64,000 nucleotides of DNA from an uncultured Sterolibacterium sp. GTDB taxonomy: Bacteria; Pseudomonadota; Gammaproteobacteria; Burkholderiales; Rhodocyclaceae. The notes under the pieces are model-generated. The model did not search any database. It saw only the letters and a list, made by a program, of their open reading frames with translations, and was not told the origin of the DNA. Below are positions 1 through 64,000 of this stretch, one piece after another. Positions within the stretch are counted from its first letter, which is position 1; each line of letters begins with the position of its first letter. The position numbers were made by a program, and so were the translations under genes. Location of the stretch: NCBI GenBank assembly GCA_903930535.1, contig CAIYYX010000170.1:1-64000 (forward strand), written 5' to 3'.

Positions 1-667
1 AGTGGTGCGCGCCAACAAGCTCAAGTCCTGTTACGTGCGCCCCATCGCCTTCTACGGCTCGGAGAAAATGGGCGTGTCGCCCAAAGGTGCCACAGTCCAC
101 GTTGCTATCGCCGCCTGGCCCTGGGGCGCCTACCTCGGCGAGGAAGGCATGGAGAAGGGCATACGCGTCAAGACCTCCAGCCACGCCCGCCATCACGTCA
201 ATGTCAATATGGCCCGCGCCAAGTTCTCCGGCACCTATGCCAACTCCATCCTCGCCAACATGGAAGCCACCGAGGACGGCTACGATGAGGCCATGCTGCT
301 CGACGTCGATGGCTTCGTCGCAGAAGGCGCAGGGGAGAACCTGTTCATCGTCAAGGACGGCGTCCTCTACGAACCGGAAATCGCCTCCGCCCTGATCGGC
401 ATCACCCGCGCCACCATTCTTGCGCTTGCCAAGGATATCGGCCTCACGGTGGTGTCCAAGCGACTGACGCGCGACGACATCTACATCGCCGACGAAGCTT
501 TCTTTACCGGCACCGCCGCCGAGGTGACACCGATCCGCGAACTCGACAACCGGAAAATCGGCGCGGGAATTCGCGGCCCTGTCACGACCAAATTGCAAAG
601 CCTGTTTTTCGACGTCGTCAATGGCCGCGTCCCGGCCCACGCCGACTGGCTCACTGCCGTTGCCTGA
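1..667 (+). CDS. ilvE: Branched-chain amino acid aminotransferase, C-terminal part (5' truncated by window edge)
   Basis: This is a PLP-dependent class IV aminotransferase that interconverts Val/Leu/Ile and their 2-oxo acids in the cytoplasm. The reading frame is open from the first base and about 221 residues are visible, against roughly 305 in the family, so the first third lies outside the window. The probable PLP lysine is in ARAKFSGTYANS (residue 74 counted from base 2). Further family marks are EGAGENLFIV, which starts with the conserved Glu, and the late segment FFTGTAAEVTPI. A small zinc protein starts 8 bases after the stop, so the two are probably co-transcribed. The family identification is secure; the paralogue (IlvE rather than another class IV enzyme) rests on the motif pattern. 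Confidence 0.93.
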   Translation, partial: VVRANKLKSCYVRPIAFYGSEKMGVSPKGATVHVAIAAWPWGAYLGEEGMEKGIRVKTSSHARHHVNVNMARAKFSGTYANSILANMEATEDGYDEAMLLDVDGFVAEGAGENLFIVKDGVLYEPEIASALIGITRATILALAKDIGLTVVSKRLTRDDIYIADEAFFTGTAAEVTPIRELDNRKIGAGIRGPVTTKLQSLFFDVVNGRVPAHADWLTAVA

Positions 668-675
668 GGTGGATC

Positions 676-873
676 ATGACTGAAATCACCGACACTGCCC
701 GCGAACTCGAAGTCTCCGCCTCCGATCTGCCGCTTCATTGTCCGCGCCCGGGTTCGCCTTTGTGGGCGCGCCATCCGCGCGTCTTCCTCGACGTGGTGAA
801 AAACGGCGAAGCCCTGTGCCCCTATTGCGGCACGAAGTACCGCTTCAGCGGTGAGAAGCCAAAAGGCCATTAG
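676..873 (+). CDS. Small CHCC-type zinc-finger protein (zf-CHCC family)
   Basis: The product is 65 aa. Four ligands are visible in the order Cys-x8-His-x14-Cys-x2-Cys (LHCPRPG, ARHPRVF, LCPYCGTKY), which is the zf-CHCC pattern also found in the mitochondrial complex I subunit NDUFS6. In betaproteobacteria such small proteins often sit between ilvE and waaF, the arrangement seen here. The biochemical role is not established; binding of one Zn ion is the expected property. The ATG at 676 follows the ilvE stop by 8 bases and the gene ends in TAG. Confidence 0.85.
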   Translation: MTEITDTARELEVSASDLPLHCPRPGSPLWARHPRVFLDVVKNGEALCPYCGTKYRFSGEKPKGH

Positions 874-910
874 CAGCGACAGGCGGTGCCTTTGACTCTC
901 CCCGCTTGAA

Positions 911-1912
911 ATGAAAACCCTCGTCGTCGCCCCCTCCTGGATAGGCGACTCCATTCTCGCCCAGCCGCTTTTCATGCGGCTCCACGAAAAGCATCCGCAT
1001 CTCACGCTGGACGTCCTGGCCTCTCCCTGGACCGCGACGCTATACGGGAGAATGAGCGAGGTGGCTCGCGTCCTGGAAAACCCTTTCATCCACGGCGAGT
1101 TCAATCTCTGGGGAAGGCTGCGCTTGGGACGCAGGCTCAAGGAAGAGGCTTACGACGAGGCCATAATCCTGCCGAACTCGTGGAAGTCCGCTCTCGTCCC
1201 CTTCTTCGCCGGGATTCCCGTGCGCAGCGGTTTTTCCGGCGAGGCGCGCCGGGGATTGATAAACAACCGCCACCTGTTAGACCCGGGTGCGCTGCCGCAA
1301 CTCGCACAGCGCTATGCAAAACTCGCCGAGGCGTGCGCAGACTTGCCGGCCGCTCCTCTGCCGCTGCCGCATCTCTCCTCGACGGTGGCAGGGCAGCAAA
1401 GCGTGCGCAAGGCGCTCGGACTGCCAGCGGATGTCTCGCCCATCATCTTCTGCCCTGGCGCGGAATTCGGACCGGCCAAGCGCTGGCCGGTGCGCCATTT
1501 CGCCGCCCTCGCGGCGCAGTTTTCTGCGGACTTGCCCAATAACCCGGTGTGGCTGATAGGCTCGGAAAAGGACCAGCCCATAGGCGACCAGATAACGCAG
1601 GTCTCCCGGGGCGCGGCGCTGAATCTGTGCGGCATGACCACGCTGGATCAGGCGATCGACCTGATCGCCACGGCAAGCCTGGTCGTGGCCAACGACTCCG
1701 GCCTGATGCATGTCGCAGCGAGCCTCGACCGGCCGCTGGTCGCGCTTTACGGCTCATCCAGCCCGAGCTATACCCCGCCGCTCTCGCCGTGTGCGAAAAT
1801 CGTCTCGGTGCATGTTCCATGCAGCCCCTGCTTCAAGCGCGTCTGTCCGCTCGGCCACTTCGACTGCCTGGAGCTATTGACGCCCGCGATGGTGCAGCAA
1901 CAGTTGGACTGA
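911..1912 (+). CDS. waaF: ADP-heptose:LPS heptosyltransferase II
   Basis: This 333 aa GT9 glycosyltransferase adds the second L-glycero-D-manno-heptose to the inner core of lipopolysaccharide, on the cytoplasmic face of the inner membrane. The N-terminal Rossmann half opens with LVVAPSWIGDSILAQPL, a heptosyltransferase signature. The C-terminal half carries FCPGAEFGPAKRWP (ADP-heptose site), NDSGLMHVAASL and LYGSSSPSYTPPLS, all typical of WaaF. Length is normal for the family. The gene ends 4 bases before the next start, so it is in an operon with the NTF2-like and YheT-like genes. It marks the organism as an LPS-bearing Gram-negative. Confidence 0.93.
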   Translation: MKTLVVAPSWIGDSILAQPLFMRLHEKHPHLTLDVLASPWTATLYGRMSEVARVLENPFIHGEFNLWGRLRLGRRLKEEAYDEAIILPNSWKSALVPFFAGIPVRSGFSGEARRGLINNRHLLDPGALPQLAQRYAKLAEACADLPAAPLPLPHLSSTVAGQQSVRKALGLPADVSPIIFCPGAEFGPAKRWPVRHFAALAAQFSADLPNNPVWLIGSEKDQPIGDQITQVSRGAALNLCGMTTLDQAIDLIATASLVVANDSGLMHVAASLDRPLVALYGSSSPSYTPPLSPCAKIVSVHVPCSPCFKRVCPLGHFDCLELLTPAMVQQQLD

Positions 1913-1916
1913 GCCC

Positions 1917-2345
1917 ATGTCTCTCCACAAACCTCTCTATGCCACACCCCAGGACGCCGAAGCCGCCTTCTACGATGCGATAGAACACGCCGACCTGGAA
2001 GCGATGATGTCGGTCTGGGCGGAGGACGAGGAAATCATCTGCGTCCACCCCGGCGGCCCGCGCCTGGCTGGTTATGCCGCGGTGCGCGAGGCATGGCGGC
2101 GGATATTTTCCGGCGGCCAGCGGCTGTATGTTTCGCTGTCGCAGCAGATCTATCTCACCGGCATGCTGCTCTCGGTGCACAGCCTGCACGAACATTTCTC
2201 CCTGTCCCGCGATGTGGGGCCGACGGCGCCCGTCGTCGCCACCAATGTCTATGTCCGCGGCGCCTTGGGCTGGCGTCTGATGACCCACCATGCCTCTGCG
2301 GCGCCAAGCGATACGCAGGCGGACATGAAGAAGACTTTGCACTGA
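1917..2345 (+). CDS. NTF2/SnoaL-like domain protein
   Basis: The product is 142 aa. The pattern fits the DUF4440/SnoaL-like cone fold: an N-terminal helix rich in acidic residues (DAEAAFYDAIEHADLEAMMSV), then VWAEDEEIICVHPGG, then beta strands ending in WRLMTHHAS. Members of this group form small-molecule-binding pockets, and their substrates are usually unknown. The gene lies between waaF and a YheT-type hydrolase with gaps of 4 and 7 bases, so it is part of the same transcript. No catalytic residue can be assigned. The fold is fairly sure, the function is not. Confidence 0.75.
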   Translation: MSLHKPLYATPQDAEAAFYDAIEHADLEAMMSVWAEDEEIICVHPGGPRLAGYAAVREAWRRIFSGGQRLYVSLSQQIYLTGMLLSVHSLHEHFSLSRDVGPTAPVVATNVYVRGALGWRLMTHHASAAPSDTQADMKKTLH

Positions 2346-2352
2346 GCCCCCC

Positions 2353-3348
2353 TTGGACACTTATCTTGCGCCGCACTGGCTTCCCGGCGGCCATGCCCAG
2401 ACCGTCTGGCCGCTGCTCTTGAAGGGTGAGATTCCAGCCTACCGGCGCGAACGCTGGAATACGCCCGATGCGGACTTCATCGATCTCGACTGGATAGATG
2501 GCAAACCCGGCGGCGAAAAGGCTGCGCCGCTCCTGGTGCTGTTCCATGGCCTCGAAGGAAGTTCGCGCAGCCATTACGCCCGGTCGCTGATGCGTGCCGT
2601 GGGCAGGCGCGGCTGGCGCGGCGTAGTGGTGCATTGCCGCGGCTGCGGGGGCGAGCCCAACCTTTTGCCGCGCGCCTATCATTCCGGCGACTCGGCCGAG
2701 GTGGATTGGGTGCTGCGCCGCATGCGCCAGGAGAATGCTGGCCTATTGTTCGCAGCAGGCGTATCGCTGGGGGCAAACTGCCTGCTGAAGTGGCTGGGCG
2801 AGCGGGGCGAAGCCGCGCGGACTGTCGTCGCGGCTGCGGCTGCGGTGTCCGCTCCGCTCGATCTCGCCGCCGCCAATGAGTCCCTGTCGCACGGCTTGAA
2901 CCGCCTCTATGCACGTCACTTCCTGAAGACACTTGTCCCCGCCGCCCTGGCCAAGGAGCAGCGCTTTCCCGGCCTCCTCAGCACCCGGGATGTCCTGTCC
3001 GCGCGCACGCTACGCGACTTCGATGAGGCAGTCACCGCGCCCTTGCACGGCTTTCGCGGCGCTGCCGACTATTACGCGCAAAGCAGCGCCGGGCAGTTCC
3101 TGGGTGGCGTGCGCGTGCCGACCCTGATCGTAAACAGCCGCAACGACCCCTTTCTGCCGGCAGCCTTCCTGCCCGAAACAAGTCATCTGGCCGCCACGAT
3201 CACTCTCGAGACACCCGCGGCGGGCGGCCATGTCGGCTTCGTTGGCGGCAGCTTCCCCGGGCATCTCGACTGGCTGCCCTACCGCCTGCTGACATTTTTT
3301 GATCACCTGGCCGGCATTGGTCAATACAACAATCTAGTGGATAATTAA
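2353..3348 (+). CDS. YheT-family alpha/beta hydrolase
   Basis: The product is 331 aa and starts with TTG at 2353, because the family N-terminus (LAPHWLPGGHAQTVWP) begins right there and no ATG is available nearby. The hallmarks of the YheT/EMB8 hydrolases are all present: FHGLEGSS (oxyanion region), VVHCRGCGGEPN, the nucleophile elbow GVSLGANCLLKW with its Ser, the acid in VNSRNDPFLP and the His in GGHVGFVGG. Substrates are likely short or medium acyl esters, but the physiological role of the family is unclear. It lies 7 bases after the NTF2-like gene and 5 bases before phosphomannomutase, so it is in the operon. Confidence 0.88.
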   Translation: MDTYLAPHWLPGGHAQTVWPLLLKGEIPAYRRERWNTPDADFIDLDWIDGKPGGEKAAPLLVLFHGLEGSSRSHYARSLMRAVGRRGWRGVVVHCRGCGGEPNLLPRAYHSGDSAEVDWVLRRMRQENAGLLFAAGVSLGANCLLKWLGERGEAARTVVAAAAAVSAPLDLAAANESLSHGLNRLYARHFLKTLVPAALAKEQRFPGLLSTRDVLSARTLRDFDEAVTAPLHGFRGAADYYAQSSAGQFLGGVRVPTLIVNSRNDPFLPAAFLPETSHLAATITLETPAAGGHVGFVGGSFPGHLDWLPYRLLTFFDHLAGIGQYNNLVDN

Positions 3349-3353
3349 TCATC

Positions 3354-4754
3354 ATGAATCGACTCGCTCCTGAAATCTTCAAGGCCTACGACATCCGCGG
3401 CATCGTCGGCAAGACGCTGACCGCAGAGGCCGTGCGCGCCATAGGCCATGCCATAGGCTCGGAAGCCGCCCGGCGCGGCCAGAAGAGCATCGCCGTCGGC
3501 CGCGACGGTCGCCTGTCGGGCCCCGAACTGGCCGCGGCATTGGCCGAGGGCTTGAACGCAGCGGGCATGGAGGTACTGGACATCGGCCGTGTGCCCACCC
3601 CCCTGGCCTACTTCGCCGCCCATGAACTCGGCTGCAATTCGGCGATATCGGTCACCGGCAGCCACAATCCGCCAGACTACAACGGCATCAAAATGGTGCT
3701 GGGCGGCGAGACGCTTTACGGCGCGATGATCCAGGATCTGCGCCGGCGCATAGAAGAAGGCGACCTGCTTCATGCCAAGATCAGGGGCAGGGTGAAGAAA
3801 GCCGACGTGCGCGAAGCCTATCTCAAGACCATCGTTTCCGACGTGAAGCTCGCGCGGCCGATGAAAATCGCCATCGACTGCGGCAACGGCGTGGCCGGGG
3901 AACTGGCGCCGGAACTCTTCCGTCGCATGGGTTGCGAAGTCGTGCCGCTCTTTTGCGAAATCGACGGCACTTTCCCCAATCACCACCCCGATCCCTCCAA
4001 GCCGGAGAATCTCAGGGATCTGATGCGCGCGCTCAGGGAAACGGATGCCGAACTGGGCCTGGCCTTCGACGGCGACGGCGACCGCCTTGGCGTGGTCACC
4101 AAGGACGGCGAGATCATCTATCCCGACCGCCAGTTGATGCTGTTCGCCGCCGACATTCTGACCAGGAATCCCGGCGCGCAAATCGTCTACGATGTAAAGT
4201 GTTCGCGCAACCTGGCGCTGGCCATCCGCCATCAGGGCGGCGTGCCGGTCATGTCGCAGACCGGCCATGCGCTGATCAAGGCCAAGTTGAGGGAAACCGG
4301 CGCGCCCCTGGCCGGCGAGATGAGCGGCCACATGTTTTTCAAGGAGCGCTGGTACGGCTTTGACGACGGACTCTATGCCGCCGCCCGCCTGCTGGAAATC
4401 GTCTCGCGCTGGAGCGCTTCTGCGTCCTCGCCAAACTGGCCGCTCAAGAATCTGCCCAACTCTTTGTCCACACCCGAACTCAACATCAAGATGAAGGAAG
4501 GCGAGCCGCACGCCCTGGTGGAAACCCTGACAAGGCGCGCGCGCGAACTCTTTCCTGGGATGACTGAACTCATCACCATAGACGGCGTCCGCGCCGAGTA
4601 CAAAGACGGCTTCGGCCTGGCGCGCGCCTCCAACACCACGCCGGTGGTCGTGCTGCGCTTCGAGGCCGATACGGCTGCCGCCATGGCCCGCATCCAGGAG
4701 CAATTCAAGCAAGCACTTCAAGCCGCCTGGCCCGGCCTCATCGTCGCCTTCTGA
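3354..4754 (+). CDS. Phosphomannomutase/phosphoglucomutase
   Basis: This 466 aa enzyme of the alpha-D-phosphohexomutase superfamily (AlgC/ManB type) converts mannose-6-P or glucose-6-P to the 1-phosphate for envelope sugar nucleotides. The phosphoserine loop is TGSHNPPDYNG, with catalytic Ser103. The metal-binding loop is FDGDGDRLGVV (about residue 240), the sugar-binding loop is GEMSGHMFF, and the C-terminal phosphate-binding domain follows. Length is typical. Its position after waaF agrees with a role in LPS or exopolysaccharide precursor supply. The downstream gene starts 2 bases after the stop, so translation is probably coupled. Confidence 0.93.
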   Translation: MNRLAPEIFKAYDIRGIVGKTLTAEAVRAIGHAIGSEAARRGQKSIAVGRDGRLSGPELAAALAEGLNAAGMEVLDIGRVPTPLAYFAAHELGCNSAISVTGSHNPPDYNGIKMVLGGETLYGAMIQDLRRRIEEGDLLHAKIRGRVKKADVREAYLKTIVSDVKLARPMKIAIDCGNGVAGELAPELFRRMGCEVVPLFCEIDGTFPNHHPDPSKPENLRDLMRALRETDAELGLAFDGDGDRLGVVTKDGEIIYPDRQLMLFAADILTRNPGAQIVYDVKCSRNLALAIRHQGGVPVMSQTGHALIKAKLRETGAPLAGEMSGHMFFKERWYGFDDGLYAAARLLEIVSRWSASASSPNWPLKNLPNSLSTPELNIKMKEGEPHALVETLTRRARELFPGMTELITIDGVRAEYKDGFGLARASNTTPVVVLRFEADTAAAMARIQEQFKQALQAAWPGLIVAF

Positions 4755-4756
4755 CC

Positions 4757-6028
4757 ATGGCAGAGTTTGACAACAGCGCTGACAGCGATACGGCCAACGA
4801 GGTTTTTATCGGCCGCCAGCCGATCATGGATCGCAAGCAACAACTCGTCGCCTACGAACTGCTGTTCCGGAGAAGCCCCCAGAAGAACTCCGCGGAAGTC
4901 TATGACGACCTCACCGCCACCGCCAACGTCATCATGCATGCCTTCGCCGATCTCGGCATCGAGGCGGCACTGGGCCCCTACAAGGGTTTCATCAACTGCG
5001 ACGAAAGCCTGCTGCTCTCCGACCTTCTCGAAGCCCTGCCCCCGGAGAAGATAGTCGTCGAAATACTGGAGACGGTCGAGGTCACGCCGGCCATCATCGA
5101 GCGCTGCACCGAGCTGAAGGCGCGCGGCTTCACCATCGCCCTGGACGACTTCATCACCTTCGAAGCCCAGTACAAGCCGCTGCTCGACCTGATAGACATC
5201 GTCAAGGTCGATGTTCTGGCGGTTCCCGAGGCCGATCTGTTCGAGGCGACGAGAAACCTGCAGAAATGGCCGCTGAAGCTTCTGGCGGAGAAAGTCGATT
5301 CGCACAAGCAGGCGGAGGTCTGCCACAGCCTCAACTACGCCCTGTTCCAGGGCTACTATTTCGCCAAGCCGGTCATCATCGCCGGCAAGAAGCTCGGTCA
5401 CTCTCAGCTGGCGCTGGTGCGCTTGCTGGGATTGGTGCTCGAAGACGCGGAGACGCCGGAACTGGAGAGAGTGCTGAAGCAGGAACCCGGGCTGTCCATG
5501 AACCTGATGCGGCTCACCAACTCGGCCGCCAGCGGCGTGAGGACCAAGGTCACCTCCTTGCGCCACGCCGTCACGCTGCTCGGCCGACGCCAGTTGCAGC
5601 GCTGGCTGCAACTCCTGATGTACAGCAACCCCGCCGGCAGCAACGACGCCAGCCCGTTGATGCAGCTTGCCGCCACGCGCGGCAAGCTGATGGAACTCCT
5701 GGCCAACAGGACCCGGCCCAACGACCTGCAATACGCGGACCAGGCCTTCATGAGTGGCATCATGTCGCTGATGCCGACCTTGATGAGCGTGCCCATGGAA
5801 GAGATTCTGAACAGCATCAATCTCGGCAACGAAATGCGCGAGGTTCTCGAATCGCGCGGCGGCCCGTTGGGCGCCCTGCTCAAGCTGACCGAGGCGCTCG
5901 AGGGAGACCCCGGCTATGGTCTGCGCGAATTGACCGCGCAGGTTCCCGGCCTCGACGCCGGCATCGTCAATTCCTGCCTCTCCCAGGCGCTGGCCTGGGC
6001 CAGCAATATCGGCCGGGAGAATGAGTAA
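4757..6028 (+). CDS. EAL-HDOD two-domain signalling protein (YuxH type)
   Basis: The product is 423 aa. Residues about 15-215 form an EAL-like domain starting FIGRQPIMDRKQQLVAYELLFR. The signature Glu-Ala-Leu is replaced by YELLF, but LDDF and KVD elements remain. Residues about 220-410 form an HDOD domain (LALVRLLGL, LMRLTNSAA, AVTLLGRRQLQRWLQLL). YuxH-type proteins generally do not hydrolyse c-di-GMP and are thought to act as sensors or scaffolds; that is family knowledge, and the loss of the intact EAL motif here is seen directly. The gene follows phosphomannomutase by 2 bases and converges with the NUDIX gene, leaving only 3 bases between stops. Confidence 0.88.
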   Translation: MAEFDNSADSDTANEVFIGRQPIMDRKQQLVAYELLFRRSPQKNSAEVYDDLTATANVIMHAFADLGIEAALGPYKGFINCDESLLLSDLLEALPPEKIVVEILETVEVTPAIIERCTELKARGFTIALDDFITFEAQYKPLLDLIDIVKVDVLAVPEADLFEATRNLQKWPLKLLAEKVDSHKQAEVCHSLNYALFQGYYFAKPVIIAGKKLGHSQLALVRLLGLVLEDAETPELERVLKQEPGLSMNLMRLTNSAASGVRTKVTSLRHAVTLLGRRQLQRWLQLLMYSNPAGSNDASPLMQLAATRGKLMELLANRTRPNDLQYADQAFMSGIMSLMPTLMSVPMEEILNSINLGNEMREVLESRGGPLGALLKLTEALEGDPGYGLRELTAQVPGLDAGIVNSCLSQALAWASNIGRENE

Positions 6029-6031
6029 GGA

Positions 6032-6508
6032 TTATTCTTTGCGCTTAAGCCAGTCGCGTACCGCCAGGCCGGTGCCGAAATCCCAGGGCTGAAGTTTCTC
6101 GGGCGAGACCAGACGGAACTCTGCAAGTTCCTCGTTGAGCACGATGCTTCCCGATGCCGGCACGTGATAGGCGATGATCACCTCGTTATTGCGCTGGAAG
6201 GCATAGACGCCAATCAGGCTGACGCGGCCAGCAGTCAGGTCGAGTTCCTCCTTCACTTCCCGCGCCACGGCCGCCTCCGGTGTCTCGTCGCGCTCCAGGA
6301 AACCGGTGATGAGGCCGAATTTCTTTTCCGGCCAGGCGTGATTCCTCGCCAGAACTATCTTGCCATCGTATTCGACCAGCGCCGCCACGACAGGCAAAGG
6401 GTTGTCCCAATGAACAAACTCACAGTCAGGCGAGGGGCAGGCGCGCCTTGGCAGCCCGCCCAAATCCTTGGTCATCAGCGGCGCAGCGCAGATCGGACAG
6501 AAATTCAT
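6032..6508 (-). CDS. NUDIX hydrolase with N-terminal zinc ribbon
   Basis: The 158 aa product hydrolyses an X-linked nucleoside diphosphate. A four-cysteine ribbon (Cys4, Cys7, Cys24, Cys29) precedes a full Nudix box at about 69-91: GFLERDETPEAAVAREVKEE fits G-x5-E-x7-R-E-U-x-E-E. A zinc ribbon before a Nudix box recalls NADH pyrophosphatase NudC, but the protein is much shorter and lacks the long N-terminal NudC domain, so the substrate stays open. Its ATG overlaps the TGA of the upstream MFS gene (ATGA), so the two are translationally coupled. Confidence 0.88.
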   Translation of the reverse strand: MNFCPICAAPLMTKDLGGLPRRACPSPDCEFVHWDNPLPVVAALVEYDGKIVLARNHAWPEKKFGLITGFLERDETPEAAVAREVKEELDLTAGRVSLIGVYAFQRNNEVIIAYHVPASGSIVLNEELAEFRLVSPEKLQPWDFGTGLAVRDWLKRKE

Positions 6509-7692
6509 GGAACCACCTCGAAGGGGTCCGAGAGTTGCCGGTGAACCATCCAGGCGGAAATAAGCAGCATCACTCCCAGGCTCAGGAATACCGATCTAAG
6601 ACCCCAGGCCATTTCAATGAAACCGCCGGCGATCGGACCTATCGCGGCGCCGGAAAAACGGAAAAAACCATACACGCCCACCGCCGTCGCTTTCTCCTGT
6701 TTGAACAGGTTTACCAGAATGGTGGCCTGCACCGGCAGGCTGCAGCCAAGAAGCACGCCGTAGAGCAGAAGGATCAGTAGCAGCAGCGGCATGGCAAGCC
6801 ATCCTGCCAGGAGGGCCGCCCAGAGCAGCAGCACGTTGAGCGCGATGCCTATTGAACTGATGGCGACAATCCGGGTGCGCGTCCAGTCCCGCAGCCAGCG
6901 GCTGCCGACCCTGATGCCAAACAGGATGCCCGCCGTCAGGGGCACGAAGAAGAAACCCTGGTAGGAAGTCGGCAGCGCAAACAAGGATGACAGGAGCAAG
7001 GGCAGAAAAACCAGAAAAACATAATAGCCGTAGTACTGGCTGAAGCCGAGCAGGATGATGGAGAAGGCCGAACGATCGGCCAGCACTTCGCGAAAGGTAT
7101 TGAAGCCGATCTTCGTCGTCACGGCGTCGTGAGACAGGGTTTCCTTGAGTTCCCTGCGGTTATATGCCCAAGCCGCGAGTCCGCCTGCCGCGAGCAGGGC
7201 AAAAGCCCATTGCCAGTAGAGATAGGCGGCGATCAGCCCGCCCGCGACGGGTCCGACGACGGGTCCCAGGAAAGATACCGTCTGGAACACACCCATGGCC
7301 TCTCCGCGTTCCTTTGGCGAATAGATGTCGCCGATCACCGCAGGCCCGATCAGCAATGCCGCGCTGATGCCGACTGCCTGAACGGCGCGGCCGCCCAGGA
7401 AAAGCCAGTAGGAGGCGGAGACCAGACAGATCAGTGAGCCTGCCGTATAGAGCAGCAATGCCGGCAGCAGGGTCGCGCGCCGCCCGCGGCGGTCGGCGAG
7501 CGGTCCGATGACGAAGCTTCCGAGCGCGAGAATGATGGAAAACATCGAGATGGTCAGATTGGCCAGGACGGTGTTGACCTGGAAGAAGCCTCCCAACTCC
7601 GGCAGGCTCGGTGCATAGACAGTCTGAGTGAATGGGCCGAGAAAAGCGGCGGCGGAAACCCCGATGAGAATTTTTTTCTTTGTCATCACCAT
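6505..7692 (-). CDS. MFS transporter, Bcr/CflA-like drug efflux family
   Basis: The product is 395 aa with twelve predicted membrane segments and no cleavable signal. MFS motif A appears after TM2 as GPLADRRGRRATLL. The loop after TM5 carries LGPVVGPVAGGLIA, the antiporter motif C, so this is a proton-coupled exporter. Order and length fit Bcr/CflA-type efflux. The substrate cannot be read from the sequence. An in-frame ATG at codon 3 (7686) is an equally possible start. The stop overlaps the NUDIX start, which could mean a shared stress response. A palindromic repeat lies between this gene and alaS. Confidence 0.87.
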   Translation of the reverse strand: MVMTKKKILIGVSAAAFLGPFTQTVYAPSLPELGGFFQVNTVLANLTISMFSIILALGSFVIGPLADRRGRRATLLPALLLYTAGSLICLVSASYWLFLGGRAVQAVGISAALLIGPAVIGDIYSPKERGEAMGVFQTVSFLGPVVGPVAGGLIAAYLYWQWAFALLAAGGLAAWAYNRRELKETLSHDAVTTKIGFNTFREVLADRSAFSIILLGFSQYYGYYVFLVFLPLLLSSLFALPTSYQGFFFVPLTAGILFGIRVGSRWLRDWTRTRIVAISSIGIALNVLLLWAALLAGWLAMPLLLLILLLYGVLLGCSLPVQATILVNLFKQEKATAVGVYGFFRFSGAAIGPIAGGFIEMAWGLRSVFLSLGVMLLISAWMVHRQLSDPFEVVP

Positions 7693-7724
7693 TCACAGCC
7701 GACAGCGCCACTCGGCAAAAACCC

Positions 7725-7811
7725 CGTCATTGCGAGACCCAAAAAGCCGCGGCAATCTTGGATTGCTTCCCGCAGGAGCTTCCTCCGGTCCTCGCTCCGC
7801 TTGCAATGACG
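7725..7811. repeat. MITE-like palindromic repeat of the CGTCATTGCGAG type
   Basis: The outer arms CGTCATTGCGAG (7725-7736) and CTTGCAATGACG (7800-7811) are inverted with one mismatch. An inner hairpin GCAATC-TTG-GATTGC occupies 7752-7766. It fills nearly the whole gap between the alaS stop (7818) and the MFS start (7692). Very similar CATTGCGAG...GCAATC elements are scattered in many unrelated bacterial genomes, which I recall as general knowledge. Here it could also act as the alaS terminator. Only one copy was noticed in this window. Confidence 0.75.
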
Positions 7812-7817
7812 CCGCTA

Positions 7818-10454
<2,637 letters not shown>

Positions 10455-10468
10455 AGCTTGTTCCATGT

Positions 10469-10837
10469 TCATTTAGTGATGCGGCGCTCGCTCTCCGTCA
10501 TGCGCGGCCGCACCGGGATGCCATTGACCACGGAGGGGGGCAGCACGCGGCCCTTCACCCTGAGCTGCTGCTTGAGCGGCGGCAATTCGCCTTCTGTGAC
10601 AACGACAATGCGCGCGCCATCCTGCTCCAGCGAATACAGCTTGATTTCGGCGACCGGAACACGGCTGGCATCGGTCACCGCGCCCGCAATACTCACCTCC
10701 TGGCCGGCAAAGCGCGCTTGCGCCGCGACCACTTCGCGGATAGGCGTGTCTTTCAATGAGGAGTCGCAGCCAGCCAGCAGCAGTGCCGCAAGCAGCAAGC
10801 CGAAATTGTAACATCCCGCCACCCGCCTATGCGACAT
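10469..10837 (-). CDS. Putative small lipoprotein of unknown function
   Basis: From the ATG at 10837 the product is 122 aa with a lipoprotein signal: Arg residues at 4-5, a hydrophobic stretch and lipobox LLAGC with Cys24 followed by DSS. The mature part has a beta-rich pattern ([38 protein letters not shown]). That would be compatible with a small OB-like fold, but I cannot name the family. The frame stays open upstream, but only the start at 10837 gives a sensible signal peptide. It overlaps the end of the glycerophosphodiesterase gene by 11 bases and touches the alaS start region, so the three are co-transcribed. After Lol sorting it would be anchored in the periplasm. Confidence 0.72.
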
Positions 10838-11567
10838 GGCTCTCCTCGGGAGCGAACAGGTCGAGCCGGTCGGTGAATAGCGCCGCCGCCCCCAGGCCGA
10901 ACAGCCGCGCCGCATCCTTGCGGCTATTGACCGTATAGCAGGCGAAGGGAATGCCCGCTGTTGCAAGATCTGCCGCAAGCTCCGCAGTCAGATGCCGCTG
11001 GGAACAATGCAGGGCCAGGCAGTCGAGGGCCTGCAGGCGCTCGCGCCAATCGGCAGGAATGGCCTCGAAGAGCAGCGCCCGCGGGCTTGCCGGTGAACAT
11101 GCGCGCGCTGCAGCCAGCGCCTCCTCGGAGAAGGAGGAGAGCAGCAGGGTTCCTGGCTCTGCCCTTGCGACCATATCGCCAACGGCATTCCCGGTTTCCT
11201 TTGCGAACCCGGTCGCGGGCTTGATCTCGGCGTTGGCCGTGAGGCCGAGATTGCTGCAGCAGGCAAGCGCTTCCTCGAGGGTGGGAATGATCTCACCCGC
11301 ATAGGCGCGGTGCATTTTGCCGCCGGCATCGAGGCTGCGCAGTTCCAGGAGCGCGGTCTGCGAAACAAGGCCGGCGCCGTCGCTGGTGCGCTCCAGCGTC
11401 TCGTCGTGGATCAGCACAGGGACACCGTCGCGGCAGAGCATCACGTCGAACTCGACGCCGCGGTAGCCCAGCCTTGCCGCCAGGCGAATTCCTGCCAGGG
11501 TGTTCTCGGGCGCCAGACAACCGCCGCCGCGATGCGCGAAGAAGCGCGGATAACGATAACCGGCCAT
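10827..11567 (-). CDS. Glycerophosphodiester phosphodiesterase (UgpQ-like)
   Basis: The 246 aa GDPD-family TIM barrel hydrolyses glycerophosphodiesters to glycerol-3-phosphate and an alcohol. It shows FAHRGGG (general acid/base His12), APENT, VEFDVMLCRDGVPVLIHDE with metal ligands, and the second His in that strand. No signal peptide is evident, so the enzyme is cytoplasmic like E. coli UgpQ. It starts 5 bases downstream of a UgpB-like binding-protein gene, which supports uptake or salvage of phospholipid head groups. The permease and ATPase genes expected for a complete Ugp system are not adjacent. Confidence 0.92.
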   Translation of the reverse strand: MAGYRYPRFFAHRGGGCLAPENTLAGIRLAARLGYRGVEFDVMLCRDGVPVLIHDETLERTSDGAGLVSQTALLELRSLDAGGKMHRAYAGEIIPTLEEALACCSNLGLTANAEIKPATGFAKETGNAVGDMVARAEPGTLLLSSFSEEALAAARACSPASPRALLFEAIPADWRERLQALDCLALHCSQRHLTAELAADLATAGIPFACYTVNSRKDAARLFGLGAAALFTDRLDLFAPEESHVA

Positions 11568-11572
11568 TGCCT

Positions 11573-12811
11573 TTAGCGGCTGCCGGACAGATTGAAGCGG
11601 CGCATCGCGGTATCGAGCGCGGCCTTTGCCGGCTGGGTGTTTCTCCAGACCGTTTCCATCTCTTCATTGAGGATGTCGCGCAAGCGATCGAGGCCGAAGC
11701 CGTGCTTGCTTCTCGTGGTCACGTACTTCTTCTCGGACAGGCGATGGAAGTCGGCGTCGCGCAATCCGGCCCGGTCAAGCTTCAGGGTTAAAAGCGCCGC
11801 CGCCGTCATCGGCAAATAGCCCGTTGCCTTCAGCCATTCCTGCTGCACTTCCGGCCGCAGCATGAATTTTGCAAAATGCGCGGCGACCCTGTACTCGTCC
11901 TTCTTCTGTCCGGCCAATACCCAAAGCGCAGCGCCATCAGGCAGGATCTTGTCCGGCGTGGCGCCATAGAAGTCGTCGTAATAGGGCAGCGGCGCGATTC
12001 CCGTAAGGAATTTGCCGCGCGCGGCGACGGCGTAGAGAGAGGCGGCGCCGGTGAGCATGGCGCACTCGCCGGAGAGAAACTTGCCGTCGGCCGCATCGCC
12101 CGGCCCAAAGTAGTGGAAATAAAAGCTCTTGTACCAACTCGAGAGCAAGGCGATGTGCTTGACCTCGACCATTCTGTTCAGGACGACCTTGAGCACGCCA
12201 TGCCCATCAGGCACCGAGATAGGCTCGCCGTGCTGCGTCGAGATATTCTCCAGATGCACCCAGGAGAAGCGAGAGGAGGTCAGCGGGCATTTATAACCGG
12301 CATCGTAGAGGCTGGCGGCCGCCTTCTGCACATCCAGCCAGGTCTTCGGGGCTGTCTCCGGATCGAGCCCGGCGCGAGCGAAGGCTTCCTTGTTCCAGAG
12401 CAGTGCCGGCATGGCCATGCCCAGCGGCAGCGCCTGCAGGCGTCCCTGGCTATCGTCTACGGCGTCTGCGATGAGGGGGAGGAAACTCCTCGCATCCAGC
12501 CTCTCGCCGGACTCCGCCATCACCTGGTAAAGCGGTTTGAAACTCGGCCGGCCTTTGAAGAACAGGTCGCTGTCGTCGATATCCACGAAGGCCATCTGCG
12601 GCAGCACTCGCGGGTCCGCCACGTCCTTCAGGGCTTGGAGCAAGACCTTGGCATGGCTCTTCTGCTCGCCGTTGAAGCGCAGCACCAGGGTCGCCAGGGC
12701 GGCCTCTGCCGGACCGCTCAAATCGTGGCGCAGCACAATCTCCGGCGAATTTGCCGCATGCACGGCCAAGCTTAACGACAGGCAAGCCATGAGTCCTGCA
12801 ATACGCTTCAT
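11573..12811 (-). CDS. Extracellular solute-binding protein, UgpB-like (glycerol-3-phosphate type)
   Basis: The 412 aa product has a Sec signal peptide (basic start, hydrophobic core, cleavage near AVHA-AN). The mature protein follows the cluster 1 binding-protein pattern: VLRHDLSGPAEAALATLVLRFN, PLGMAMPALLWNKEAFARAGLDPE, ALWVLAG and a helical C-terminal lobe. This is the layout of UgpB-type periplasmic receptors. The adjoining UgpQ-like enzyme suggests glycerol-3-phosphate or glycerophosphodiesters as ligand. No ABC permease or ATPase gene is near, so it either serves a system encoded elsewhere or has another role. It is the first gene of the leftward unit and diverges from the monooxygenase gene. 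Confidence 0.85.
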   Translation of the reverse strand: MKRIAGLMACLSLSLAVHAANSPEIVLRHDLSGPAEAALATLVLRFNGEQKSHAKVLLQALKDVADPRVLPQMAFVDIDDSDLFFKGRPSFKPLYQVMAESGERLDARSFLPLIADAVDDSQGRLQALPLGMAMPALLWNKEAFARAGLDPETAPKTWLDVQKAAASLYDAGYKCPLTSSRFSWVHLENISTQHGEPISVPDGHGVLKVVLNRMVEVKHIALLSSWYKSFYFHYFGPGDAADGKFLSGECAMLTGAASLYAVAARGKFLTGIAPLPYYDDFYGATPDKILPDGAALWVLAGQKKDEYRVAAHFAKFMLRPEVQQEWLKATGYLPMTAAALLTLKLDRAGLRDADFHRLSEKKYVTTRSKHGFGLDRLRDILNEEMETVWRNTQPAKAALDTAMRRFNLSGSR

Positions 12812-12891
12812 GCCCCCCCCTGAACAGGATTTGATTCCGCGATCTTACACCCCCTCACGGGCCTTCCATCGCCGCTCAGCCGAACTAACCC

Positions 12892-12942
12892 TTGCCGAAT
12901 AGGCCGTCGCGTGATATTTTATACTTGAAGCATCCTGCTTCA
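12892..12942 (+). promoter_or_regulatory. Promoter and palindromic operator ahead of the aromatic-CoA cluster
   Basis: A -35 like TTGCCG (12892-12897) and a -10 like TATTTT (12915-12920) are separated by 17 bases. Just downstream, overlapping the expected start of transcription, is a perfect inverted repeat TGAAGCA-TCC-TGCTTCA (12926-12942). A ribosome binding sequence GAAGGA follows, with ATG at 12964. The palindrome is a candidate site for the MarR regulator encoded in the same operon; that link is inference. Confidence 0.6.
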
Positions 12943-12963
12943 CTCGCGAAGGATCGAATAAGC

Positions 12964-15243
12964 ATGCGCGTCATCTGCTTGGGAGGGGGGCCAGCCGGAC
13001 TCTATTTCGCCATTCTGTTCAAGAAGGCCAACCCTTCGTTCGAGATCTCGGTGCTGGAGCGCAACCGCCCGGACGATGCCTTGGGCTGGGGCAGCGTCTT
13101 TTCCGACGCCAGCCTGGCCAATTTCCTCGCTGCAGACCCGGAAAGCCATGCCGAAATTCTCGCCAACTTTCATCACTGGGACGATATCGATATTTTCTTC
13201 AAGGGGGAGAAAATCAGCTCCAGCGGCCACGGCTTCTCGGGCATAGGCCGCCGCAAGTTGCAGGACATTCTGCAAAAGCGCGCCCAAGCCCTGGGCGTCA
13301 AGCTCGTCTTCGCCACCGCGATCAGGGATCCTGAGGCTTACGCAGACCATGACCTGATCGTCGCCGCCGACGGCGCGAACAGCGTCACCCGGCAAAGTCA
13401 TGCCGAAATTTTCCGGCCCGATGTCGTCGTGGGCAAGTGCCGCTACATCTGGCTTGGCAGCCACAGGAGGCTGGATGCCTTCACCTTCGCCTTCGAAAAG
13501 ACCGAGTGGGGCTGGTTCACGCTCCATGCCTACCGTTTCGCCGCGGACACCTCCGCTTTCATCGTCGAGGCGCGCGAGGAGACCTGGGCTGCTGCTGGCC
13601 TCGACCAGGCGGATCTCGCTTCCTCGATCGCCTTCTGCGAGAAGCTCTTCGCCAAGGTTCTCGACGGCCAGCGCCTGTTCTCAAACGCCGCACAGCTGCA
13701 AAGCTCAGTCTGGCAGAAATTCAATCGCATCCAGTGCCGGCGCTGGCACCACGAAAATATCGTGCTGATCGGCGATGCCGCCCACACCGCCCATTTTTCC
13801 ATAGGCTCGGGCACCAAGCTGGCGATGGAAGACGCCATCAGCCTGGCTGGCTGTCTCGCACGCACGCCCGAGGTGGGCCTGGCTCTCGCCCTCTATCAGG
13901 ATGAGCGCGAGGCCGAGGCGTTGAAACTGCTTTCTGCGTCGAGAAACCGCATGGAATGGTTCGAGAACGTCGCGCGCTATGCCCACTTCGAGCCGCTGCA
14001 ATTCTCCTATTCGCTGCTCACAGGCAGCCAGAGAATCGGTCATGAGAATCTCAGGGCCCGCGACCCGGCCTATGTGGAAAGAATCGAACACTGGCTGGCG
14101 GCAAAGAGCGGCCTGCCGGGATTGTTACCCAAAGGCGCTTTGCCGCCGATGTTCACCCCCTTCTCCATCCGCGGCCTGAAACTCAAGAATCGCGTGATGG
14201 TCTCCCCCATGGCCATGTATTCCTGCCAGGACGGCTTGGCCGGAGACTTTCTCCTGGCGCATCTGGGCGCGCGCGCCCTGGGCGGCGCCGCCCTGGTGAT
14301 GACGGAGATGACCGCAGTGCTGCCTGCGGGCCGCATTACGCCGGGCTGCGCCGGCCTGTGGAACGAAGTTCAGGAGAAGGCCTGGGAGCGCATCGTCTGT
14401 TTCGTCCATGAAAACTCCAGCGCCAAGATCGGCCTGCAACTCGGCCACTCCGGCCCAAAGGGTTCTACGCGGCCGGGATGGGAGGGAACAGACGAACCGC
14501 TGGAAGAGGGCAACTGGCCGCTCCTGGCCGCATCCGCCATCCCCTACGGCCCGAACAACCAGGTGCCTGAGGCCATGTCCCGCTCGGACATGACAAAGGT
14601 GCGCGAGGCCTTCGTCGCAGCCGCAAAGCGCGGCGTCGCAGCCGGTTTCGACCTGCTGGAATTCCATTGCGCCCACGGCTACCTGATGTCCTCTTTCATC
14701 TGCCCGCTCACCAACCGGCGCGAAGACGAGTATGGAGGCGGACTTCCCAACCGCATGCGCTTCCCCCTGGAAGTGTTCAAAGCCATGCGCGCCGCCTGCC
14801 CTGACGATCTGCCCATCGCGGTGCGCATTTCCGCTCACGACTGGGCGCCTGGCGGCAACACGCCGGATGATGCCGTCATCATCGCGCAGCTGTTCAAGGA
14901 GGCGGGCGCCGACCTGATAGACGTCTCCTCCGGCCAGACCACGAGAGAAGCGAGGCCCCTCTATGGCCGCATGTACCAGACGCCTTTTTCCGACCGGATC
15001 AGGAACGAGGCCGGCATCAATACCATTGCCGTGGGCAGTATCTTCGAGGCAGACCAGGTGAACAGCATCATCATGGCCGGCCGCGCCGACCTCTGCGCCA
15101 TCGGTCGCGCGCATCTTGCCGACCCGGCCTGGACGCTGCATGCCGCGGCAAGCCAGGGCTTCAATGACATCGACTGGCCAAAACAGTATCTGGCCGCAAA
15201 AAAAACCCGCAAGAACATGCAGCAAACCCTTTCCATTACCTAA
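12964..15243 (+). CDS. Fused FAD monooxygenase / old-yellow-enzyme reductase (salicylyl-CoA 5-hydroxylase or 2-aminobenzoyl-CoA monooxygenase/reductase family)
   Basis: The 759 aa protein joins two flavoenzymes. Residues 1 to about 390 are a group A hydroxylase: [13 protein letters not shown] dinucleotide fold, LGWGSVFSD, and the FAD-ribityl motif [17 protein letters not shown]. Residues about 400-759 are an NADH:flavin oxidoreductase of the OYE group: [59 protein letters not shown]. This fusion is known from 2-aminobenzoyl-CoA monooxygenase/reductase (aerobic anthranilate path) and from salicylyl-CoA 5-hydroxylase; the sequence alone does not decide between them. The ATG at 12964 follows GAAGGA and starts directly at the Rossmann fold. 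MarR, thioesterase and RidA-like genes follow closely, so this is an aromatic-CoA catabolic operon. Confidence 0.88.
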
Positions 15244-15251
15244 GAGCATCC

Positions 15252-15758
15252 ATGATGAGCAAAGACCACTCACACCCGTCCGATTCCGAGACCCGCGCCA
15301 GCAGCGAACACACCCAGTCGCTGCGCCTGTGGTTGCGCATGCTGGCCTGCACCAACCTGATCGAGGGCCAGATCAGAAGCCGCCTGCGCCACCAGTTCGA
15401 CATCACCCTGCCGCGCTTCGACCTGATGTCGCAACTGGAGCGAACACCGGAAGGGCTGAAGATGGGCGAACTGTCCAAGCGCATGATGGTCACCGGCGGC
15501 AATGTCACCGGCATCACCGACCAGCTCGTCTCAGAAGGCCTGGTGTTGCGCCAGGACAATCCCAAGGACAGGCGCGCCTACATCGTCAAGCTCACACCGG
15601 AGGGGCGCAGGGCTTTCAAGAAAATGGCCGAGGCCCACGAAAAGTGGATAGGCGAACTGTTTGGCGGCATGAATGAAAAGGAAAAACAGCAGCTCTATGT
15701 CCTGCTCTCCACCCTCAAGATCCATGCCAACCACGTCTCAGAAATCACCAAGCATTGA
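15252..15758 (+). CDS. MarR-family transcriptional regulator (first copy)
   Basis: The product is 168 aa. It contains a winged helix-turn-helix, with the recognition region LSKRMMVTGGNVTGITDQL, and the wing DNPKDRRAYIVKLTPEGR with the conserved Asp-x-Arg; flanking helices form the dimer interface. Such regulators in aromatic-CoA clusters usually respond to the CoA thioester. It is the second gene of the cluster, 8 bases after the monooxygenase/reductase. The start may be ATG 15252 or the adjacent ATG 15255. A perfect palindrome at 12926-12942 is the candidate operator, which would make regulation autogenous. Confidence 0.9.
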   Translation: MMSKDHSHPSDSETRASSEHTQSLRLWLRMLACTNLIEGQIRSRLRHQFDITLPRFDLMSQLERTPEGLKMGELSKRMMVTGGNVTGITDQLVSEGLVLRQDNPKDRRAYIVKLTPEGRRAFKKMAEAHEKWIGELFGGMNEKEKQQLYVLLSTLKIHANHVSEITKH

Positions 15759-15793
15759 GCGTCTGCTGATACAGCAACCATGAGGAAACAGGC

Positions 15794-16252
15794 ATGACCC
15801 TAGGAACCAAAAAAGATACTTTCTACAGCGACATGCTGGTGCGCTTCTCTCACTGCGACCCGGCCGGCATCGTTTTTTATCCCCATTACTTTGTGATGTT
15901 CAACGGCCTCGTGGAAGACTGGTTCAACCATGGGCTGAAAATCAACTACGCCGACTTCATTACCCAACACCGTCTGGGCGTACCCATCGTCAATGTCGTC
16001 TGCGACTTCAAAGTACCTTCGAAGATCGGCGAGATCATCACCCTGACCCTGAAGATAGAGCGCATCGGCAACAGCTCGATCAAGCTGGCCATCGACGCCG
16101 TTTATGAAAATGAAACGCGCCTGGCGGCGCAACTCACCCTGGTTGTCACCTCGCTCGAAACCCTTCGCGCCGTGCCCATTCCCGATGACCTGAGAACGCG
16201 GCTCACTGACTTCCAACTGGGAAAACTGGACATCCCATGGCGGCAGGCATGA
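15794..16252 (+). CDS. Acyl-CoA thioesterase, 4-hydroxybenzoyl-CoA thioesterase family
   Basis: The 152 aa hotdog-fold protein has VRFSHCDPAGIVFYPHYF near the N-terminus, the active-site segment of 4-hydroxybenzoyl-CoA thioesterases with the catalytic Asp at residue 22. The remainder (GVPIVNVVCDFKVPSKIGEIITL) follows the same fold. In a salicylyl-CoA route it would release gentisate from gentisyl-CoA; in a 2-aminobenzoyl-CoA route it could act as a rescue thioesterase. It lies 35 bases after marR and its stop overlaps the next start as ATGA. The fold is certain, the natural substrate is inferred from context. Confidence 0.88.
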   Translation: MTLGTKKDTFYSDMLVRFSHCDPAGIVFYPHYFVMFNGLVEDWFNHGLKINYADFITQHRLGVPIVNVVCDFKVPSKIGEIITLTLKIERIGNSSIKLAIDAVYENETRLAAQLTLVVTSLETLRAVPIPDDLRTRLTDFQLGKLDIPWRQA

Positions 16253-16644
16253 CCGAACTTTTGCAGCCCGAAGGCTGGCTTCGGCCGCGCGGTTTTGCGC
16301 ACGGCATCAAGGCGAAGGGAACCCTGGTGTTCATCGGCGGCCAGATCGGCTGGGACAGTCAGCGCCACTTCGTCAGCCTGGATCTCGCCGCCCAGGTGCG
16401 GCAGGCGCTCGCGAATATCGTCGCCATCCTCGCCGAAGCCGGCGCCGGCCCGCAGCATGTGGTCAGGCTCACCTGGTATGTCACCGACAAGCGCGAATAT
16501 CTGGATTGCGAGCGCGAGATCGGCGCCGCCTATCTCGACGTCATGGGCCGGAATTATCCGGCCATGGCGGTCGTGCAGGTTGCGGCGCTGGTCGAGGATG
16601 CCGCCAGAGTCGAGATCGAGGCGACCGCGGTCGTCCCGGATTGA
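16249..16644 (+). CDS. RidA-family protein lacking the canonical active-site arginine
   Basis: The 131 aa protein belongs to the YjgF/YER057c/UK114 (Rid) fold, whose archetype hydrolyses reactive enamines and imines. Seen here are FIGGQIGWD, the helix LANIVAILAEAGAGPQHVVRLTWYV and the late strand YPAMAVVQVAAL. In archetypal RidA this last stretch has an Arg (PARS) that binds the substrate carboxylate; here Met stands in that place, so it probably belongs to another Rid subgroup with a different substrate. An enamine is formed in the 2-aminobenzoyl-CoA route, which would suit this neighbour. ATG 16249 overlaps the thioesterase TGA; an in-frame ATG at 16237 is an alternative. Confidence 0.85.
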   Translation: MTELLQPEGWLRPRGFAHGIKAKGTLVFIGGQIGWDSQRHFVSLDLAAQVRQALANIVAILAEAGAGPQHVVRLTWYVTDKREYLDCEREIGAAYLDVMGRNYPAMAVVQVAALVEDAARVEIEATAVVPD

Positions 16645-16689
16645 TCTGGCCCTTCAAGTTTTTGCCGATTGTGCCGTAGAATATATCCG

Positions 16690-17061
16690 ATGCGTACGTT
16701 CTCCGCCCTGCTCACTTACATATGCTGCCTTTGGCTTCTTGCCGCCTGCGAGCAGCTCGGCATCGATGACCCGGCCAAGATCGCAGCCGCCAAGGATGCC
16801 GAGGGCAAGGCCGTCGGCAGCGCCTGCCGCTATTCCGCCCGCACCCTGGAAGAATGCTATGCCTTGAACCCCAGGGCCTTGAAGTCAGCCGTCTTCGCCG
16901 GCTGGCTCACCATGGATGGCTATATGCGCGACAACAAGATAGAGCCGCAACAGGCAGGCAGGCCTGCCAGCGAGCTCAAGCCGCCCGAGGGCAAGGGCTC
17001 CGCCGAGGCCAAGGCAGAAGGAAAGCCCGCCGAGGCCAAGCCTCCCGCAGAGAAACACTAA
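16690..17061 (+). CDS. Putative lipoprotein with Lys/Glu/Pro-rich tail
   Basis: The product is 123 aa from ATG 16690. The signal ends in lipobox LLAAC (Cys20) followed by EQLG. The middle holds two cysteines in GSACRYSARTLEECYALNPRAL, possibly a disulfide, and a helical segment AVFAGWLTMDGYMRDNKIEP. The last 30 residues are low complexity (KGSAEAKAEGKPAEAKPPAEKH), a linker-like tail. The frame is open a little upstream, but only this start gives a clean signal peptide. I do not recognise a characterised family. It stands alone, 45 bases after the RidA-like gene and ahead of the helicase promoter. Confidence 0.7.
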   Translation: MRTFSALLTYICCLWLLAACEQLGIDDPAKIAAAKDAEGKAVGSACRYSARTLEECYALNPRALKSAVFAGWLTMDGYMRDNKIEPQQAGRPASELKPPEGKGSAEAKAEGKPAEAKPPAEKH

Positions 17062-17067
17062 TTCGGG

Positions 17068-17206
17068 TATAATGCCGCCGTCGCCGCCCTGCCGGTTGGT
17101 GGCGTGTTGCGGCCAGAGCGATAAACGTTCGACTTCCCGGCCTTCATCCCAAAAGATATTTCGCAGCCTGAACCGGTACCCCGAAAGGGGCAGGCCGAAT
17201 CAGGAG
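17068..17206 (+). promoter_or_regulatory. Promoter -10 and structured 5' leader of the DEAD-box helicase gene
   Basis: A consensus TATAAT lies at 17068-17073, about 140 bases before the helicase ATG, leaving a leader of roughly 130 bases. Near its end is a nested hairpin: outer arms GCCTG (17166-17170) and CAGGC (17191-17195), inner stem CCCC-GAAA-GGGG (17179-17190) with a GNRA-type loop. The Shine-Dalgarno-like CAGGAG (17201-17206) follows at once. No good -35 is visible. Control at the RNA level is inference. Confidence 0.5.
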
Positions 17207-17211
17207 CATGC

Positions 17212-18693
17212 ATGAAATTCGAAGACCTCGGGCTCTTGCCCGAACTGCTGCAAGCCGTGGCCGCCACCGGCTATACCGATCCGACACCGATCCAGGCCCA
17301 AGCCATCCCCGTCATCCTCGCCGGCAAAGATATCCTGGGCGGCGCGCAAACCGGAACCGGCAAGACCGCCGGCTTCACCCTGCCGATGCTGCAACGTCTG
17401 GCGCGCCATGCCAGTTCCTCTTCCTCGCCGGCGCGCCATCCGGTGCGGGCGCTGATCCTGACGCCGACGCGCGAACTGGCGATGCAGGTGTTTGAAAGCG
17501 TCAAGACCTATAGCAAGTTCCTGCCGCTGCGCGCCATCTGCCTTTACGGCGGCGTGGACATCCGGCCGCAAATAGAGGAGTTGCGCCAGGGGCGCGAGAT
17601 CATCGTCGCCACGCCGGGACGGCTCCTGGACCACGTTTCACAAAAGACCGTGGCCTTCAATCAGGTCGAGATGCTGGTGCTCGACGAAGCCGACCGCATG
17701 CTGGACATGGGCTTCATCCCCGACATCAAGCGCATCCTCGCCCTCCTGCCGAAGGAAAGGCAGAGCCTGCTTTTTTCCGCGACCTTCTCCGAGGAAATCA
17801 GGAAGCTCGCCGACACCATGCTGAAGTCGCCGCAACTGATCGAGGCGGCGGTCAGGAACTCCATCTCCGAGACCATTACCCACCGCGTCTACCCGGTGGC
17901 GCAGGAAGACAAGCGCCACCTCCTGGTGCACCTGTTGCGCCACGAGGATTTGCGCCAGGTGCTGGTATTCGTCGGTACCAAGTTCGGCGCCAGCCGGCTC
18001 GCCCATTACCTGCAGCGCCAGGGCATAGAAGCCGACGCCATCCACGGCGACAAGAGCCAGCAGCAGCGCACCGAGGCGCTCGAAGGCTTCAAGGCCGGCC
18101 GCATCCGGGTGCTGGTCGGCACCGACGTCGCGGCGCGCGGCCTGGACATCGACGACCTGCCCCATGTCATCAACTACGAACTGCCGCATGTCGCCGAGGA
18201 TTACATCCACCGCATCGGCCGCACCGGACGTGCGGGCAAGAGCGGCGCGGCCATCTCCCTGGTCTGCCCCGAGGAGAAGATGCGCCTCTCGGACATCGAG
18301 AAAATCGTCAAGCGCAAGATAGAGCAGATCGAGGTCCCCGGCTTCGAGCGGGGCTCAGACCATGGCGTCAAGGCCGACGTCGAGAAGCCTCTGCGTGGCC
18401 GCGGCCGTAGTCGCAGCAATGAAGACTCCGGCATGCGCGAAAGAAACGAGGAGTTGAGCCGACGCGCCGATCGCGAGCGAACGCCGGAGCGCACGCCAAT
18501 GCGGAGCGAGCGCAGCGAAAGACCGCGCTTGCCGCAACCCATGTCGCACCTGCCCAAGCTCGATTTCGATCCGAACAAGCCCTACGAATCGAGAGGCACG
18601 GTCGCTCAACCCGTTGAAGCGCCCAAGGGTCCTCTCAAGCAGAAGAGGCAGGTCGCAGCCCTTCTGGGCGGGCGACCCAAGCTGGATGCCTGA
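17212..18693 (+). CDS. DEAD-box ATP-dependent RNA helicase, RhlE-like
   Basis: The 493 aa protein unwinds RNA duplexes (ribosome assembly, RNA decay). All core motifs are present: Q motif (DPTPIQAQAIP), I AQTGTGKT, Ia PTRELA, Ib TPGRLLDH, II VLDEADRMLDMGF, III SAT, and in the second RecA domain GTDVAARGLDI and HRIGRTGRAG. The core ends near residue 375. A basic, Arg/Ser/Pro-rich tail of about 115 residues follows, as in RhlE-type helicases, probably for RNA contact. The long structured leader suggests post-transcriptional control. The stop overlaps the methyltransferase start by 8 bases. Confidence 0.93.
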   Translation: MKFEDLGLLPELLQAVAATGYTDPTPIQAQAIPVILAGKDILGGAQTGTGKTAGFTLPMLQRLARHASSSSSPARHPVRALILTPTRELAMQVFESVKTYSKFLPLRAICLYGGVDIRPQIEELRQGREIIVATPGRLLDHVSQKTVAFNQVEMLVLDEADRMLDMGFIPDIKRILALLPKERQSLLFSATFSEEIRKLADTMLKSPQLIEAAVRNSISETITHRVYPVAQEDKRHLLVHLLRHEDLRQVLVFVGTKFGASRLAHYLQRQGIEADAIHGDKSQQQRTEALEGFKAGRIRVLVGTDVAARGLDIDDLPHVINYELPHVAEDYIHRIGRTGRAGKSGAAISLVCPEEKMRLSDIEKIVKRKIEQIEVPGFERGSDHGVKADVEKPLRGRGRSRSNEDSGMRERNEELSRRADRERTPERTPMRSERSERPRLPQPMSHLPKLDFDPNKPYESRGTVAQPVEAPKGPLKQKRQVAALLGGRPKLDA

Positions 18694-19291
18694 AGAAATC
18701 TCGCAGAAAACGCTCGAATATTACGAGCGCTCTGCAGAGCGCTTCTGGGAAGGCACGAAAGACCACGACGTCAGCCAGAACATCGCCGCCATGCTGCGCC
18801 ATGTCGCCGGCGCCGCCCCCCTCTCCATCCTCGATTTCGGTTGTGGCCCTGGCCGCGATCTTGCGGCGCTGCGCACCCTCGGACATGAGGCGGTCGGCCT
18901 CGAGGGCTGCGAGAGCTTCGTCGCCATGGCGCGCGTGCATTCCGGCTGCGAGGTTCTGCAGCAGGACTTTCTCGCGCTCAACTTGCCAGCCGCGCGCTTC
19001 GATGCGATCTTCGCCAACGCCTCGCTTTTCCATGTTCCAAGCCGCGACATCCGGCGGGTGCTCGAGAACCTGTCTGCCAGCATGAAGGCCGGTGGCGTAT
19101 TTTTTTCCTCAAACCCGCGAGGGAGCGGCGAGGAAGGCTGGAGGGGCGGGCGCTACGGCGTCTGGCACAGCGAGGAAGGTTGGCGCGAACTGATGGCGTC
19201 CTGCGGCTTTTCTGAGCTGGAACATTATTACCGACCCGAAGGTCTGCCGCGCGATCAGCAATCCTGGTTCGCCAGCGTCTGGCAGAAATAA
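18686..19291 (+). CDS. Class I SAM-dependent methyltransferase
   Basis: The product is 201 aa from ATG 18686. Motif I is ILDFGCGPGRDLAALRTLG, the acidic end of beta 2 is VGLEG, the motif II region is FDAIFANASLFHV, and KAGGVFFSSNPRG follows, so this is a complete small Rossmann methyltransferase. The substrate is unknown. The start overlaps the last codons of the helicase gene, so expression is coupled and an RNA or translation-factor substrate is conceivable but unproven. The frame is open further upstream inside the helicase gene; that extension has no family similarity. Confidence 0.83.
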   Translation: MPEEISQKTLEYYERSAERFWEGTKDHDVSQNIAAMLRHVAGAAPLSILDFGCGPGRDLAALRTLGHEAVGLEGCESFVAMARVHSGCEVLQQDFLALNLPAARFDAIFANASLFHVPSRDIRRVLENLSASMKAGGVFFSSNPRGSGEEGWRGGRYGVWHSEEGWRELMASCGFSELEHYYRPEGLPRDQQSWFASVWQK

Positions 19292-19313
19292 ACAACGCCC
19301 CGAAGGGCGTTGT
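19292..19313 (-). terminator. Intrinsic terminator downstream of pntAB (UUCG hairpin)
   Basis: A perfect 9-bp stem ACAACGCCC / GGGCGTTGT encloses a four-base loop. Read on the minus strand the loop is TTCG and the stem is followed by TTTATTTCT, as expected of a rho-independent terminator for leftward transcription from pntA-pntB, whose stop is 80 bases upstream. On the plus strand it directly follows the methyltransferase stop but lacks a T-tract, so it may work weakly in that direction. Confidence 0.72.
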
Positions 19314-19318
19314 CTGGC

Positions 19319-19389
19319 AGGTCGCGCTTTAGCCCGACGAGTCCCGTAAGGAGTGCCCTTGAGGCACGACCGCAGGAAGTCCCCGTGGG
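19319..19389. repeat. Dispersed AGGTCGGGCT repeat, long degenerate copy
   Basis: The sequence starts AGGTCGCGCTTTAGCCCGAC and continues to GAGGCACGACC, then GGAAGTCCCCGTGGGA. The last block matches GGAAGTCCCTGTGGGA in the copy at 59479-59552. It lies between the convergent methyltransferase and pntB genes. Confidence 0.65.
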
Positions 19390-19392
19390 ATA

Positions 19393-20811
19393 TCAGGTTT
19401 TCAGCACGACCAGCACTTCGTCCAGCATCTTCTTGGCATCGCCGAACAGCATGCGGTTGTTTTCCTTGTAGAAGAGCGGATTATCGACACCGGCATAGCC
19501 TGAGGCCATGCTGCGCTTCATGACGATGGAGGTCTTGGCCTTCCAGACTTCGAGCACCGGCATGCCGGCGATGGGGCTCGCCGGATCGTCCTGGGCACCA
19601 GGATTGACGATGTCGTTGGCACCGATGACGATGGCGACATCGGTCGTGGGGAAGTCATCGTTCAACTCATCCATTTCCATCACGATGTCGTAGGGTACCT
19701 TGGCTTCTGCCAGCAGCACATTCATGTGGCCGGGCATGCGTCCGGCCACCGGGTGGATGCCGAAGCGGACCTTGACGCCCTTCTCGCGCAGGTGCTTGGT
19801 GATCTCATAGACCGTGTGCTGAGCCTGCGCCACCGCCATGCCGTAGCCGGGGACGATGATCACGCTCTTGGCTTCGCGCAACAGTTCGGCGGTCTCGGTA
19901 GCATTCACAGCGACCACTTCGCCCACCGGCTCACCCGCCCCGCCGGCCGGTTTCGGCGCGGCGCTGGCAGTGCCGAAACCGCCGGCGATGACGCTGATGA
20001 AACTGCGGTTCATGGCGTTGCACATGATGTAGGACAGGATCGCGCCGCTAGAGCCGACCAGGGCACCGGTGACGATCAGGAGGTCATTGGAGAGCATGAA
20101 GCCGGTTGCCGCCGCCGCCCAACCCGAGTAGCTGTTCAGCATCGACACCACCACCGGCATGTCGGCGCCGCCGATGGCCATGACCATGTGGATGCCGAAG
20201 AGCAGCGCAATCACCGTCATCACGATCAGCGGCATCATGCCGTCGGCGATGGTGTGGGCGTTCATGAACTCACGACCGAACCAGATCACCACCAACAGGC
20301 CGGCGAGATTCATCCAGTGCCGCCCCGGCAGCAGAAGGGGGTTGCCGCCGATGCGCCCCGACAGCTTGCCGAAGGCGATGATGGAGCCGGAGAAGGTGAT
20401 GGCGCCGATCAGGATGCCGACGTAAATCTCCATTTCATGAATGGATTTCGCCGCCCCGACAAAGCCTTTGGCAGCCTCCGGGTCGATGAAGGTGGCGAAG
20501 CCGACCAGCATCGCGGCAAGACCTACCATGCTGTGCATCAAGGCGACCAGTTCGGGCATCTGCGTCATCTGCACGGTGCGTGCCGCGTACATGCCGATAG
20601 AGCCGCCGATCACCATGGCGACAATGATCCAGGGAATGCCGGAGGCGCTCACTTGCGGGCCGAACACCGTCGCCAGCACCGCGATGGCCATGCCTATCAT
20701 GCCGTAGAGGTTGCCGCGCAGTGCGGTTTCCTGATTGGACAGGCCGCCCAGACTGAGGATGAAAAGAATCGTTGCTCCGATGTAGGAGACTGTGGCTAGA
20801 CTTGCAGACAT
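19393..20811 (-). CDS. pntB: Proton-translocating NAD(P) transhydrogenase, beta subunit
   Basis: The 472 aa inner-membrane subunit couples hydride transfer from NADH to NADP+ to proton entry. The N-terminal half has about nine membrane segments ([21 protein letters not shown] onward, [11 protein letters not shown] loop). The C-terminal domain III binds NADP(H) with [50 protein letters not shown] and [13 protein letters not shown]. Length is standard. It lies 10 bases after pntA. A UUCG-loop terminator sits 80 bases beyond its stop. An FNR-type box ahead of pntA suggests oxygen-responsive control of the pair. Confidence 0.96.
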
Positions 20812-20821
20812 AGTGTGTCTC

Positions 20822-22420
20822 CTATTTGCGGAACATGGCCAGCATGCGCTGGGTCACGGCGAAGCCGCCGAACATATTGATCGAAGTGAGCACGATGCCC
20901 GCAGCCGCCACCCAGCGGATCAAGTCATCGGGACGATCGACGGCCCCGACTATGGGCGAAATCTGCACCAGGGCGCCGATGGCGATGATGCTGCTGATGG
21001 CATTGGTGACGCTCATGAGCGGCGTGTGCAAGGCGGGCTTGACGTTCCACACCACCATATAGCCCACGAAGCAGGCCAGCACGAACACCGTGAAGTGAGA
21101 CAGGAACTCTTTCGGTGCGCTGGCGCCAATGAGCCAGAACAAGGCAGCTGCGACACCGAACATGATGGCCAGCTTGTTGCCTGCCATCGGTTCGGAGGGC
21201 GCGCCGTGACCGTGGGCCTTCTTCGCAACCGGCATGGCAGACGCTGCCGGCTTGGCAGCCGGTGCGGCGACAACCTTGGGCGCAGGAGGCGGCCAGGAGA
21301 TGTTGCCTTCCTTGACGACGGTCAGGCCGCGGATGGCTTCGTCTTCCATGTTGACGTCGATGGTGCCGTCGTTTTTTTCACTTTGCGTCTTGCACAATTC
21401 CTCGGTGAGACGAAACAGGTTGGTGGAGTATAGGGTCGACGACTGCCTGGCCAGACGCGAGACCAGGTCGGTGTAGCCGACGATGGTCACGCCGTGCTTG
21501 ACCACCGCCTGACCGGGCTCGGTCAGTTCGCAGTTGCCACCCTGCTCCGCCGCCATGTCAACGATGACGCTGCCCGCCTTCATCGACTGCACCATTTCCG
21601 CGGTGATCAGTTTGGGCGCCGGGCGGCCGGGAATCAGTGCCGTGGTGATGATGATGTCGACTTCCTTGGCCTGCTTGGCGTACATCTCGCGCTGGGCCTG
21701 CTGGAAGCCCTCACTCATCACCTTGGCGTAGCCGCCGCCGCCGGAACCTTCTTCCTCATAATCGACCTTGACGAATTCACCGCCGAGCGACACGACCTGG
21801 TCGGCCACTTCAGCACGGGTGTCGTTGGCGCGCACGATGGCGCCCAGGCTGGCTGCGGTGCCTATGGCTGCTAAACCAGCCACACCGGCACCGGCGATGA
21901 ACACCTTGGCCGGCGGTACCTTGCCCGCGGCGGTGATCTGGCCGTTGAAAAAGCGGCCGAAAGCGTTGGCGGCCTCGATCACGGCACGGTAGCCGGCAAC
22001 GCCCGCCTGGGAGGTCAGGGCATCCATCTTCTGGGCGCGGGAGAGCGTGCGCGGCAGGGAATCTATGGCCAGCACGGTGACTTTCTTCGCCGCAAAGAGT
22101 TGCAGGAGTTCCGGGTTCTGCGCCGGCCAGATGAAGGAAATCAGGTTCTGACCCTCATGCATCAGGCCGACTTCTTCGACGCTCGGTCCGCGCACCTTGA
22201 AGACGATGTCGGCGGCTGCCCAAAGCTCGGCTGCCGTCGCCTTGATCTGGGCACCGGCAGTGCGATAGGTTTCGTCGCTGAAATTGGCCAGATCGCCGGC
22301 TCCGGACTGCACCGCCACTCGGAAACCGAGCTTGATGAGTTTTTCAACGACTTCGGGAACGGTCGCGACGCGCTTTTCGCCCGCAAAGACCTCTCGTGGT
22401 ACACCTATGGTCAAAGCCAT
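20822..22420 (-). CDS. pntA: Proton-translocating NAD(P) transhydrogenase, alpha subunit (single-chain PntAA-PntAB)
   Basis: The 532 aa protein has an N-terminal alanine-dehydrogenase-like domain I that binds NAD(H) ([44 protein letters not shown]). An Ala/Pro-rich linker at about 385-415 leads into the four-helix membrane domain II ([28 protein letters not shown]). This is the fused arrangement of enterobacterial PntA, not the split PntAA/PntAB of some alphaproteobacteria. With PntB it supplies NADPH, needed by the flavin hydroxylase pathway and by biosynthesis. It is the first gene of the leftward pair, preceded by an FNR-type site. Confidence 0.95.
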
Positions 22421-22483
22421 TCTTATTCACTCCATTCTTGTTGAACGAGCCGCCAGCCTGGCGACGCATCTGCGTCGTGCCCA

Positions 22484-22524
22484 ATAATACTAACAAGCGC
22501 CCTGCCCCGCTTGATTTGGATCAA
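22484..22524 (-). promoter_or_regulatory. FNR/ANR-type box and -10 of the pntAB promoter
   Basis: TTGAT-TTGG-ATCAA (22511-22524) is a perfect match to the FNR/ANR consensus TTGAT-N4-ATCAA. On the minus strand a -10 like TATTAT lies at 22484-22489. The centre-to-centre distance is 31 bases, which puts the box close to -41.5 from the expected start, the class II activator position. The pntA ATG is at 22420. The site is seen directly; regulation by an FNR homologue is inferred. Confidence 0.62.
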
Positions 22525-22533
22525 TTCGCGATC

Positions 22534-23301
22534 TCAGCCCCGGGGTCTTGATGCCTTCTCCTGCTCGGCCAGGCGCAGGATCACGACCGAGATGTTGTCG
22601 CCTCGTCCCTTTGCCCGCGCTCGCGCCTCATTGATCAGGATCTCGGCCGCGGCGCGTGGCGGATGCTGCGCCAGAGTGCTGCCCAGTTCGGCATCGGGGA
22701 AATAGGCCCAGAGGCCGTCCGAGCAAAGCAGAAAGCAATCGCCGGCGAGAAGATCTGCCGCCTCCCCGAAGGAAATTTGCGGCGGTTCCAATTCGCCGAG
22801 GGAGGAGACCAGGAGATTCTTGTTGGGGTGTATTTCGGCCTGGGAATCGGTAATGAGGCCTTGCCGCACAAGTTCCGAAACATAGGAGTGGTCTCTGCTG
22901 CGGCTCACCAGCTGGCCGTTGCGGTAATGATAAATGCGCGAGTCGCCGCAGTGCGCCCAGTCGGCGCGATTGGCGTGCAGCATGAAGAGGCAGGCGGTGC
23001 TGTGCGGATCCTGTTCGCTGGTGTAGCGCGCCAGGCGGATGGCGTTATGGGCGTCGTTGATGCCTTCCGCCAGCATCTCCCGCACCGGCTGCGCCGGTCC
23101 GTAAGTTGCGAAATTGCTGCGCGCGGTATGGATCACCTGCTCGGCTGCCATCGCACCGCCGGTGTGGCCGCCCATGCCGTCGGCGAGAACCGCCAGCAGC
23201 ATGCCGCTGCGTTTGGGATGGGGAAAAATCGCGACGCGGTCCTGCTGCTCTTCTCTATCACCCTGATGCTGGGCGGTGCAGGATTCTATGGTGAGCGGCA
23301 T
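22534..23301 (-). CDS. PP2C-family serine/threonine protein phosphatase
   Basis: The 255 aa metal-dependent phosphatase shows the full motif set: EEQQDR (Asp21), ADGMGGHTGG (Asp41-Gly42 metal ligands), AHCGDSRIYHYRNG, SRDHSY, LCSDGLW and GRGDNISVVIL. This resembles Stp1/PrpC soluble phosphatases, which oppose Ser/Thr kinases. No partner kinase or FHA gene is adjacent. The gene ends just before the pntA regulatory region and is separated from the aldehyde dehydrogenase by 39 bases, so the two are not clearly in one operon. Confidence 0.9.
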   Translation of the reverse strand: MPLTIESCTAQHQGDREEQQDRVAIFPHPKRSGMLLAVLADGMGGHTGGAMAAEQVIHTARSNFATYGPAQPVREMLAEGINDAHNAIRLARYTSEQDPHSTACLFMLHANRADWAHCGDSRIYHYRNGQLVSRSRDHSYVSELVRQGLITDSQAEIHPNKNLLVSSLGELEPPQISFGEAADLLAGDCFLLCSDGLWAYFPDAELGSTLAQHPPRAAAEILINEARARAKGRGDNISVVILRLAEQEKASRPRG

Positions 23302-23340
23302 GGCGCCATTATATAGTCGGAGCAGGGCATGCGGCGCGGC

Positions 23341-24762
23341 TCAGGCCAGGCGGCGAAGCACCGCCATGACCCGGGCAAAGGTCTTGCCGTAGGGCGGATA
23401 GAGCAGGCTGGTGGCGGCAAAACGGCGCTGCAAAAATACCGGCTTCTCCTTGCTGCAACTCAAGAAGCCCCTTTCTCCATGATATTCGCCGTAGCCGCTG
23501 GCGCCAACGCCGCCGAAGGGCAGTTCCTCCTGGGCGACATGCAGGAGGGTGTCGTTGATGCTGACGCCGCCGGCGATAGTCTTGCCGAGCACCTCGTCGC
23601 GGTTGCCGCTGTCCTGCCCGAACCAGTAGAGCGCCAGCGGGCGCGGCCGGCGATTGAGAAAGGCTATTGCTGCGGCAAGGCTGCTCACGCGCATGACCGG
23701 CAGGATGGGGCCGAAGATTTCCTCCTGCATCACCGCCATCTCCTCTGTCGCACCCAGCACCAGATGCGGCGGCAGCTTGCGCGACTGCCTGGTGAAAACT
23801 TCTTTGCCGGGATTGATTTCCATCACCCGCGCGCCCTTCGCCCGCGCATCTTCGAGCAGGCCTTCAAGCCTATCGAAGTGCCTTGCGCTGATGATGCTGG
23901 TGTAGTCGGAATTGTCCGCAAGCCGCGGGTAGAGCCGCGCCGCAGCCGTAACGAGCAGGGCGGCCAGTTCCTCCTCGCGGTCGGCCGAGGCCGCAGGCAG
24001 CAGCAGGTAATCGGGCGCGATGCAGGTCTGGCCGGCGTTGAGCAACTTGCCGGCCATGAGCCGCGGCGCAGCCAGCAAATAATCGCAGCTCGCGTCGATA
24101 ATGGCCGGCGACTTGCCGCCAAGTTCCAGGGTCAGCGGCGTGAGATTCTGCGCCGCCGCCTGCGCCACCTGACGCCCGACAGTGGTTGAGCCGGTGAAGA
24201 ACAGATGATCGAAGGGCAGCCGGGCGAATTCCCCGGCAACCGCGACATCACCCTCGACCACGGCGAGTTCCTCGGGCGGGAAGAAATCGCCGATGATTTG
24301 CTTTAGCAGCGCAGAAAAATTCGGCACGGTCTCGGAGGGTTTGATGAGCACCCGGTTGCCCGCCGCGATCGCACCAATGGCCGGCGCGATCGCCAGCTGG
24401 AAGGGATAGTTCCAGGGGCTGATGATGCCCACCACGCCCAGCGGCTGGCGCATGATGCGCGAATAGCCCGGGAAAAAGTGGAGCTTTGTTCCGACCCGTC
24501 TTGTCTTCATCCATGCTTTGAGGTGGCTGCGCGCATGGTTGATACCCGAGAGCACGACGAAGACCTCGGCCAGGGCTGTCTCGTGCAGGGAGCGGTGGGA
24601 GAAGTCCGCGGATATCGCCGCGGCGATATCGTCACCGTGCATCTCGGTCATCATTGCCAGCCGCGCCAGGCGCCCGTCCCTGGCCGCCCAGCCGGGATTC
24701 ACGTCACCCGCGAAGGAACGCTGTTGCGCCTCGAATATTTCCTGCAAGCTATACTCTGCCAT
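23341..24762 (-). CDS. Aldehyde dehydrogenase, coniferyl-aldehyde-dehydrogenase-like
   Basis: The NAD(P)-dependent enzyme oxidises an aldehyde to the acid; it is 473 aa from ATG 24762, where a good AGAGGA ribosome site precedes MAEYSLQEIF. The cofactor fold carries ISPWNYPF and KPSETVPN, then FTGSTTVGR, the catalytic Glu in LELGGKSP and the catalytic Cys in NAGQTCIAPDY. The ending YGEYHGERGFLSCSKEKPV and the overall length fit the coniferyl aldehyde dehydrogenase/long-chain group. The frame runs further upstream, across the divergent MaoC gene; that part is not coding here. Start codons of the two divergent genes are 22 bases apart. Confidence 0.88.
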   Translation of the reverse strand: MAEYSLQEIFEAQQRSFAGDVNPGWAARDGRLARLAMMTEMHGDDIAAAISADFSHRSLHETALAEVFVVLSGINHARSHLKAWMKTRRVGTKLHFFPGYSRIMRQPLGVVGIISPWNYPFQLAIAPAIGAIAAGNRVLIKPSETVPNFSALLKQIIGDFFPPEELAVVEGDVAVAGEFARLPFDHLFFTGSTTVGRQVAQAAAQNLTPLTLELGGKSPAIIDASCDYLLAAPRLMAGKLLNAGQTCIAPDYLLLPAASADREEELAALLVTAAARLYPRLADNSDYTSIISARHFDRLEGLLEDARAKGARVMEINPGKEVFTRQSRKLPPHLVLGATEEMAVMQEEIFGPILPVMRVSSLAAAIAFLNRRPRPLALYWFGQDSGNRDEVLGKTIAGGVSINDTLLHVAQEELPFGGVGASGYGEYHGERGFLSCSKEKPVFLQRRFAATSLLYPPYGKTFARVMAVLRRLA

Positions 24763-24784
24763 TCCTCTTTCCCCTGGAGTGCCC

Positions 24785-25222
24785 ATGTTTTCCGGCCGCG
24801 GCTTCAACGAAGTGAATATCGGCGACCGCTTCGACCACAGCATGACGCTGACCGAAACCCATATCGTACTCGGCGCGGGCCTGTTCGGCGACTTCAACCC
24901 GCTCCATGTCAATCAGCCCTTCGCGGAAGAGTCGCGCTATGCCGGCCGCATCGCCCACGGCTACCTCACCAGCAACGTGATGGCGGCGCAACTCGGGATG
25001 ATTTTCCACGGCACGGCAATCGCCTACCTCGAGCATTCCTGCCGCTTCACTTCGCCGGTACGCGCAGGCGATACCCTGACCACCTGCTGGATCGTCAGCC
25101 GCAAGGATACCAAGACCAGGCATGAAGGCGGCATAGTCAGTCTCAGTGGCAGCTGCACCAATCAGGAAGGCATCCAGGTCGCCGACGCCGATGCCAAGAT
25201 GCTGGTGCGCAATAACGAGTAG
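24785..25222 (+). CDS. MaoC-family (R)-specific enoyl-CoA hydratase
   Basis: The 145 aa hotdog-fold hydratase has catalytic pair Asp36 and His41 in FGDFNPLHVN (D-x4-H) and the helix RIAHGYLTSNVMAAQ, as in MaoC/PhaJ proteins that hydrate trans-2-enoyl-CoA. It may feed PHA synthesis or fatty and aromatic acid oxidation. The ATG at 24785 begins at the family N-terminus (MFSGRGFNEVNIGDRF); the frame upstream runs into the divergent dehydrogenase gene. The TAG stop (25220-25222) is the first triplet of a dispersed repeat. Confidence 0.9.
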   Translation: MFSGRGFNEVNIGDRFDHSMTLTETHIVLGAGLFGDFNPLHVNQPFAEESRYAGRIAHGYLTSNVMAAQLGMIFHGTAIAYLEHSCRFTSPVRAGDTLTTCWIVSRKDTKTRHEGGIVSLSGSCTNQEGIQVADADAKMLVRNNE

Positions 25223-25294
25223 ATCGGGCTTCAACCGGAGAACTTCGGGTGGCGGGCTACACCCGCCCGTGTGGCCGCATCGAAAGCACGGCCT
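25220..25294. repeat. Dispersed TAGGTCGGGCT repeat, long copy overlapping the MaoC stop codon
   Basis: The element begins TAGATCGGGCTTCA, where the TAG is the MaoC stop. Its right part (25250-25294), with GGCGGGCTACACCCG, then GCATCGAAAGCACGGCCT, closely resembles 60696-60740. The rest of the gap to 25527 holds no gene I can support. Confidence 0.72.
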
Positions 25295-25527
25295 TGCCTT
25301 TCCCCTTGACGATTTCGACTAGCCGCTGTGCCGTTTCGGCAGCCCAGCGAAGCTCGGCGAGTTTGGTCCATTCTGCGAAGGAAAGTTTTAACCACTCGCA
25401 AGCCAGTTCGTGAGCATGCCGGCCAGGGCAGGCAACGCGCGATCTGCTATGCTGAGCAAGTTGCAAAATGGCTGGGCCGAGTGGAATTGCGACCCTGTTT
25501 CGAATCTGGAAGGAAGGCTTGTTTCCG

Positions 25528-26361
25528 ATGATCCCAAAATTTGTTGGCGTGACGGGACTGCCCAGGGCGGGTTCCACCTTGCTCTGCCAATTGCTCGCCC
25601 AGCACCCCGAGATTCATTGCGACGGGCACAGTTCGCCCCTGTGCAATACCCTGCTGGGCATACGCCGCATGATCAGCGACGACAGCTTCTTCCTCTCCCA
25701 GCTCGACAACTCATTCGAGAGCTGCTACGGCCATCTGGCTTCCGCGATGCAGGGATTTCTCCGCGGCTGGCATCACGATTGCAAGAAGCAGCTGGTGGTC
25801 GACAAGAACCGCGCCTGGCTGCACGCCATCGAGCTTCTCCTGCATATCGAGCCGGACGCCAAATTGATTGTCTGCCTCCGGGAACTCGGGCAGATCTACG
25901 GTTCCATAGAGGCGCAGCATCAGCGCACCATCCTGGTCGACTTCATCGATCACCTCGCCGATTTCGACCGCTTCGGGCGGGCCGACATGCTGTTCGCCAA
26001 GGACAAGGCCGTCGGCGCGCCTCTGATCTCCTTGCATGCCGTGCCTGACCTGCCGAAGAAGGTGCAGGAGCACCTGTATTTCGTGCGCTTCGAGGACCTG
26101 ATGGAGCAACCGGCGGCCTGCATGTCGCACATCCACGCCTGGCTCGGCCTCTCCAAGTTCAAGATCGATCCCAACAAGTTGGCCATCGGAATCCAGGAGA
26201 GCGACAGTCATTACCACATGAAGTACAGTCACAAACAGTCGGACCGGATCGTCAAACCAAAAAGGCATGACATCTCGCCGCGGATACAGTCCCAGATCGA
26301 GTCGGCCTGTTCCTGGTATTACCAGCTCTACTATCCGCAGCCGGCAGCGAAAATGCCGTGA
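25528..26361 (+). CDS. PAPS-dependent sulfotransferase family protein
   Basis: The 277 aa protein has at its N-terminus GLPRAGSTLL (10-19), the 5'-phosphosulfate-binding loop of sulfotransferases. The 3'-phosphate-binding region appears as LVVDKNRAW followed by HIEPDAKLIVCLRELGQIYGS. The later FVRFEDLMEQPAACMSHIHAWLGL is typical of the Sulfotransfer_3 group. It would move sulfate from PAPS to a hydroxyl or amine of an unknown acceptor in the cytoplasm. The stop overlaps the GTG start of an APS kinase gene, which makes PAPS. ATG 25528 follows GGAAGGAAGG at longer than usual spacing; an upstream in-frame ATG at 25468 is less likely. Confidence 0.87.
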   Translation: MIPKFVGVTGLPRAGSTLLCQLLAQHPEIHCDGHSSPLCNTLLGIRRMISDDSFFLSQLDNSFESCYGHLASAMQGFLRGWHHDCKKQLVVDKNRAWLHAIELLLHIEPDAKLIVCLRELGQIYGSIEAQHQRTILVDFIDHLADFDRFGRADMLFAKDKAVGAPLISLHAVPDLPKKVQEHLYFVRFEDLMEQPAACMSHIHAWLGLSKFKIDPNKLAIGIQESDSHYHMKYSHKQSDRIVKPKRHDISPRIQSQIESACSWYYQLYYPQPAAKMP

Positions 26362-26972
26362 AGCCGGCCACCGGGAACCTGGTCTGGCATGGGCATGCCG
26401 TGACGCGCGAGCAACGCGAGAAAAAAAACGGGCGCAGGGGTGCGGTGGTCTGGCTGACCGGCCTGCCGGGGTCTGGCAAATCCACCATCGCTCACGCCGT
26501 CGAGGCGAAGCTCTATCACCTGGGGTTTCAGACCGTCGTGCTCGATGGCGACAATATCCGCCACGGCTTGTGCGCCGACCTGGGGTTTTCTGTTTCTGCC
26601 AGGAACGAAAACATCCGCAGGACGGGCGAAGTCGCCAAGCTTTTTCTCGAACAGGGGACGGTCGTTCTCGTGGCGCTGATTTCACCGATACGCAGTGCGC
26701 GCGAGGCTATCCTGAGGGCCATCGGCGGCGACTTCTTCGAGATCTACTGCAAGGCCCCGCTGTCGGTTTGCCGGCAGCGTGACCCGAAGGGGATGTACGC
26801 CAAGGCCGAGCGCGGCGCGATTCCCGAATTCACAGGCGTCTCAGCCGCCTATGAAGAACCGCTCGCTCCCGCCCTGATCATCAATACGGCAGAGGAGAGC
26901 GTGGCAGACTCCGTGAGCCGCTTGTCAAATTTCCTGCTCGAAAAGCTCGTCATCACATCGCCGGGCAAGTAA
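26358..26972 (+). CDS. cysC: Adenylylsulfate (APS) kinase
   Basis: The enzyme phosphorylates APS to PAPS; it is 204 aa, the normal CysC length. Walker A is GLPGSGKST (35-43), the APS-binding segment is VVLDGDNIRHGLCADLGFS, RNENIRRTGEVAKLF follows, and GMYAKAERG lies in the lid region. The start is GTG at 26358, overlapping the sulfotransferase TGA as GTGA. No ATP sulfurylase (cysD/cysN or sat) is next to it, so APS must come from elsewhere in the genome. The pairing with a sulfotransferase indicates dedicated PAPS supply for sulfation, not sulfate reduction. Confidence 0.93.
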   Translation: MKPATGNLVWHGHAVTREQREKKNGRRGAVVWLTGLPGSGKSTIAHAVEAKLYHLGFQTVVLDGDNIRHGLCADLGFSVSARNENIRRTGEVAKLFLEQGTVVLVALISPIRSAREAILRAIGGDFFEIYCKAPLSVCRQRDPKGMYAKAERGAIPEFTGVSAAYEEPLAPALIINTAEESVADSVSRLSNFLLEKLVITSPGK

Positions 26973-26993
26973 AACAAGACCTTCATGTATTAC

Positions 26994-27017
26994 TAGGTCG
27001 GGCTTCAGCCCGACCTA
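26994..27017. repeat. Dispersed TAGGTCGGGCT repeat, short perfect palindrome
   Basis: Arms TAGGTCGGGCT and AGCCCGACCTA (11 bp, no mismatch) enclose TC. It lies 22 bases after the APS kinase stop and 4 bases before the left copy of the 31-bp direct repeat. Confidence 0.85.
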
Positions 27018-27020
27018 CAC

Positions 27021-27051
27021 GCCTTAATGACGTCCGGAATAAACCCGCTTG
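27021..27051. repeat. Left copy of a perfect 31-bp direct repeat flanking the toxin-antitoxin cassette
   Basis: It starts GCCTTAATGACG and ends AACCCGCTTG, and is identical base for base to 28024-28054. The antitoxin stop codon (27052-27054) begins at the very next base. On the minus strand this copy encodes the last eight codons plus stop of the gene at 28027-28266, without the rest of that gene. Confidence 0.9.
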
Positions 27052-27372
27052 TCAGGCAAAAACCACTGACACGTGTCCTGCAACCTTAGACCGAGGAGCG
27101 GCCTTAACGACGATCTCGACGTTCCGTCCCAGCCGGGTCAGACAGTCAATCATCTTGATCTCGGAGATCCCCCGAAACTGGCCTCGCAACATGTTGGAGA
27201 GCTTTGGCTGGGGAATGCCTAGCAATTCCGCCGCTTGGATTTGGGTCAGTCTGCGCCGCTTAATGATTTCGCCGATCTTGGTGGCAAGTTGCGCCTTGAC
27301 CAGCATCTCTTCTGCGTCCCCTATCCCCAGGTCAGCATAAACGTTGGCGCTGCCTTGTTCGATCTGTGTCAT
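27052..27372 (-). CDS. XRE-family antitoxin (HigA-like)
   Basis: The 106 aa protein has a helix-turn-helix at about 40-75: RRRLTQIQAAELLGIPQPKLSNMLRG, in the pattern of the COG5606-type antitoxins that pair with Gp49-like toxins. The C-terminal part IDCLTRLGRNVEIVVKAAPR is also typical. ATG 27372 overlaps the toxin stop as ATGA; the frame extends upstream inside the toxin gene, but family N-termini (MTQIEQGSANVYADLG) begin here. The product would bind the toxin and the promoter palindrome at 27744-27759. The stop sits exactly at the edge of the 31-bp repeat. Confidence 0.88.
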   Translation of the reverse strand: MTQIEQGSANVYADLGIGDAEEMLVKAQLATKIGEIIKRRRLTQIQAAELLGIPQPKLSNMLRGQFRGISEIKMIDCLTRLGRNVEIVVKAAPRSKVAGHVSVVFA

Positions 27373-27734
27373 TTCACTACTCCTTCCGCATGCTGCCTTG
27401 CCAACTTCAATCGCGCCTCGACGATATTCATCTCGTGCTTCGGCGTTGAGATGCCTTTGTGGGATTTTTTCTGGAAGCAATGCAGCACATATACGGCATT
27501 CTTGAAACGAACCGTATAGACCGCACGGTAGGCGTTGCCATCGTCCTCTTCGACAACCTCCAGTACCCCGGCAGAGCCGAATCCCTTGAGCGCCTTTGCC
27601 TGATCGTGTTTGAGACCGTGTTGTGCCAAATGGAGTGCGTACCCCATGACATCTATAACGGTGTCAGACATGGTCAACAGATCCTTCTTCGATGACCCAA
27701 CCCATTCCAGCGGTTTGACCACGTGCTTGCTCAT
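27369..27734 (-). CDS. RelE/ParE-superfamily toxin, phage Gp49-like (HigB-like)
   Basis: The product is 121 aa. The layout KPLEWVGSSKKDLLTM, then LEVVEEDDGNAYRAVYTVRFKNAVYVLHCFQKKSHKGISTPKHE, is the Gp49-like subgroup of RelE-type mRNA interferases; the string of basic and aromatic residues near KNAVYVLHCFQKKS forms the usual active surface. The toxin gene precedes the antitoxin gene (higBA order) with a 4-base overlap. mRNA cleavage is family knowledge. The start at 27734 lies 9 bases from a palindrome that is probably the autoregulatory operator. Confidence 0.88.
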   Translation of the reverse strand: MSKHVVKPLEWVGSSKKDLLTMSDTVIDVMGYALHLAQHGLKHDQAKALKGFGSAGVLEVVEEDDGNAYRAVYTVRFKNAVYVLHCFQKKSHKGISTPKHEMNIVEARLKLARQHAEGVVK

Positions 27735-27743
27735 TCTGGAATT

Positions 27744-27759
27744 ATACCCAAATAGGTAT
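27744..27759 (-). promoter_or_regulatory. Palindromic operator candidate of the toxin-antitoxin operon
   Basis: ATACC and GGTAT arms enclose CAAATA in a local AT-rich stretch directly upstream of the toxin ATG. Toxin-antitoxin operons of this class are repressed by their HTH antitoxin at such sites. No independent evidence is available. Confidence 0.5.
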
Positions 27760-27805
27760 CAATGGCAATGTTGGCTGAGAGTAGGCGCGACTATCTATAA
27801 ATGGC

Positions 27806-27916
27806 CTAAGAAACCCGCTTGCCGGTGGTCATGGCACGCGAGAAGCGAGCATTAATCTCTTCGCGCGAGGCGACGCCGATGGTTACGGTGTTTTTCACGG
27901 TGCCTTCTGGCATCAT
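27806..27916 (-). pseudogene. N-terminal remnant of an HTH-type antitoxin/regulator
   Basis: A 36-codon frame (two ATGs at 27914-27916 and 27911-27913, stop TAG 27806-27808) encodes VKNTVTIGVASREEINARF and then ends. TVTIGVASxEExxxRF is the recognisable N-terminus of small winged-helix regulators that often accompany toxin genes; those run to about 110 residues, so this is a fragment. Its last codons contain CAAGCGGGTTT, 11 bases shared with the 31-bp repeat, which might mark the breakpoint or be chance. The recognition is from memory of the family, hence the modest confidence. Confidence 0.5.
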
Positions 27917-28023
27917 CGATCAAGAATCGGTACGACTCGCATGTGGTAACTAATAGCAACAGCAACGAGCGTTGTATGAGTTACAACAGACGGCGAACCG
28001 CAAAGCCAGGTCGCGGCAATCAG

Positions 28024-28054
28024 GCCTTAATGACGTCCGGAATAAACCCGCTTG
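28024..28054. repeat. Right copy of the perfect 31-bp direct repeat
   Basis: It is identical to 27021-27051, with a spacing of 1003 bases between equal positions. This copy contains the natural 3' end of the gene at 28027-28266 (codons for KRVYSGRH and stop). It is therefore probably the original and the left copy the duplicate. Confidence 0.9.
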
Positions 28055-28266
28055 GCGGCCGCGAGGAAGACATGGATTTCGTCGCTGGATATTTTCGGAT
28101 AATTCTCGCGCATGACGCGAAAGGCCAGGTGCTCGAGGCTCTGGCCGTTCCAGCTGTTGGCCGGGTCGAAGAAGGGCGCGACGAGTTCATAGGCGCTCTC
28201 GAAAATCTCGCGCAACTGCGGCGCCTGGCGCCGGTCTTCTGTGGAATGGTTTGAATCAGGGTTCAT
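28027..28266 (-). CDS. Small conserved-looking protein of unknown function next to the acyl-CoA ligase
   Basis: The product is 79 aa, soluble, with helical patches (APQLREIFESAYELVAPFFDP, LEHLAFRVMRENYPKISSDEIHVFLAAAKRVY). I do not recognise the family. Its ATG (28264-28266) lies 1 base downstream of the ligase stop, so it is the last gene of that operon and probably an accessory protein or partner of the ligase. Its 3' end coincides with the 31-bp repeat and the protein reads through intact, so the cassette did not damage it. Confidence 0.65.
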   Translation of the reverse strand: MNPDSNHSTEDRRQAPQLREIFESAYELVAPFFDPANSWNGQSLEHLAFRVMRENYPKISSDEIHVFLAAAKRVYSGRH

Positions 28267-28267
28267 C

Positions 28268-29941
28268 TCAGCGACTCCTTTTCAAGCTCTCCCTTTCGCG
28301 CAGCATCCTGCGCTGCACCTTGCCGGTGGTCGTCATGGGCAGGGCATCCATGAATTCGATCAGCTTCGGCGTTTCGTAGGGCGCCAGCGTCTGGCGCACA
28401 TGCTGGCGCAATTCCGCCTCGAGATCCGCGCCGGCTGTCGATCCCGGCTGGAGGACGATGAAGGCCTTGATTACTGTGCCACGCATTTCGTCATCCACGC
28501 CTATGATAGCGGCATTGGCCACGGCCGGGTGCCTGACCAGGCAGTTCTCTATCTCGCTGGGCCCGATGCGGTATCCGGCGCTCTTGAACATGTCGTCGGC
28601 GCGGCCCTGATACCAGAGATAGCCGTCCTTGTCCTGCTTGGCCAGGTCGCCGGTCCGGCCCCAGGCGTGGCCTCCCTCGCCGAAATATTTCTCATTCGTG
28701 GCCTGCGGATTGTTCCAGTAGCCGAGCATGAATACCGGGTCGGGTTGATCGCCGCAGATCTTCTGGATGCAGACCTCGCCCACCTCGCCCGGAGCCACGT
28801 CATGTCCCTCATCGTCCTTCAAGGCCACGCAATGCCCGGGATAGGGCCGGCCCATGGAGCCCGGCTTGGGCGGGTAGACCGCGCTGCAGCCGCCGACGAC
28901 GAGATTGATTTCAGTCTGGCCGAAGATTTCGTTGATGGTGACGCCAAGTTCCTCGCGCGCCCATTGCAGCACCGTGGCGCCGACCGCCTCGCCACCGCTC
29001 ATGATGCTGCGCAGCTTCAGGTCGTAGCGGCTGCCCGGTTTCTCCACCGCCTTCATCATCATTTTCAACGCGGTGGGAAAGAGGAAGGTGTTCCTGACGC
29101 CGTATTTCTCGATCAGCGTGTAGGCCTTCTCCGCATCGAAACGTCCGTTGTAGCCAAGAATGGGCTGACCGAAATTCCAGGTCGGCAGGAGCGCGTCGAA
29201 CAGGCCGCCGGTCCAGGCCCAGTCTGCCGGCGACCAGAACATGTCGCCAGGCTGGGGAAAGAATTCGTGCGAGCAGACGAAGCCGGACAGGTTGCCGAGC
29301 AGGGTGCGGTGGGCGATCAACGCGCCCTTGGGGTTCCCCGTGGTGCCACTCGTATAGACGATGAGCGCGGGATCCTCTGCCTTGGTGATCACCCGGGTGA
29401 ACTTCGTCGAGGCGTATTCCAGCAGGCTGCGCCATTGCAGCACGCCACTCGCTGGCACGTCATCGACGCAGATGACGTGCCTGAGTCTGGGCAGCCGCTC
29501 GCGCAACTGCGAGAGATTGGCGAGAGAGTTTCTATCGACGATGGCGACCACGGCATCGGCGTCTTCGAGCCGGTAGTGGAGCGCATCGGGGCCGAACAGA
29601 TGCGACAGTGGCAGCGCGATCACTCCCATCTGGTAGCAGGCGATGTGGCTGATGCCCGTCTCGGGCCGCTGCGGCAGGACGATGGCGACACGCTCGCCCC
29701 TGATCGTGCCCAGCGCCGAGAGCACATTGGAAAGCCTGTTGGCTTCGCGCTGCAAGTCCCAGAAGGTCCATGCCGAGGTGAAGCCAGTCTCGTCCTCATA
29801 ATAGAGTGCGAAGCGCGTCCTGTCCTGTGCCCACTTCCCGCAGCACTCCCAGGCCATGTTGTACTCTTCCGGCACCTGCCAGCGGAAGCTGGCATAAAGC
29901 GACTCGTAGTCGCGGGCCTGGTCGTTGATCTGAAAGCTCAT
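28268..29941 (-). CDS. Acyl-CoA synthetase (AMP-forming), medium-chain/aromatic acid type
   Basis: The 557 aa ANL-superfamily ligase activates a carboxylate with ATP and CoA. The P-loop-like motif is IVYTSGTTGNPKGALIAH, the A5 region is GQTEINLV, the hinge is YQGRADDMFKSAGYRIGPSEIE and the catalytic-lysine region is TTTGKVQRR. Overall it resembles acetyl-CoA-synthetase-like medium-chain ligases (MACS group), some of which take benzoate-type acids. With the salicylyl-CoA/2-aminobenzoyl-CoA monooxygenase 13 kb away it is a candidate for the first step, but the substrate cannot be read from sequence. A small unknown gene follows it by 1 base. Confidence 0.87.
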   Translation of the reverse strand: MSFQINDQARDYESLYASFRWQVPEEYNMAWECCGKWAQDRTRFALYYEDETGFTSAWTFWDLQREANRLSNVLSALGTIRGERVAIVLPQRPETGISHIACYQMGVIALPLSHLFGPDALHYRLEDADAVVAIVDRNSLANLSQLRERLPRLRHVICVDDVPASGVLQWRSLLEYASTKFTRVITKAEDPALIVYTSGTTGNPKGALIAHRTLLGNLSGFVCSHEFFPQPGDMFWSPADWAWTGGLFDALLPTWNFGQPILGYNGRFDAEKAYTLIEKYGVRNTFLFPTALKMMMKAVEKPGSRYDLKLRSIMSGGEAVGATVLQWAREELGVTINEIFGQTEINLVVGGCSAVYPPKPGSMGRPYPGHCVALKDDEGHDVAPGEVGEVCIQKICGDQPDPVFMLGYWNNPQATNEKYFGEGGHAWGRTGDLAKQDKDGYLWYQGRADDMFKSAGYRIGPSEIENCLVRHPAVANAAIIGVDDEMRGTVIKAFIVLQPGSTAGADLEAELRQHVRQTLAPYETPKLIEFMDALPMTTTGKVQRRMLRERESLKRSR

Positions 29942-30053
29942 GCGGCCTCCAAAGGGCCGCCCCGAGGGGGCAGCGAGCCACCTCCAGGAAGCCGCGCCAG
30001 CGGCTGAACACCTGTCACCCCATTCCTTGAGAAGGGGGCCGGGGGGAAGGTTC

Positions 30054-31274
30054 TCATAGCCTCTCGTCCAGAATTTCTATCCAGTGGCGCACGGCGACGT
30101 CGCTTCCCGCTTGCAGATGGGCCAGGCAGCCGATGTTGGCAGTGGCGATGGCAGCAGGCCCTCCCGCCAGGAGCGCCGAGAGCTTGTTGTCGCGCAGCTT
30201 TTTTGCGATCCCGGGCTGCAGCACGGAGTAGCTGCCGGCCGAACCGCAGCAAAGATGGCTGTCGGCCACAGGGGTGAGCAGAAAGCCTGCGGCTTCGAGC
30301 AACGTCTCTACAGAACCGCGCACTTTCAATCCGTGCTGAAGACTGCAGGGCGAGTGGAAGGCGAGTTTTTCAACGCCCTTCTTCGCCAGCAGGGCGAGAA
30401 GCTTGTCCCTCTCGGCGAGGATGACTTCGCTGATATCGAAAGACAGGAGTGCGACCCGCGCCGCCTTGGCGGCATAGTCGGCATCGTCGGCGAGCAGATG
30501 CGCATAGTCCCGCACCTGCGTGCCGCAACCCGAGGCGGTGACGACGATGGCCTCGGCGCCCGCCTCCAGCAGCGGACACCAGGCATCGATGTTTCTGCGG
30601 GCCGCTGCCTTCGCCGCCTCGATGTCGTCGAGATGAAGAGGCAGGGCGCCGCAGCATCCGGCTTGGGGCGACTCGATGAGCGAGACGCCTAACGCGTCGA
30701 GAACGCGGGCCGCCGCGGCATTGATGTTGGGCGCCATCGCGGGCTGGACGCAGCCTGCCAGCGCAATCATCCGGCGCGCGTGGCGGCTGCCGGGACGCAC
30801 GCCGCTGGCGCGATAGGGCAGCACCATGGCAGCGAGCCGCGTCGGCAACAGCGGGCGCAGCCACTGCCCGAGCCGATAGGCGGGAGAAAAAATCCAGTTC
30901 GTACTTAGCAGCGTCTTCAGCGCCGCACGCTTCATCTGTTCCAGGCCGCCGCGCGCCAGGCGCTTGTCTATCACCTCGCGGCCGATGTCCACCAGGCGGG
31001 AATATTGCACGCCGGAGGGACAGGTCGTCTCGCAGGAACGGCAGGTCAGGCAGCGGTCGAGATGCAGCCGGGTCTTCTCGGTGACGGCAGCGCCCTCCAG
31101 CAGTTCCTTGATGAGATAGATGCGGCCGCGCGGCCCGTCCAGTTCGTCGCCCAACAGCTGATAGGTCGGGCAGGTCGCGGTGCAGAAGCCGCAATGCACG
31201 CACTTCCTGAGTATCGCATCGGCCTCGCGGCCGGCGGGGGTGTCGCGGATGAAATCGGCGAGATGGGTCTGCAA
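30054..31274 (-). CDS. glcF: Glycolate oxidase iron-sulfur subunit
   Basis: The 406 aa product has two [4Fe-4S] motifs of bacterial ferredoxin type in the first 80 residues, CVHCGFCTATCP and CLTCRSCETTCPSG, and two CCG domains further on (SPQAGCCGALP, DSHLCCGSAG). It passes electrons from GlcDE to the membrane quinone pool. The start is TTG at 31274, just after the glcE stop; the N-terminus LADFIRDTPAGREADAILRKC matches the family, and no ATG is available before the first cluster. It is the last gene of the hyi-ttuD-glcD-glcE-glcF operon. Confidence 0.93.
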   Translation of the reverse strand: MQTHLADFIRDTPAGREADAILRKCVHCGFCTATCPTYQLLGDELDGPRGRIYLIKELLEGAAVTEKTRLHLDRCLTCRSCETTCPSGVQYSRLVDIGREVIDKRLARGGLEQMKRAALKTLLSTNWIFSPAYRLGQWLRPLLPTRLAAMVLPYRASGVRPGSRHARRMIALAGCVQPAMAPNINAAAARVLDALGVSLIESPQAGCCGALPLHLDDIEAAKAAARRNIDAWCPLLEAGAEAIVVTASGCGTQVRDYAHLLADDADYAAKAARVALLSFDISEVILAERDKLLALLAKKGVEKLAFHSPCSLQHGLKVRGSVETLLEAAGFLLTPVADSHLCCGSAGSYSVLQPGIAKKLRDNKLSALLAGGPAAIATANIGCLAHLQAGSDVAVRHWIEILDERL

Positions 31275-31275
31275 G

Positions 31276-32337
31276 TCAGAGCCCCTGAGCCAGCCTGCCG
31301 GGATTGAAAATGCCTGCCGGATCGAAGGCGTTCTTCAGCTTTCTATGGAGAGACATCAGTGTTGGCGGCAGAGCCTGGAAGACGCCGGCGCTTCTCGCCT
31401 CCTCGCTTCCCCGGAACAAGGCGGCATGACCGCCGGCAGAAACAGTCTCGGCGGCAAGCTTTGCCTCGCCGGACTTGACCCAGCGCAGGCTGCCGCCCCA
31501 TTCGATCAGCTGCGATCCTGGCAGGGGCGGGGTCACAGAAGGAAGGGAGAGTCGCCAGAGCGGCCAGAGCGTAGAACCCGTCTTGAAGAAGCCCGTGCGC
31601 TGCTCGCGCAACTCCTGCCAGAAGTTGGGTCCATCGGCCACGAGCTCGCCGCCGAGGTGTTCGCGCGCCGCCGCGACTGCGGCACGCGCGCCCGAGAGGC
31701 GCAGGGTCAAGAGATCATCCTGCCAAGAGGTGGCCGAGATCGGCAGCGGCTGGCCGGCCCAGCTGTTCATCCATTCCAGCGCATTCACTTGCGGCGTCTC
31801 CAGGCGCAGCGTGAGCTCTGCCGCAGGCCGCGGCAACACCTTGAGCGAGACTTCGAGGATCAGACCCAGCGTGCCCAGTGATCCAGCGATGAGGCGCGAG
31901 ACATCGTAGCCGGCGACGTTTTTCATCACTTGGCCGCCGAAATTGAGCACCTCCCCGCGACCGTCCATGAGCTTCACGCCGAGGACGAAATCGCGCACCG
32001 AGCCAGAGGTGGCGCGGCGCGGCCCGGACAGGCCGCTGGCGACTACGCCGCCAACCGTGGCGCCATCGCCGAAGTGCGGCGGCTCGAATGCCAGCATCTG
32101 CCCTTGGCCTGCAAGCAGTGTTTCCAGTTCGCGCAAAGGAGTTCCTGCGCGCGCGGTGACGACGAGTTCGGTCGGGTCGTAGCTGACAATGCCTGCGTAA
32201 GCTCTCGTGTCCAGAATTTCGCCGGCAAGAGGGCCGCCGTAAAAATCCTTGCTGCCGCCGCCTTTAAGGCGCAGCGGCCTTTTCTGCGCCGCCGCCTGGC
32301 GCACGCGTTCCGCGAAGCCTGCGATGACCGCGTTCAT
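31276..32337 (-). CDS. glcE: Glycolate oxidase, FAD-binding subunit
   Basis: The 353 aa product from ATG 32337 has a PCMH-type FAD domain at the N-terminus: PLRLKGGGSKDFYGG, DPTELVVTARAGTPL and GATVGGVVASGLSGPRRATSGSVRDFVLG. It lacks the C-terminal cap found in GlcD, as usual for GlcE. The ATG overlaps the glcD TGA as ATGA, so the two are coupled. The frame continues upstream inside glcD without meaning. With GlcD and GlcF it oxidises glycolate (or D-lactate) to the 2-oxo acid. Confidence 0.92.
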   Translation of the reverse strand: MNAVIAGFAERVRQAAAQKRPLRLKGGGSKDFYGGPLAGEILDTRAYAGIVSYDPTELVVTARAGTPLRELETLLAGQGQMLAFEPPHFGDGATVGGVVASGLSGPRRATSGSVRDFVLGVKLMDGRGEVLNFGGQVMKNVAGYDVSRLIAGSLGTLGLILEVSLKVLPRPAAELTLRLETPQVNALEWMNSWAGQPLPISATSWQDDLLTLRLSGARAAVAAAREHLGGELVADGPNFWQELREQRTGFFKTGSTLWPLWRLSLPSVTPPLPGSQLIEWGGSLRWVKSGEAKLAAETVSAGGHAALFRGSEEARSAGVFQALPPTLMSLHRKLKNAFDPAGIFNPGRLAQGL

Positions 32338-33776
32338 GTCTTCGTTCCTGGCGTACCGGTGAGCCGGTATTCCGAACAGCGGCGCGGTGTGGGCACGGCC
32401 TTGCCGGGATTGAGCAGCTTGCGGGGATCGAAGGCCGCCTTGACGGCGTGGAACAGAGCGAGTTCCGCGCTCGAAAACTGCACGCACATCTGATTCACCT
32501 TCTCGATGCCGACACCGTGCTCGCCGCTGATGGTGCCGCCCATCTCGACGGAGAGCTCGAGGATGCTGGCGCCGAAGGCGGTGGCGCGCTCGGTCTCGCC
32601 GGGCACATTGGCATCGAACATGATCAGCGGATGGAGATTGCCATCGCCGGCATGGAAAACATTGGCGCAGCGCAGACCATAGGTTTTCGAAAACTCACTG
32701 ATGCGCGTGAGCATCTCGGCGACACGGCGGCGAGGGATGGTACCGTCCATGCACAGATAATCCGGCGTGATGCGGCCCACCGCCGGGAAGGCCGCCTTCC
32801 TCCCCGCCCAGAAGCGCAGGCGCTCGGCCTCGTTTGCCGAGACGCGGATGTCGGTGGCGCCGGAAGCCTCAAGCAAGGAGCGCATGGCGGCGATTTCCTC
32901 GGCCACTTCTTCCGGCGTGCCGTCGGATTCCGCGAGCAGGATCGCCGCCGCCGAGAGATCGTAGCCGGCATGGACGAAATCCTCGACGGCAGCAGTGGCG
33001 GCCTTGTCCATCATCTCCAGGCCGGCGGGGATGATGCCGGCGGCAATGATGCTGGCCACGGCGTTGCCGGCGGCAACGACATCCGAGAACGAGGCCATCA
33101 CCACTTGCGCCAGTTGCGGCCGTGGCGTGAGTTTCACCGTGGCCTCGAGCACGATGCCCAGCATGCCCTCCGAACCTATCATCAGCGCGAGCAGATCATA
33201 GCCGGGGGCATCGAGCGCGGTGCCGCCGATCTCGACCACCTCGCCGTCCATCAGGGCGACCTTCAAACGCAAGACGTTATGCACTGTCAGGCCGTACTTC
33301 AGGCAATGCACGCCGCCCGAATTCTCGGCGACATTGCCGCCTATGGTGCAGGCGATCTGGCTCGATGGATCGGGGGCGTAATAGAGGCCATGGCGGGCCG
33401 CGGCCTCGGAGATGGCCAGATTCCGCACGCCCGGCTGTACCCGCGCGGTCCGTGCCACCGGGTCGATTTCCAGGATGCGCATGAACTTCGCCAGGGACAG
33501 CACCAGACCTTCGGCCACCGGCGTCGCGCCGCCCGAAAGACCCGTTCCGGCGCCGCGCGCCACCACGGGCAAATGCATCTCCTGGCAGAGTTTGAGGACG
33601 GCGACGACCTGATCCTCGGTCTCGGGCAGAGCGACCATGAGGGGCAGTTGTCTGTAGGCGGTCAGTCCGTCGCACTCGTAGGGACGCGTCTCCTCCTCGG
33701 AAACGAGCAGCCCCTGCTCCGGCAGGATGGCCCTCAGGGCAGAGATCGCTGCGGCGATATCGCTGGGCTTGTCCAT
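32334..33776 (-). CDS. glcD: Glycolate oxidase, FAD-linked catalytic subunit
   Basis: The 480 aa product from ATG 33776 carries the FAD-binding PCMH domain (PVVARGAGTGLSGGATP, DPSSQIACTIGGNVAENSGG, YDLLALMIGSEGMLG) and a C-terminal FAD-oxidase cap with HAGDGNLHPLI and GGTISGEHGVG. This is the substrate-oxidising subunit; glycolate is the likely donor because the operon also holds hydroxypyruvate isomerase and glycerate kinase. The frame is open 16 codons further upstream, overlapping the end of the kinase gene; MDKPSDIAAAI is the better N-terminus. Confidence 0.93.
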   Translation of the reverse strand: MDKPSDIAAAISALRAILPEQGLLVSEEETRPYECDGLTAYRQLPLMVALPETEDQVVAVLKLCQEMHLPVVARGAGTGLSGGATPVAEGLVLSLAKFMRILEIDPVARTARVQPGVRNLAISEAAARHGLYYAPDPSSQIACTIGGNVAENSGGVHCLKYGLTVHNVLRLKVALMDGEVVEIGGTALDAPGYDLLALMIGSEGMLGIVLEATVKLTPRPQLAQVVMASFSDVVAAGNAVASIIAAGIIPAGLEMMDKAATAAVEDFVHAGYDLSAAAILLAESDGTPEEVAEEIAAMRSLLEASGATDIRVSANEAERLRFWAGRKAAFPAVGRITPDYLCMDGTIPRRRVAEMLTRISEFSKTYGLRCANVFHAGDGNLHPLIMFDANVPGETERATAFGASILELSVEMGGTISGEHGVGIEKVNQMCVQFSSAELALFHAVKAAFDPRKLLNPGKAVPTPRRCSEYRLTGTPGTKT

Positions 33777-33780
33777 GCTC

Positions 33781-35061
33781 CTAGCCCCTGCGCTCGACCA
33801 GGATGGCGCGGAAATCATTGACATTGGTGCGGGTCGGTCCGGTGACGACGAGGTCGTTCAAGGCGGCGAAGAATCCGTAGGCGTTGTTGTCGGCAAGCAG
33901 CGCGCGCGCATCGAGGCCTTTGCTCCTGGCGCGCGCCAGGGTGTCCGGGGTAACGATGGCACCGGCATTGTCTTCAGAGCCGTCGATGCCGTCGGTGTCG
34001 CAGGCGAGGGAATGAATATGAGAGTCACCGCCCAGCGCCAGGGCCAACGCCAACTGGAACTCGGCATTGCGGCCGCCGCGGCCATGACCCTTCACCGTCA
34101 CCGTGGTCTCGCCGCCGGAGAGCAGGACGCAAGGTGCAGTCAGCGGGATGCCGTGCGCGGCACAAGAACTCGCGATGCCGGCGAGAACGCGCGCCGCCTC
34201 CCGCGCCTCGCCCTCGATGGCATCGCCCAGGACGAGAGGCGTGACGCCCGCCGCGCGTGCCACCTCGGCGGCGGCGGCGAGCGCCTGCTGCGCCGAGCCT
34301 ATCAGCCTGAACTCGCCAGGTGAAACAGCGTGCTTCGGAGACTCGAAGGCGCCGCTCTCCAATCCTTGGCGCACCGCGACAGGCAGCTCTATGGCATAAC
34401 GATCGAGGATTTCCAAAGCGTTGGCGCACGTGGTCGGATCAAGCAGGGTGGGGCCGGAAGCGATCACCGAGGCATCGTCATTGGGCACATCCGACAGCGC
34501 CAGGGTCACTATCCTGGCCGGCGCAGCCGCCGCCGCGAGGCGCCCGCCCTTGATGGCGGAGAGATGCTTCCTGACGCAGTTGATCTCGTGAATGCTGGCG
34601 CCGCAGGACAAAAGCTGACGATTGATTCCCTGCTTTTGGGCAAACGTGATGCCAGCAACCGGCGCCGCCAGAAGTGCGGAGCCTCCGCCCGAGAACAACG
34701 CCAGGACCAGATCATCTTTTGACAGGCCTTTCACCAGAGCGAGGGCACGCGCGGCTGCCTGCGCACCGGCCGCATCGGGAACCGGATGCGCGGCTTCGAT
34801 CACTTCAATCTTGCGGCAATCCAGGCCATGACCGTAGCGGGTGACCACGAAACCTTCGAGAGGACCGCTCCAGTGCTGCTCGACCGCCAGGGCCATCGCC
34901 GCCGCGGCCTTGCCTGCGCCCACGACGATGGTTCTTCCCCGCGGCGACGCGATGTCTTTCAGATGCGGCGGCAGGCAAAGCCCGGGGTCCACGGCCGCCA
35001 GCGCCGCAGAAAAAAGCCGCCGCAGGAATGCGCGCTGCTCCTGGTAGCCCGTCAGCGCCAT
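33781..35061 (-). CDS. Glycerate 2-kinase / MOFRL family (TtuD/GckA)
   Basis: The 426 aa protein has an N-terminal DUF4147 domain (IVVGAGKAAAAMALAVEQHW, LALFSGGGSALLAAP) and a C-terminal MOFRL domain (CVLLSGGETTVTVKGHGRGGRNAEFQLALAL, DTDGIDGSEDNAGAIV). This family phosphorylates D-glycerate to 2-phosphoglycerate and was earlier labelled hydroxypyruvate reductase TtuD. It sits between hyi (10-base overlap) and glcD (4-base gap), which places glycerate at the end of a glycolate/glyoxylate route into glycolysis. Confidence 0.9.
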   Translation of the reverse strand: MALTGYQEQRAFLRRLFSAALAAVDPGLCLPPHLKDIASPRGRTIVVGAGKAAAAMALAVEQHWSGPLEGFVVTRYGHGLDCRKIEVIEAAHPVPDAAGAQAAARALALVKGLSKDDLVLALFSGGGSALLAAPVAGITFAQKQGINRQLLSCGASIHEINCVRKHLSAIKGGRLAAAAAPARIVTLALSDVPNDDASVIASGPTLLDPTTCANALEILDRYAIELPVAVRQGLESGAFESPKHAVSPGEFRLIGSAQQALAAAAEVARAAGVTPLVLGDAIEGEAREAARVLAGIASSCAAHGIPLTAPCVLLSGGETTVTVKGHGRGGRNAEFQLALALALGGDSHIHSLACDTDGIDGSEDNAGAIVTPDTLARARSKGLDARALLADNNAYGFFAALNDLVVTGPTRTNVNDFRAILVERRG

Positions 35062-35828
35062 GGCTTGATCCAGTCGAGACCACTCGATGCCAAGGTCAGC
35101 GGCAGGTATTCGCAGCCGACCCAGCCCTCGTAGCCAATCGTATCGAGATGACGGAACAGGAAGGGGAAATTGATTTCCCCCGTGCCCGGCTCGTGGCGGC
35201 CTGGGTTGTCGGCCAGTTGGATGTGGCCGATGTTGGCGAGATTCTCTTGCAGGGTTCTCGCCAGGTCGCCCTCCATTACCTGGGCATGGTAGATGTCGTA
35301 TTGCAGGCGCAGGTTGTCGCTGTCGGCATCCTTGAGCAACGCCAGCGCAGCCTGGGTCGTGGCGACGAAGAAGCCGGGCACGTCGCGCGTATTGACGGCT
35401 TCCATGACCAGCTCGATGCCGGCGCGCTTCAAGGCGAAGGCGGCGAAACGCAGGTTCTCTATCAGCGTCTGGCGCGACCGCTCTTTGTTCTCGTCGCTGG
35501 GGGAAATGCCGGCCAGGCAGTTCATCCGCGTGCAGCCCATCGCCCCCGCATATTCTATGGCCAGGCCGACGCCGTCCTGAAACTCGCCGATGCGTGCGCT
35601 ATGGCAGGCGATGCCCCGCTCCCCTGCCGCCCAGTCGCCGGCAGGCAGATTGAACAGCACGACCTCCAGACCTTCTGCCCTTGCCTTCTCTGCCAATTCA
35701 AGCTTGTCATAGGCATAGGGGAACTGGAACTCGACCGCGGCAAAGCCGTCGGCGCGAGCCGCGGCAAAGCGGCCGAGGAAGTCGTGCTCGGCATAGAGGA
35801 GGGAGAGGTTGGCGGAAAAGCGAGGCAT
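35052..35828 (-). CDS. hyi: Hydroxypyruvate isomerase
   Basis: The 258 aa TIM-barrel protein of the xylose-isomerase-like family interconverts hydroxypyruvate and tartronate semialdehyde. Family marks are MPRFSANLSLLYAEHDFLGRF at the start, then LVMEAVNTRDVPGFFVAT, LRLQYDIYHAQVMEGDLA, HIQLADNPGRHEPGTGEINF and GYEGWVGCEY, with the metal-binding Glu, Asp, His and Glu. It is the first gene of the leftward operon. Glyoxylate carboligase and tartronate semialdehyde reductase, its usual partners, are absent from this window. Confidence 0.93.
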   Translation of the reverse strand: MPRFSANLSLLYAEHDFLGRFAAARADGFAAVEFQFPYAYDKLELAEKARAEGLEVVLFNLPAGDWAAGERGIACHSARIGEFQDGVGLAIEYAGAMGCTRMNCLAGISPSDENKERSRQTLIENLRFAAFALKRAGIELVMEAVNTRDVPGFFVATTQAALALLKDADSDNLRLQYDIYHAQVMEGDLARTLQENLANIGHIQLADNPGRHEPGTGEINFPFLFRHLDTIGYEGWVGCEYLPLTLASSGLDWIKPWR

Positions 35829-35881
35829 ATTTTTCTTGCAGTTGAGCCCTCAGGAATCCTGATCCATCATTATGCGACAAA

Positions 35882-36931
35882 TCACAATGCCAGCGCATCC
35901 CCGGCTATCAGCGCCGCAATCTGTTTCTCCGCCGCGGCGCCTTGCTGGCGGTGGAGTTCCAGCAGGCGATAACCGACATCCTGCCAATGGTCGCGGCCCT
36001 TCTCCAGCGCCTCGGCGAGGGCGGCACTCTGACCGCCCTCGTGCCAGAGATCATAAGCACGGGTCAGGTCGGGGAAAAGCGCGCGCCTCATGCCGTCGAA
36101 ATTGGAAAACCAGAAATGGATTGACGGGCTTGCTTCCCGCCGCAAAAGCGTCGGCAGGGTGACCAGGCAGTCGGCGAGATTGTCGCGCACGGCGCGGGCC
36201 AGAACCTCGGCGCGCCTGCCGGAAAATCCTGACAGCATCTCCTCCCAACTCTTGCCAAGAATCAGTCCGGCAGCGTGTTCGCCCATTTCATGCAGGATCA
36301 GGGTCTCGCTCTCGCCCTCGGTCATACTTTCAATCGCCCGGGCGGAACCGGACTCGTAACCATAGGCATCGAGTACCGCCTTCAGCGCACCGTCGCGCGG
36401 CCTAACACCCCAGGCCTCGACCTTCTCCCACAGCCAGCGGGTCAATGACTCCCGACGCAGATAGACGGTGTCGTTAAGCAAGGCAGCCGGCGCCGCAGTA
36501 AGGTCTCGCGCGTACTCGCAGCCGCAGACGAGGATGCTCACCCCGCCTCTCTCCTCCTGCCGCAGCAATTCGCCGAGGAAGAAATTCGGCTTGTGGAATC
36601 GTCCCATGCCGGCGCCATAGACCAGACCGTGTTGCCGCAACTCGCTGTTGATGGCGGCATTGGCGAAGGGATCCATGAGTTCGTCTTTGAGCGGCAGGGG
36701 AGAAAACTCGCTCTCCTCGATATCGTTCCACAGGGCTTCGCGCTGCGCGATCCAGCGTCCCACCTCGGCCCGCGGCGCCGGCTCTGCGGCCGGCAATCCG
36801 TGCTCCCAGCGGTAGAACTCGCGCATCTCCAGGAGATAGCTGCAAAGCGTCATGTTGCGCGCATGGCGGGCGTCAGCGATATGACAATTCTGCTGCACCC
36901 TGCCGATGAGTTCATCAAGTCGCGGCAGCAT
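35882..36931 (-). CDS. Conserved-looking hypothetical protein with a His-Glu-rich HEMGEH motif
   Basis: The product is 349 aa, soluble and mostly helical, with no signal peptide. I do not recognise a characterised domain. Notable features are an early CSYLLEMREFYRWEHGLP block, then ILVCGCEYARD with two Cys, and LILHEMGEHAAGLI at about 211-223 (His214, Glu215, Glu218, His219). That arrangement recalls metal-binding or hydrolase helices, but it is not the strict HExxH. It is the last gene of a four-gene leftward operon (gaps 11, 8 and -1 bases) with a 73-aa protein, an S24-like protein and the HTH/ferredoxin/reductase fusion. Confidence 0.7.
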   Translation of the reverse strand: MLPRLDELIGRVQQNCHIADARHARNMTLCSYLLEMREFYRWEHGLPAAEPAPRAEVGRWIAQREALWNDIEESEFSPLPLKDELMDPFANAAINSELRQHGLVYGAGMGRFHKPNFFLGELLRQEERGGVSILVCGCEYARDLTAAPAALLNDTVYLRRESLTRWLWEKVEAWGVRPRDGALKAVLDAYGYESGSARAIESMTEGESETLILHEMGEHAAGLILGKSWEEMLSGFSGRRAEVLARAVRDNLADCLVTLPTLLRREASPSIHFWFSNFDGMRRALFPDLTRAYDLWHEGGQSAALAEALEKGRDHWQDVGYRLLELHRQQGAAAEKQIAALIAGDALAL

Positions 36932-36942
36932 GATTCGGGGTT

Positions 36943-37164
36943 TCAGTAATCGTCCCCGACCATGGGCTCGGGCTTGCGCACCTGCGACAGCAGGTCCTCG
37001 GCCTGCAACTCGTTTTCGGCGAATATCATCCTGATCGTGGCGCCGACAGCCAAGGTCTCACGCAATTCCTTGACCGTTTTCGAGGCCTCCTTGAACGAGG
37101 CATGCTGGGCCACTTTCTCCAGGTTCTTGAGCGGCGCATGGACCTTGTAAATGAAGTAAGGCAT
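36943..37164 (-). CDS. Small protein of unknown function in the redox-fusion operon
   Basis: The product is 73 aa: a first strand MPYFIYKVH, then a helix LKNLEKVAQHASFKEASKTVKELRETL, a strand TIRMIFAENELQAEDLL and an acidic end. The alternation suggests a compact alpha/beta fold; no motif identifies it. It has tight spacing to both neighbours (8 bases after the S24-like gene, 11 bases before the 349-aa gene). It starts MPYFIYKV like several small proteins linked to redox operons, but that resemblance is too weak to name it. Confidence 0.65.
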   Translation of the reverse strand: MPYFIYKVHAPLKNLEKVAQHASFKEASKTVKELRETLAVGATIRMIFAENELQAEDLLSQVRKPEPMVGDDY

Positions 37165-37172
37165 AGCTCCTC

Positions 37173-37535
37173 CTAGTCTACGTAATGCTTCAGTTCCCGC
37201 CTGCGGCCGGGCCGGGTCTTCTGGATGATCACGCCCTTGACCGCGGTCTTAAGCGCGGCGAGATCGGAGATGGCGATTTCAGGATAGGCTGCGTTGAGCG
37301 GGTGCAGCCGCCAGCTGTCCCCCTCGGCCAGCAGTTGCCGGAAAATCCATTCATCGTCGTGATAAGCGAGCACATAAGCGCCATCCTTCGCCAGGCCTTC
37401 CGGCTCGATGATGACGATATCGCCTTCGGCAAACTCGGGCAGCATGCTCTCGCCCAGAACCATCAGGGCGAAGGACTCGGCGCCGCTGCAGGCGGATTCG
37501 GCATGCTCTGCCGCGATGGGGATGATTGCGGCCAT
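37173..37535 (-). CDS. HTH-less S24 (LexA/UmuD-like) peptidase-fold protein with Lys-to-Arg change
   Basis: The product is 120 aa and consists of the S24 domain only. The serine loop is LGESMLPEFAEGDIVIIEP (Ser30), which is the S24 signature. In LexA and UmuD the catalytic base is a Lys in a segment such as EFTVKKL; the matching segment here is EWIFRQL, with Arg66 in that place. Autocleavage is therefore doubtful and the fold may serve as a sensor or a docking platform. No DNA-binding domain is present in this chain, but the gene just upstream (1-base overlap at 37535) encodes an HTH on the fusion protein, so the two products together supply both parts. Confidence 0.78.
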   Translation of the reverse strand: MAAIIPIAAEHAESACSGAESFALMVLGESMLPEFAEGDIVIIEPEGLAKDGAYVLAYHDDEWIFRQLLAEGDSWRLHPLNAAYPEIAISDLAALKTAVKGVIIQKTRPGRRRELKHYVD

Positions 37536-39022
37536 CAGAGAACCGTCGAATAAATCCGCGGCGCGGCAAGGCCGGCCGCCGTGAGTTCGGCTGCTGCTGC
37601 GGCGACGAAGGCTTGCGGCCCCGAGAGGTAGACGTCATGGCCGGCGAGATCGGCGAGGTCACGGCGCAGGGTCTGTGCCACCTCCCGCCCGCCCGTCGCA
37701 GCATCTTGGGCGTCAAGCGCGACATAGTTGAAATCATCGAGAGCCTCGCTCCAGGCGCGGCACTGGTTGGCCAGATAATGTCCGTCGGCGCGGGTCGCCG
37801 TCCAGTAGAGCGAAAGCGACTCGGCGGCGGCCACGGCGAGGGCGTGTTCGATCAGGCTGTTTGCCGGCGCGAAGCCCGTGTCGCAGGCGACGAAAACAAT
37901 GGGGCGGCTGGAACCCCGGCTAAGCGTGAATTCTCCCCAGGGCCCCCACACCGTGACCGCATCACCGGTTTTCAGCGCGCCGGCAAATAGACTGTCGGCG
38001 AATGCATCGACGCCCGGAGACTCGGGACGGGCGACATGGAAATAGAGGTTGCGGTCATCGCAGGGGCAACTCGCCACCGCATAGGTGGCGGAGCAGTCCA
38101 GACCATCGCCGGCCAGACCCAGGGTGACGCTCTGCCCGGCGAGAAAGCGCAGGCGGTTGCCGCGCGGGGTCTGCACATGCAGCAGCAGCGTATCAGCACT
38201 GCCCATCGTGGCAAGCTTCCTGACCTTTGCGACGATGCGCTGCTCGGGAATGTCGGCGGGGCCGGCAGCCTCGAGCGCTTCCAGGACGACATCGCTGACC
38301 GCGGTGTGGGCGCAAAGCAGCACATAGCCCTGCAATCGCTCCGCCTCGGACAGGACATAGTCGCAGTGCTGCACGCGGCGCACTTCGCCTGTCACCACCC
38401 GCGCCTTGCACAGGCCGCAGTTGCCGTTGCCGCAGCCGTAGTTGAGGCCGAGGCCGGCGCCCAGGCCGGCCTGAAGCAGCGTATCGTGGCCCTGGACCAG
38501 GAATTCCCGGCCGCTGGGACGGACCGTCACATGTGCGGACATAATTCTCAGCATATCATCCATGAGCCCTATGGTATCGGCCGGCTCGATTGACCCCAGC
38601 ACGGCCGCCAAGCCGCTTTCCAGCATTTTCCCGACCTCTGTCAATTCTATGGAAGGGCTTTTCGCGGAAAGTTTCTCGATGCGTTCCATGAGCGAGAGCA
38701 CCAGACCGTGATAGCCCTGGAGATGGCGGCGCAGGTCTCCCAGTTCCTGGCTTTGCGCGAACAGGCGCTGGGCGAGAACCTCGGAACTGGGCAGCATGTA
38801 TTCGCGCGCGCGACGGCCGAAAGACTCCTCCTTGATCCTGGCGACGCGCTCGAAAGCCCCGCTGTCCTCGAGATCGAAATCCGGATAGGCAGAAAGGAGA
38901 TCCGCGGAGTCGACCATGCCGTCGTGAGAAGGCAGTTCTCCCTCGCGTATCCTCTTTTGCAGCGCGCCGCGGCTGACACCGACCAGGTGCGCCGCGCGCG
39001 ACAGAGTAAGGCGTTGGCCCAT
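37535..39022 (-). CDS. Fusion of an HTH domain, a plant-type 2Fe-2S ferredoxin and an FAD/NAD(P)H reductase
   Basis: The product is 495 aa. Residues 1-50 look like an excisionase/MerR-type HTH (LTLSRAAHLVGVSRGALQKRIREGELP). Residues 55-160 form helices with coiled-coil tendency. Residues about 163-250 are a 2Fe-2S domain with Cys197, Cys202, Cys205 and Cys237 (YGCGNGNCGLC, LLCAH). Residues about 260-495 are a ferredoxin-NADP reductase-like module (FLAGQSVTLGL, FVACDTGFAPANSL, VYLSGPQAFV). Such reductases normally support oxygenases; an N-terminal DNA-binding domain is unusual and suggests a redox-responsive regulator. It is the first gene of the four-gene operon and diverges from a SulP gene. 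Confidence 0.85.
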   Translation of the reverse strand: MGQRLTLSRAAHLVGVSRGALQKRIREGELPSHDGMVDSADLLSAYPDFDLEDSGAFERVARIKEESFGRRAREYMLPSSEVLAQRLFAQSQELGDLRRHLQGYHGLVLSLMERIEKLSAKSPSIELTEVGKMLESGLAAVLGSIEPADTIGLMDDMLRIMSAHVTVRPSGREFLVQGHDTLLQAGLGAGLGLNYGCGNGNCGLCKARVVTGEVRRVQHCDYVLSEAERLQGYVLLCAHTAVSDVVLEALEAAGPADIPEQRIVAKVRKLATMGSADTLLLHVQTPRGNRLRFLAGQSVTLGLAGDGLDCSATYAVASCPCDDRNLYFHVARPESPGVDAFADSLFAGALKTGDAVTVWGPWGEFTLSRGSSRPIVFVACDTGFAPANSLIEHALAVAAAESLSLYWTATRADGHYLANQCRAWSEALDDFNYVALDAQDAATGGREVAQTLRRDLADLAGHDVYLSGPQAFVAAAAAELTAAGLAAPRIYSTVL

Positions 39023-39105
39023 GAGTTTAAAAACCAGATTGTGACTGCCGACAGTATTCCATTTAATCGCCGCGCTGATAAGCCCGGCTCATGGCCTCAT
39101 CGACA

Positions 39106-39124
39106 ACCCTGTATGCTTCAGGGT
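39106..39124. promoter_or_regulatory. Inverted repeat between the HTH-redox gene and the SulP gene
   Basis: ACCCTG (39106-39111) and CAGGGT (39119-39124) are perfect 6-bp arms around TATGCTT, 27 bases before the SulP ATG and 84 bases before the start of the fusion gene. It is a possible operator for the HTH of the fusion protein. Purely positional evidence. Confidence 0.35.
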
Positions 39125-39150
39125 CATCCCTTTGTTAAGATTCCTGCCTC

Positions 39151-40932
39151 ATGAGCACGAACACCACCTTGCTGCGCCTTTTCCCATTCCTGCGTTGGTG
39201 GCCGCAGATGAATCGCGCGAGCTTCAAGGCGGACGTCACGGCCGGCCTGATAGGCGCCATCATCGTGCTGCCGCAGGGCGTCGCCTTCGCCACCCTGGCC
39301 GGCATGCCCCCGGAGTACGGACTTTACGCCGCCATGGTGCCGGCTGTCGTGGGGGCGCTCTGGGGCTCCTCCTTCCATCTCGTCTCGGGGCCGACCAACG
39401 CCATTTCCCTGGTGGTGTTCGCCACCATGAGCACCATCGCCGAACCGGGCAGCGCAGACTATGTGCGCCTGGTCCTGACCCTGACTTTCATGGTCGGGAT
39501 GATGCAGTTGGCGATGGGCCTGGCGCGCATGGGCACGCTGGTGAATTTCATTTCGCATACCGTGGTGATCGGCTTCACCGCCGGCGCGGCGATGCTCATC
39601 GTGGCCAGCCAGGTGAAGAATTTCTTCGGCATCGATGTTCCTCAGGGAACGATGTTTTTCCGCATCTTCGACACCTTGTTTTCCCATGCCGGGCAGATCA
39701 ATCCTTATGTCGTCGGCGTCGGCATGGCGACGCTGATCACCGGCGTGATCGTGAGAACGTGGTTGCCGAAAATCCCCTACATGATTGCCGCCATGGCGGC
39801 CGGGAGCGCGGCTGCCTACGCGCTGAACCAGTGGCTGGGCGCCGAGGCCACCGGGATCAAGACCCTGGGCGCCCTGCCCGCCGCCTTCCCGCCATTCTCG
39901 GCGCCGCAGTTCTCCCTGGCCACCATGCGCGAATTGATCGGCGCCGCCTTCGCCGTCACCGTCCTGGGCCTGACCGAGGCCGTGTCGATCTCCCGCTCCG
40001 TTGCCACCCGGTCCGGCCAGCGCATCGACGGCAATCAGGAGTTCATCGGCCAGGGCCTGTCCAATCTTGTCGGCGCCTTTTTCTCCGCCTATCCTTCCTC
40101 AGGCTCATTCAACCGCTCGGGCCTCAATTTTGAGGCCGGCGCCAAGACGCCGCTGGCTGCCGTGCTGTCGGCCGGTTTCCTGTTTGCCGTGATTCTGGTG
40201 GTGGCGCCGCTCGCCGCCTATCTGCCGATCGCCTCGATGGCGGCAATCCTTTTCCTGGTCGCCTGGGGATTGATAGACTTCCACCATATCGCCGCCATTG
40301 CCCGCGCCAGCCGCTCCGAAGCCATCGTGCTGGGCACGACCTTCCTTGCAACCCTGGTGATGCATCTGGAGTTCGCCATTCTGGTGGGCATCGTCATGTC
40401 GTTGATGCTTTATCTCAACCGCACCTCGCGCCCGACCATCCGTTCGCTCCTGCCCGATGCCGACGATCCGCAGCGCAAGATGACTGAGCGCCAGCCAGGC
40501 CAGGCCGAGTGTCCGCAACTGAAGATCATCCGCATCGAGGGTTCGATCTACTTCGGCGCCGTCAATCACATCGGCGAATATCTGCACGAAATCGCCGAGC
40601 GCCGGCCCGGGCAGAAACGGCTGCTGCTCAGGGGCAAGAGGATCAACTTCGTGGATGTCGCCGGCGCCGAACTGCTCGCCCATGAAGCCGAACGGCGGCG
40701 CAAGATGGGCGGCGGCCTGTACTTCTTCAGCCTCTCCGAGGCCCCCTTGAAGATGCTGGGCAAGGCCGCGTTCTCCGACCGCCTGGGCGCCATCGTCAAC
40801 TTCCCCAGCACCACGCAGGCCATCTCGGCCCTGGTGCCCGGACTCGATCCCGACATCTGCGCCACTTGCACGGTGCGCATTTTCCGTGAATGCGCGGACC
40901 TTCCCGCTCCGGGAGTCAGTCGAAACGCTTGA
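39151..40932 (+). CDS. SulP-family inorganic anion transporter with STAS domain
   Basis: The 593 aa protein has about 10-12 membrane segments: FKADVTAGLIGAIIVLPQGVAFATLAGMPPEYGLYAA, the SulP signature, then ISRSVATRSGQRIDGNQEFIGQGLSNLVGAFFSAYPSSGSFNRS. The cytoplasmic STAS domain at about 450-560 includes LKIIRIEGSIYFGAVNHI and RINFVDVAGAELLAHEA. Likely ions are sulfate, bicarbonate or dicarboxylates; they cannot be distinguished here. An unusual C-terminal tail, DPDICATCTVRIFREC, holds three cysteines. The last 17 bases overlap the end of the convergent second SulP gene. Confidence 0.9.
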   Translation: MSTNTTLLRLFPFLRWWPQMNRASFKADVTAGLIGAIIVLPQGVAFATLAGMPPEYGLYAAMVPAVVGALWGSSFHLVSGPTNAISLVVFATMSTIAEPGSADYVRLVLTLTFMVGMMQLAMGLARMGTLVNFISHTVVIGFTAGAAMLIVASQVKNFFGIDVPQGTMFFRIFDTLFSHAGQINPYVVGVGMATLITGVIVRTWLPKIPYMIAAMAAGSAAAYALNQWLGAEATGIKTLGALPAAFPPFSAPQFSLATMRELIGAAFAVTVLGLTEAVSISRSVATRSGQRIDGNQEFIGQGLSNLVGAFFSAYPSSGSFNRSGLNFEAGAKTPLAAVLSAGFLFAVILVVAPLAAYLPIASMAAILFLVAWGLIDFHHIAAIARASRSEAIVLGTTFLATLVMHLEFAILVGIVMSLMLYLNRTSRPTIRSLLPDADDPQRKMTERQPGQAECPQLKIIRIEGSIYFGAVNHIGEYLHEIAERRPGQKRLLLRGKRINFVDVAGAELLAHEAERRRKMGGGLYFFSLSEAPLKMLGKAAFSDRLGAIVNFPSTTQAISALVPGLDPDICATCTVRIFRECADLPAPGVSRNA

Positions 40933-43081
40933 GCGACAAGGGTCGCAAGGGGCTGGCGGCTTCATCCTGGCCGCTTGCCGCGGCGGCGGCATGGATCGCA
41001 CTGAGTGCCCGGTTGGCCGTCGCGTAGAGATTCTGCTCGCCGATACGGCTGGCCAGGCCGGTCGCGCGCAGCACATCCACCACCTGTTTTTTCAGGCCGG
41101 AAAAGGCGACGGTGAGGCCATTGTCGCGCAGCCGCTCTACCAGGTGGCCGATGACCTCCTCGCCGGAAGCATCGAGTTCGTTGATGCCCTCGCCAACCAC
41201 CAGGAGGAAGTTCGCCTTGGGATTGGCGGCCACCGCTTCGAGGATGGCATCCTCGAAATAGGACACGTTGGCGAAATAGAGGCGGCCGTCGAAGCGCACC
41301 GCGGTGACGATGTCGGAGGCGGGCAGGTGATGAATTTTCGCATCGCGCAGTGTGCCATCGGGGTGCCGTCCGAGCACGGCCACGCGCGGCGTCATGGTGC
41401 GCGCAAGATAGAGCACGATGGCCAGGCTCGCCCCGACCAGTATGCCGGTGTCGAGATGCGGCGCCACGGCCAGGGTCACGACGAAGGTGACGATGGCGGC
41501 GATGCCGTCGTGACGGCTTGCCTGCCAGGCGTGTTTGATGGCGGCGAAGTTGATCAGGCCGATGACCGCCATGATGATGACCGCCGCCAGCACGGTTTGC
41601 GGCAGATGATAAAGGAGGGGCGTCAGCCAGAGCAGCGTGAGCAGGACGATGAGGCCGGTAAACAGCGAAGACATGCCGGTCACCGCGCCGGCATTCAAGT
41701 TGACCGCAGAGCGGGAAAAGGAGCCTGAGACCGGATAGGACTGGCTCACGGCGCCGATCAGATTGGCCAGGCCCTGACCCACCAGTTCCTGGTTGGGATC
41801 GATTCTCTGCCGGGTCTTGGCGGCCATCGCCTTGGCGATCGAGATCGCCTCCATGAAACCGACCAGCGCGATCACCAAGGCCGCCGAGAACAGGCTGGCC
41901 AGCATCTCCAGCGACCAGTTCGGCATGCCGACAGCCGGCAGACCTTCAGGAACCCTACCCACCACCTCGCCGCCGCCGCTCAACCTGAGTTCGCCCGAGC
42001 CCGCACGGATGATGTGCCAGCGCTGGCCGTCGCTCTTCTCGCCCGGTGCGACCCTGCCCGCGGCATAGAGGCCGACTGTCTTGCCATTGCCGTCCTGGAC
42101 GCGTTCAAAGACGAAGCTGCGCAGGGCGCGATTGCGCCGGCGGTTTTCGGCCTCCCTGTCCTTCAACTGCAGCCTGAGCAGCTGCAGTTCATAATTGAGG
42201 GTCACGGCCTCGTGGGAAAGCTCGCCTCTATCCCTCTGCAACTTATTCAATTCCCCGGCCTTGTCGCCGATCTGCTGGTTGATTTCCTTGATGCGCTCCT
42301 CGATGCGCACGAACTCAGTCAGCATCGCAGCGGCCTCTGCTTCCTTGATGGTACTGATGTCGGCCGTCGCCGTGCGCTCGAAACCGATCTGCCAGGAGAC
42401 GAGGGAGGTCAGGGCAACGGCGATCAGGACACCGGGCAGCTTGGGCGCCATCCTGCGCACCAGCCACATCACCGTCATTGCCGCCAGACCCATCCACAGC
42501 GTCGGCCAATGGGTGTCACCCAACTGCTGGACGACGCCCCAGATATCCTGAAGAAAATACTCCGAGCGGCCGATAGGAACGCCGATCAGCTTGTTGATCT
42601 GAGACAGACCGATGATGATCGCGGCGGCGTTGGTGAAGCCGACGATCACCGGATGCGAGAGGAAATTGACGATGACGCCGAGTTTGAATAAGCCCAGGGT
42701 TAACTGCACCACACCGACCATCAGCGTCAGGCCGATCGCCAGCGCCACATAGGCTTCCGATCCCGGTGCGGCCAGCGGCGCCAGACTCGAGGCCGTGAGC
42801 AGGGAAACCACGGCCACCGGCCCGGTACCGAGTTGGTTCGACGAGCCCCATAGGGCGCCGACCATCACCGGCAGAAAGGCGGCGTAGAGACCGAAATACA
42901 CCGGCATCCCCGCCAACTGCGCATAGGCCATGGACTGCGGCACGAGCACCAGTGCCACGGTCAGGCCGGCCAGGAAGTCGGCGCGCAGGGCCGTGGCGGA
43001 ATAAGGCAGCCAGCGCAGGAAAGGCAGGAGGCGGAGCAGGAGCGGAGGGACGTTCATGTGATGTTGCGGCTGCATGGGCAA
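40916..43081 (-). CDS. SulP-family transporter with a large coiled-coil insertion
   Basis: The product is 721 aa, about 130 residues longer than its neighbour. The N-terminal membrane part (LRADFLAGLTVALVLVPQSMAYAQLAGMPVYFGLYAAFLP) and the later part (IDPNQELVGQGLANLIGAVSQSYPVSGSFSRSAVN) are standard SulP. The STAS domain at about 575-690 includes AVRFDGRLYFANVSYFED. Between them, at about 245-380, lies an insert: a heptad-rich helix (FVRIEERIKEINQQIGDKAG, then LNYELQLLRLQLKDREAENRR) followed by a beta-like segment (RWHIIRAGSGELRLSGGGEVVGRV). The insert sits in a loop between membrane segments. ATG 43057 is an alternative start. Confidence 0.88.
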   Translation of the reverse strand: MPMQPQHHMNVPPLLLRLLPFLRWLPYSATALRADFLAGLTVALVLVPQSMAYAQLAGMPVYFGLYAAFLPVMVGALWGSSNQLGTGPVAVVSLLTASSLAPLAAPGSEAYVALAIGLTLMVGVVQLTLGLFKLGVIVNFLSHPVIVGFTNAAAIIIGLSQINKLIGVPIGRSEYFLQDIWGVVQQLGDTHWPTLWMGLAAMTVMWLVRRMAPKLPGVLIAVALTSLVSWQIGFERTATADISTIKEAEAAAMLTEFVRIEERIKEINQQIGDKAGELNKLQRDRGELSHEAVTLNYELQLLRLQLKDREAENRRRNRALRSFVFERVQDGNGKTVGLYAAGRVAPGEKSDGQRWHIIRAGSGELRLSGGGEVVGRVPEGLPAVGMPNWSLEMLASLFSAALVIALVGFMEAISIAKAMAAKTRQRIDPNQELVGQGLANLIGAVSQSYPVSGSFSRSAVNLNAGAVTGMSSLFTGLIVLLTLLWLTPLLYHLPQTVLAAVIIMAVIGLINFAAIKHAWQASRHDGIAAIVTFVVTLAVAPHLDTGILVGASLAIVLYLARTMTPRVAVLGRHPDGTLRDAKIHHLPASDIVTAVRFDGRLYFANVSYFEDAILEAVAANPKANFLLVVGEGINELDASGEEVIGHLVERLRDNGLTVAFSGLKKQVVDVLRATGLASRIGEQNLYATANRALSAIHAAAAASGQDEAASPLRPLSLKRFD

Positions 43082-43170
43082 CGTTGAACCGAGATCCTAT
43101 TCCTTTCCAGCAAAACGCGGGCTATCTTATCCCGGAATCAAGTCGGTGAATTGCTATCGGCGGCGGCGGC

Positions 43171-43176
43171 TATAAT
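43171..43176 (+). promoter_or_regulatory. -10 element of the cobalamin adenosyltransferase gene
   Basis: A consensus TATAAT lies only 7 bases before the ATG at 43184. If it is functional, the mRNA would be leaderless or nearly so. A TTGCTA at 43151-43156 is only 14 bases upstream, too close for a standard -35. Confidence 0.4.
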
Positions 43177-43183
43177 GGCCGCC

Positions 43184-43729
43184 ATGGGACACCGCCTCAC
43201 GAAAATCTACACCCGCACTGGCGACGAGGGCACGACAGGCCTGGGCGACGGCTCGCGCACCGGCAAGGACAGCCTGCGTGTTGCCGCCCTGGGCGACATT
43301 GACGAAACCAATTCGGTGATCGGCCTGCTGCTTTGCGAAGAACTGCCGGCGGACATCAATGAGCTCCTCACCGGCGTCCAGCATGACCTGTTCGATCTCG
43401 GCGGCGAGTTGTCCATTCCCGGCGCCAAGCTCTTGGCCGAAGGCTCGCCCGTGCGGCTGGAAGCGGCGATAGACCACTACAACGCGCCGCTTTCGCCTCT
43501 CAAGGAATTCATCCTGCCCGGCGGCAGTCGGCCGGCGGCGCTGGCCCACCTGGCCCGCACCGTCTGTCGCCGCGCCGAGCGCGCTCTGGTCGCCGTCGGT
43601 GAGAGCGAGGAAATTTCCGTGACTGGCAGACAGTACGTCAATCGCCTCTCCGACCTCCTGTTCGTGCTCGCCCGCCATCTCAACCTTGTCGCCGGGCACG
43701 GTGACGTGCTCTGGAAGAAAGGGCTGTAG
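43184..43729 (+). CDS. Cob(I)alamin adenosyltransferase, PduO type
   Basis: The 181 aa enzyme transfers the adenosyl group of ATP to cob(I)alamin to give adenosylcobalamin. Family marks are [19 protein letters not shown] (ATP site), [40 protein letters not shown] and the late [17 protein letters not shown]. The start is ATG 43184 (MGHRLTKIY); an upstream in-frame ATG at 43151 precedes the TATAAT and is unlikely. No other B12 gene is near. The TAG stop (43727-43729) is the first triplet of a dispersed repeat shared with the convergent ABC gene. Confidence 0.93.
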
Positions 43730-43777
43730 GTCGGCCTGAAGGCCGACAACGCCGGCTGCGTCGAAAGCCCGACCTAC
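43727..43777. repeat. Dispersed TAGGTCGG repeat providing stop codons of two convergent genes
   Basis: It begins TAGGTCGGCCTGAAGGCCGA and ends GCGTCGAAAGCCCGACCTAC. The left TAG (43727-43729) stops the adenosyltransferase gene; the right CTA (43774-43776, TAG on the minus strand) stops the ABC ATPase gene. The palindromic structure could terminate both transcripts. Confidence 0.82.
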
Positions 43778-44571
43778 AAACCCAGTTCTGACGCGAAGGG
43801 CAGGTGCGGGTACTGGAAGGCGATAGGACCATCCGGTTTGGCATCGACGAACTGGCGCACGAAAGCATCCTTGGAAACGAGAATGTCGGCGGTCGGGCCT
43901 TCCGCTGCGATCACGCCATTGTTGATGAAATAGACGTAGTCGACGACCTTGAGGGATTCGGAGACGTCGTAGGTCACGACCACGGAGCTGACGCCGAGGG
44001 CATCGTTCAAGCGCCGGATCAGGTTGGCGATGACGTTGAGGGAAATCGGATCGAGGCCGGCGAAGGGCTCGTCGTACATGATCAGCATGGGGTCGATGGC
44101 GATGGCGCGGGCCAATGCCACGCGGCGCGCCATGCCGCCCGAGAGTTCGCCGGTCATCAGGCCATGGGCGCCGCGCAATCCGACCGCGTGGAGCTTCATC
44201 AAGACCAGGTCGCGGATCATTTCCTCTGGCAGGTCGGTGTTCTCGCGCATCGGGAAAGCCAGGTTGTCATAGACCGACATGTCGGAAAACAGGCCCCCGA
44301 CCTGGAACATCATGCCCATTTTTTTTCGCAGCTGGTAGAGCTTCCTGTCGTCCAACTCATGGACCACCTGCCCGTCAACCTTGACCTGCCCGCGCGAGGG
44401 CTTCAACTGGCCGCCTATCAGGTCGAGCAGGGTGGACTTGCCGCAACCGCTGGTCCCCAGGATGGCCACGATGCTGCCGCGCGGAACCTTGAGGTTGATG
44501 CCCTTCAAGATCTCGCGTTTGCCGTAGGCAAAATAGAGATCGCTGATATCGATTACCGGTGCTGTCTTCAT
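43774..44571 (-). CDS. ABC transporter ATP-binding protein, MlaF-like
   Basis: The 265 aa ATPase has Walker A GTSGCGKST, signature LSGGMARRVALARAIA, Walker B LIMYDEPFAGLDP and an H-loop-like segment after VVVTYDVSE. The sequence resembles MlaF/Ttg2A ATPases of phospholipid transport more than nutrient importers. Unlike a usual mla operon, no permease, MCE, MlaC or STAS gene follows or precedes, so it is an orphan that must partner with products made elsewhere. The product has an extra C-terminal stretch (FVRQFVDAKPDGPIAFQYPHLPFASEL) as in MlaF. Its TAG stop is inside the repeat. Confidence 0.87.
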   Translation of the reverse strand: MKTAPVIDISDLYFAYGKREILKGINLKVPRGSIVAILGTSGCGKSTLLDLIGGQLKPSRGQVKVDGQVVHELDDRKLYQLRKKMGMMFQVGGLFSDMSVYDNLAFPMRENTDLPEEMIRDLVLMKLHAVGLRGAHGLMTGELSGGMARRVALARAIAIDPMLIMYDEPFAGLDPISLNVIANLIRRLNDALGVSSVVVTYDVSESLKVVDYVYFINNGVIAAEGPTADILVSKDAFVRQFVDAKPDGPIAFQYPHLPFASELGL

Positions 44572-44668
44572 CTGTCTTGAGAAAGCTAAATGTCCGCGTT
44601 ATTTTACCCTTGCCCCGATCGGGCAGGGAGGAAGACGGCAGCCATGTCGATTCGGCATAACTGGTAGT

Positions 44669-44708
44669 ATTGCACAGCCATTTTCATTGCACAGCCTGTG
44701 TTGCACAA
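44669..44708. promoter_or_regulatory. Three TTGCACA direct repeats upstream of the first Bug gene
   Basis: ATTGCACAGCC occurs at 44669-44679 and again at 44686-44696, 17 bases apart; a third TTGCACA is at 44701-44707. The row ends 31 bases before the ATG at 44739. It looks like a tandem binding site for a regulator, but nothing identifies which one. Confidence 0.4.
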
Positions 44709-44738
44709 TGGCCGCGTTTATTGCTTGGGAGAATCACG

Positions 44739-45704
44739 ATGTTTACCCGGATGTTGATGCTCGCCTGCCTGATGGCCATAAGTTGTTGCGGCCAGGTGCT
44801 GGCGCAGGAATATCCTGCACGAACGATCAAGATCATCGTGGGTTTCGGGCCCGGCGGCGTCGCCGACCTGACCGCGCGCATCGTCGCGCAGAAGATGTCG
44901 GAAAACCTGGGCAAGGGCGTCATCATCGAAAACCTGCCCAGCGCCGGCGGCATCATCGCCGCGTCGACCGCTGCCAAGGCGCCGGCGGATGGCTACACAC
45001 TGTATATCGTCAGCAACCAGAATGCCGTGAGCCCGGCGCTGATGAAATCGCTGCCCTACGATCCGGTCGGCGATTTTTCCATGGTTTCGACCCTGGGCTT
45101 CTTCGATCTGGCGATGGTCACCGACAACGCCTCGCCGCTGAAGAACGTGAATGACGTGCTCGCGGCGGCCAGGAAGGATGCGGCCCATTTCAACATCGGC
45201 ACGATAGGCATAGGCAGCACACAGCATCTCTCGGCTGAACTGTTCAAGGCGCTGGCTAATCTGGATGTGCCGACCGTGCCCTTCAAGGGAACGGGCGACG
45301 TCGTCTCGGCGCTGAAGTCCGGCACCGTGCAGATCGGCTTCGAGACCCTACCGCCGGTGATGGGGCAGATCAAGGCCGGCAGCCTGCGCGCGCTCGCCGT
45401 GACCTCCGAGAAGCGGCTTGCGTCCCTGCCGCAGGTGCCCACCCTTGCCGAGGCTGGCGTCGCCGGCTACCGGGCATCCTCGTGGAACGGTCTGGCGGCG
45501 CCGGCGAAAACGCCGCGGGAAATCATTGCCCGCCTGAACCAGGAAGTGGCCAAGGCGCTCGCTTCGCCGGACACCCGGAAGCGCCTCGAGGACATCGGCA
45601 TCGAGGCGAGGGGAAGTTCGCCTGAGGCCTTCAAGACGCTGTTGGAGAGCGAAATCGTCAAGTGGCGCGGCGTCGTCGAGCGCGCCAGGATCGAGAAACA
45701 ATAA
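44739..45704 (+). CDS. Bug-family periplasmic receptor (TctC-like), first copy
   Basis: The 321 aa product from ATG 44739, preceded by GGGAG, has a Sec signal (MFTRMLMLACLMAISCCGQVLAQ-E). The mature fold is of the Bordetella uptake gene/TctC type: YPARTIKIIVGFGPGGVADLTARIVA, ENLPSAGGIIAA, ADGYTLYIVSNQN and VPTVPFKGTGDVVSALKSGTVQIGFET. Ligands of this class are carboxylates, including aromatic acids. TctA and TctB membrane partners are not here. A paralogue follows after 55 bases. Bug gene families are strongly expanded in betaproteobacteria, which fits the organism. Confidence 0.9.
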   Translation: MFTRMLMLACLMAISCCGQVLAQEYPARTIKIIVGFGPGGVADLTARIVAQKMSENLGKGVIIENLPSAGGIIAASTAAKAPADGYTLYIVSNQNAVSPALMKSLPYDPVGDFSMVSTLGFFDLAMVTDNASPLKNVNDVLAAARKDAAHFNIGTIGIGSTQHLSAELFKALANLDVPTVPFKGTGDVVSALKSGTVQIGFETLPPVMGQIKAGSLRALAVTSEKRLASLPQVPTLAEAGVAGYRASSWNGLAAPAKTPREIIARLNQEVAKALASPDTRKRLEDIGIEARGSSPEAFKTLLESEIVKWRGVVERARIEKQ

Positions 45705-45759
45705 GCGCCTGCTCCAGCACGAGGTTGATAAAATTTTTTGCAATACGGGAGAGTGCGAA

Positions 45760-46746
45760 ATGAAGAATTTCCTGAAATCTGTCTGGTCAATTATCGCCGT
45801 TTGCCTGTGCGCTTGCGCAGGGTTGGCAGCAGGATCCGCGTGGGCTGACACCTTCCCGAGCAAGGCGGTCAAAATCGTGGTGCCGTTTCCCCCGGGCGGC
45901 GGTGTCGACCTGGTCGCACGGGTCATCGGCCAGCAGTTGTCTGTCCAGATGGGGCAGCCGGTGGTCATCGAAAACAAGCCCGGCGCAGGTGCGAACATCG
46001 GTGCCGACTTTGTCGCGAAGGCCGATCCCGACGGTTATACGATACTGTGTGCGGCCAACGGCCTGGCCGCCAATGTGACGCTGTTCCCGAATACGCCATT
46101 CAATGCGCTGCGCGACTTTGCACCGATCGCGAAAGTCGGTTCCGCCCCCTTGATGGTGATTGTCTCCAAGGATTCCCCGGCAAAGACGCTGAAGGATCTC
46201 ATCGCCATGGCCAGCAAGGAGCCAGGCAAACTCGCCTACGGTTCCGCCGGCAACGGCAGTTCCCAGCATCTGGGAGGCGAAATGTTCAAGACCGCCGCCA
46301 AGATCGACGTGCTGCACGTGCCTTACAAGGGCGGACACCCGGCGATGAATGAACTTCTCGGCGGGCGCATTTCCTACATGGTGCAAAATCCGCTTGAAGC
46401 GATTTCCCTGGTCAAGGGAAACCAGCTACGCGCGCTGGCGGTGGCGGGCAACAAGCGCATGGCGCTTCTGCCAGACGTCCCCACGGCCGCCGAGGCGGGC
46501 CTGCCAGGATACGAGGCCCCCGTGTGGTGGGGCTTCGTCGCACCGGTGAAGACGCCGAAGGAAGTGGTCGCCAGGCTCAATGCAGAGATCGTCAAGGCGC
46601 TGGCGGCTCCCAAGGTCAAGGAACAATTCACACAGATGGGCGTCGTCATCGAAGCTGGCACACCCGAACAGTTCGGGAAATTCCTGCACACCGAAGTCGA
46701 AACATTGGCGAATGTCATCAAGACCGCCGGTATCCGCGCAGACTAG
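45760..46746 (+). CDS. Bug-family periplasmic receptor (TctC-like), second copy
   Basis: The 328 aa product has signal MKNFLKSVWSIIAVCLCACAGLAAGSAWA-D. The mature protein follows the same Bug pattern: FPSKAVKIVVPFPPGGGVDLVARVI, ENKPGAGANIGADFVAKADPDGYTIL, HVPYKGGHPAMNELLGGRISYM and the C-terminal KTPKEVVARLNAEI. It is clearly a different subgroup from its upstream neighbour, so the pair is not a recent tandem duplication. A GGGAGAG ribosome site precedes the start. The TAG stop is part of a 17-bp direct repeat (46743-46759). Confidence 0.9.
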   Translation: MKNFLKSVWSIIAVCLCACAGLAAGSAWADTFPSKAVKIVVPFPPGGGVDLVARVIGQQLSVQMGQPVVIENKPGAGANIGADFVAKADPDGYTILCAANGLAANVTLFPNTPFNALRDFAPIAKVGSAPLMVIVSKDSPAKTLKDLIAMASKEPGKLAYGSAGNGSSQHLGGEMFKTAAKIDVLHVPYKGGHPAMNELLGGRISYMVQNPLEAISLVKGNQLRALAVAGNKRMALLPDVPTAAEAGLPGYEAPVWWGFVAPVKTPKEVVARLNAEIVKALAAPKVKEQFTQMGVVIEAGTPEQFGKFLHTEVETLANVIKTAGIRAD

Positions 46747-46836
46747 TGGCCGTAGTTGTCGGAACGACAACCCAGGCCATTTATGCCCCAGAGGGTACTT
46801 GTGCCGCGAAGCAAAGGTGCTAGTGGCCGTAGTTGT
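46743..46836. repeat. Pair of 17-bp direct repeats after the second Bug gene
   Basis: CTAGTGGCCGTAGTTGT occurs at 46743-46759, where its TAG is the Bug stop codon, and again at 46820-46836. The 60-base spacer has no gene. A similar start (CTAGTGGTC) overlaps the stop of the MarR gene at 49667. Confidence 0.6.
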
Positions 46837-46843
46837 GGCCCTT

Positions 46844-46867
46844 GTAGGTCGGGCTTCAGCCCGACAT
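46844..46867. repeat. Dispersed TAGGTCGGGCT repeat, short copy
   Basis: GTAGGTCGGGCTTCAGCCCGAC is a complete left arm with a right arm that breaks off after CCCGACAT. It lies 16 bases before the next ATG, so here it is inside a 5' leader. Confidence 0.8.
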
Positions 46868-46883
46868 CCAAAGGAGAGAATCC

Positions 46884-47681
46884 ATGTTTCGTGTCATCGT
46901 CGCAACGGCCTTAGTCCTGTTTGCCACCGACAACGTTCTGGCGCAGGCCGGCAAGGTCGAACTGCTATGGCTGGGCCAGTCTGCGTTCAGGATCACGACG
47001 CCCGGCGGCAAGGTCATCGTCACCGATCCCTGGCTGCTGAAGAATCCCATGACGCCTGCGAAGTACAAGAATCTGGAGGCGCTGGGCAAGGTGGATCTGC
47101 TGCTGGTGAGCCACGGCCACTGGGACCACATCGACGACGCGCCGGCACTGGCAAAGCTGAACGACATCCCGATGTATGCCCCCGGCGACCTGAACATGAC
47201 GCTGACCACGCTCGCTGTTCTGCCGCCGAAACAGCTTCCGCGCTCGAACAAGAGCGGGCGGGTAACGCCTATCCCGGGCATCAAAGTCACCGGGACGCAT
47301 GCCGAGCATTCCTCTGTGTTCGTCTGGAACAACCCGACGACCGGCAAGGACGAGACGCATCCCGGGGGCGAGCCGCAAGGATTCATCATCGAACTTGAGA
47401 ACGGCTTCAGGATCTGGCATATGGGCGACACGGGGGTGTTCGGCGACATGAAGCTGATCAGCGAATACTACAAGCCCGACCTCGTCCTGATTCCGATCGG
47501 CGGGAATTTCACCATGGACCCGGCCGATGCGGCCTACGCCCTGCGCGAGTTGATCAAACCGAAGAACGTGATCCCAATCCACTACCGCAACGCCGGCGCT
47601 CCGCAGGAACTGATCAAGGCCTTGGGAGACGCGCCGATAAAAGTGTTTGCTCTGACGCCCGGAGATAAAGTCGAGTTCTGA
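46884..47681 (+). CDS. Periplasmic metallo-beta-lactamase-fold hydrolase (UPF0173/UlaG-like)
   Basis: The 265 aa product has a signal peptide ending near NVLAQ-A. The metal motif is SHGHWDHIDD, the HxHxDH pattern, with later His in GTHAEHSS, Asp in WHMGDTGVFGD and His in IPIHYRNAG. The first strand VELLWLGQSAFRITTPGGKVIVTDPWL is typical of the UPF0173/UlaG group. Most relatives are cytoplasmic, so the signal peptide is notable: the enzyme would act in the periplasm beside two Bug receptors, perhaps opening a lactone or ester before uptake. The substrate is unknown. Confidence 0.87.
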   Translation: MFRVIVATALVLFATDNVLAQAGKVELLWLGQSAFRITTPGGKVIVTDPWLLKNPMTPAKYKNLEALGKVDLLLVSHGHWDHIDDAPALAKLNDIPMYAPGDLNMTLTTLAVLPPKQLPRSNKSGRVTPIPGIKVTGTHAEHSSVFVWNNPTTGKDETHPGGEPQGFIIELENGFRIWHMGDTGVFGDMKLISEYYKPDLVLIPIGGNFTMDPADAAYALRELIKPKNVIPIHYRNAGAPQELIKALGDAPIKVFALTPGDKVEF

Positions 47682-47699
47682 GGCAGTCGCAGCCGCTTC

Positions 47700-48344
47700 T
47701 CAATCGACGGCATCGACCTGCTTCGCCGGCACTGCGTCGGCGAATGCAGGCAGCTGCAGGCAGCGCTCGAAGATGGCCATCACCTTGGGCACCTTCGTCA
47801 GATCGCAGTCGAAGCGCTGGGCATTGAATATCTGTGGCACCAGTACGACGTCGGCCAGCGTCGGCATGTCGCCGTGGCAGAATCTGCCCGTGCGCGAATC
47901 CAGCATCGCCTCGACCGCGGCGAGACCGGTTTCGACCCAGTGGCGATACCAGGCATTCTTCTCTTCGGCGGAAACTTCCAGCGTCTTGGAGAGGTAGCCC
48001 AGCACACGCAGATTGTTGAGAGGATGGATCTCGCAGGCAATCGCCAGACTGATCGCCCGGACGCGGGCGCGCTCCAGGGCTGTCTTCGGCAATAGCGGCG
48101 GCGCGGGATGGATCTCTTCGAGGTACTCGATGATGGCCAGGGACTGTGTCAGTACCTGGCCATCATCGACCAGCACCGGCACCAGCGAGGCGGGATTGAT
48201 CGCCTTGAAGTCGGCGGTAAACTGCTGGCCGCCGCCCTTGGTGAGCGGCACCGGGATGTACTCGAAGGGCAGGCCTTTGAAGTTGAGCGCGATGCGCACG
48301 CGAAACGAGGCCGAGCTGCGAAAGAAACTGTAAAGTTGCATCAT
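47700..48344 (-). CDS. Glutathione-dependent maleylpyruvate/maleylacetoacetate isomerase
   Basis: The 214 aa zeta-class GST-like protein has YSFFRSSASFRVRIALN at the N-terminus with the active-site SSAS(F)R loop, NPASLVPVLVDDG (GSH site), TQSLAIIEYLEE and the C-terminal GDMPTLADVVLVPQ. It isomerises the cis ring-cleavage product to the trans form. It lies 5 bases downstream of a fumarylpyruvate-hydrolase-like gene and there is no homogentisate gene here, so maleylpyruvate (gentisate pathway) is more likely than maleylacetoacetate (tyrosine pathway). That choice is inference. Confidence 0.88.
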   Translation of the reverse strand: MMQLYSFFRSSASFRVRIALNFKGLPFEYIPVPLTKGGGQQFTADFKAINPASLVPVLVDDGQVLTQSLAIIEYLEEIHPAPPLLPKTALERARVRAISLAIACEIHPLNNLRVLGYLSKTLEVSAEEKNAWYRHWVETGLAAVEAMLDSRTGRFCHGDMPTLADVVLVPQIFNAQRFDCDLTKVPKVMAIFERCLQLPAFADAVPAKQVDAVD

Positions 48345-48349
48345 CGCGC

Positions 48350-49054
48350 TCAGACCAGTTCGATGGCGAGTTCGCCCAGACCGTCTACGCCGCCAACCAG
48401 GACATCGCCCTTGTTGACCCGGCCCACGCCTGCGGGGGTTCCGGAGAAAATCAGATCGCCCGGTTCCAGGGAGAAATATTCCGAGAGATTGCTGATGACT
48501 TCCGGAATCGTCCAGATGAGTTCGGTGAGCTTGCCTTGCTGCTTCATCTGCTCATTCACCTTGAGCCAGATCGCACCCTGACTCATGATGCCGGTCTCGG
48601 CCACAGGATGAATCGGACCCATCGGCGCCGACTGATCGAAGGCCTTGCCCAGTTCCCACGGTCGGCCGATTTCGCGCAGCGCCAGTTGCAGGTCGCGGCG
48701 CGTCATGTCCAACCCCAGCGCATAGCCGAAGATATGCTCATTGGCCTGCCCGACGGGAATGTTCCTGCCCGGCTTTCCTATGGCCACCACCAGTTCCATC
48801 TCGTATTGATAGTTTTCCGTCTTGGGCGGGAAGGCGATTTTGCCGACCGCGTTTGCCGGCACGGCAACGACCGCATCAGCCGGCTTGCAAAAGAAGAACG
48901 GCGGCTCGCGGCCGGTAAATCCCATCTCCTTGGCATGCTCGGCATAATTGCGGCCGACGCAATAGACGCGACGCACGGGAAACAGGTCTTTTGAACCGAC
49001 GACCGGCACTGCTGACTGGGCCAGGGGAAAAACGTAGCTCATGGTTTCACTCAA
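48350..49054 (-). CDS. Fumarylacetoacetate hydrolase family protein, probably fumarylpyruvate hydrolase
   Basis: The 234 aa product starts VRRVYCVGRNYAEHAKEMG and has KPADAVV, EMELVVAIGKPGRNIP and the metal ligands Glu/Glu/Asp in YEMELV and YALGLDMTRRD. Late LEPGDLIFSGTPAGVG is the family ending. Short proteins like this are the NagK-type hydrolases that split fumarylpyruvate into fumarate and pyruvate. With the isomerase downstream it makes the last two steps of the gentisate route. It is transcribed away from marR across a region with a perfect palindrome. Confidence 0.88.
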   Translation of the reverse strand: MSETMSYVFPLAQSAVPVVGSKDLFPVRRVYCVGRNYAEHAKEMGFTGREPPFFFCKPADAVVAVPANAVGKIAFPPKTENYQYEMELVVAIGKPGRNIPVGQANEHIFGYALGLDMTRRDLQLALREIGRPWELGKAFDQSAPMGPIHPVAETGIMSQGAIWLKVNEQMKQQGKLTELIWTIPEVISNLSEYFSLEPGDLIFSGTPAGVGRVNKGDVLVGGVDGLGELAIELV

Positions 49055-49108
49055 TAGTTAAAGGGTTCGGGGATATCAGGATGATGCTCTGGAGAATGGA
49101 TGTGCACC

Positions 49109-49163
49109 TTGCATATTTTCCCATATAAAGCTTAGTATGCGCATTGTTTTGCGGCAAAACAAT
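49109..49163 (+). promoter_or_regulatory. Promoter and perfect palindromic operator between the gentisate genes and marR
   Basis: ATTGTTTTG (49143-49151) and CAAAACAAT (49155-49163) are perfect 9-bp arms around CGG. Upstream TTGCAT (49109-49114) and TAGTAT (49133-49138), 18 bases apart, can serve as -35 and -10 for marR, placing the palindrome over the start of transcription. Leftward, the same region would control the hydrolase-isomerase pair. It is a strong candidate operator for the MarR protein encoded next to it. Confidence 0.65.
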
Positions 49164-49177
49164 TGAAAGTCCAAGAT

Positions 49178-49669
49178 ATGGCAAAGACTGCAGCAGTGGT
49201 GAAAAAGAAACCCGCCGAGATCGATCTGGCCCTTCTGCCGGGACTCATTGGCTATCAGTTGCGGCTGACCCAACTGGCAATTTTCAACGACTTCGGCACG
49301 TCGCTGCATGACCAGGAAATCTCACCGGGACGCTTCGGCGTACTGGTGCTGATCGGCTCCAATCCCGGTTTGACGCAGAGCCGTCTGGCAGAGGCCACGC
49401 AGCTCGATCGCTCGACCATGGTGGCAGTGATAGACCAGTTGGAGGCGCGTAATCTGGTCGAGCGCCGCGCCGCACCCAACGACAGGCGCTCCAACGCGCT
49501 CTGGCTGACCGATTCGGGCAGGAAGGTCTTGCTGGCGATGAAGCGTCGGGTGATGGCTCATGAAAAGCGCATCACCGCGGCATTGGGCAGCGACGATGCG
49601 GCGCGTTTGATAGACATGCTGGCGAAGATCCGCAAGCATCTGCAGCCGAGCGAGGCAAGCGGGCACTAG
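49178..49669 (+). CDS. MarR-family transcriptional regulator (second copy)
   Basis: The 163 aa product from ATG 49178 has wHTH residues LTQSRLAEATQLDRSTMVAVIDQL, then the wing RRAAPNDRRSNALWLTDSGR with the conserved D-R. It differs clearly from the MarR protein encoded at 15252. It diverges from the gentisate-pathway genes, a classic local-regulator arrangement, and the palindrome at 49143-49163 is its likely target. A TTG at 49163 is an alternative start but overlaps the palindrome. Confidence 0.9.
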   Translation: MAKTAAVVKKKPAEIDLALLPGLIGYQLRLTQLAIFNDFGTSLHDQEISPGRFGVLVLIGSNPGLTQSRLAEATQLDRSTMVAVIDQLEARNLVERRAAPNDRRSNALWLTDSGRKVLLAMKRRVMAHEKRITAALGSDDAARLIDMLAKIRKHLQPSEASGH

Positions 49670-49694
49670 TGGTCAGTCATGCTGCTGTTGGTCT

Positions 49695-49720
49695 GTAGGT
49701 CGGGCTTCAGCCCGACCTAC
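49695..49720. repeat. Dispersed TAGGTCGGGCT repeat, short perfect palindrome
   Basis: Arms GTAGGTCGGGCT and AGCCCGACCTAC (12 bp) enclose TC. It lies 25 bases after the marR stop. The region from here to 49871 holds no supported gene. Confidence 0.87.
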
Positions 49721-49871
49721 AGTTGCCTCCACCAATTCTTCGATGACTACTTACTAGTTTGCCTCAACCTGAGGGTTGCCAATATCCCGCCGCAACATCG
49801 AGACCCGCGCGCAGATGTCCGCGAACCGGCAAAGCCTGGCGAATCGTTTTAACTTGTGAGCGGGCGCCGGC

Positions 49872-50615
49872 TCAGACCGGATTGTCGATGTCGATGTACT
49901 CGCACTGGAGACCGAAGCGTTTCTGCAGATGGGCGGCCACTGCCTGCACGCCATAGCGCTCCGTGGCATGGTGGCCCGCGGCGATGAAAGGGATGCCCGA
50001 CTCGCGCGCCAGATGCACCGTCTGTTCCGAGATTTCTCCCGAGACGTAGCAATCAGCACCGCTGGCGATGGCCTGCTCGAAATAGTCCTGGGCGCCGCCG
50101 GAGCACCAGGCGATGCGCGTCAGCGGCCTGTCCGCATCGCCCACCAGGAGCGGCTTGCGCCCTAGTTTCTGCTCGATCGCCGCGGCCAGATCCTGCGCCG
50201 TCCTGAAGTCACCGCGGCCGAGAAAGCCTATGTCCTGCCCGGCGAAGCGGCCATCGCAGGTGATGCCCAGACGAGCCGCCAACTGGGCGTTGTTGCCCAG
50301 TTCGGCGTGGGCGTCGAGCGGCAGGTGGTAGGCGAACAGGCTGATGTCGTGAGCGAGCAAGGTCGCCAAGCGCCGCTTGCGGAATCCGGTGATGCGGCCA
50401 TCCTCGGACTTCCAGAACCAGCCGTGATGCACCAGTATGGCATCGGCATCATGGAGAACCGCGGCTTCGAGCAAGGCCTGGCTGGCCGTCACGCCGCAGA
50501 CAACGCGGCGAAGCTCGGAGCGGCCTTCCACTTGCAGCCCATTTGGGCAATAATCGCTGTAGTGGGATGAATTCAGCAATTGATCGAGATAGTCTCGCAG
50601 TTCATCGCGCTGCAT
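49872..50615 (-). CDS. Nif3-like dinuclear metal centre protein
   Basis: The 247 aa product from ATG 50615 belongs to the NIF3/YbgI family of toroidal hexamers with a two-metal site: SDYCPNGLQVEG, LHDADAILVHHGWFW (His pair), FAYHLPLDAHAELGNNAQLA and GHHATERYGVQAVAAHL near the end (His and Glu ligands). The biochemical role of the family is not settled; a GTP cyclohydrolase-like or DNA-linked function has been proposed. The frame runs far upstream into the protease gene but homologues start MQRDELRDYLDQLLN. It diverges from the DegS-like gene with 30 bases between start codons. Confidence 0.9.
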   Translation of the reverse strand: MQRDELRDYLDQLLNSSHYSDYCPNGLQVEGRSELRRVVCGVTASQALLEAAVLHDADAILVHHGWFWKSEDGRITGFRKRRLATLLAHDISLFAYHLPLDAHAELGNNAQLAARLGITCDGRFAGQDIGFLGRGDFRTAQDLAAAIEQKLGRKPLLVGDADRPLTRIAWCSGGAQDYFEQAIASGADCYVSGEISEQTVHLARESGIPFIAAGHHATERYGVQAVAAHLQKRFGLQCEYIDIDNPV

Positions 50616-50645
50616 GGGTATCCCCGCAACAAGAAAGACCAAATT

Positions 50646-51794
50646 ATGCGCCGTCTCTGGCTGATTTTCGCTCAGACCGTCACCTTCTGCGTGGCGGTGC
50701 TGTTTGTCATCCAAACCCTGAAGCCCGAATGGCTGGGACGCGGACCCGCCAGGACTGTCGTTGCCGTGCAGGAGGCGGCGCCCGATGCCGGGACCGAACG
50801 CAAGGTGGTTTCCTACAGCAATGCCGCACAGAAGGCACTGCCCTCGGTGGTCCATATTTTTACCAGCCAGGAGGTCAAGGCGCCGCTTTCCCCCTTGCTC
50901 AACGATCCCTTCTTCCGTCATTTTTTCGGCGACCGATTCGAGGCGCAACCGCAGCGCCGCTCAGGCCTGGGCAGCGGAGTCATTGTCAGCGGCGATGGCT
51001 ACATCCTGACCAACAACCACGTGGTCGAGGCCGCCGACGAGATCGAGGTGGCCCTGCATGACGGCCGCAAGCTCAAGGCGAAGGTGGTCGGCTCGGACCC
51101 GGATTCGGATCTCGCCGTGGTCAGGATTAATGCCGGCGGCAAGCTTCCCGCCATCACTTTTGCCACTCCCGAATCGATTCGTGTCGGCGACGTGGTGCTG
51201 GCCATCGGCAATCCCTTCGGCGTCGGCCAGACGGTCACTTCAGGCATCGTCAGCGCACTGGGCCGCTCTCACCTTGGCATCAACACCTTCGAGAATTTCA
51301 TCCAGACCGATGCCGCCATCAATCCAGGCAACTCAGGCGGCGCACTGGTCGACTCGAATGGCAATATGGTCGGCATCAACACGGCGATCTTTTCGCAAAG
51401 CGGCGGCTCGATGGGCATCGGTTTCGCCATCCCGATCTCCCTGGCAAAGAGCATCATGGAGCAGATCATCAAGAGCGGCGCCGTGACGCGCGGCTGGATA
51501 GGCGTGGAAATGCAGGAGATCACGCCGGAACTGGCAGAGTCATTCGGGCTTCCCAACACGAAAGGAGCGCTGATCGCCGGCGTCATGCGCGGCGGCCCGG
51601 CCGATCGCGCCGGCATCCGTCCTGGCGACATCCTGCTGATGATTGCCGGCAAACCCGTGAGCAATTCCCAGGGCATGCTGGAACTGATCGCCGGGCTGAC
51701 ACCCGGATCAGAGTCGCAGTTGAAGATACGCCGCGACAGCAAGGAACTCGATCTCCCGGTCGCTATCGCCAAGCGGCCCAAGCCGCGCCAGTAG
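50646..51794 (+). CDS. DegS/AlgW-like periplasmic serine protease with one PDZ domain
   Basis: The 382 aa product from ATG 50646 has an uncleaved N-terminal anchor (RLWLIFAQTVTFCVAVLFVIQ), a trypsin-like domain with the triad His125 (NNHVVE), Asp155 (DSDLAVV) and Ser230 (NPGNSGGAL), and one PDZ domain at about 285-375 (GWIGVEMQEI, GGPADRAGIRPGDILL). One PDZ plus a membrane anchor is the DegS/AlgW design, which starts the sigma-E envelope stress cascade by cutting RseA/MucA; DegP/DegQ would have two PDZ domains. No sigma-E operon is adjacent. The TAG stop is the first triplet of a repeat. Confidence 0.92.
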   Translation: MRRLWLIFAQTVTFCVAVLFVIQTLKPEWLGRGPARTVVAVQEAAPDAGTERKVVSYSNAAQKALPSVVHIFTSQEVKAPLSPLLNDPFFRHFFGDRFEAQPQRRSGLGSGVIVSGDGYILTNNHVVEAADEIEVALHDGRKLKAKVVGSDPDSDLAVVRINAGGKLPAITFATPESIRVGDVVLAIGNPFGVGQTVTSGIVSALGRSHLGINTFENFIQTDAAINPGNSGGALVDSNGNMVGINTAIFSQSGGSMGIGFAIPISLAKSIMEQIIKSGAVTRGWIGVEMQEITPELAESFGLPNTKGALIAGVMRGGPADRAGIRPGDILLMIAGKPVSNSQGMLELIAGLTPGSESQLKIRRDSKELDLPVAIAKRPKPRQ

Positions 51795-51863
51795 GTCGGG
51801 CTGCACCCGTGCGGGTCACCTATCCTGGTGATCGAGATGTCTCCAGCGAAAGCCCTACCTACG
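51792..51863. repeat. Dispersed TAGGTCGGGCT repeat, long copy between degS-like gene and tatC
   Basis: It begins TAGGTCGGGCTGCACCCG and ends CAGCGAAAGCCCTACCTAC. The left TAG (51792-51794) stops the protease gene and the right CTA (51859-51861) stops tatC. It occupies the whole gap between the convergent genes. Confidence 0.82.
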
Positions 51864-52605
51864 GTTCGACGGCGCTGCCAGCGACCTCTTCGGGCTTGAT
51901 GATGAAGCGGGCAATGATGATGCCCAGTTCATAGAGCAGCCACAGAGGCAGTGCCAGCATGAACTGGGAGAGTATGTCGGGCGGGGTGAAGATCGCACCG
52001 ACCACGAAGGCGCCGACGATCACATAGGGACGAATCTCCTTCAGCTTGGCGATGCTGACCAGCCCCGTCCTGACCAGGACGATGACGATCACCGGCACCT
52101 CGAAGGTGATGCCAAAGGCGAGAAAGGTGGACAAGACGAAGGACAGATACTTGTCGATATCGGTCATCACCATCACGCCCTCGGGCGCAAACTTGTTCAC
52201 GAAGGCGAACACCGTCGGAAAGACGATGAAATAGGCGAAGGACATGCCGATGAAGAACAGGATGAAACTGGAAATGATGAGGGGCGGCACCAGTTTTTTT
52301 TCGTGGGCATAGAGGCCGGGCGCGACGAAGGCCCACACCTGGTAGAGCACATAGGGCAGCGCGATCAGGAAGGAGAGCATCATCGTCACCTTCATGGGCA
52401 CGAAGAAGGCACCGGCGACATCGGTGGCTATCATGTGGCCGCCCACGGGCAGGGAGGCCAGCATGGGTTTGGCCAGCAGCGAATAGATTTCCCGCGCCCA
52501 GGCCGCCAGGCACAGGAAAATGACCATCACGGAAACGATGGAGCGAATCAGCCTGTCGCGCAGTTCGACCAGATGGGAGATGAATGATTCCTGGAGTTCT
52601 GCCAT
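51859..52605 (-). CDS. tatC: Sec-independent protein translocase subunit TatC
   Basis: The 248 aa multispanning inner-membrane receptor for twin-arginine signal peptides has six membrane segments. Hallmarks are FISHLVELRDRLIRSI near the N-terminus, the periplasmic P-loop region SLPVGGHMIATDVAGAFFVPMK, PYVLYQVWAFVAPGLYAHEKK and the late RPYVIVGAFVVGAIFTPPDILSQFMLALPLWLLYELG. It follows tatB by 6 bases. The tatA-tatB-tatC unit lies downstream of hisE-hinT, a common betaproteobacterial arrangement. Its stop codon is supplied by a repeat shared with the convergent protease gene. Confidence 0.96.
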   Translation of the reverse strand: MAELQESFISHLVELRDRLIRSIVSVMVIFLCLAAWAREIYSLLAKPMLASLPVGGHMIATDVAGAFFVPMKVTMMLSFLIALPYVLYQVWAFVAPGLYAHEKKLVPPLIISSFILFFIGMSFAYFIVFPTVFAFVNKFAPEGVMVMTDIDKYLSFVLSTFLAFGITFEVPVIVIVLVRTGLVSIAKLKEIRPYVIVGAFVVGAIFTPPDILSQFMLALPLWLLYELGIIIARFIIKPEEVAGSAVEP

Positions 52606-52611
52606 GTTTGC

Positions 52612-53067
52612 TCAGACCCTTGGCTTGAGTTGGTCTGCGCCATGGTCCAGGCCCAGTTCAAGCTGATTGACTACTTGCGGCTCCTCGACCAAAGGCAACT
52701 CTGCGGCCGCAGGTGACTCAGGCGGCTCAGGTGACTCGGCCGGCTGGTTTTCCGCTGCTTGCAGCGGGGTCTCAAGCTCAGGCGGGGGCGCGAGCGACTG
52801 GCTGATGGATTCCTCGACGGCGCTCATTTCACTGGTGACAGAAGACTCCATTGAGCGCACCTGCTCCGTCATCTGCTCCTGCATCTTCTTCAGTTCATCG
52901 AGCTGCATTTCGCGGTTGATGTCGGCCTTGACGTCATTGACATAGCGTTGCAGGCGACCCAGGAGAAGGCCTGCGGTGCGCGCAACCTTGGGCAGCCGCT
53001 CGGGGCCGATGACCACCAGCGCAACCACGCCGATGACCATGAGTTCGGAAAAACCGACGTCAAACAT
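52612..53067 (-). CDS. tatB: Sec-independent protein translocase subunit TatB
   Basis: The 151 aa product has one N-terminal membrane helix ([26 protein letters not shown]), with the conserved Glu and the Gly-Pro hinge, then an amphipathic helix ([21 protein letters not shown]). The long acidic, Pro/Glu-rich cytoplasmic tail distinguishes TatB from TatA. It forms the substrate-binding complex with TatC, whose gene follows 6 bases later. Length and order are normal. Confidence 0.95.
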
Positions 53068-53128
53068 TGAAGGCGATCAGGAGTGAATGGGATAAAGGTC
53101 GGGGACGGCTGTGCACCCCCGCAGCGAG

Positions 53129-53353
53129 CTAGCTCTTGACCTTCTCCTTGATCTCGCCTTCCAGTGTGTGGCCGCCCGCCTGCTGCTGCTGCGGCTCTGC
53201 AGTCTTTTCGGCGGTGCTCTCTTTCATGCCGTCCTTGAAGCCCTTCACCGCGCCGCCCAGATCCTGGCCGATGTTGCGGATTTTCTTGGTGCCGAACACC
53301 AGCATGACGATCACCAGCACGATCAGCCAGTGCCAAATGCTCAAACTTCCCAT
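53129..53353 (-). CDS. tatA: Sec-independent protein translocase subunit TatA
   Basis: The 74 aa pore-forming Tat subunit has [26 protein letters not shown] as N-terminal membrane helix with the FGTKK hinge, and an amphipathic helix [13 protein letters not shown]. The short hydrophilic tail is rich in Glu, Lys and Gln. It lies 10 bases downstream of the HIT gene and 61 bases before tatB. Confidence 0.95.
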
Positions 53354-53363
53354 GACTATCTCC

Positions 53364-53711
53364 TTATTTGCGAATCATCGTACCCAGCGGATGTGGGCCG
53401 CCGAGGATGTGAACGTGCAAATGATACACCTCTTGCCGGCCGACGCGACCGGTGTTGATGATGCTGCGGAAGCCATCGGTGAGTCCCTGCTCCCGAGCCA
53501 GGCGACCCGCCATGGAAAGCATCTTGCCGAGCGCAGCCTGATGGGACGGATCGACCTCGTCGAGGGATGGGATATGGGTCTTGGGGATGATGAGAAAATG
53601 CACCGGCGTGACCGGGTGGATGTCATGGAAGGCGAAAATATCCTCGTCCTCATAGACCTTGCGACAGGGAATCTCGCCGCGCACGATTTTGCAGAAAAGG
53701 CAGTCTTCCAT
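53364..53711 (-). CDS. HIT-family nucleotide hydrolase (HINT-like)
   Basis: The 115 aa purine nucleoside phosphoramidase-type protein starts [28 protein letters not shown] and has [10 protein letters not shown], then the histidine triad HLHVHILGG at about 99-107. It is a compact, cytoplasmic, dimeric enzyme hydrolysing AMP-linked substrates. The hisE-hinT-tatA adjacency is common in betaproteobacteria; the functional reason is unknown. It starts 1 base after the hisE stop. Confidence 0.93.
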
Positions 53712-53712
53712 C

Positions 53713-54042
53713 TCAGCCTCCTTCAGAACGGCTTTTCTTCTCGTCTATTCCGGAAATGCCCTCGCGCCGGCGAAACTCGCCCATCACGTCATCGACGCCC
53801 AGGCCGAAATGGGCCAGCAGAACCATGCTGTGAAACCACAGGTCGGTCACTTCGCGCACCAGATGCAGGCGGTCGCCATCCTTTGCCGCCATGATGGTCT
53901 CTGCGGCCTCCTCGGCCACCTTCTTGCAAATGCTGTCCGTCCCCTTGGCATAGAGGCTGGCCACGTAGGAGGAATCCGGCGCGGCATTCTTGCGCTCGTC
54001 CAGCGTCGCCTGGACGCGGCGTATCACTTCGAGATCGATCAT
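53713..54042 (-). CDS. hisE: Phosphoribosyl-ATP pyrophosphatase
   Basis: The 109 aa enzyme carries out the second step of histidine synthesis, PR-ATP to PR-AMP. This all-alpha MazG-like protein shows SYVASLYAKGTDSICKKVAEEAAETIMAAKDGD with the metal-binding EExxE pattern, then EVTDLWFHSMVLLAHFGL. The start at 54042 (MIDLEVIRRVQATLDERK) matches the family; the frame upstream is not coding. It is cut off from hisI by a histidine kinase gene on the other strand, so it needs its own promoter in 54043-54193. Confidence 0.94.
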   Translation of the reverse strand: MIDLEVIRRVQATLDERKNAAPDSSYVASLYAKGTDSICKKVAEEAAETIMAAKDGDRLHLVREVTDLWFHSMVLLAHFGLGVDDVMGEFRRREGISGIDEKKSRSEGG

Positions 54043-54193
54043 TGCGGTTCCTGGAATGGAGTCTGGGCGTATTTTACGCTGCTTAAGCCGACGAAACAGA
54101 ACGTCTTCCTGCTCAGGTTGTCCGGCGCGAAACAAGGCTATACGAACGGCATATTATGGGGCACAATAACCCCATCATTTATCCAATTTGGCT

Positions 54194-56119
54194 ATGCTCA
54201 ATCGCCTCCGCCAAGACAGTCTCAAGATCCGGCTCCTGCTCCTGGCCGCCGTGCTCATTATTCTGGGCATCATGGGGTTGGCATTGCGGGTGTCCGCGGT
54301 CTTGCAAGGCGAACTCGAGGAATTGCTCTCCGGGCAACTTTCGGCAACGGTCGGCTATGTCGCAGCCGACGTCGAACATGAGATCGGGTTTCACATCAAG
54401 GCGCTCAATGATATCGCCGCAGCAATCACCCCGGAGTTGATTGCCGACCCGGCCAGGGTCCAGCGCTATCTGACGCAAGGCAAGGTTTCGAGGCTTCTCT
54501 TTTCGCCAGGGCTCAGCGTCGCAAACAAGGAGGGGAGGGTTGTTGCCGATGAACCTTCGCAAGATGGCCGACTGGGGAGTTCCATCAAGGATCAGAGGTT
54601 TTTTCATGAAATCATGGCCGGAAATAAACTGTATCTCGGCATCTCCGCGCCGGGGAGTTTCTCGAAGCAGCCCATTGTCGCGATCGCTGTACCGATATTC
54701 GATGCCTTGGGAGCCCCTGCGGGAATACTCGTCAGCACTGTCCTGCCTTCGGATTCGGCGCTGTTCGGCCAGATGCAACAGACAAGGCTGGGCAGGACGG
54801 GCTTCTCCTTGGTGATTTCGCCAAAAGACTCCCTGATCATTTCGGCAACCGACAAAAGCCGGGTCTTTTCGCCGCTGCCGGCCAGAGGGGTAAATCCCCT
54901 GATGGACCGACGCCTGGCCGAGGGCTTCGAGGGAGCCGCGAGGACCATCGACTCCTCCGGCACCCAAGTATTGACCGTCAGCCGAAATTTGAAGGACACG
55001 GGCTGGATGGTCGTCGCAGGGATCTCCACCGCGGAAGCTTTCGCCCCGATAGTCAAGCTCAAGCAAGAAATATTTCTGGCGGCGCTGCTGCTGTCGCTGA
55101 CGGTCGTGGTCATCCTGGGACTCGTCCTGAGGAAGCAACTGAGGCCTCTCGATGAGGCGGCAATAGCCATGGAGCGCATGGGTACCGGCGAACAGGATCT
55201 CTCCCCGCTGCCTATCGGAAGGGATGACGAAATTGGGCGGCTGATTAAAAGTTTCAACGCTCTGGTGGCGCAGTGCAACCGGCTTCATGAGGCTTCGCGC
55301 GAGGAACTTGACGAACGCAAGCGCAAGGAAGATGAAGTCCGAGGCCTCAACAACACCCTGGAAGAGCGCGTCGAACTGCGCGCCAAGGAACTGCTAGAGA
55401 TCAATCACAGACTGCTCGATGAGATCCGCTACCGCCAGTTTGCCGAAACAACGGTATCCGACTTTGCCATCCGCCTGCAAATCATGAGCCGACGCCTCGC
55501 CAATACCCACGAATCGGAAAGCAGAAGGCTTGCCAGGGAACTTCATGACAGAGTTTCCTCCAGCCTGACGGCCGTCGGCCTCAATCTTGAACTCATGGAA
55601 AAACAGCTGCCTCGGGATACGGCCGCCAAGATCAGCGAACGATTGTCCGATACCGCCGATCTGGTCAGGGAAACCCTGTTCGTCTGCCGCGACATCAGTT
55701 CCGACCTGCATCCGGCCATCCTCGACTACGAGGGCGTTTTTGGCGCCCTGGAAGATTATGTGCTCAAATTCCGGGCGCGCACCGGCCTCGACGTCGTGGT
55801 ATCGGGGAACGGGCGGGAGACACCTCTTTCCCCCGACAAGGAAATCGCTCTCTTCCGCATTGCCCAGGAAGCGCTGACAAACTGCGCCAAGCATGCCGAT
55901 GCCCATACTGTCACGATTGCCTTGAACGGCGATGCTGAACGTATGGAACTGGTCATCGCCGATGATGGCTCCGGCTTAGACCTGCGACAACTTGGCCGCC
56001 GGGAAAAGGGTTCCGGTCTCGGAATGCTCTCCATGCGCGAGCGGGCCGATGCCGTGGGCGGAAAATTCCGCATGGAGTCCGCGCCCGGGTCGGGCATGCG
56101 TATCATCGTCGAGGTCTAG
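54194..56119 (+). CDS. Membrane histidine kinase with Cache sensor, HAMP and NarL-type kinase core
   Basis: The 641 aa product from ATG 54194 (TTG at 54188 is possible) has TM1 at about 11-33 and a periplasmic double-Cache region of about 250 residues (FFHEIMAGNKLYLGIS, PAGILVSTVLPSD, DTGWMVVAGIST). TM2 lies at about 290-312, then a HAMP domain, a coiled coil, and a HisKA_3 dimerisation domain with the phosphorylated His451 in ARELHDRVSS. The C-terminal ATPase shows LTNCAKHADA, IADDGSGLD and GSGLGMLSMRERA. No response regulator gene is next to it. The gene splits the his operon between hisI and hisE, on the opposite strand. Confidence 0.93.
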   Translation: MLNRLRQDSLKIRLLLLAAVLIILGIMGLALRVSAVLQGELEELLSGQLSATVGYVAADVEHEIGFHIKALNDIAAAITPELIADPARVQRYLTQGKVSRLLFSPGLSVANKEGRVVADEPSQDGRLGSSIKDQRFFHEIMAGNKLYLGISAPGSFSKQPIVAIAVPIFDALGAPAGILVSTVLPSDSALFGQMQQTRLGRTGFSLVISPKDSLIISATDKSRVFSPLPARGVNPLMDRRLAEGFEGAARTIDSSGTQVLTVSRNLKDTGWMVVAGISTAEAFAPIVKLKQEIFLAALLLSLTVVVILGLVLRKQLRPLDEAAIAMERMGTGEQDLSPLPIGRDDEIGRLIKSFNALVAQCNRLHEASREELDERKRKEDEVRGLNNTLEERVELRAKELLEINHRLLDEIRYRQFAETTVSDFAIRLQIMSRRLANTHESESRRLARELHDRVSSSLTAVGLNLELMEKQLPRDTAAKISERLSDTADLVRETLFVCRDISSDLHPAILDYEGVFGALEDYVLKFRARTGLDVVVSGNGRETPLSPDKEIALFRIAQEALTNCAKHADAHTVTIALNGDAERMELVIADDGSGLDLRQLGRREKGSGLGMLSMRERADAVGGKFRMESAPGSGMRIIVEV

Positions 56120-56139
56120 GAATACGCCCCGCTGATATT

Positions 56140-56163
56140 TAGGTCGGGCTTCAGCCCGACCTA
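56140..56163. repeat. Dispersed TAGGTCGGGCT repeat, short perfect palindrome
   Basis: Arms TAGGTCGGGCT and AGCCCGACCTA (11 bp) enclose TC. It occupies the gap between the convergent histidine kinase gene and hisI, whose stop codon begins 2 bases away; probably a bidirectional transcription barrier. Confidence 0.87.
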
Positions 56164-56165
56164 CA

Positions 56166-56555
56166 CTAGGTCTTGTAGATCTCGCTGGGGTCCTTCAGCA
56201 CCGGCTCGACTTCCTGCCAGGCCTCATCGCCAAAGCGCTGGAAGAAGCAGCTGCGCCGTCCGGTATGGCAACTGATGCCGCCGGTCTGCTCTATCCTGAT
56301 GAGGATGACGTCGTTATCGCAGTCCATGCGCATTTCCAGCACTTTCTGCGTGTGGCCCGACTCCTCGCCCTTGTGCCAGAGCTTGCGCCGGGAACGCGAC
56401 CAATAGACCGCCTCGCCGCTTTGGGCAGTGCGTTCCAGCGCCTCCCTGTTCATCCAGGCAAACATCAGCACTTCGCCGCTTTTCGCATCCTGCGCGATCA
56501 CCGGCACGAGGCCCTGCTCGTCCCATTTCACTTCGTTCAACCAATGTGTACTCAA
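56166..56555 (-). CDS. hisI: Phosphoribosyl-AMP cyclohydrolase
   Basis: The 129 aa zinc enzyme opens the purine ring of PR-AMP. Motifs are [30 protein letters not shown] and the metal residues in [15 protein letters not shown], then [14 protein letters not shown] with the catalytic and zinc cysteines. The start is TTG at 56555, supported by a strong AGAGGTGA just upstream and by agreement with family N-termini ([16 protein letters not shown]). It is a stand-alone HisI without a HisE domain; hisE is a separate gene 2.1 kb further on. Confidence 0.94.
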
Positions 56556-56591
56556 GATTCACCTCTCGTTTGAAGCGCGCTACCCAATCGG

Positions 56592-57350
56592 CTATAGCCT
56601 CACCTCGATGCCTTTGGACCGCATGAATTCCTTGGCCTGGCGCACCGTAAACTCCCCGTAGTGGAAGATGCTGGCGGCCAGCACCGCGTCTGCCCGACCC
56701 GCCAGCACGCCGTCGGCCAGGTGCTGCAGATTGCCCACACCGCCGCTGGCGATGACCGGGATGTCCACCGCTTCGGACACCGCGCGCGTGAGTTCCAGAT
56801 CAAAACCGTTCTTGGTGCCGTCCCTGTCCATGCTGGTGAGCAAAATCTCTCCGGCGCCAAGCCGCTGCACCTGGCGGGCCCAGACAACGGCATCCATGCC
56901 GGTGGCGCGGCGGCCGCCGTGGGTAAAGACCTGCCACTGACCGGGGGCCGTCTGCTTGGCATCGATGGCAACAACGATGCATTGGCTTCCCACCTTGCCC
57001 GAGGCATCGGCCACGAGTTGCGGATTCTCCACCGCTGCGGTATTCATGCTGACCTTGTCGGCGCCGGCATTGAGCAGTCGCCGCACATCCGCGACGCTGC
57101 GCACGCCGCCACCCACGGTCAGGGGAATGAAGACCTGCTCGGCCACCTGCTCGACCACATGCAGGATGATGTCGCGCTGGTCGGAGCTCGCCGTGATGTC
57201 GAGAAAGGTGAGTTCGTCGGCGCCCTGTTCGTCATAGCGGCGCGCGATCTCGACCGGATCGCCGGCGTCCTTCAGTGCGACGAAATTGATGCCCTTGACG
57301 ACGCGGCCGGCGCTGACGTCAAGACAGGGAATGATGCGCTTTGCCAGCAT
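56592..57350 (-). CDS. hisF: Imidazole glycerol phosphate synthase, cyclase subunit
   Basis: The 252 aa beta/alpha barrel starts [20 protein letters not shown] with the catalytic Asp11 and has [12 protein letters not shown], the phosphate-binding [15 protein letters not shown], the second catalytic Asp in [16 protein letters not shown] and [13 protein letters not shown]. With HisH it makes imidazole glycerol phosphate and AICAR. The order hisB-hisH-hisA-hisF-hisI is intact here. Gaps to neighbours are 36 and 33 bases. Confidence 0.97.
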
Positions 57351-57383
57351 GGAAGGGAGGAACAGAGGCTTCTGACCGTCCGG

Positions 57384-58130
57384 TCAGGATTTCGCCGACA
57401 GCTTGTCGGCTTCGATTTGAGCCTTCTTGAAGTCCAGCGTGCCTTCATAAATTGCCCGGCCGGTGATCGCGCCCATGATGCCCTCGTGCTGCACGGCGCA
57501 CAGCGCCTTGATGTCCTTCAGGCTGGCAATGCCGCCGCTGGCGATGACGGGAATCCGGAGCGCCTGGGCGAGCTTGACGGTGGCTTCGACATTCACGCCG
57601 GAGAGCATGCCGTCGCGGCCGATGTCGGTGTAAATCACCGCCTCGACGCCGTAGTCCTCGAACTTCTTGGCCAGATCGATGACGTCGTGGCCGGTCATCT
57701 TGGACCAGCCATCGACAGCCACCTTGCCCTCCTTGGCATCGAGGCCGACGATGACCTGGCCGGGGAAAGCCACACAGGCATCGTGCAGAAAGCCCGGGGT
57801 CTTCACCGCCGCCGTGCCGATGATGACGTAGGAAACGCCGTCGTCGAGGCAGCGGCTGATGGTGTCGAGGTCACGAATGCCGCCGCCCAGCTGGACGGGA
57901 ATCTCCTCGCCGACTTCCTTGAGTATGGCCTTGATCGCCGGCTCGTTTTTCGGCTTGCCGGCGAAGGCGCCGTTTAAATCGACCAGATGCAGGCGGCGCG
58001 CGCCCTGGGCTATCCAGTGGCGGGCCATGGCCGCCGGGTCTTCGGAAAATACCGTAGCGCCTTCCATTTCGCCCTGCTTCAGGCGGACGCAGTGGCCGTC
58101 TTTCAGGTCAATCGCGGGGATGAGCAACAT
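57384..58130 (-). CDS. hisA: ProFAR isomerase (HisA)
   Basis: The 248 aa beta/alpha barrel is homologous to HisF. It opens [20 protein letters not shown] with the catalytic Asp8, then [24 protein letters not shown], the second catalytic Asp in [15 protein letters not shown] and [14 protein letters not shown]. It opens the ribose ring of ProFAR by an Amadori rearrangement. Only 33 bases separate it from hisF and from hisH, so it is in one operon. Confidence 0.97.
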
Positions 58131-58163
58131 AGGAGTATTCGTTCTCGATGATTTGGAAACAAC

Positions 58164-58802
58164 TCAGGGATTCCAGCGCATGAAATTGGCAAGCAGTGAG
58201 AGTCCGTCCTTCGCACTTTTTTCCGGATGGAATTGCACGGCGAAGATATTATCGCGCGCCACGGCGCTGGTAAAGGGGATACCGTAATTCGTCGAGGCGG
58301 CAATCACTTCCGGCGAGGCGGGCTCGACGTAATAGCTGTGCACGAAATAGAAGCGCGCGCCGTCATTGATGCCCGCCCAGAGCGGATGCGCGCCGGCCTG
58401 GAGCACCTCGTTCCAGCCCATGTGCGGCACCTTGAGACGGCTGCCGTCCGAGGCCAGCATGGCCTCGCGCGGGAAATGCGGCACTCGCCCGGCCAGGACA
58501 TCCAGACCCATGACGTCGCCCTCCTCGGCATGGCCGAAGAGCATTTGCAGGCCGATGCAGATGCCCAGAAAAGGCTTTTCCTGCGTCGCTCTCACGACGG
58601 CATCGACGAGACCACGCTCGGAGAGTTCGCGCATGCAGTCGGGCATCGCCCCCTGGCCGGGTACGACGACGCGGTCGGCGCAGCCGATATCTGCGGCGCT
58701 GGACGTGACCAGCACGCGGTCATCAGGGGAAACGTGCTCGATGGCCTTGGCCACCGAGCGCAGATTGCCCATGCCGTAATCGACGACGGCGACAGTAGCC
58801 AT
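58164..58802 (-). CDS. hisH: Imidazole glycerol phosphate synthase, glutamine amidotransferase subunit
   Basis: The 212 aa class I amidotransferase has the oxyanion strand VVPGQGAMPDCMREL, the catalytic Cys in FLGICIGLQMLF and the late His-x-Glu in AVQFHPEKSAKDGL. It delivers ammonia from glutamine to HisF. It sits 6 bases after hisB in the his operon. Confidence 0.97.
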   Translation of the reverse strand: MATVAVVDYGMGNLRSVAKAIEHVSPDDRVLVTSSAADIGCADRVVVPGQGAMPDCMRELSERGLVDAVVRATQEKPFLGICIGLQMLFGHAEEGDVMGLDVLAGRVPHFPREAMLASDGSRLKVPHMGWNEVLQAGAHPLWAGINDGARFYFVHSYYVEPASPEVIAASTNYGIPFTSAVARDNIFAVQFHPEKSAKDGLSLLANFMRWNP

Positions 58803-58808
58803 GGCGCG

Positions 58809-59396
58809 TTAAAGGCTGCCTTTGGTCGAGGGGATGCTGCCCGTGGCGCGGGCGTCAGACGCTATGGCCATGCGCAAGGCACGGCCAAAGGCTTTGAATA
58901 CCGTCTCGGCCTGATGGTGCGAATTTCCACCGCGCAGATTGTCGATATGGACGGTCATGGCGGCGTGGTTCACCAAACCCTGGAAAAACTCGCGCACCAG
59001 ATCCACGTCGAATTCGCCGACCACCCCGCGGGTGAATGGCACGTTGAAGACGAGGCCAGGGCGGCCCGAGAGATCGACCACCACGCGCGACAAGGCCTCG
59101 TCCAGCGGCACATAGGCATGGCCGTAACGGGTGAGGCCCTTCTTGTCGCCGATGGCCTGGGCGAGCGCCTGGCCCAGCGTGATGCCGATATCCTCGACGG
59201 TATGGTGGGCGTCGATATGCAGATCGCCACGGGCCTCGACGACGAGGTCAATCATGCCATGGCGGGCGCTCTGGTCGAGCATGTGGTCGAGGAAACCGAT
59301 GCCGGAGGACAGTCGCGACTGTCCCTGGCCATCGAGGTTCACGCTGACGGTCACTTGGGTTTCCAGGGTATTGCGAGAAATTTCGGCCCGGCGCAT
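58809..59396 (-). CDS. hisB: Imidazoleglycerol-phosphate dehydratase
   Basis: The 195 aa monofunctional enzyme lacks the HisB phosphatase domain of enterobacteria. It starts [17 protein letters not shown] and has the manganese-binding repeats [29 protein letters not shown] and [17 protein letters not shown] longer in-frame start at 59462 has no family support. In front of it lies a long repeat, and then hisC in the opposite direction, so hisB and the genes after it probably depend on a promoter between 59397 and 59600 or on transcription passing through the repeats. Confidence 0.96.
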
Positions 59397-59478
59397 TTTG
59401 ACACCATCAAAAAAGGCCCGCCATGACGCCATGGCGCGCAGCAATGCTTCATACGCTGGCATGATACCATTTCATGAC

Positions 59479-59552
59479 TAGGTCGGGCTTTCGAGGGAGA
59501 CACCCGAACGGGTGCAGCCCGACAACCGGAGGAAGTCCCTGTGGGACTCTCG
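59479..59552. repeat. Dispersed TAGGTCGGGCT repeat, long copy (left flank of inverted hisC)
   Basis: Bases 59480-59524 are the inverted complement of 60696-60740 with 42 of 45 matches. It includes the inner hairpin ACACCCG-AA-CGGGTG and is followed by GGAAGTCCCTGTGGGACTC, also found near 19374. It sits between the divergent hisB and hisC starts. Confidence 0.88.
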
Positions 59553-59597
59553 GCCTGCCACCCTAAAGAAAACACCGCCCCACCTGACTGAAGAAAA

Positions 59598-60653
59598 ATG
59601 AGCAAATTCTGGAGCGCCGTCGTAAGCGGCCTTACCCCATACGTTCCCGGCGAGCAGCCCAGGCTCGCCAATCTCGTCAAGCTGAACACCAATGAGAACC
59701 CCTACGGTCCCTCGCCACGGGTCATCGAAACCCTGAAGCGGGAGAGCGGCGAGGCGCTGAGGCTTTATCCCGATCCCAATGCGCAAAGCCTCAAGGAGGC
59801 CATCGCCGGCTTCCATGGTCTGACGCCGCAACAGGTGTTCGTCGGCAATGGCTCGGATGAAGTCTTAGCCCATGTCTTTCTCGCCCTCCTGAAGCATGAG
59901 AAGCCCGTACTTTTCCCGGACATCAGCTACAGCTTCTATCCGGTTTACTGCGCCCTCTATGGCATCGACTACCGCACGCCGCCGCTTGACGACAATTTCG
60001 CGATCCGTGTCGATGACTACGCGGTACCATGCGGCGGCATCATTTTCCCGAACCCGAACGCCCCGACCGGCTGCCTCGTTCCCCTGTCCGAGATCGAGCG
60101 CCTGCTCGATGCCAACACGGAGTCCGTGGTGGTCATCGACGAGGCCTATGTGGACTTCGGCGGAACCTCGGCCATCCCCCTCATAGACCGCTACCCGAAT
60201 CTTCTGGTGGTGCAGACGCTGTCCAAGTCGCGTTCGCTGGCGGGCCTGCGGGTCGGCTTCGCCCTTGGTCAAGTCGTGCTGATAGAGGCACTGGAGCGGG
60301 TGAAGAACAGCTTCAACTCCTATCCGCTCGGTCGCCTGGCCATCGCCGGTGCCGTCGCCGCTTTTGAAGACAAAGCCTATTTCGAGCAGACCCGCATGGC
60401 TATCATCAAAAGCCGCGAGACCCTGGTCGGGAATCTGGAGAAACTGGGATTCATCGTCCTTCCCTCGAAGGCGAATTTCATCTTCACCCGCCACCCCGGA
60501 AAAGATGGCGAAGATCTGGCTCTGGCGCTCAGGCAGAGGGGCATCATCGTGCGCCACTTCAGGCTGCCGCGCATAGACCAGTTCCTGCGGATTACCGTGG
60601 GTACGGACGAACAGTGTCGGGCATTGGTGGCTGCCCTGGCGGAGATATTGTAG
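59598..60653 (+). CDS. hisC: Histidinol-phosphate aminotransferase (inverted relative to the his operon)
   Basis: The 351 aa class I/II PLP enzyme shows [56 protein letters not shown] and the PLP lysine in [19 protein letters not shown]. It converts imidazole acetol phosphate to histidinol phosphate. In related bacteria hisC lies in the same direction between hisD and hisB; here it occupies that slot but points the other way, between inverted copies of a repeat. It must have its own promoter. The TAG stop (60651-60653) is the start of the right repeat. Confidence 0.95.
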
Positions 60654-60741
60654 GTCGGCCTTTCTCTGGACCACCTTTATGGTGGCAGGCCGACATGTCG
60701 GGCTACACCCGTTCGGGTGTCTGCCTCGAAAGCACGACCTA
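60651..60741. repeat. Dispersed TAGGTCGGGCT repeat, long copy (right flank of inverted hisC)
   Basis: It begins TAGGTCGGCCTTT (TAG = hisC stop), contains an inner inverted block 60696-60740 matching the left flank, and ends CGAAAGCACGACCTA, where CTA (60739-60741) is the hisD stop on the minus strand. The inner hairpin ACACCCG-TT-CGGGTGT is perfect. Confidence 0.88.
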
Positions 60742-62025
60742 CATTCTCAGCCTGGCGGCCAGTGCGTGGGCACTCAGACCCTCGCCTTCGGCCAGCGTCA
60801 CCGCGATTGGGCCTAAGGTTCTCGCACCCGCAGCAGAGACTTCGATCAGGCTGGTGCGCTTCTGAAAATCATAGACCCCGAGCGGACTGGAGAAGCGCGC
60901 ACTGCGCGAAGTCGGCAGTACATGATTGGGGCCGGCGCAATAATCGCCGAGCGACTCGCTGGAATAGTGGCCGAGGAATATCGCACCGGCGTGGCGTATC
61001 TTCTCCGCCAGAGGGCGCGGATCTGCCACAGCCAGTTCCAGATGTTCCGGCGCAATGCGGTTGGCGATGGCGCAGGCCTCTTCGAGGTTGCTCACCAGGA
61101 TCAGCGCGCCACGGCCTTTCAATGAGGCCGCGATCACCTCACGCCTGGCCATTGTGGGCAGGAGTCTCGCGATGCTCTCCTCGACCCTCTCGATGAACAC
61201 TGCATCGGGACAGAGCAGGATGGACTGGGCCAGTTCGTCGTGCTCCGCCTGGGCGAACAAATCCATCGCCACCCAGTCAGGATTGGCCGAACTGTCTGCA
61301 ATCACGAGAACTTCCGAGGGCCCGGCCACCATGTCTATGCCGACCACGCCGAAGACGCGACGCTTCGCGGCGGCCACATAGGCATTGCCCGGGCCGACGA
61401 TCTTGTCCACCTGCGGAATCGTCTGCGTGCCATAGGCCAGCGCGCCGATTGCCTGCGCGCCGCCAAGCGTGAACACCCGGTCGACACCGGAAAGGTGCGC
61501 GGCAGCCAGAACCAGAGGATTCTTTTCACCCTTGGGGCAAGGCACGACCATGATGAGTTCAGGCACGCCCGCCACCTTGGCCGGCAGGGCGTTCATGAGC
61601 ACGGAACTGGGATAGCTTGCCTTGCCGCCTGGGACGTACAGACCGACGCGGTCGAGCGGTGTGACCTTCTGGCCGAGTCTCGTGCCGTCTGCCTCGAGAT
61701 ATTCCCAGGACGCCGACTTCTGCCGCTCGTGGAAACTCCTGATCCGATCGGCCGCCTGCTCCAGAGCGCTTCTCTGTGCCGGCGGCAATGCTGCGAAGGC
61801 AGCGGCCAGTTCAAGTTTCGGAAGTTCCAGTTGCGCCATGTTGTGCGCGTCGAGCGAATCGAAACGGCGCGTGTAATCGAGCACCGCCACATCGCCCAGG
61901 GTGCGAACATTGGCGAGTATCTCGGCGACGCTGCGCTCGATGTTCTCGTCGGTCGCGCTCTCAAGGGCGAGCAGGGCATCGAGCTGCGACAGGAATTCCG
62001 GCTCGCGCGTACTCAGGCGACGCAT
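60739..62025 (-). CDS. hisD: Histidinol dehydrogenase
   Basis: The 428 aa zinc enzyme oxidises histidinol to histidine in two NAD steps. Motifs are [86 protein letters not shown] and the late [19 protein letters not shown] with catalytic residues. The start [11 protein letters not shown] at 62025 matches homologues; the frame continues into hisG without meaning. It follows hisG by 14 bases. Its TAG stop is provided by the repeat next to hisC. Confidence 0.97.
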
Positions 62026-62039
62026 GAGACTCACGCCCG

Positions 62040-64000
<1,961 letters not shown>

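Follow-up and report, generated by a model that had tools for sequence, protein, structure and literature searches.

An HTH-ferredoxin-reductase fusion and a Lys-less S24 protein in a gene set that accompanies reverse-Dsr sulfur oxidation

The locus described here raises the question of whether four closely spaced genes, one of which encodes a DNA-binding-type domain and an NAD(P)H-dependent redox center in one protein, form a self-contained redox-responsive control system, as was originally predicted, or whether they serve a particular pathway. The genes lie in a window of 64,000 nucleotides (the whole stretch analyzed; positions 1 to 64,000 of contig CAIYYX010000170.1, assembly GCA_903930535.1) from an uncultured Sterolibacterium sp. 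The four predicted ORFs, their spacing (a 1-base overlap between the fusion and S24 genes, followed by gaps of 8 and 11 bases), the 2Fe-2S cysteines, and Ser30 and Arg66 of the S24 protein were all confirmed on the sequence (Table 1), and Rfam and tRNA scans of the whole window gave no matches. The locus leads to reverse-Dsr (rDsr), one of the main pathways by which living organisms oxidize sulfur; to our knowledge, the regulation of its genes is poorly understood.

Table 1. Features of the locus, with positions in the window.
Feature	Positions	Strand	Basis
HTH - long helix - 2Fe-2S ferredoxin - FAD/NAD(P)H reductase fusion, 495 aa	37535..39022	-	ORF, Pfam, homologues, AlphaFold model
S24 (LexA/UmuD/CI-fold) protein, 120 aa, without HTH; Ser30; Arg66 at the place of the catalytic Lys	37173..37535	-	Profile, homologue alignment
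73-aa protein; no family match; adjoins S24 and X in relatives	36943..37164	-	ORF, conserved gene order
DUF6866 / Sfum_1244 family protein, 349 aa; confident predicted fold, no PDB match	35882..36931	-	Curated family score, model
11-base gap, site of gene X in relatives	36932..36942	.	Comparison with relatives' loci
Intergenic region 5' of the fusion gene, with a divergent SulP gene on its far side; presumed promoter region	39023..39150	.	

A gene set that follows dsrA

A search for the four-gene neighborhood in other genomes, in which S24 genes were located by tblastn, revealed a conserved unit, and because dozens of genomes show this gene order, the grouping exceeds chance. The order conserved in Betaproteobacteria is fusion-S24-73aa-[X]-DUF6866, in which gene X is usually present. 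X encodes a Cys-rich protein of ~147 aa with four invariant Cys residues and is normally the fifth gene of the module; it was sought in this genome and not found. Neither X nor the 73-aa protein had a relative in Pfam, NCBIfam or PDB searches.

The distribution of these genes follows that of dsrA. In a sample of 150 genomes of the order (29 dsrA-positive, 121 dsrA-negative), every genome carrying the fusion (22/22), the S24 protein (25/25), the 73-aa protein (25/25), X (24/24) or DUF6866 (21/21) was dsrA-positive, and none of the 121 dsrA-negative genomes contained any of the five (hypergeometric p 1e-19 to 1e-24, uncorrected for kinship). The positives in this sample span at least 10 families, and within the window's own family the member without dsrA has none of the five proteins. 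At the level of the class, 65 of 73 genomes with DUF6866 and 26 of 31 with the HTH-bearing fusion were dsrA-positive. The linkage is also physical: dsrAB was found in 35 of the 49 loci with at least 5.5 kb of upstream sequence, and in all 31 genomes of the class that have DUF6866 and dsrA on one contig, the two lie no more than 30 kb apart. In the draft genome from which the window derives, dsrAB is located on one or more contigs other than that of the module block. Based on this co-occurrence and synteny, we conclude, with a probability of roughly 0.95, that the four genes constitute most of an accessory module of rDsr sulfur oxidation.

The module is part of an undescribed gene set carried by reverse-Dsr sulfur oxidizers, and not a free-standing control system. 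A system tied to no single pathway would be in line with the conserved gene order and the retention of the HTH, but it is strongly contradicted by the order sample, in which all five families are confined to genomes with dsrA, and is very improbable. "Self-contained" is also at odds with X being a normal member, and with the observation that the module genes are sometimes apart within a genome and yet still co-occur with dsrA. Other contexts were considered as well. As to an anti-phage defense system, PADLOC gave a single match, which was weak (E 0.002) and fell on the HTH stretch; as to a phage origin, the only profile matches were those to be expected for CI/UmuD and ferredoxin; and no sign of plasmid carriage was found. 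Our literature search yielded no paper joining peptidase S24 with dsrA, nor one fitting an HTH-reductase fusion in sulfur oxidation.

The module genes share genomes and neighborhood with the reverse-Dsr gene set, but none of them is among the named Dsr proteins. Through the tie to dsr, five unstudied genes gain a pathway, which can be tested in cultivated sulfur oxidizers. Being uncharacterized families that track dsrA closely, they are immediate candidates for components still missing from the reverse-Dsr pathway; one combines a DNA-binding-type domain with NAD(P)H-redox domains in a single chain and another has an apparently new fold. Another possible use is as genomic markers for the oxidative Dsr pathway.

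The fusion protein and its partners

The HTH-ferredoxin-reductase fusion is a real protein family, as it was full length, with the HTH kept, in each of the 80 best loci. In the single sequence, Fer2 (E 4.9e-13) and NAD_binding_1 (6.7e-8) scored above the Pfam cut-offs and FAD_binding_6 and HTH_17 below them. HTH_17 reached 20.4 bits against a cut-off of 27, and 30 of 35 homologous N-termini matched it (E up to 0.1, best 4e-6); the HTH is probably of single origin. Its recognition helix is basic, and its wing, DGMV, is not. The ligands of the plant-type 2Fe-2S cluster (Cys197, Cys202, Cys205 and Cys237) are invariant in 22 homologues. In the AlphaFold model the N-terminus is predicted as strand-helix-helix-strand-helix followed by long helices, giving a layout of winged HTH, long helices and, last, the redox domains; the placement of the domains relative to each other is of moderate confidence (pTM 0.66). 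That the fusion might have homologues lacking the HTH or its partners was regarded from the start as counter-evidence to a system. The 80 best loci retain the HTH; dsr-positive genomes also contain relatives that have this reductase core and no HTH, and the core can therefore work without it.

The fusion shares its ferredoxin-FAD-NAD domain order, 2Fe-2S ligands and overall fold with reductases of the BenC / MmoC / GcoB type (PDB 5ogx, 1krh, 4wqm). It differs from these in its N-terminal winged HTH and long helices, in the loss in most members of the RxYS-type flavin motif, directly after whose site an invariant Cys-Pro-Cys is found, and in the C-terminal CGP motif, whose Cys is mostly Ala or Ser. 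It scored 117.6 bits with the BenC-type family NF040810, which is under the curated cut-off of 430. Redox regulators of the SoxR / MerR family contain a winged HTH, a long helix and a 2Fe-2S center, and the predicted layout of the fusion is alike. However, the fusion combines a ferredoxin-type cluster with an NAD(P)H reductase of its own in a single chain, and its HTH is nearer to HTH_17/excisionase than to MerR models.

The S24 protein matches PF00717 (E 9.7e-19) and has the fold and Ser position of LexA, UmuD and lambda CI. The predicted Lys-to-Arg change was borne out, since in the profile match to lambda CI Lys192 aligns with Arg66 and the catalytic Ser with Ser30, and Arg66 is invariant in all 65 homologues. 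Ser30 is kept in 54 of the 65 and replaced by Asp or Glu in 11, and, unlike in LexA, UmuD and CI, there is no HTH. The invariant Arg and the replaced Ser make a classical Ser/Lys peptidase unlikely. Given that the Lys is lost throughout and the Ser in some relatives, the view that the fold senses rather than cuts is favored, and, judged from these alignments, sensing or scaffolding is likelier than cleavage. An active self-cleaving or processing peptidase with Arg as the base would fit the conserved fold and the presence of Ser30 in most members; with Ser replaced in 11 homologues and no HTH to be released, it is highly unlikely.

The 349-aa protein, initially taken as unknown, belongs to the named DUF6866 / Sfum_1244 family (NF045620; 447 bits against a curated cut-off of 150) and also matches PF21739 and PF21740. 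The family libraries searched attach no function or pathway to it, and our literature search found no paper naming DUF6866 or Sfum_1244; the tie to dsr is added here. A PDB search with the predicted model gave no usable match (best E 0.17), and the fold is apparently new; His214, Glu215 and Glu218 are a candidate metal site. A profile likeness to CutA (E 2e-4) spans only residues 26-96, which in the model are all-helical with a short hairpin, unlike the structure of CutA, and was taken as chance. Identity with DsrS was considered on size and dsr linkage and set aside on gene position, as DUF6866 in gammas lies upstream of dsrA rather than closing the cluster.

Coupling to the NAD(P)H pool and alternative functions

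Our best reading of the fusion is a flavo-iron-sulfur protein coupled to NAD(P)H, which probably links redox state with DNA. DsrL, a different NAD(P)H flavoprotein that is present alongside, is the NAD(P)H:acceptor oxidoreductase of the reverse-Dsr gene set (PMC7596348). In the mechanism that we propose, rDsrAB-DsrL would fill the NAD(P)H pool, whose redox state the fusion would read and report to DNA. Electrons would pass from NAD(P)H via FAD to the 2Fe-2S cluster of the fusion itself, and the signal would reach DNA through the excisionase/MerR-type winged HTH and the long, probably dimerizing helix, the target probably being dsr-linked genes. The S24 protein may act as an adaptor that descends from a LexA/UmuD-like fold and does not cleave, and the 73-aa protein, X and DUF6866 may be partners or maturation factors, which is the weakest part of the proposal. 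In Allochromatium vinosum, DsrC is reported, in a passage of PMC5944118 that cites Grimm et al. 2010, to bind DNA upstream of the dsr cluster. A search for an operator common to the upstream regions of the fusion and dsrA in this genome gave nothing above shuffled sequence, which leaves the control system originally envisaged putative, and the inverted repeats that precede the fusion gene lack conservation. The mechanism is backed by the co-occurrence with dsrA, the dsr synteny, the retained HTH and the model layout, and weakened by the HTH-less relatives, the DGMV wing, the negative operator search, the moderate pTM and the separate contigs of block and dsrAB; as a whole we hold it tentatively, at a little under even odds. 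It seems unlikely that the fusion is a one-chain transcription regulator, equipped with an NAD(P)H reductase and a 2Fe-2S center, that controls rDsr by reading the NAD(P)H made by the pathway, with the putatively dead LexA-type protein, X and DUF6866 in the same switch.

Two further functions have to be weighed. According to one, the S24 protein, the 73-aa protein, X and DUF6866 would build or repair a Dsr cofactor, joined in some relatives by a MoxR-like ATPase and a DUF2201/VWA protein, and the fusion would supply electrons. The Cys-rich nature of X is consistent with such a role, as is the finding that in several relatives the fusion and S24 genes are separated by genes for the AAA ATPase and the DUF2201 protein, but these two genes are missing from most loci and the HTH is left without explanation, making it quite improbable. 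The other is a serious possibility, although clearly short of an even chance: the fusion would be an electron-transfer enzyme of rDsr, such as an NAD(P)H-linked reductase whose substrate is a Dsr sulfur carrier or X, with Cys-Pro-Cys as a second redox or persulfide site and an HTH that docks rather than regulates. In favor of this, HTH-less members of the Cys-Pro-Cys clade are dsr-linked in 38 of 41 genomes of the class sample, some of them adjoining dsrA or X, and all members of the clade have Cys319 and Cys321, which two paralogues in the same genome lack. Retention of an HTH with a basic recognition helix in each of the 80 best loci argues against this enzyme role, as does the presence in several genomes of both an HTH-bearing and an HTH-less copy, suggesting that the two have different jobs.

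Composition and conservation of the four-gene group

The four-gene group is real and conserved; its ORFs, coordinates and spacing (see the table) were confirmed on checking the sequence. In the first product (the fusion), the Fer2 and NAD-binding reductase domains score above the Pfam cut-offs, and the FAD and HTH domains, weak in the Pfam search of the single sequence, are clearer across the family, with an HTH_17 match in 30 of 35 N-termini. An AlphaFold model of the fusion (22 sequences, pLDDT 84, pTM 0.66) has an N-terminal strand (residues 4-6), two helices (7-14 and 18-26), a strand (36-38) and a helix (39-45), then long helices between residues 56 and 159, and finally the folds of the ferredoxin and the reductase. 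For these two folds the closest PDB entries are GcoB, carbazole dioxygenase reductase, T4moF and benzoate dioxygenase reductase. The four predicted 2Fe-2S cluster cysteines are invariant in the family alignment.

The second product is an S24 domain, and a profile of 18 homologues retrieves lambda CI, LexA and UmuD'. The predicted Lys-to-Arg change holds: Arg66 aligns with Lys192 of CI (Ala in the K192A chain) and is conserved in 65/65 homologues, while Ser30 aligns with the catalytic Ser and is kept in 54 of the 65, the remainder having Asp or Glu. The 349-aa product, which had been called unknown, belongs to an already named family (DUF6866 / Sfum_1244) that is still uncharacterised. Its model is confident (pLDDT 93.9, pTM 0.91), and a PDB fold search with it found no match (best E 0.17, TM < 0.2), from which we infer that DUF6866 is probably a new fold. 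The invariant His214, Glu215 and Glu218 (HExGE), together with Cys16 and Cys30, may make up a metal or redox site.

The order fusion, S24, 73-aa, DUF6866 is repeated among the best 80 fusion loci, and S24 lies at most 300 bases after the fusion in 59 of the 78 loci with enough sequence. Relatives have a further gene, X, of about 147 aa with invariant C18, C31, C47 and C56, for which searches of family and structure databases gave no family match. Among the 55 loci with 6.5 kb downstream of the fusion, the same-strand genes include S24 in 49, the 73-aa gene in 47, X in 40 and DUF6866 in 30; the complete set is present in this order in 28. X was not found in the window genome, where 11 bases separate the 73-aa and DUF6866 genes that flank it in relatives; it is also absent from a few other fusion loci. 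The block is split in other genomes of the same taxonomic order, for example with S24-73aa-X-DUF6866 intact and the fusion ~6 kb upstream (G020), with 73aa-X-DUF6866 intact (G067), or with the fusion adjoining DUF6866 (G103).

In some Rhodocyclales-like loci, a MoxR-like AAA ATPase and a DUF2201 metallopeptidase/VWA protein, a pair that recalls the MoxR-VWA cofactor chaperones, stand between fusion and S24. Some DUF6866 or X matches in other genomes have an internal stop codon in the matched stretch, which may reflect decay, alternative ends or an assembly error.

Coordinates of the four-gene group and of associated features (G, genome; L, locus; C, contig)
Feature	Sequence	Positions	Strand
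Fusion (495 aa)	window	37535-39022	-
S24 (120 aa)	window	37173-37535	-
73-aa	window	36943-37164	-
DUF6866 (349 aa)	window	35882-36931	-
SulP sulfate permease, divergent from fusion	window	39151-40932	+
SulP sulfate permease	window	40916-43081	-
Genes after DUF6866	window	32334-35828	-
ATPase / DUF2201 genes	L096	11476-12456	
ATPase / DUF2201 genes	L094	4052-5185	
ATPase / DUF2201 genes	L099, L115		
dsr-linked unknowns between dsrA and fusion (equivalents in other loci)	L144	7307-10001	
dsr-linked unknowns, own genome	L232	6331-10410	
DUF6866 / X match with stop	G020:C1	1887745-1888779	
DUF6866 / X match with stop	G078:C94	22322-22759	
DUF6866 / X match with stop	G033:C64	3634-4071	

Placement in the reverse Dsr pathway

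Domain content, conservation, co-occurrence and synteny of the module are shown. The original prediction of a self-contained system is not borne out: co-occurrence and synteny newly place these genes in the reverse dissimilatory sulfite reductase (rDsr) pathway. A literature search gave no description of them; most subscription journals were outside its coverage, and an earlier mention is possible.

Two divergent runs of genes are conserved around the fusion in the 80 loci. One comprises dsrA/B, dsrE, dsrF, dsrH, dsrC, dsrM, dsrK and dsrL, all on the same strand. The other has a small gene of unknown function, genes for a Cas6-like protein, another DsrC, in some loci TusA, a 200-aa protein of unknown function and a TauD-like dioxygenase, and then the fusion block, behind which come a sulfur transporter of the YedE type, DsrE2 and TusA. 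Pfam backs DsrC, Cas6, TauD, the sulfur transporter, DsrE2, TusA, a DsrK-like iron-sulfur protein and a DsrM-like membrane protein; those we take to be DsrE, DsrF, DsrH and DsrL were named by reading the sequences. Of the 49 fusion loci that extend 5.5 kb upstream, 35 include dsrAB; the TauD-like gene directly precedes the fusion in 48 of 69. In loci of the class outside the order, DUF6866 is upstream of dsrAB and adjoins the 200-aa gene, with Cas6-like, DsrC and mostly TauD-like genes between DUF6866 and dsrAB. More dsr-linked unknowns fill the dsrA-to-fusion interval: the small gene beside dsrA, the Cas6-family gene (PF09559), the second DsrC, the 200-aa gene without Pfam match and the TauD-like gene, most of them also found outside the order.

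dsrA, identified by TIGR02064, occurs in 29 of 150 genomes of the order. All carriers there of the full-length fusion, HTH included (22/22), DUF6866 (21/21), S24 (25/25, at E < 1e-30), the 73-aa gene (25/25) and X (24/24) have dsrA, and none of the five families was found in the 121 dsrA-negative genomes. Kinship inflates the co-occurrence p-values; the positives are nevertheless spread over many families, in which genomes without dsrA (G111, from the window organism's family, and G010) are also without the genes. Across 321 genomes of the class, 65 of 73 with DUF6866 and 26 of 31 with the HTH-fusion have dsrA, incomplete drafts being among the exceptions. In each of the 31 genomes that have DUF6866 and dsrA on one contig, the two are at most 30 kb apart. 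Of 30 class genomes picked for having dsrA, DUF6866 or fusion, 29 have S24, often on the dsr contig, and 24 have X.

In the window genome, dsrA is split between the ends of contigs C61 and C107, which puts an assembly break within the dsr cluster. Along with dsrAB-EFH-C-M-K-L, these contigs have a divergent set made up of the small gene, a Cas6-like gene, two TusA genes, two DsrC genes, the 200-aa gene and a TauD-like gene. Other ORFs follow at the position that the fusion has in relatives; the block thus lies away from this cluster, on C170.

Two SulP genes, possibly for sulfate export, stand beside the fusion, and relatives of the first are also near it in L095, L134 and L156. After DUF6866 come genes for a hydroxypyruvate isomerase, a DUF4147/MOFRL protein and an FAD-linked glycolate-oxidase-like protein, a set that partly follows DUF6866 in relatives too (clusters 27, 47 and 48).

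Possible role of the fusion and origin of its HTH

NAD(P)H would be oxidised via FAD to the 2Fe-2S cluster of the fusion, which would bind DNA and regulate the dsr genes, with S24 as a putative non-cleaving adaptor. DsrL is known to serve rDsrAB as its NAD(P)H partner (PMC7596348). The NAD(P)H pool is thus fed by the pathway, which makes a regulator that reads NAD(P)H plausible. A search for operator evidence for such regulation found none. It is nearly as likely that the fusion is a reductase for a sulfur carrier, using the Cys-Pro-Cys site (ASCPC motif) of its reductase. Reductases with this motif form one group on the tree (support 100/100); two paralogues from the same genome, outside it, retain RxFS but not the cysteines.

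A scan of one genome per species confirmed at least 563 fusion relatives. The best 80, all aligned across essentially the whole chain, are mostly from Betaproteobacteria (e.g., Sterolibacterium, Sulfurisoma, Sulfuritalea, Rubrivivax, Hydrogenophaga, Rhodoferax, Curvibacter, Piscinibacter and Azohydromonas), a set skewed to the window's relatives with many metagenome-assembled genomes. HTH-bearing fusions form a single group, within which two HTH-less members are nested, whose genomes also retain an HTH copy; a second HTH-less group falls outside. In the class sample, 38 of the 41 genomes with HTH-less reductases in the nearest score range show the link to dsr too. Because of this linkage and grouping, the reductase core is the wider dsr-linked part, to which the HTH was, most simply, added once and later lost in places; the root and some supports are moderate. 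Seven dsr-positive genomes (G458, G374, G204, G272, G394, G456 and G384) have both HTH and HTH-less Cys-Pro-Cys reductase copies, hinting at a split of roles.
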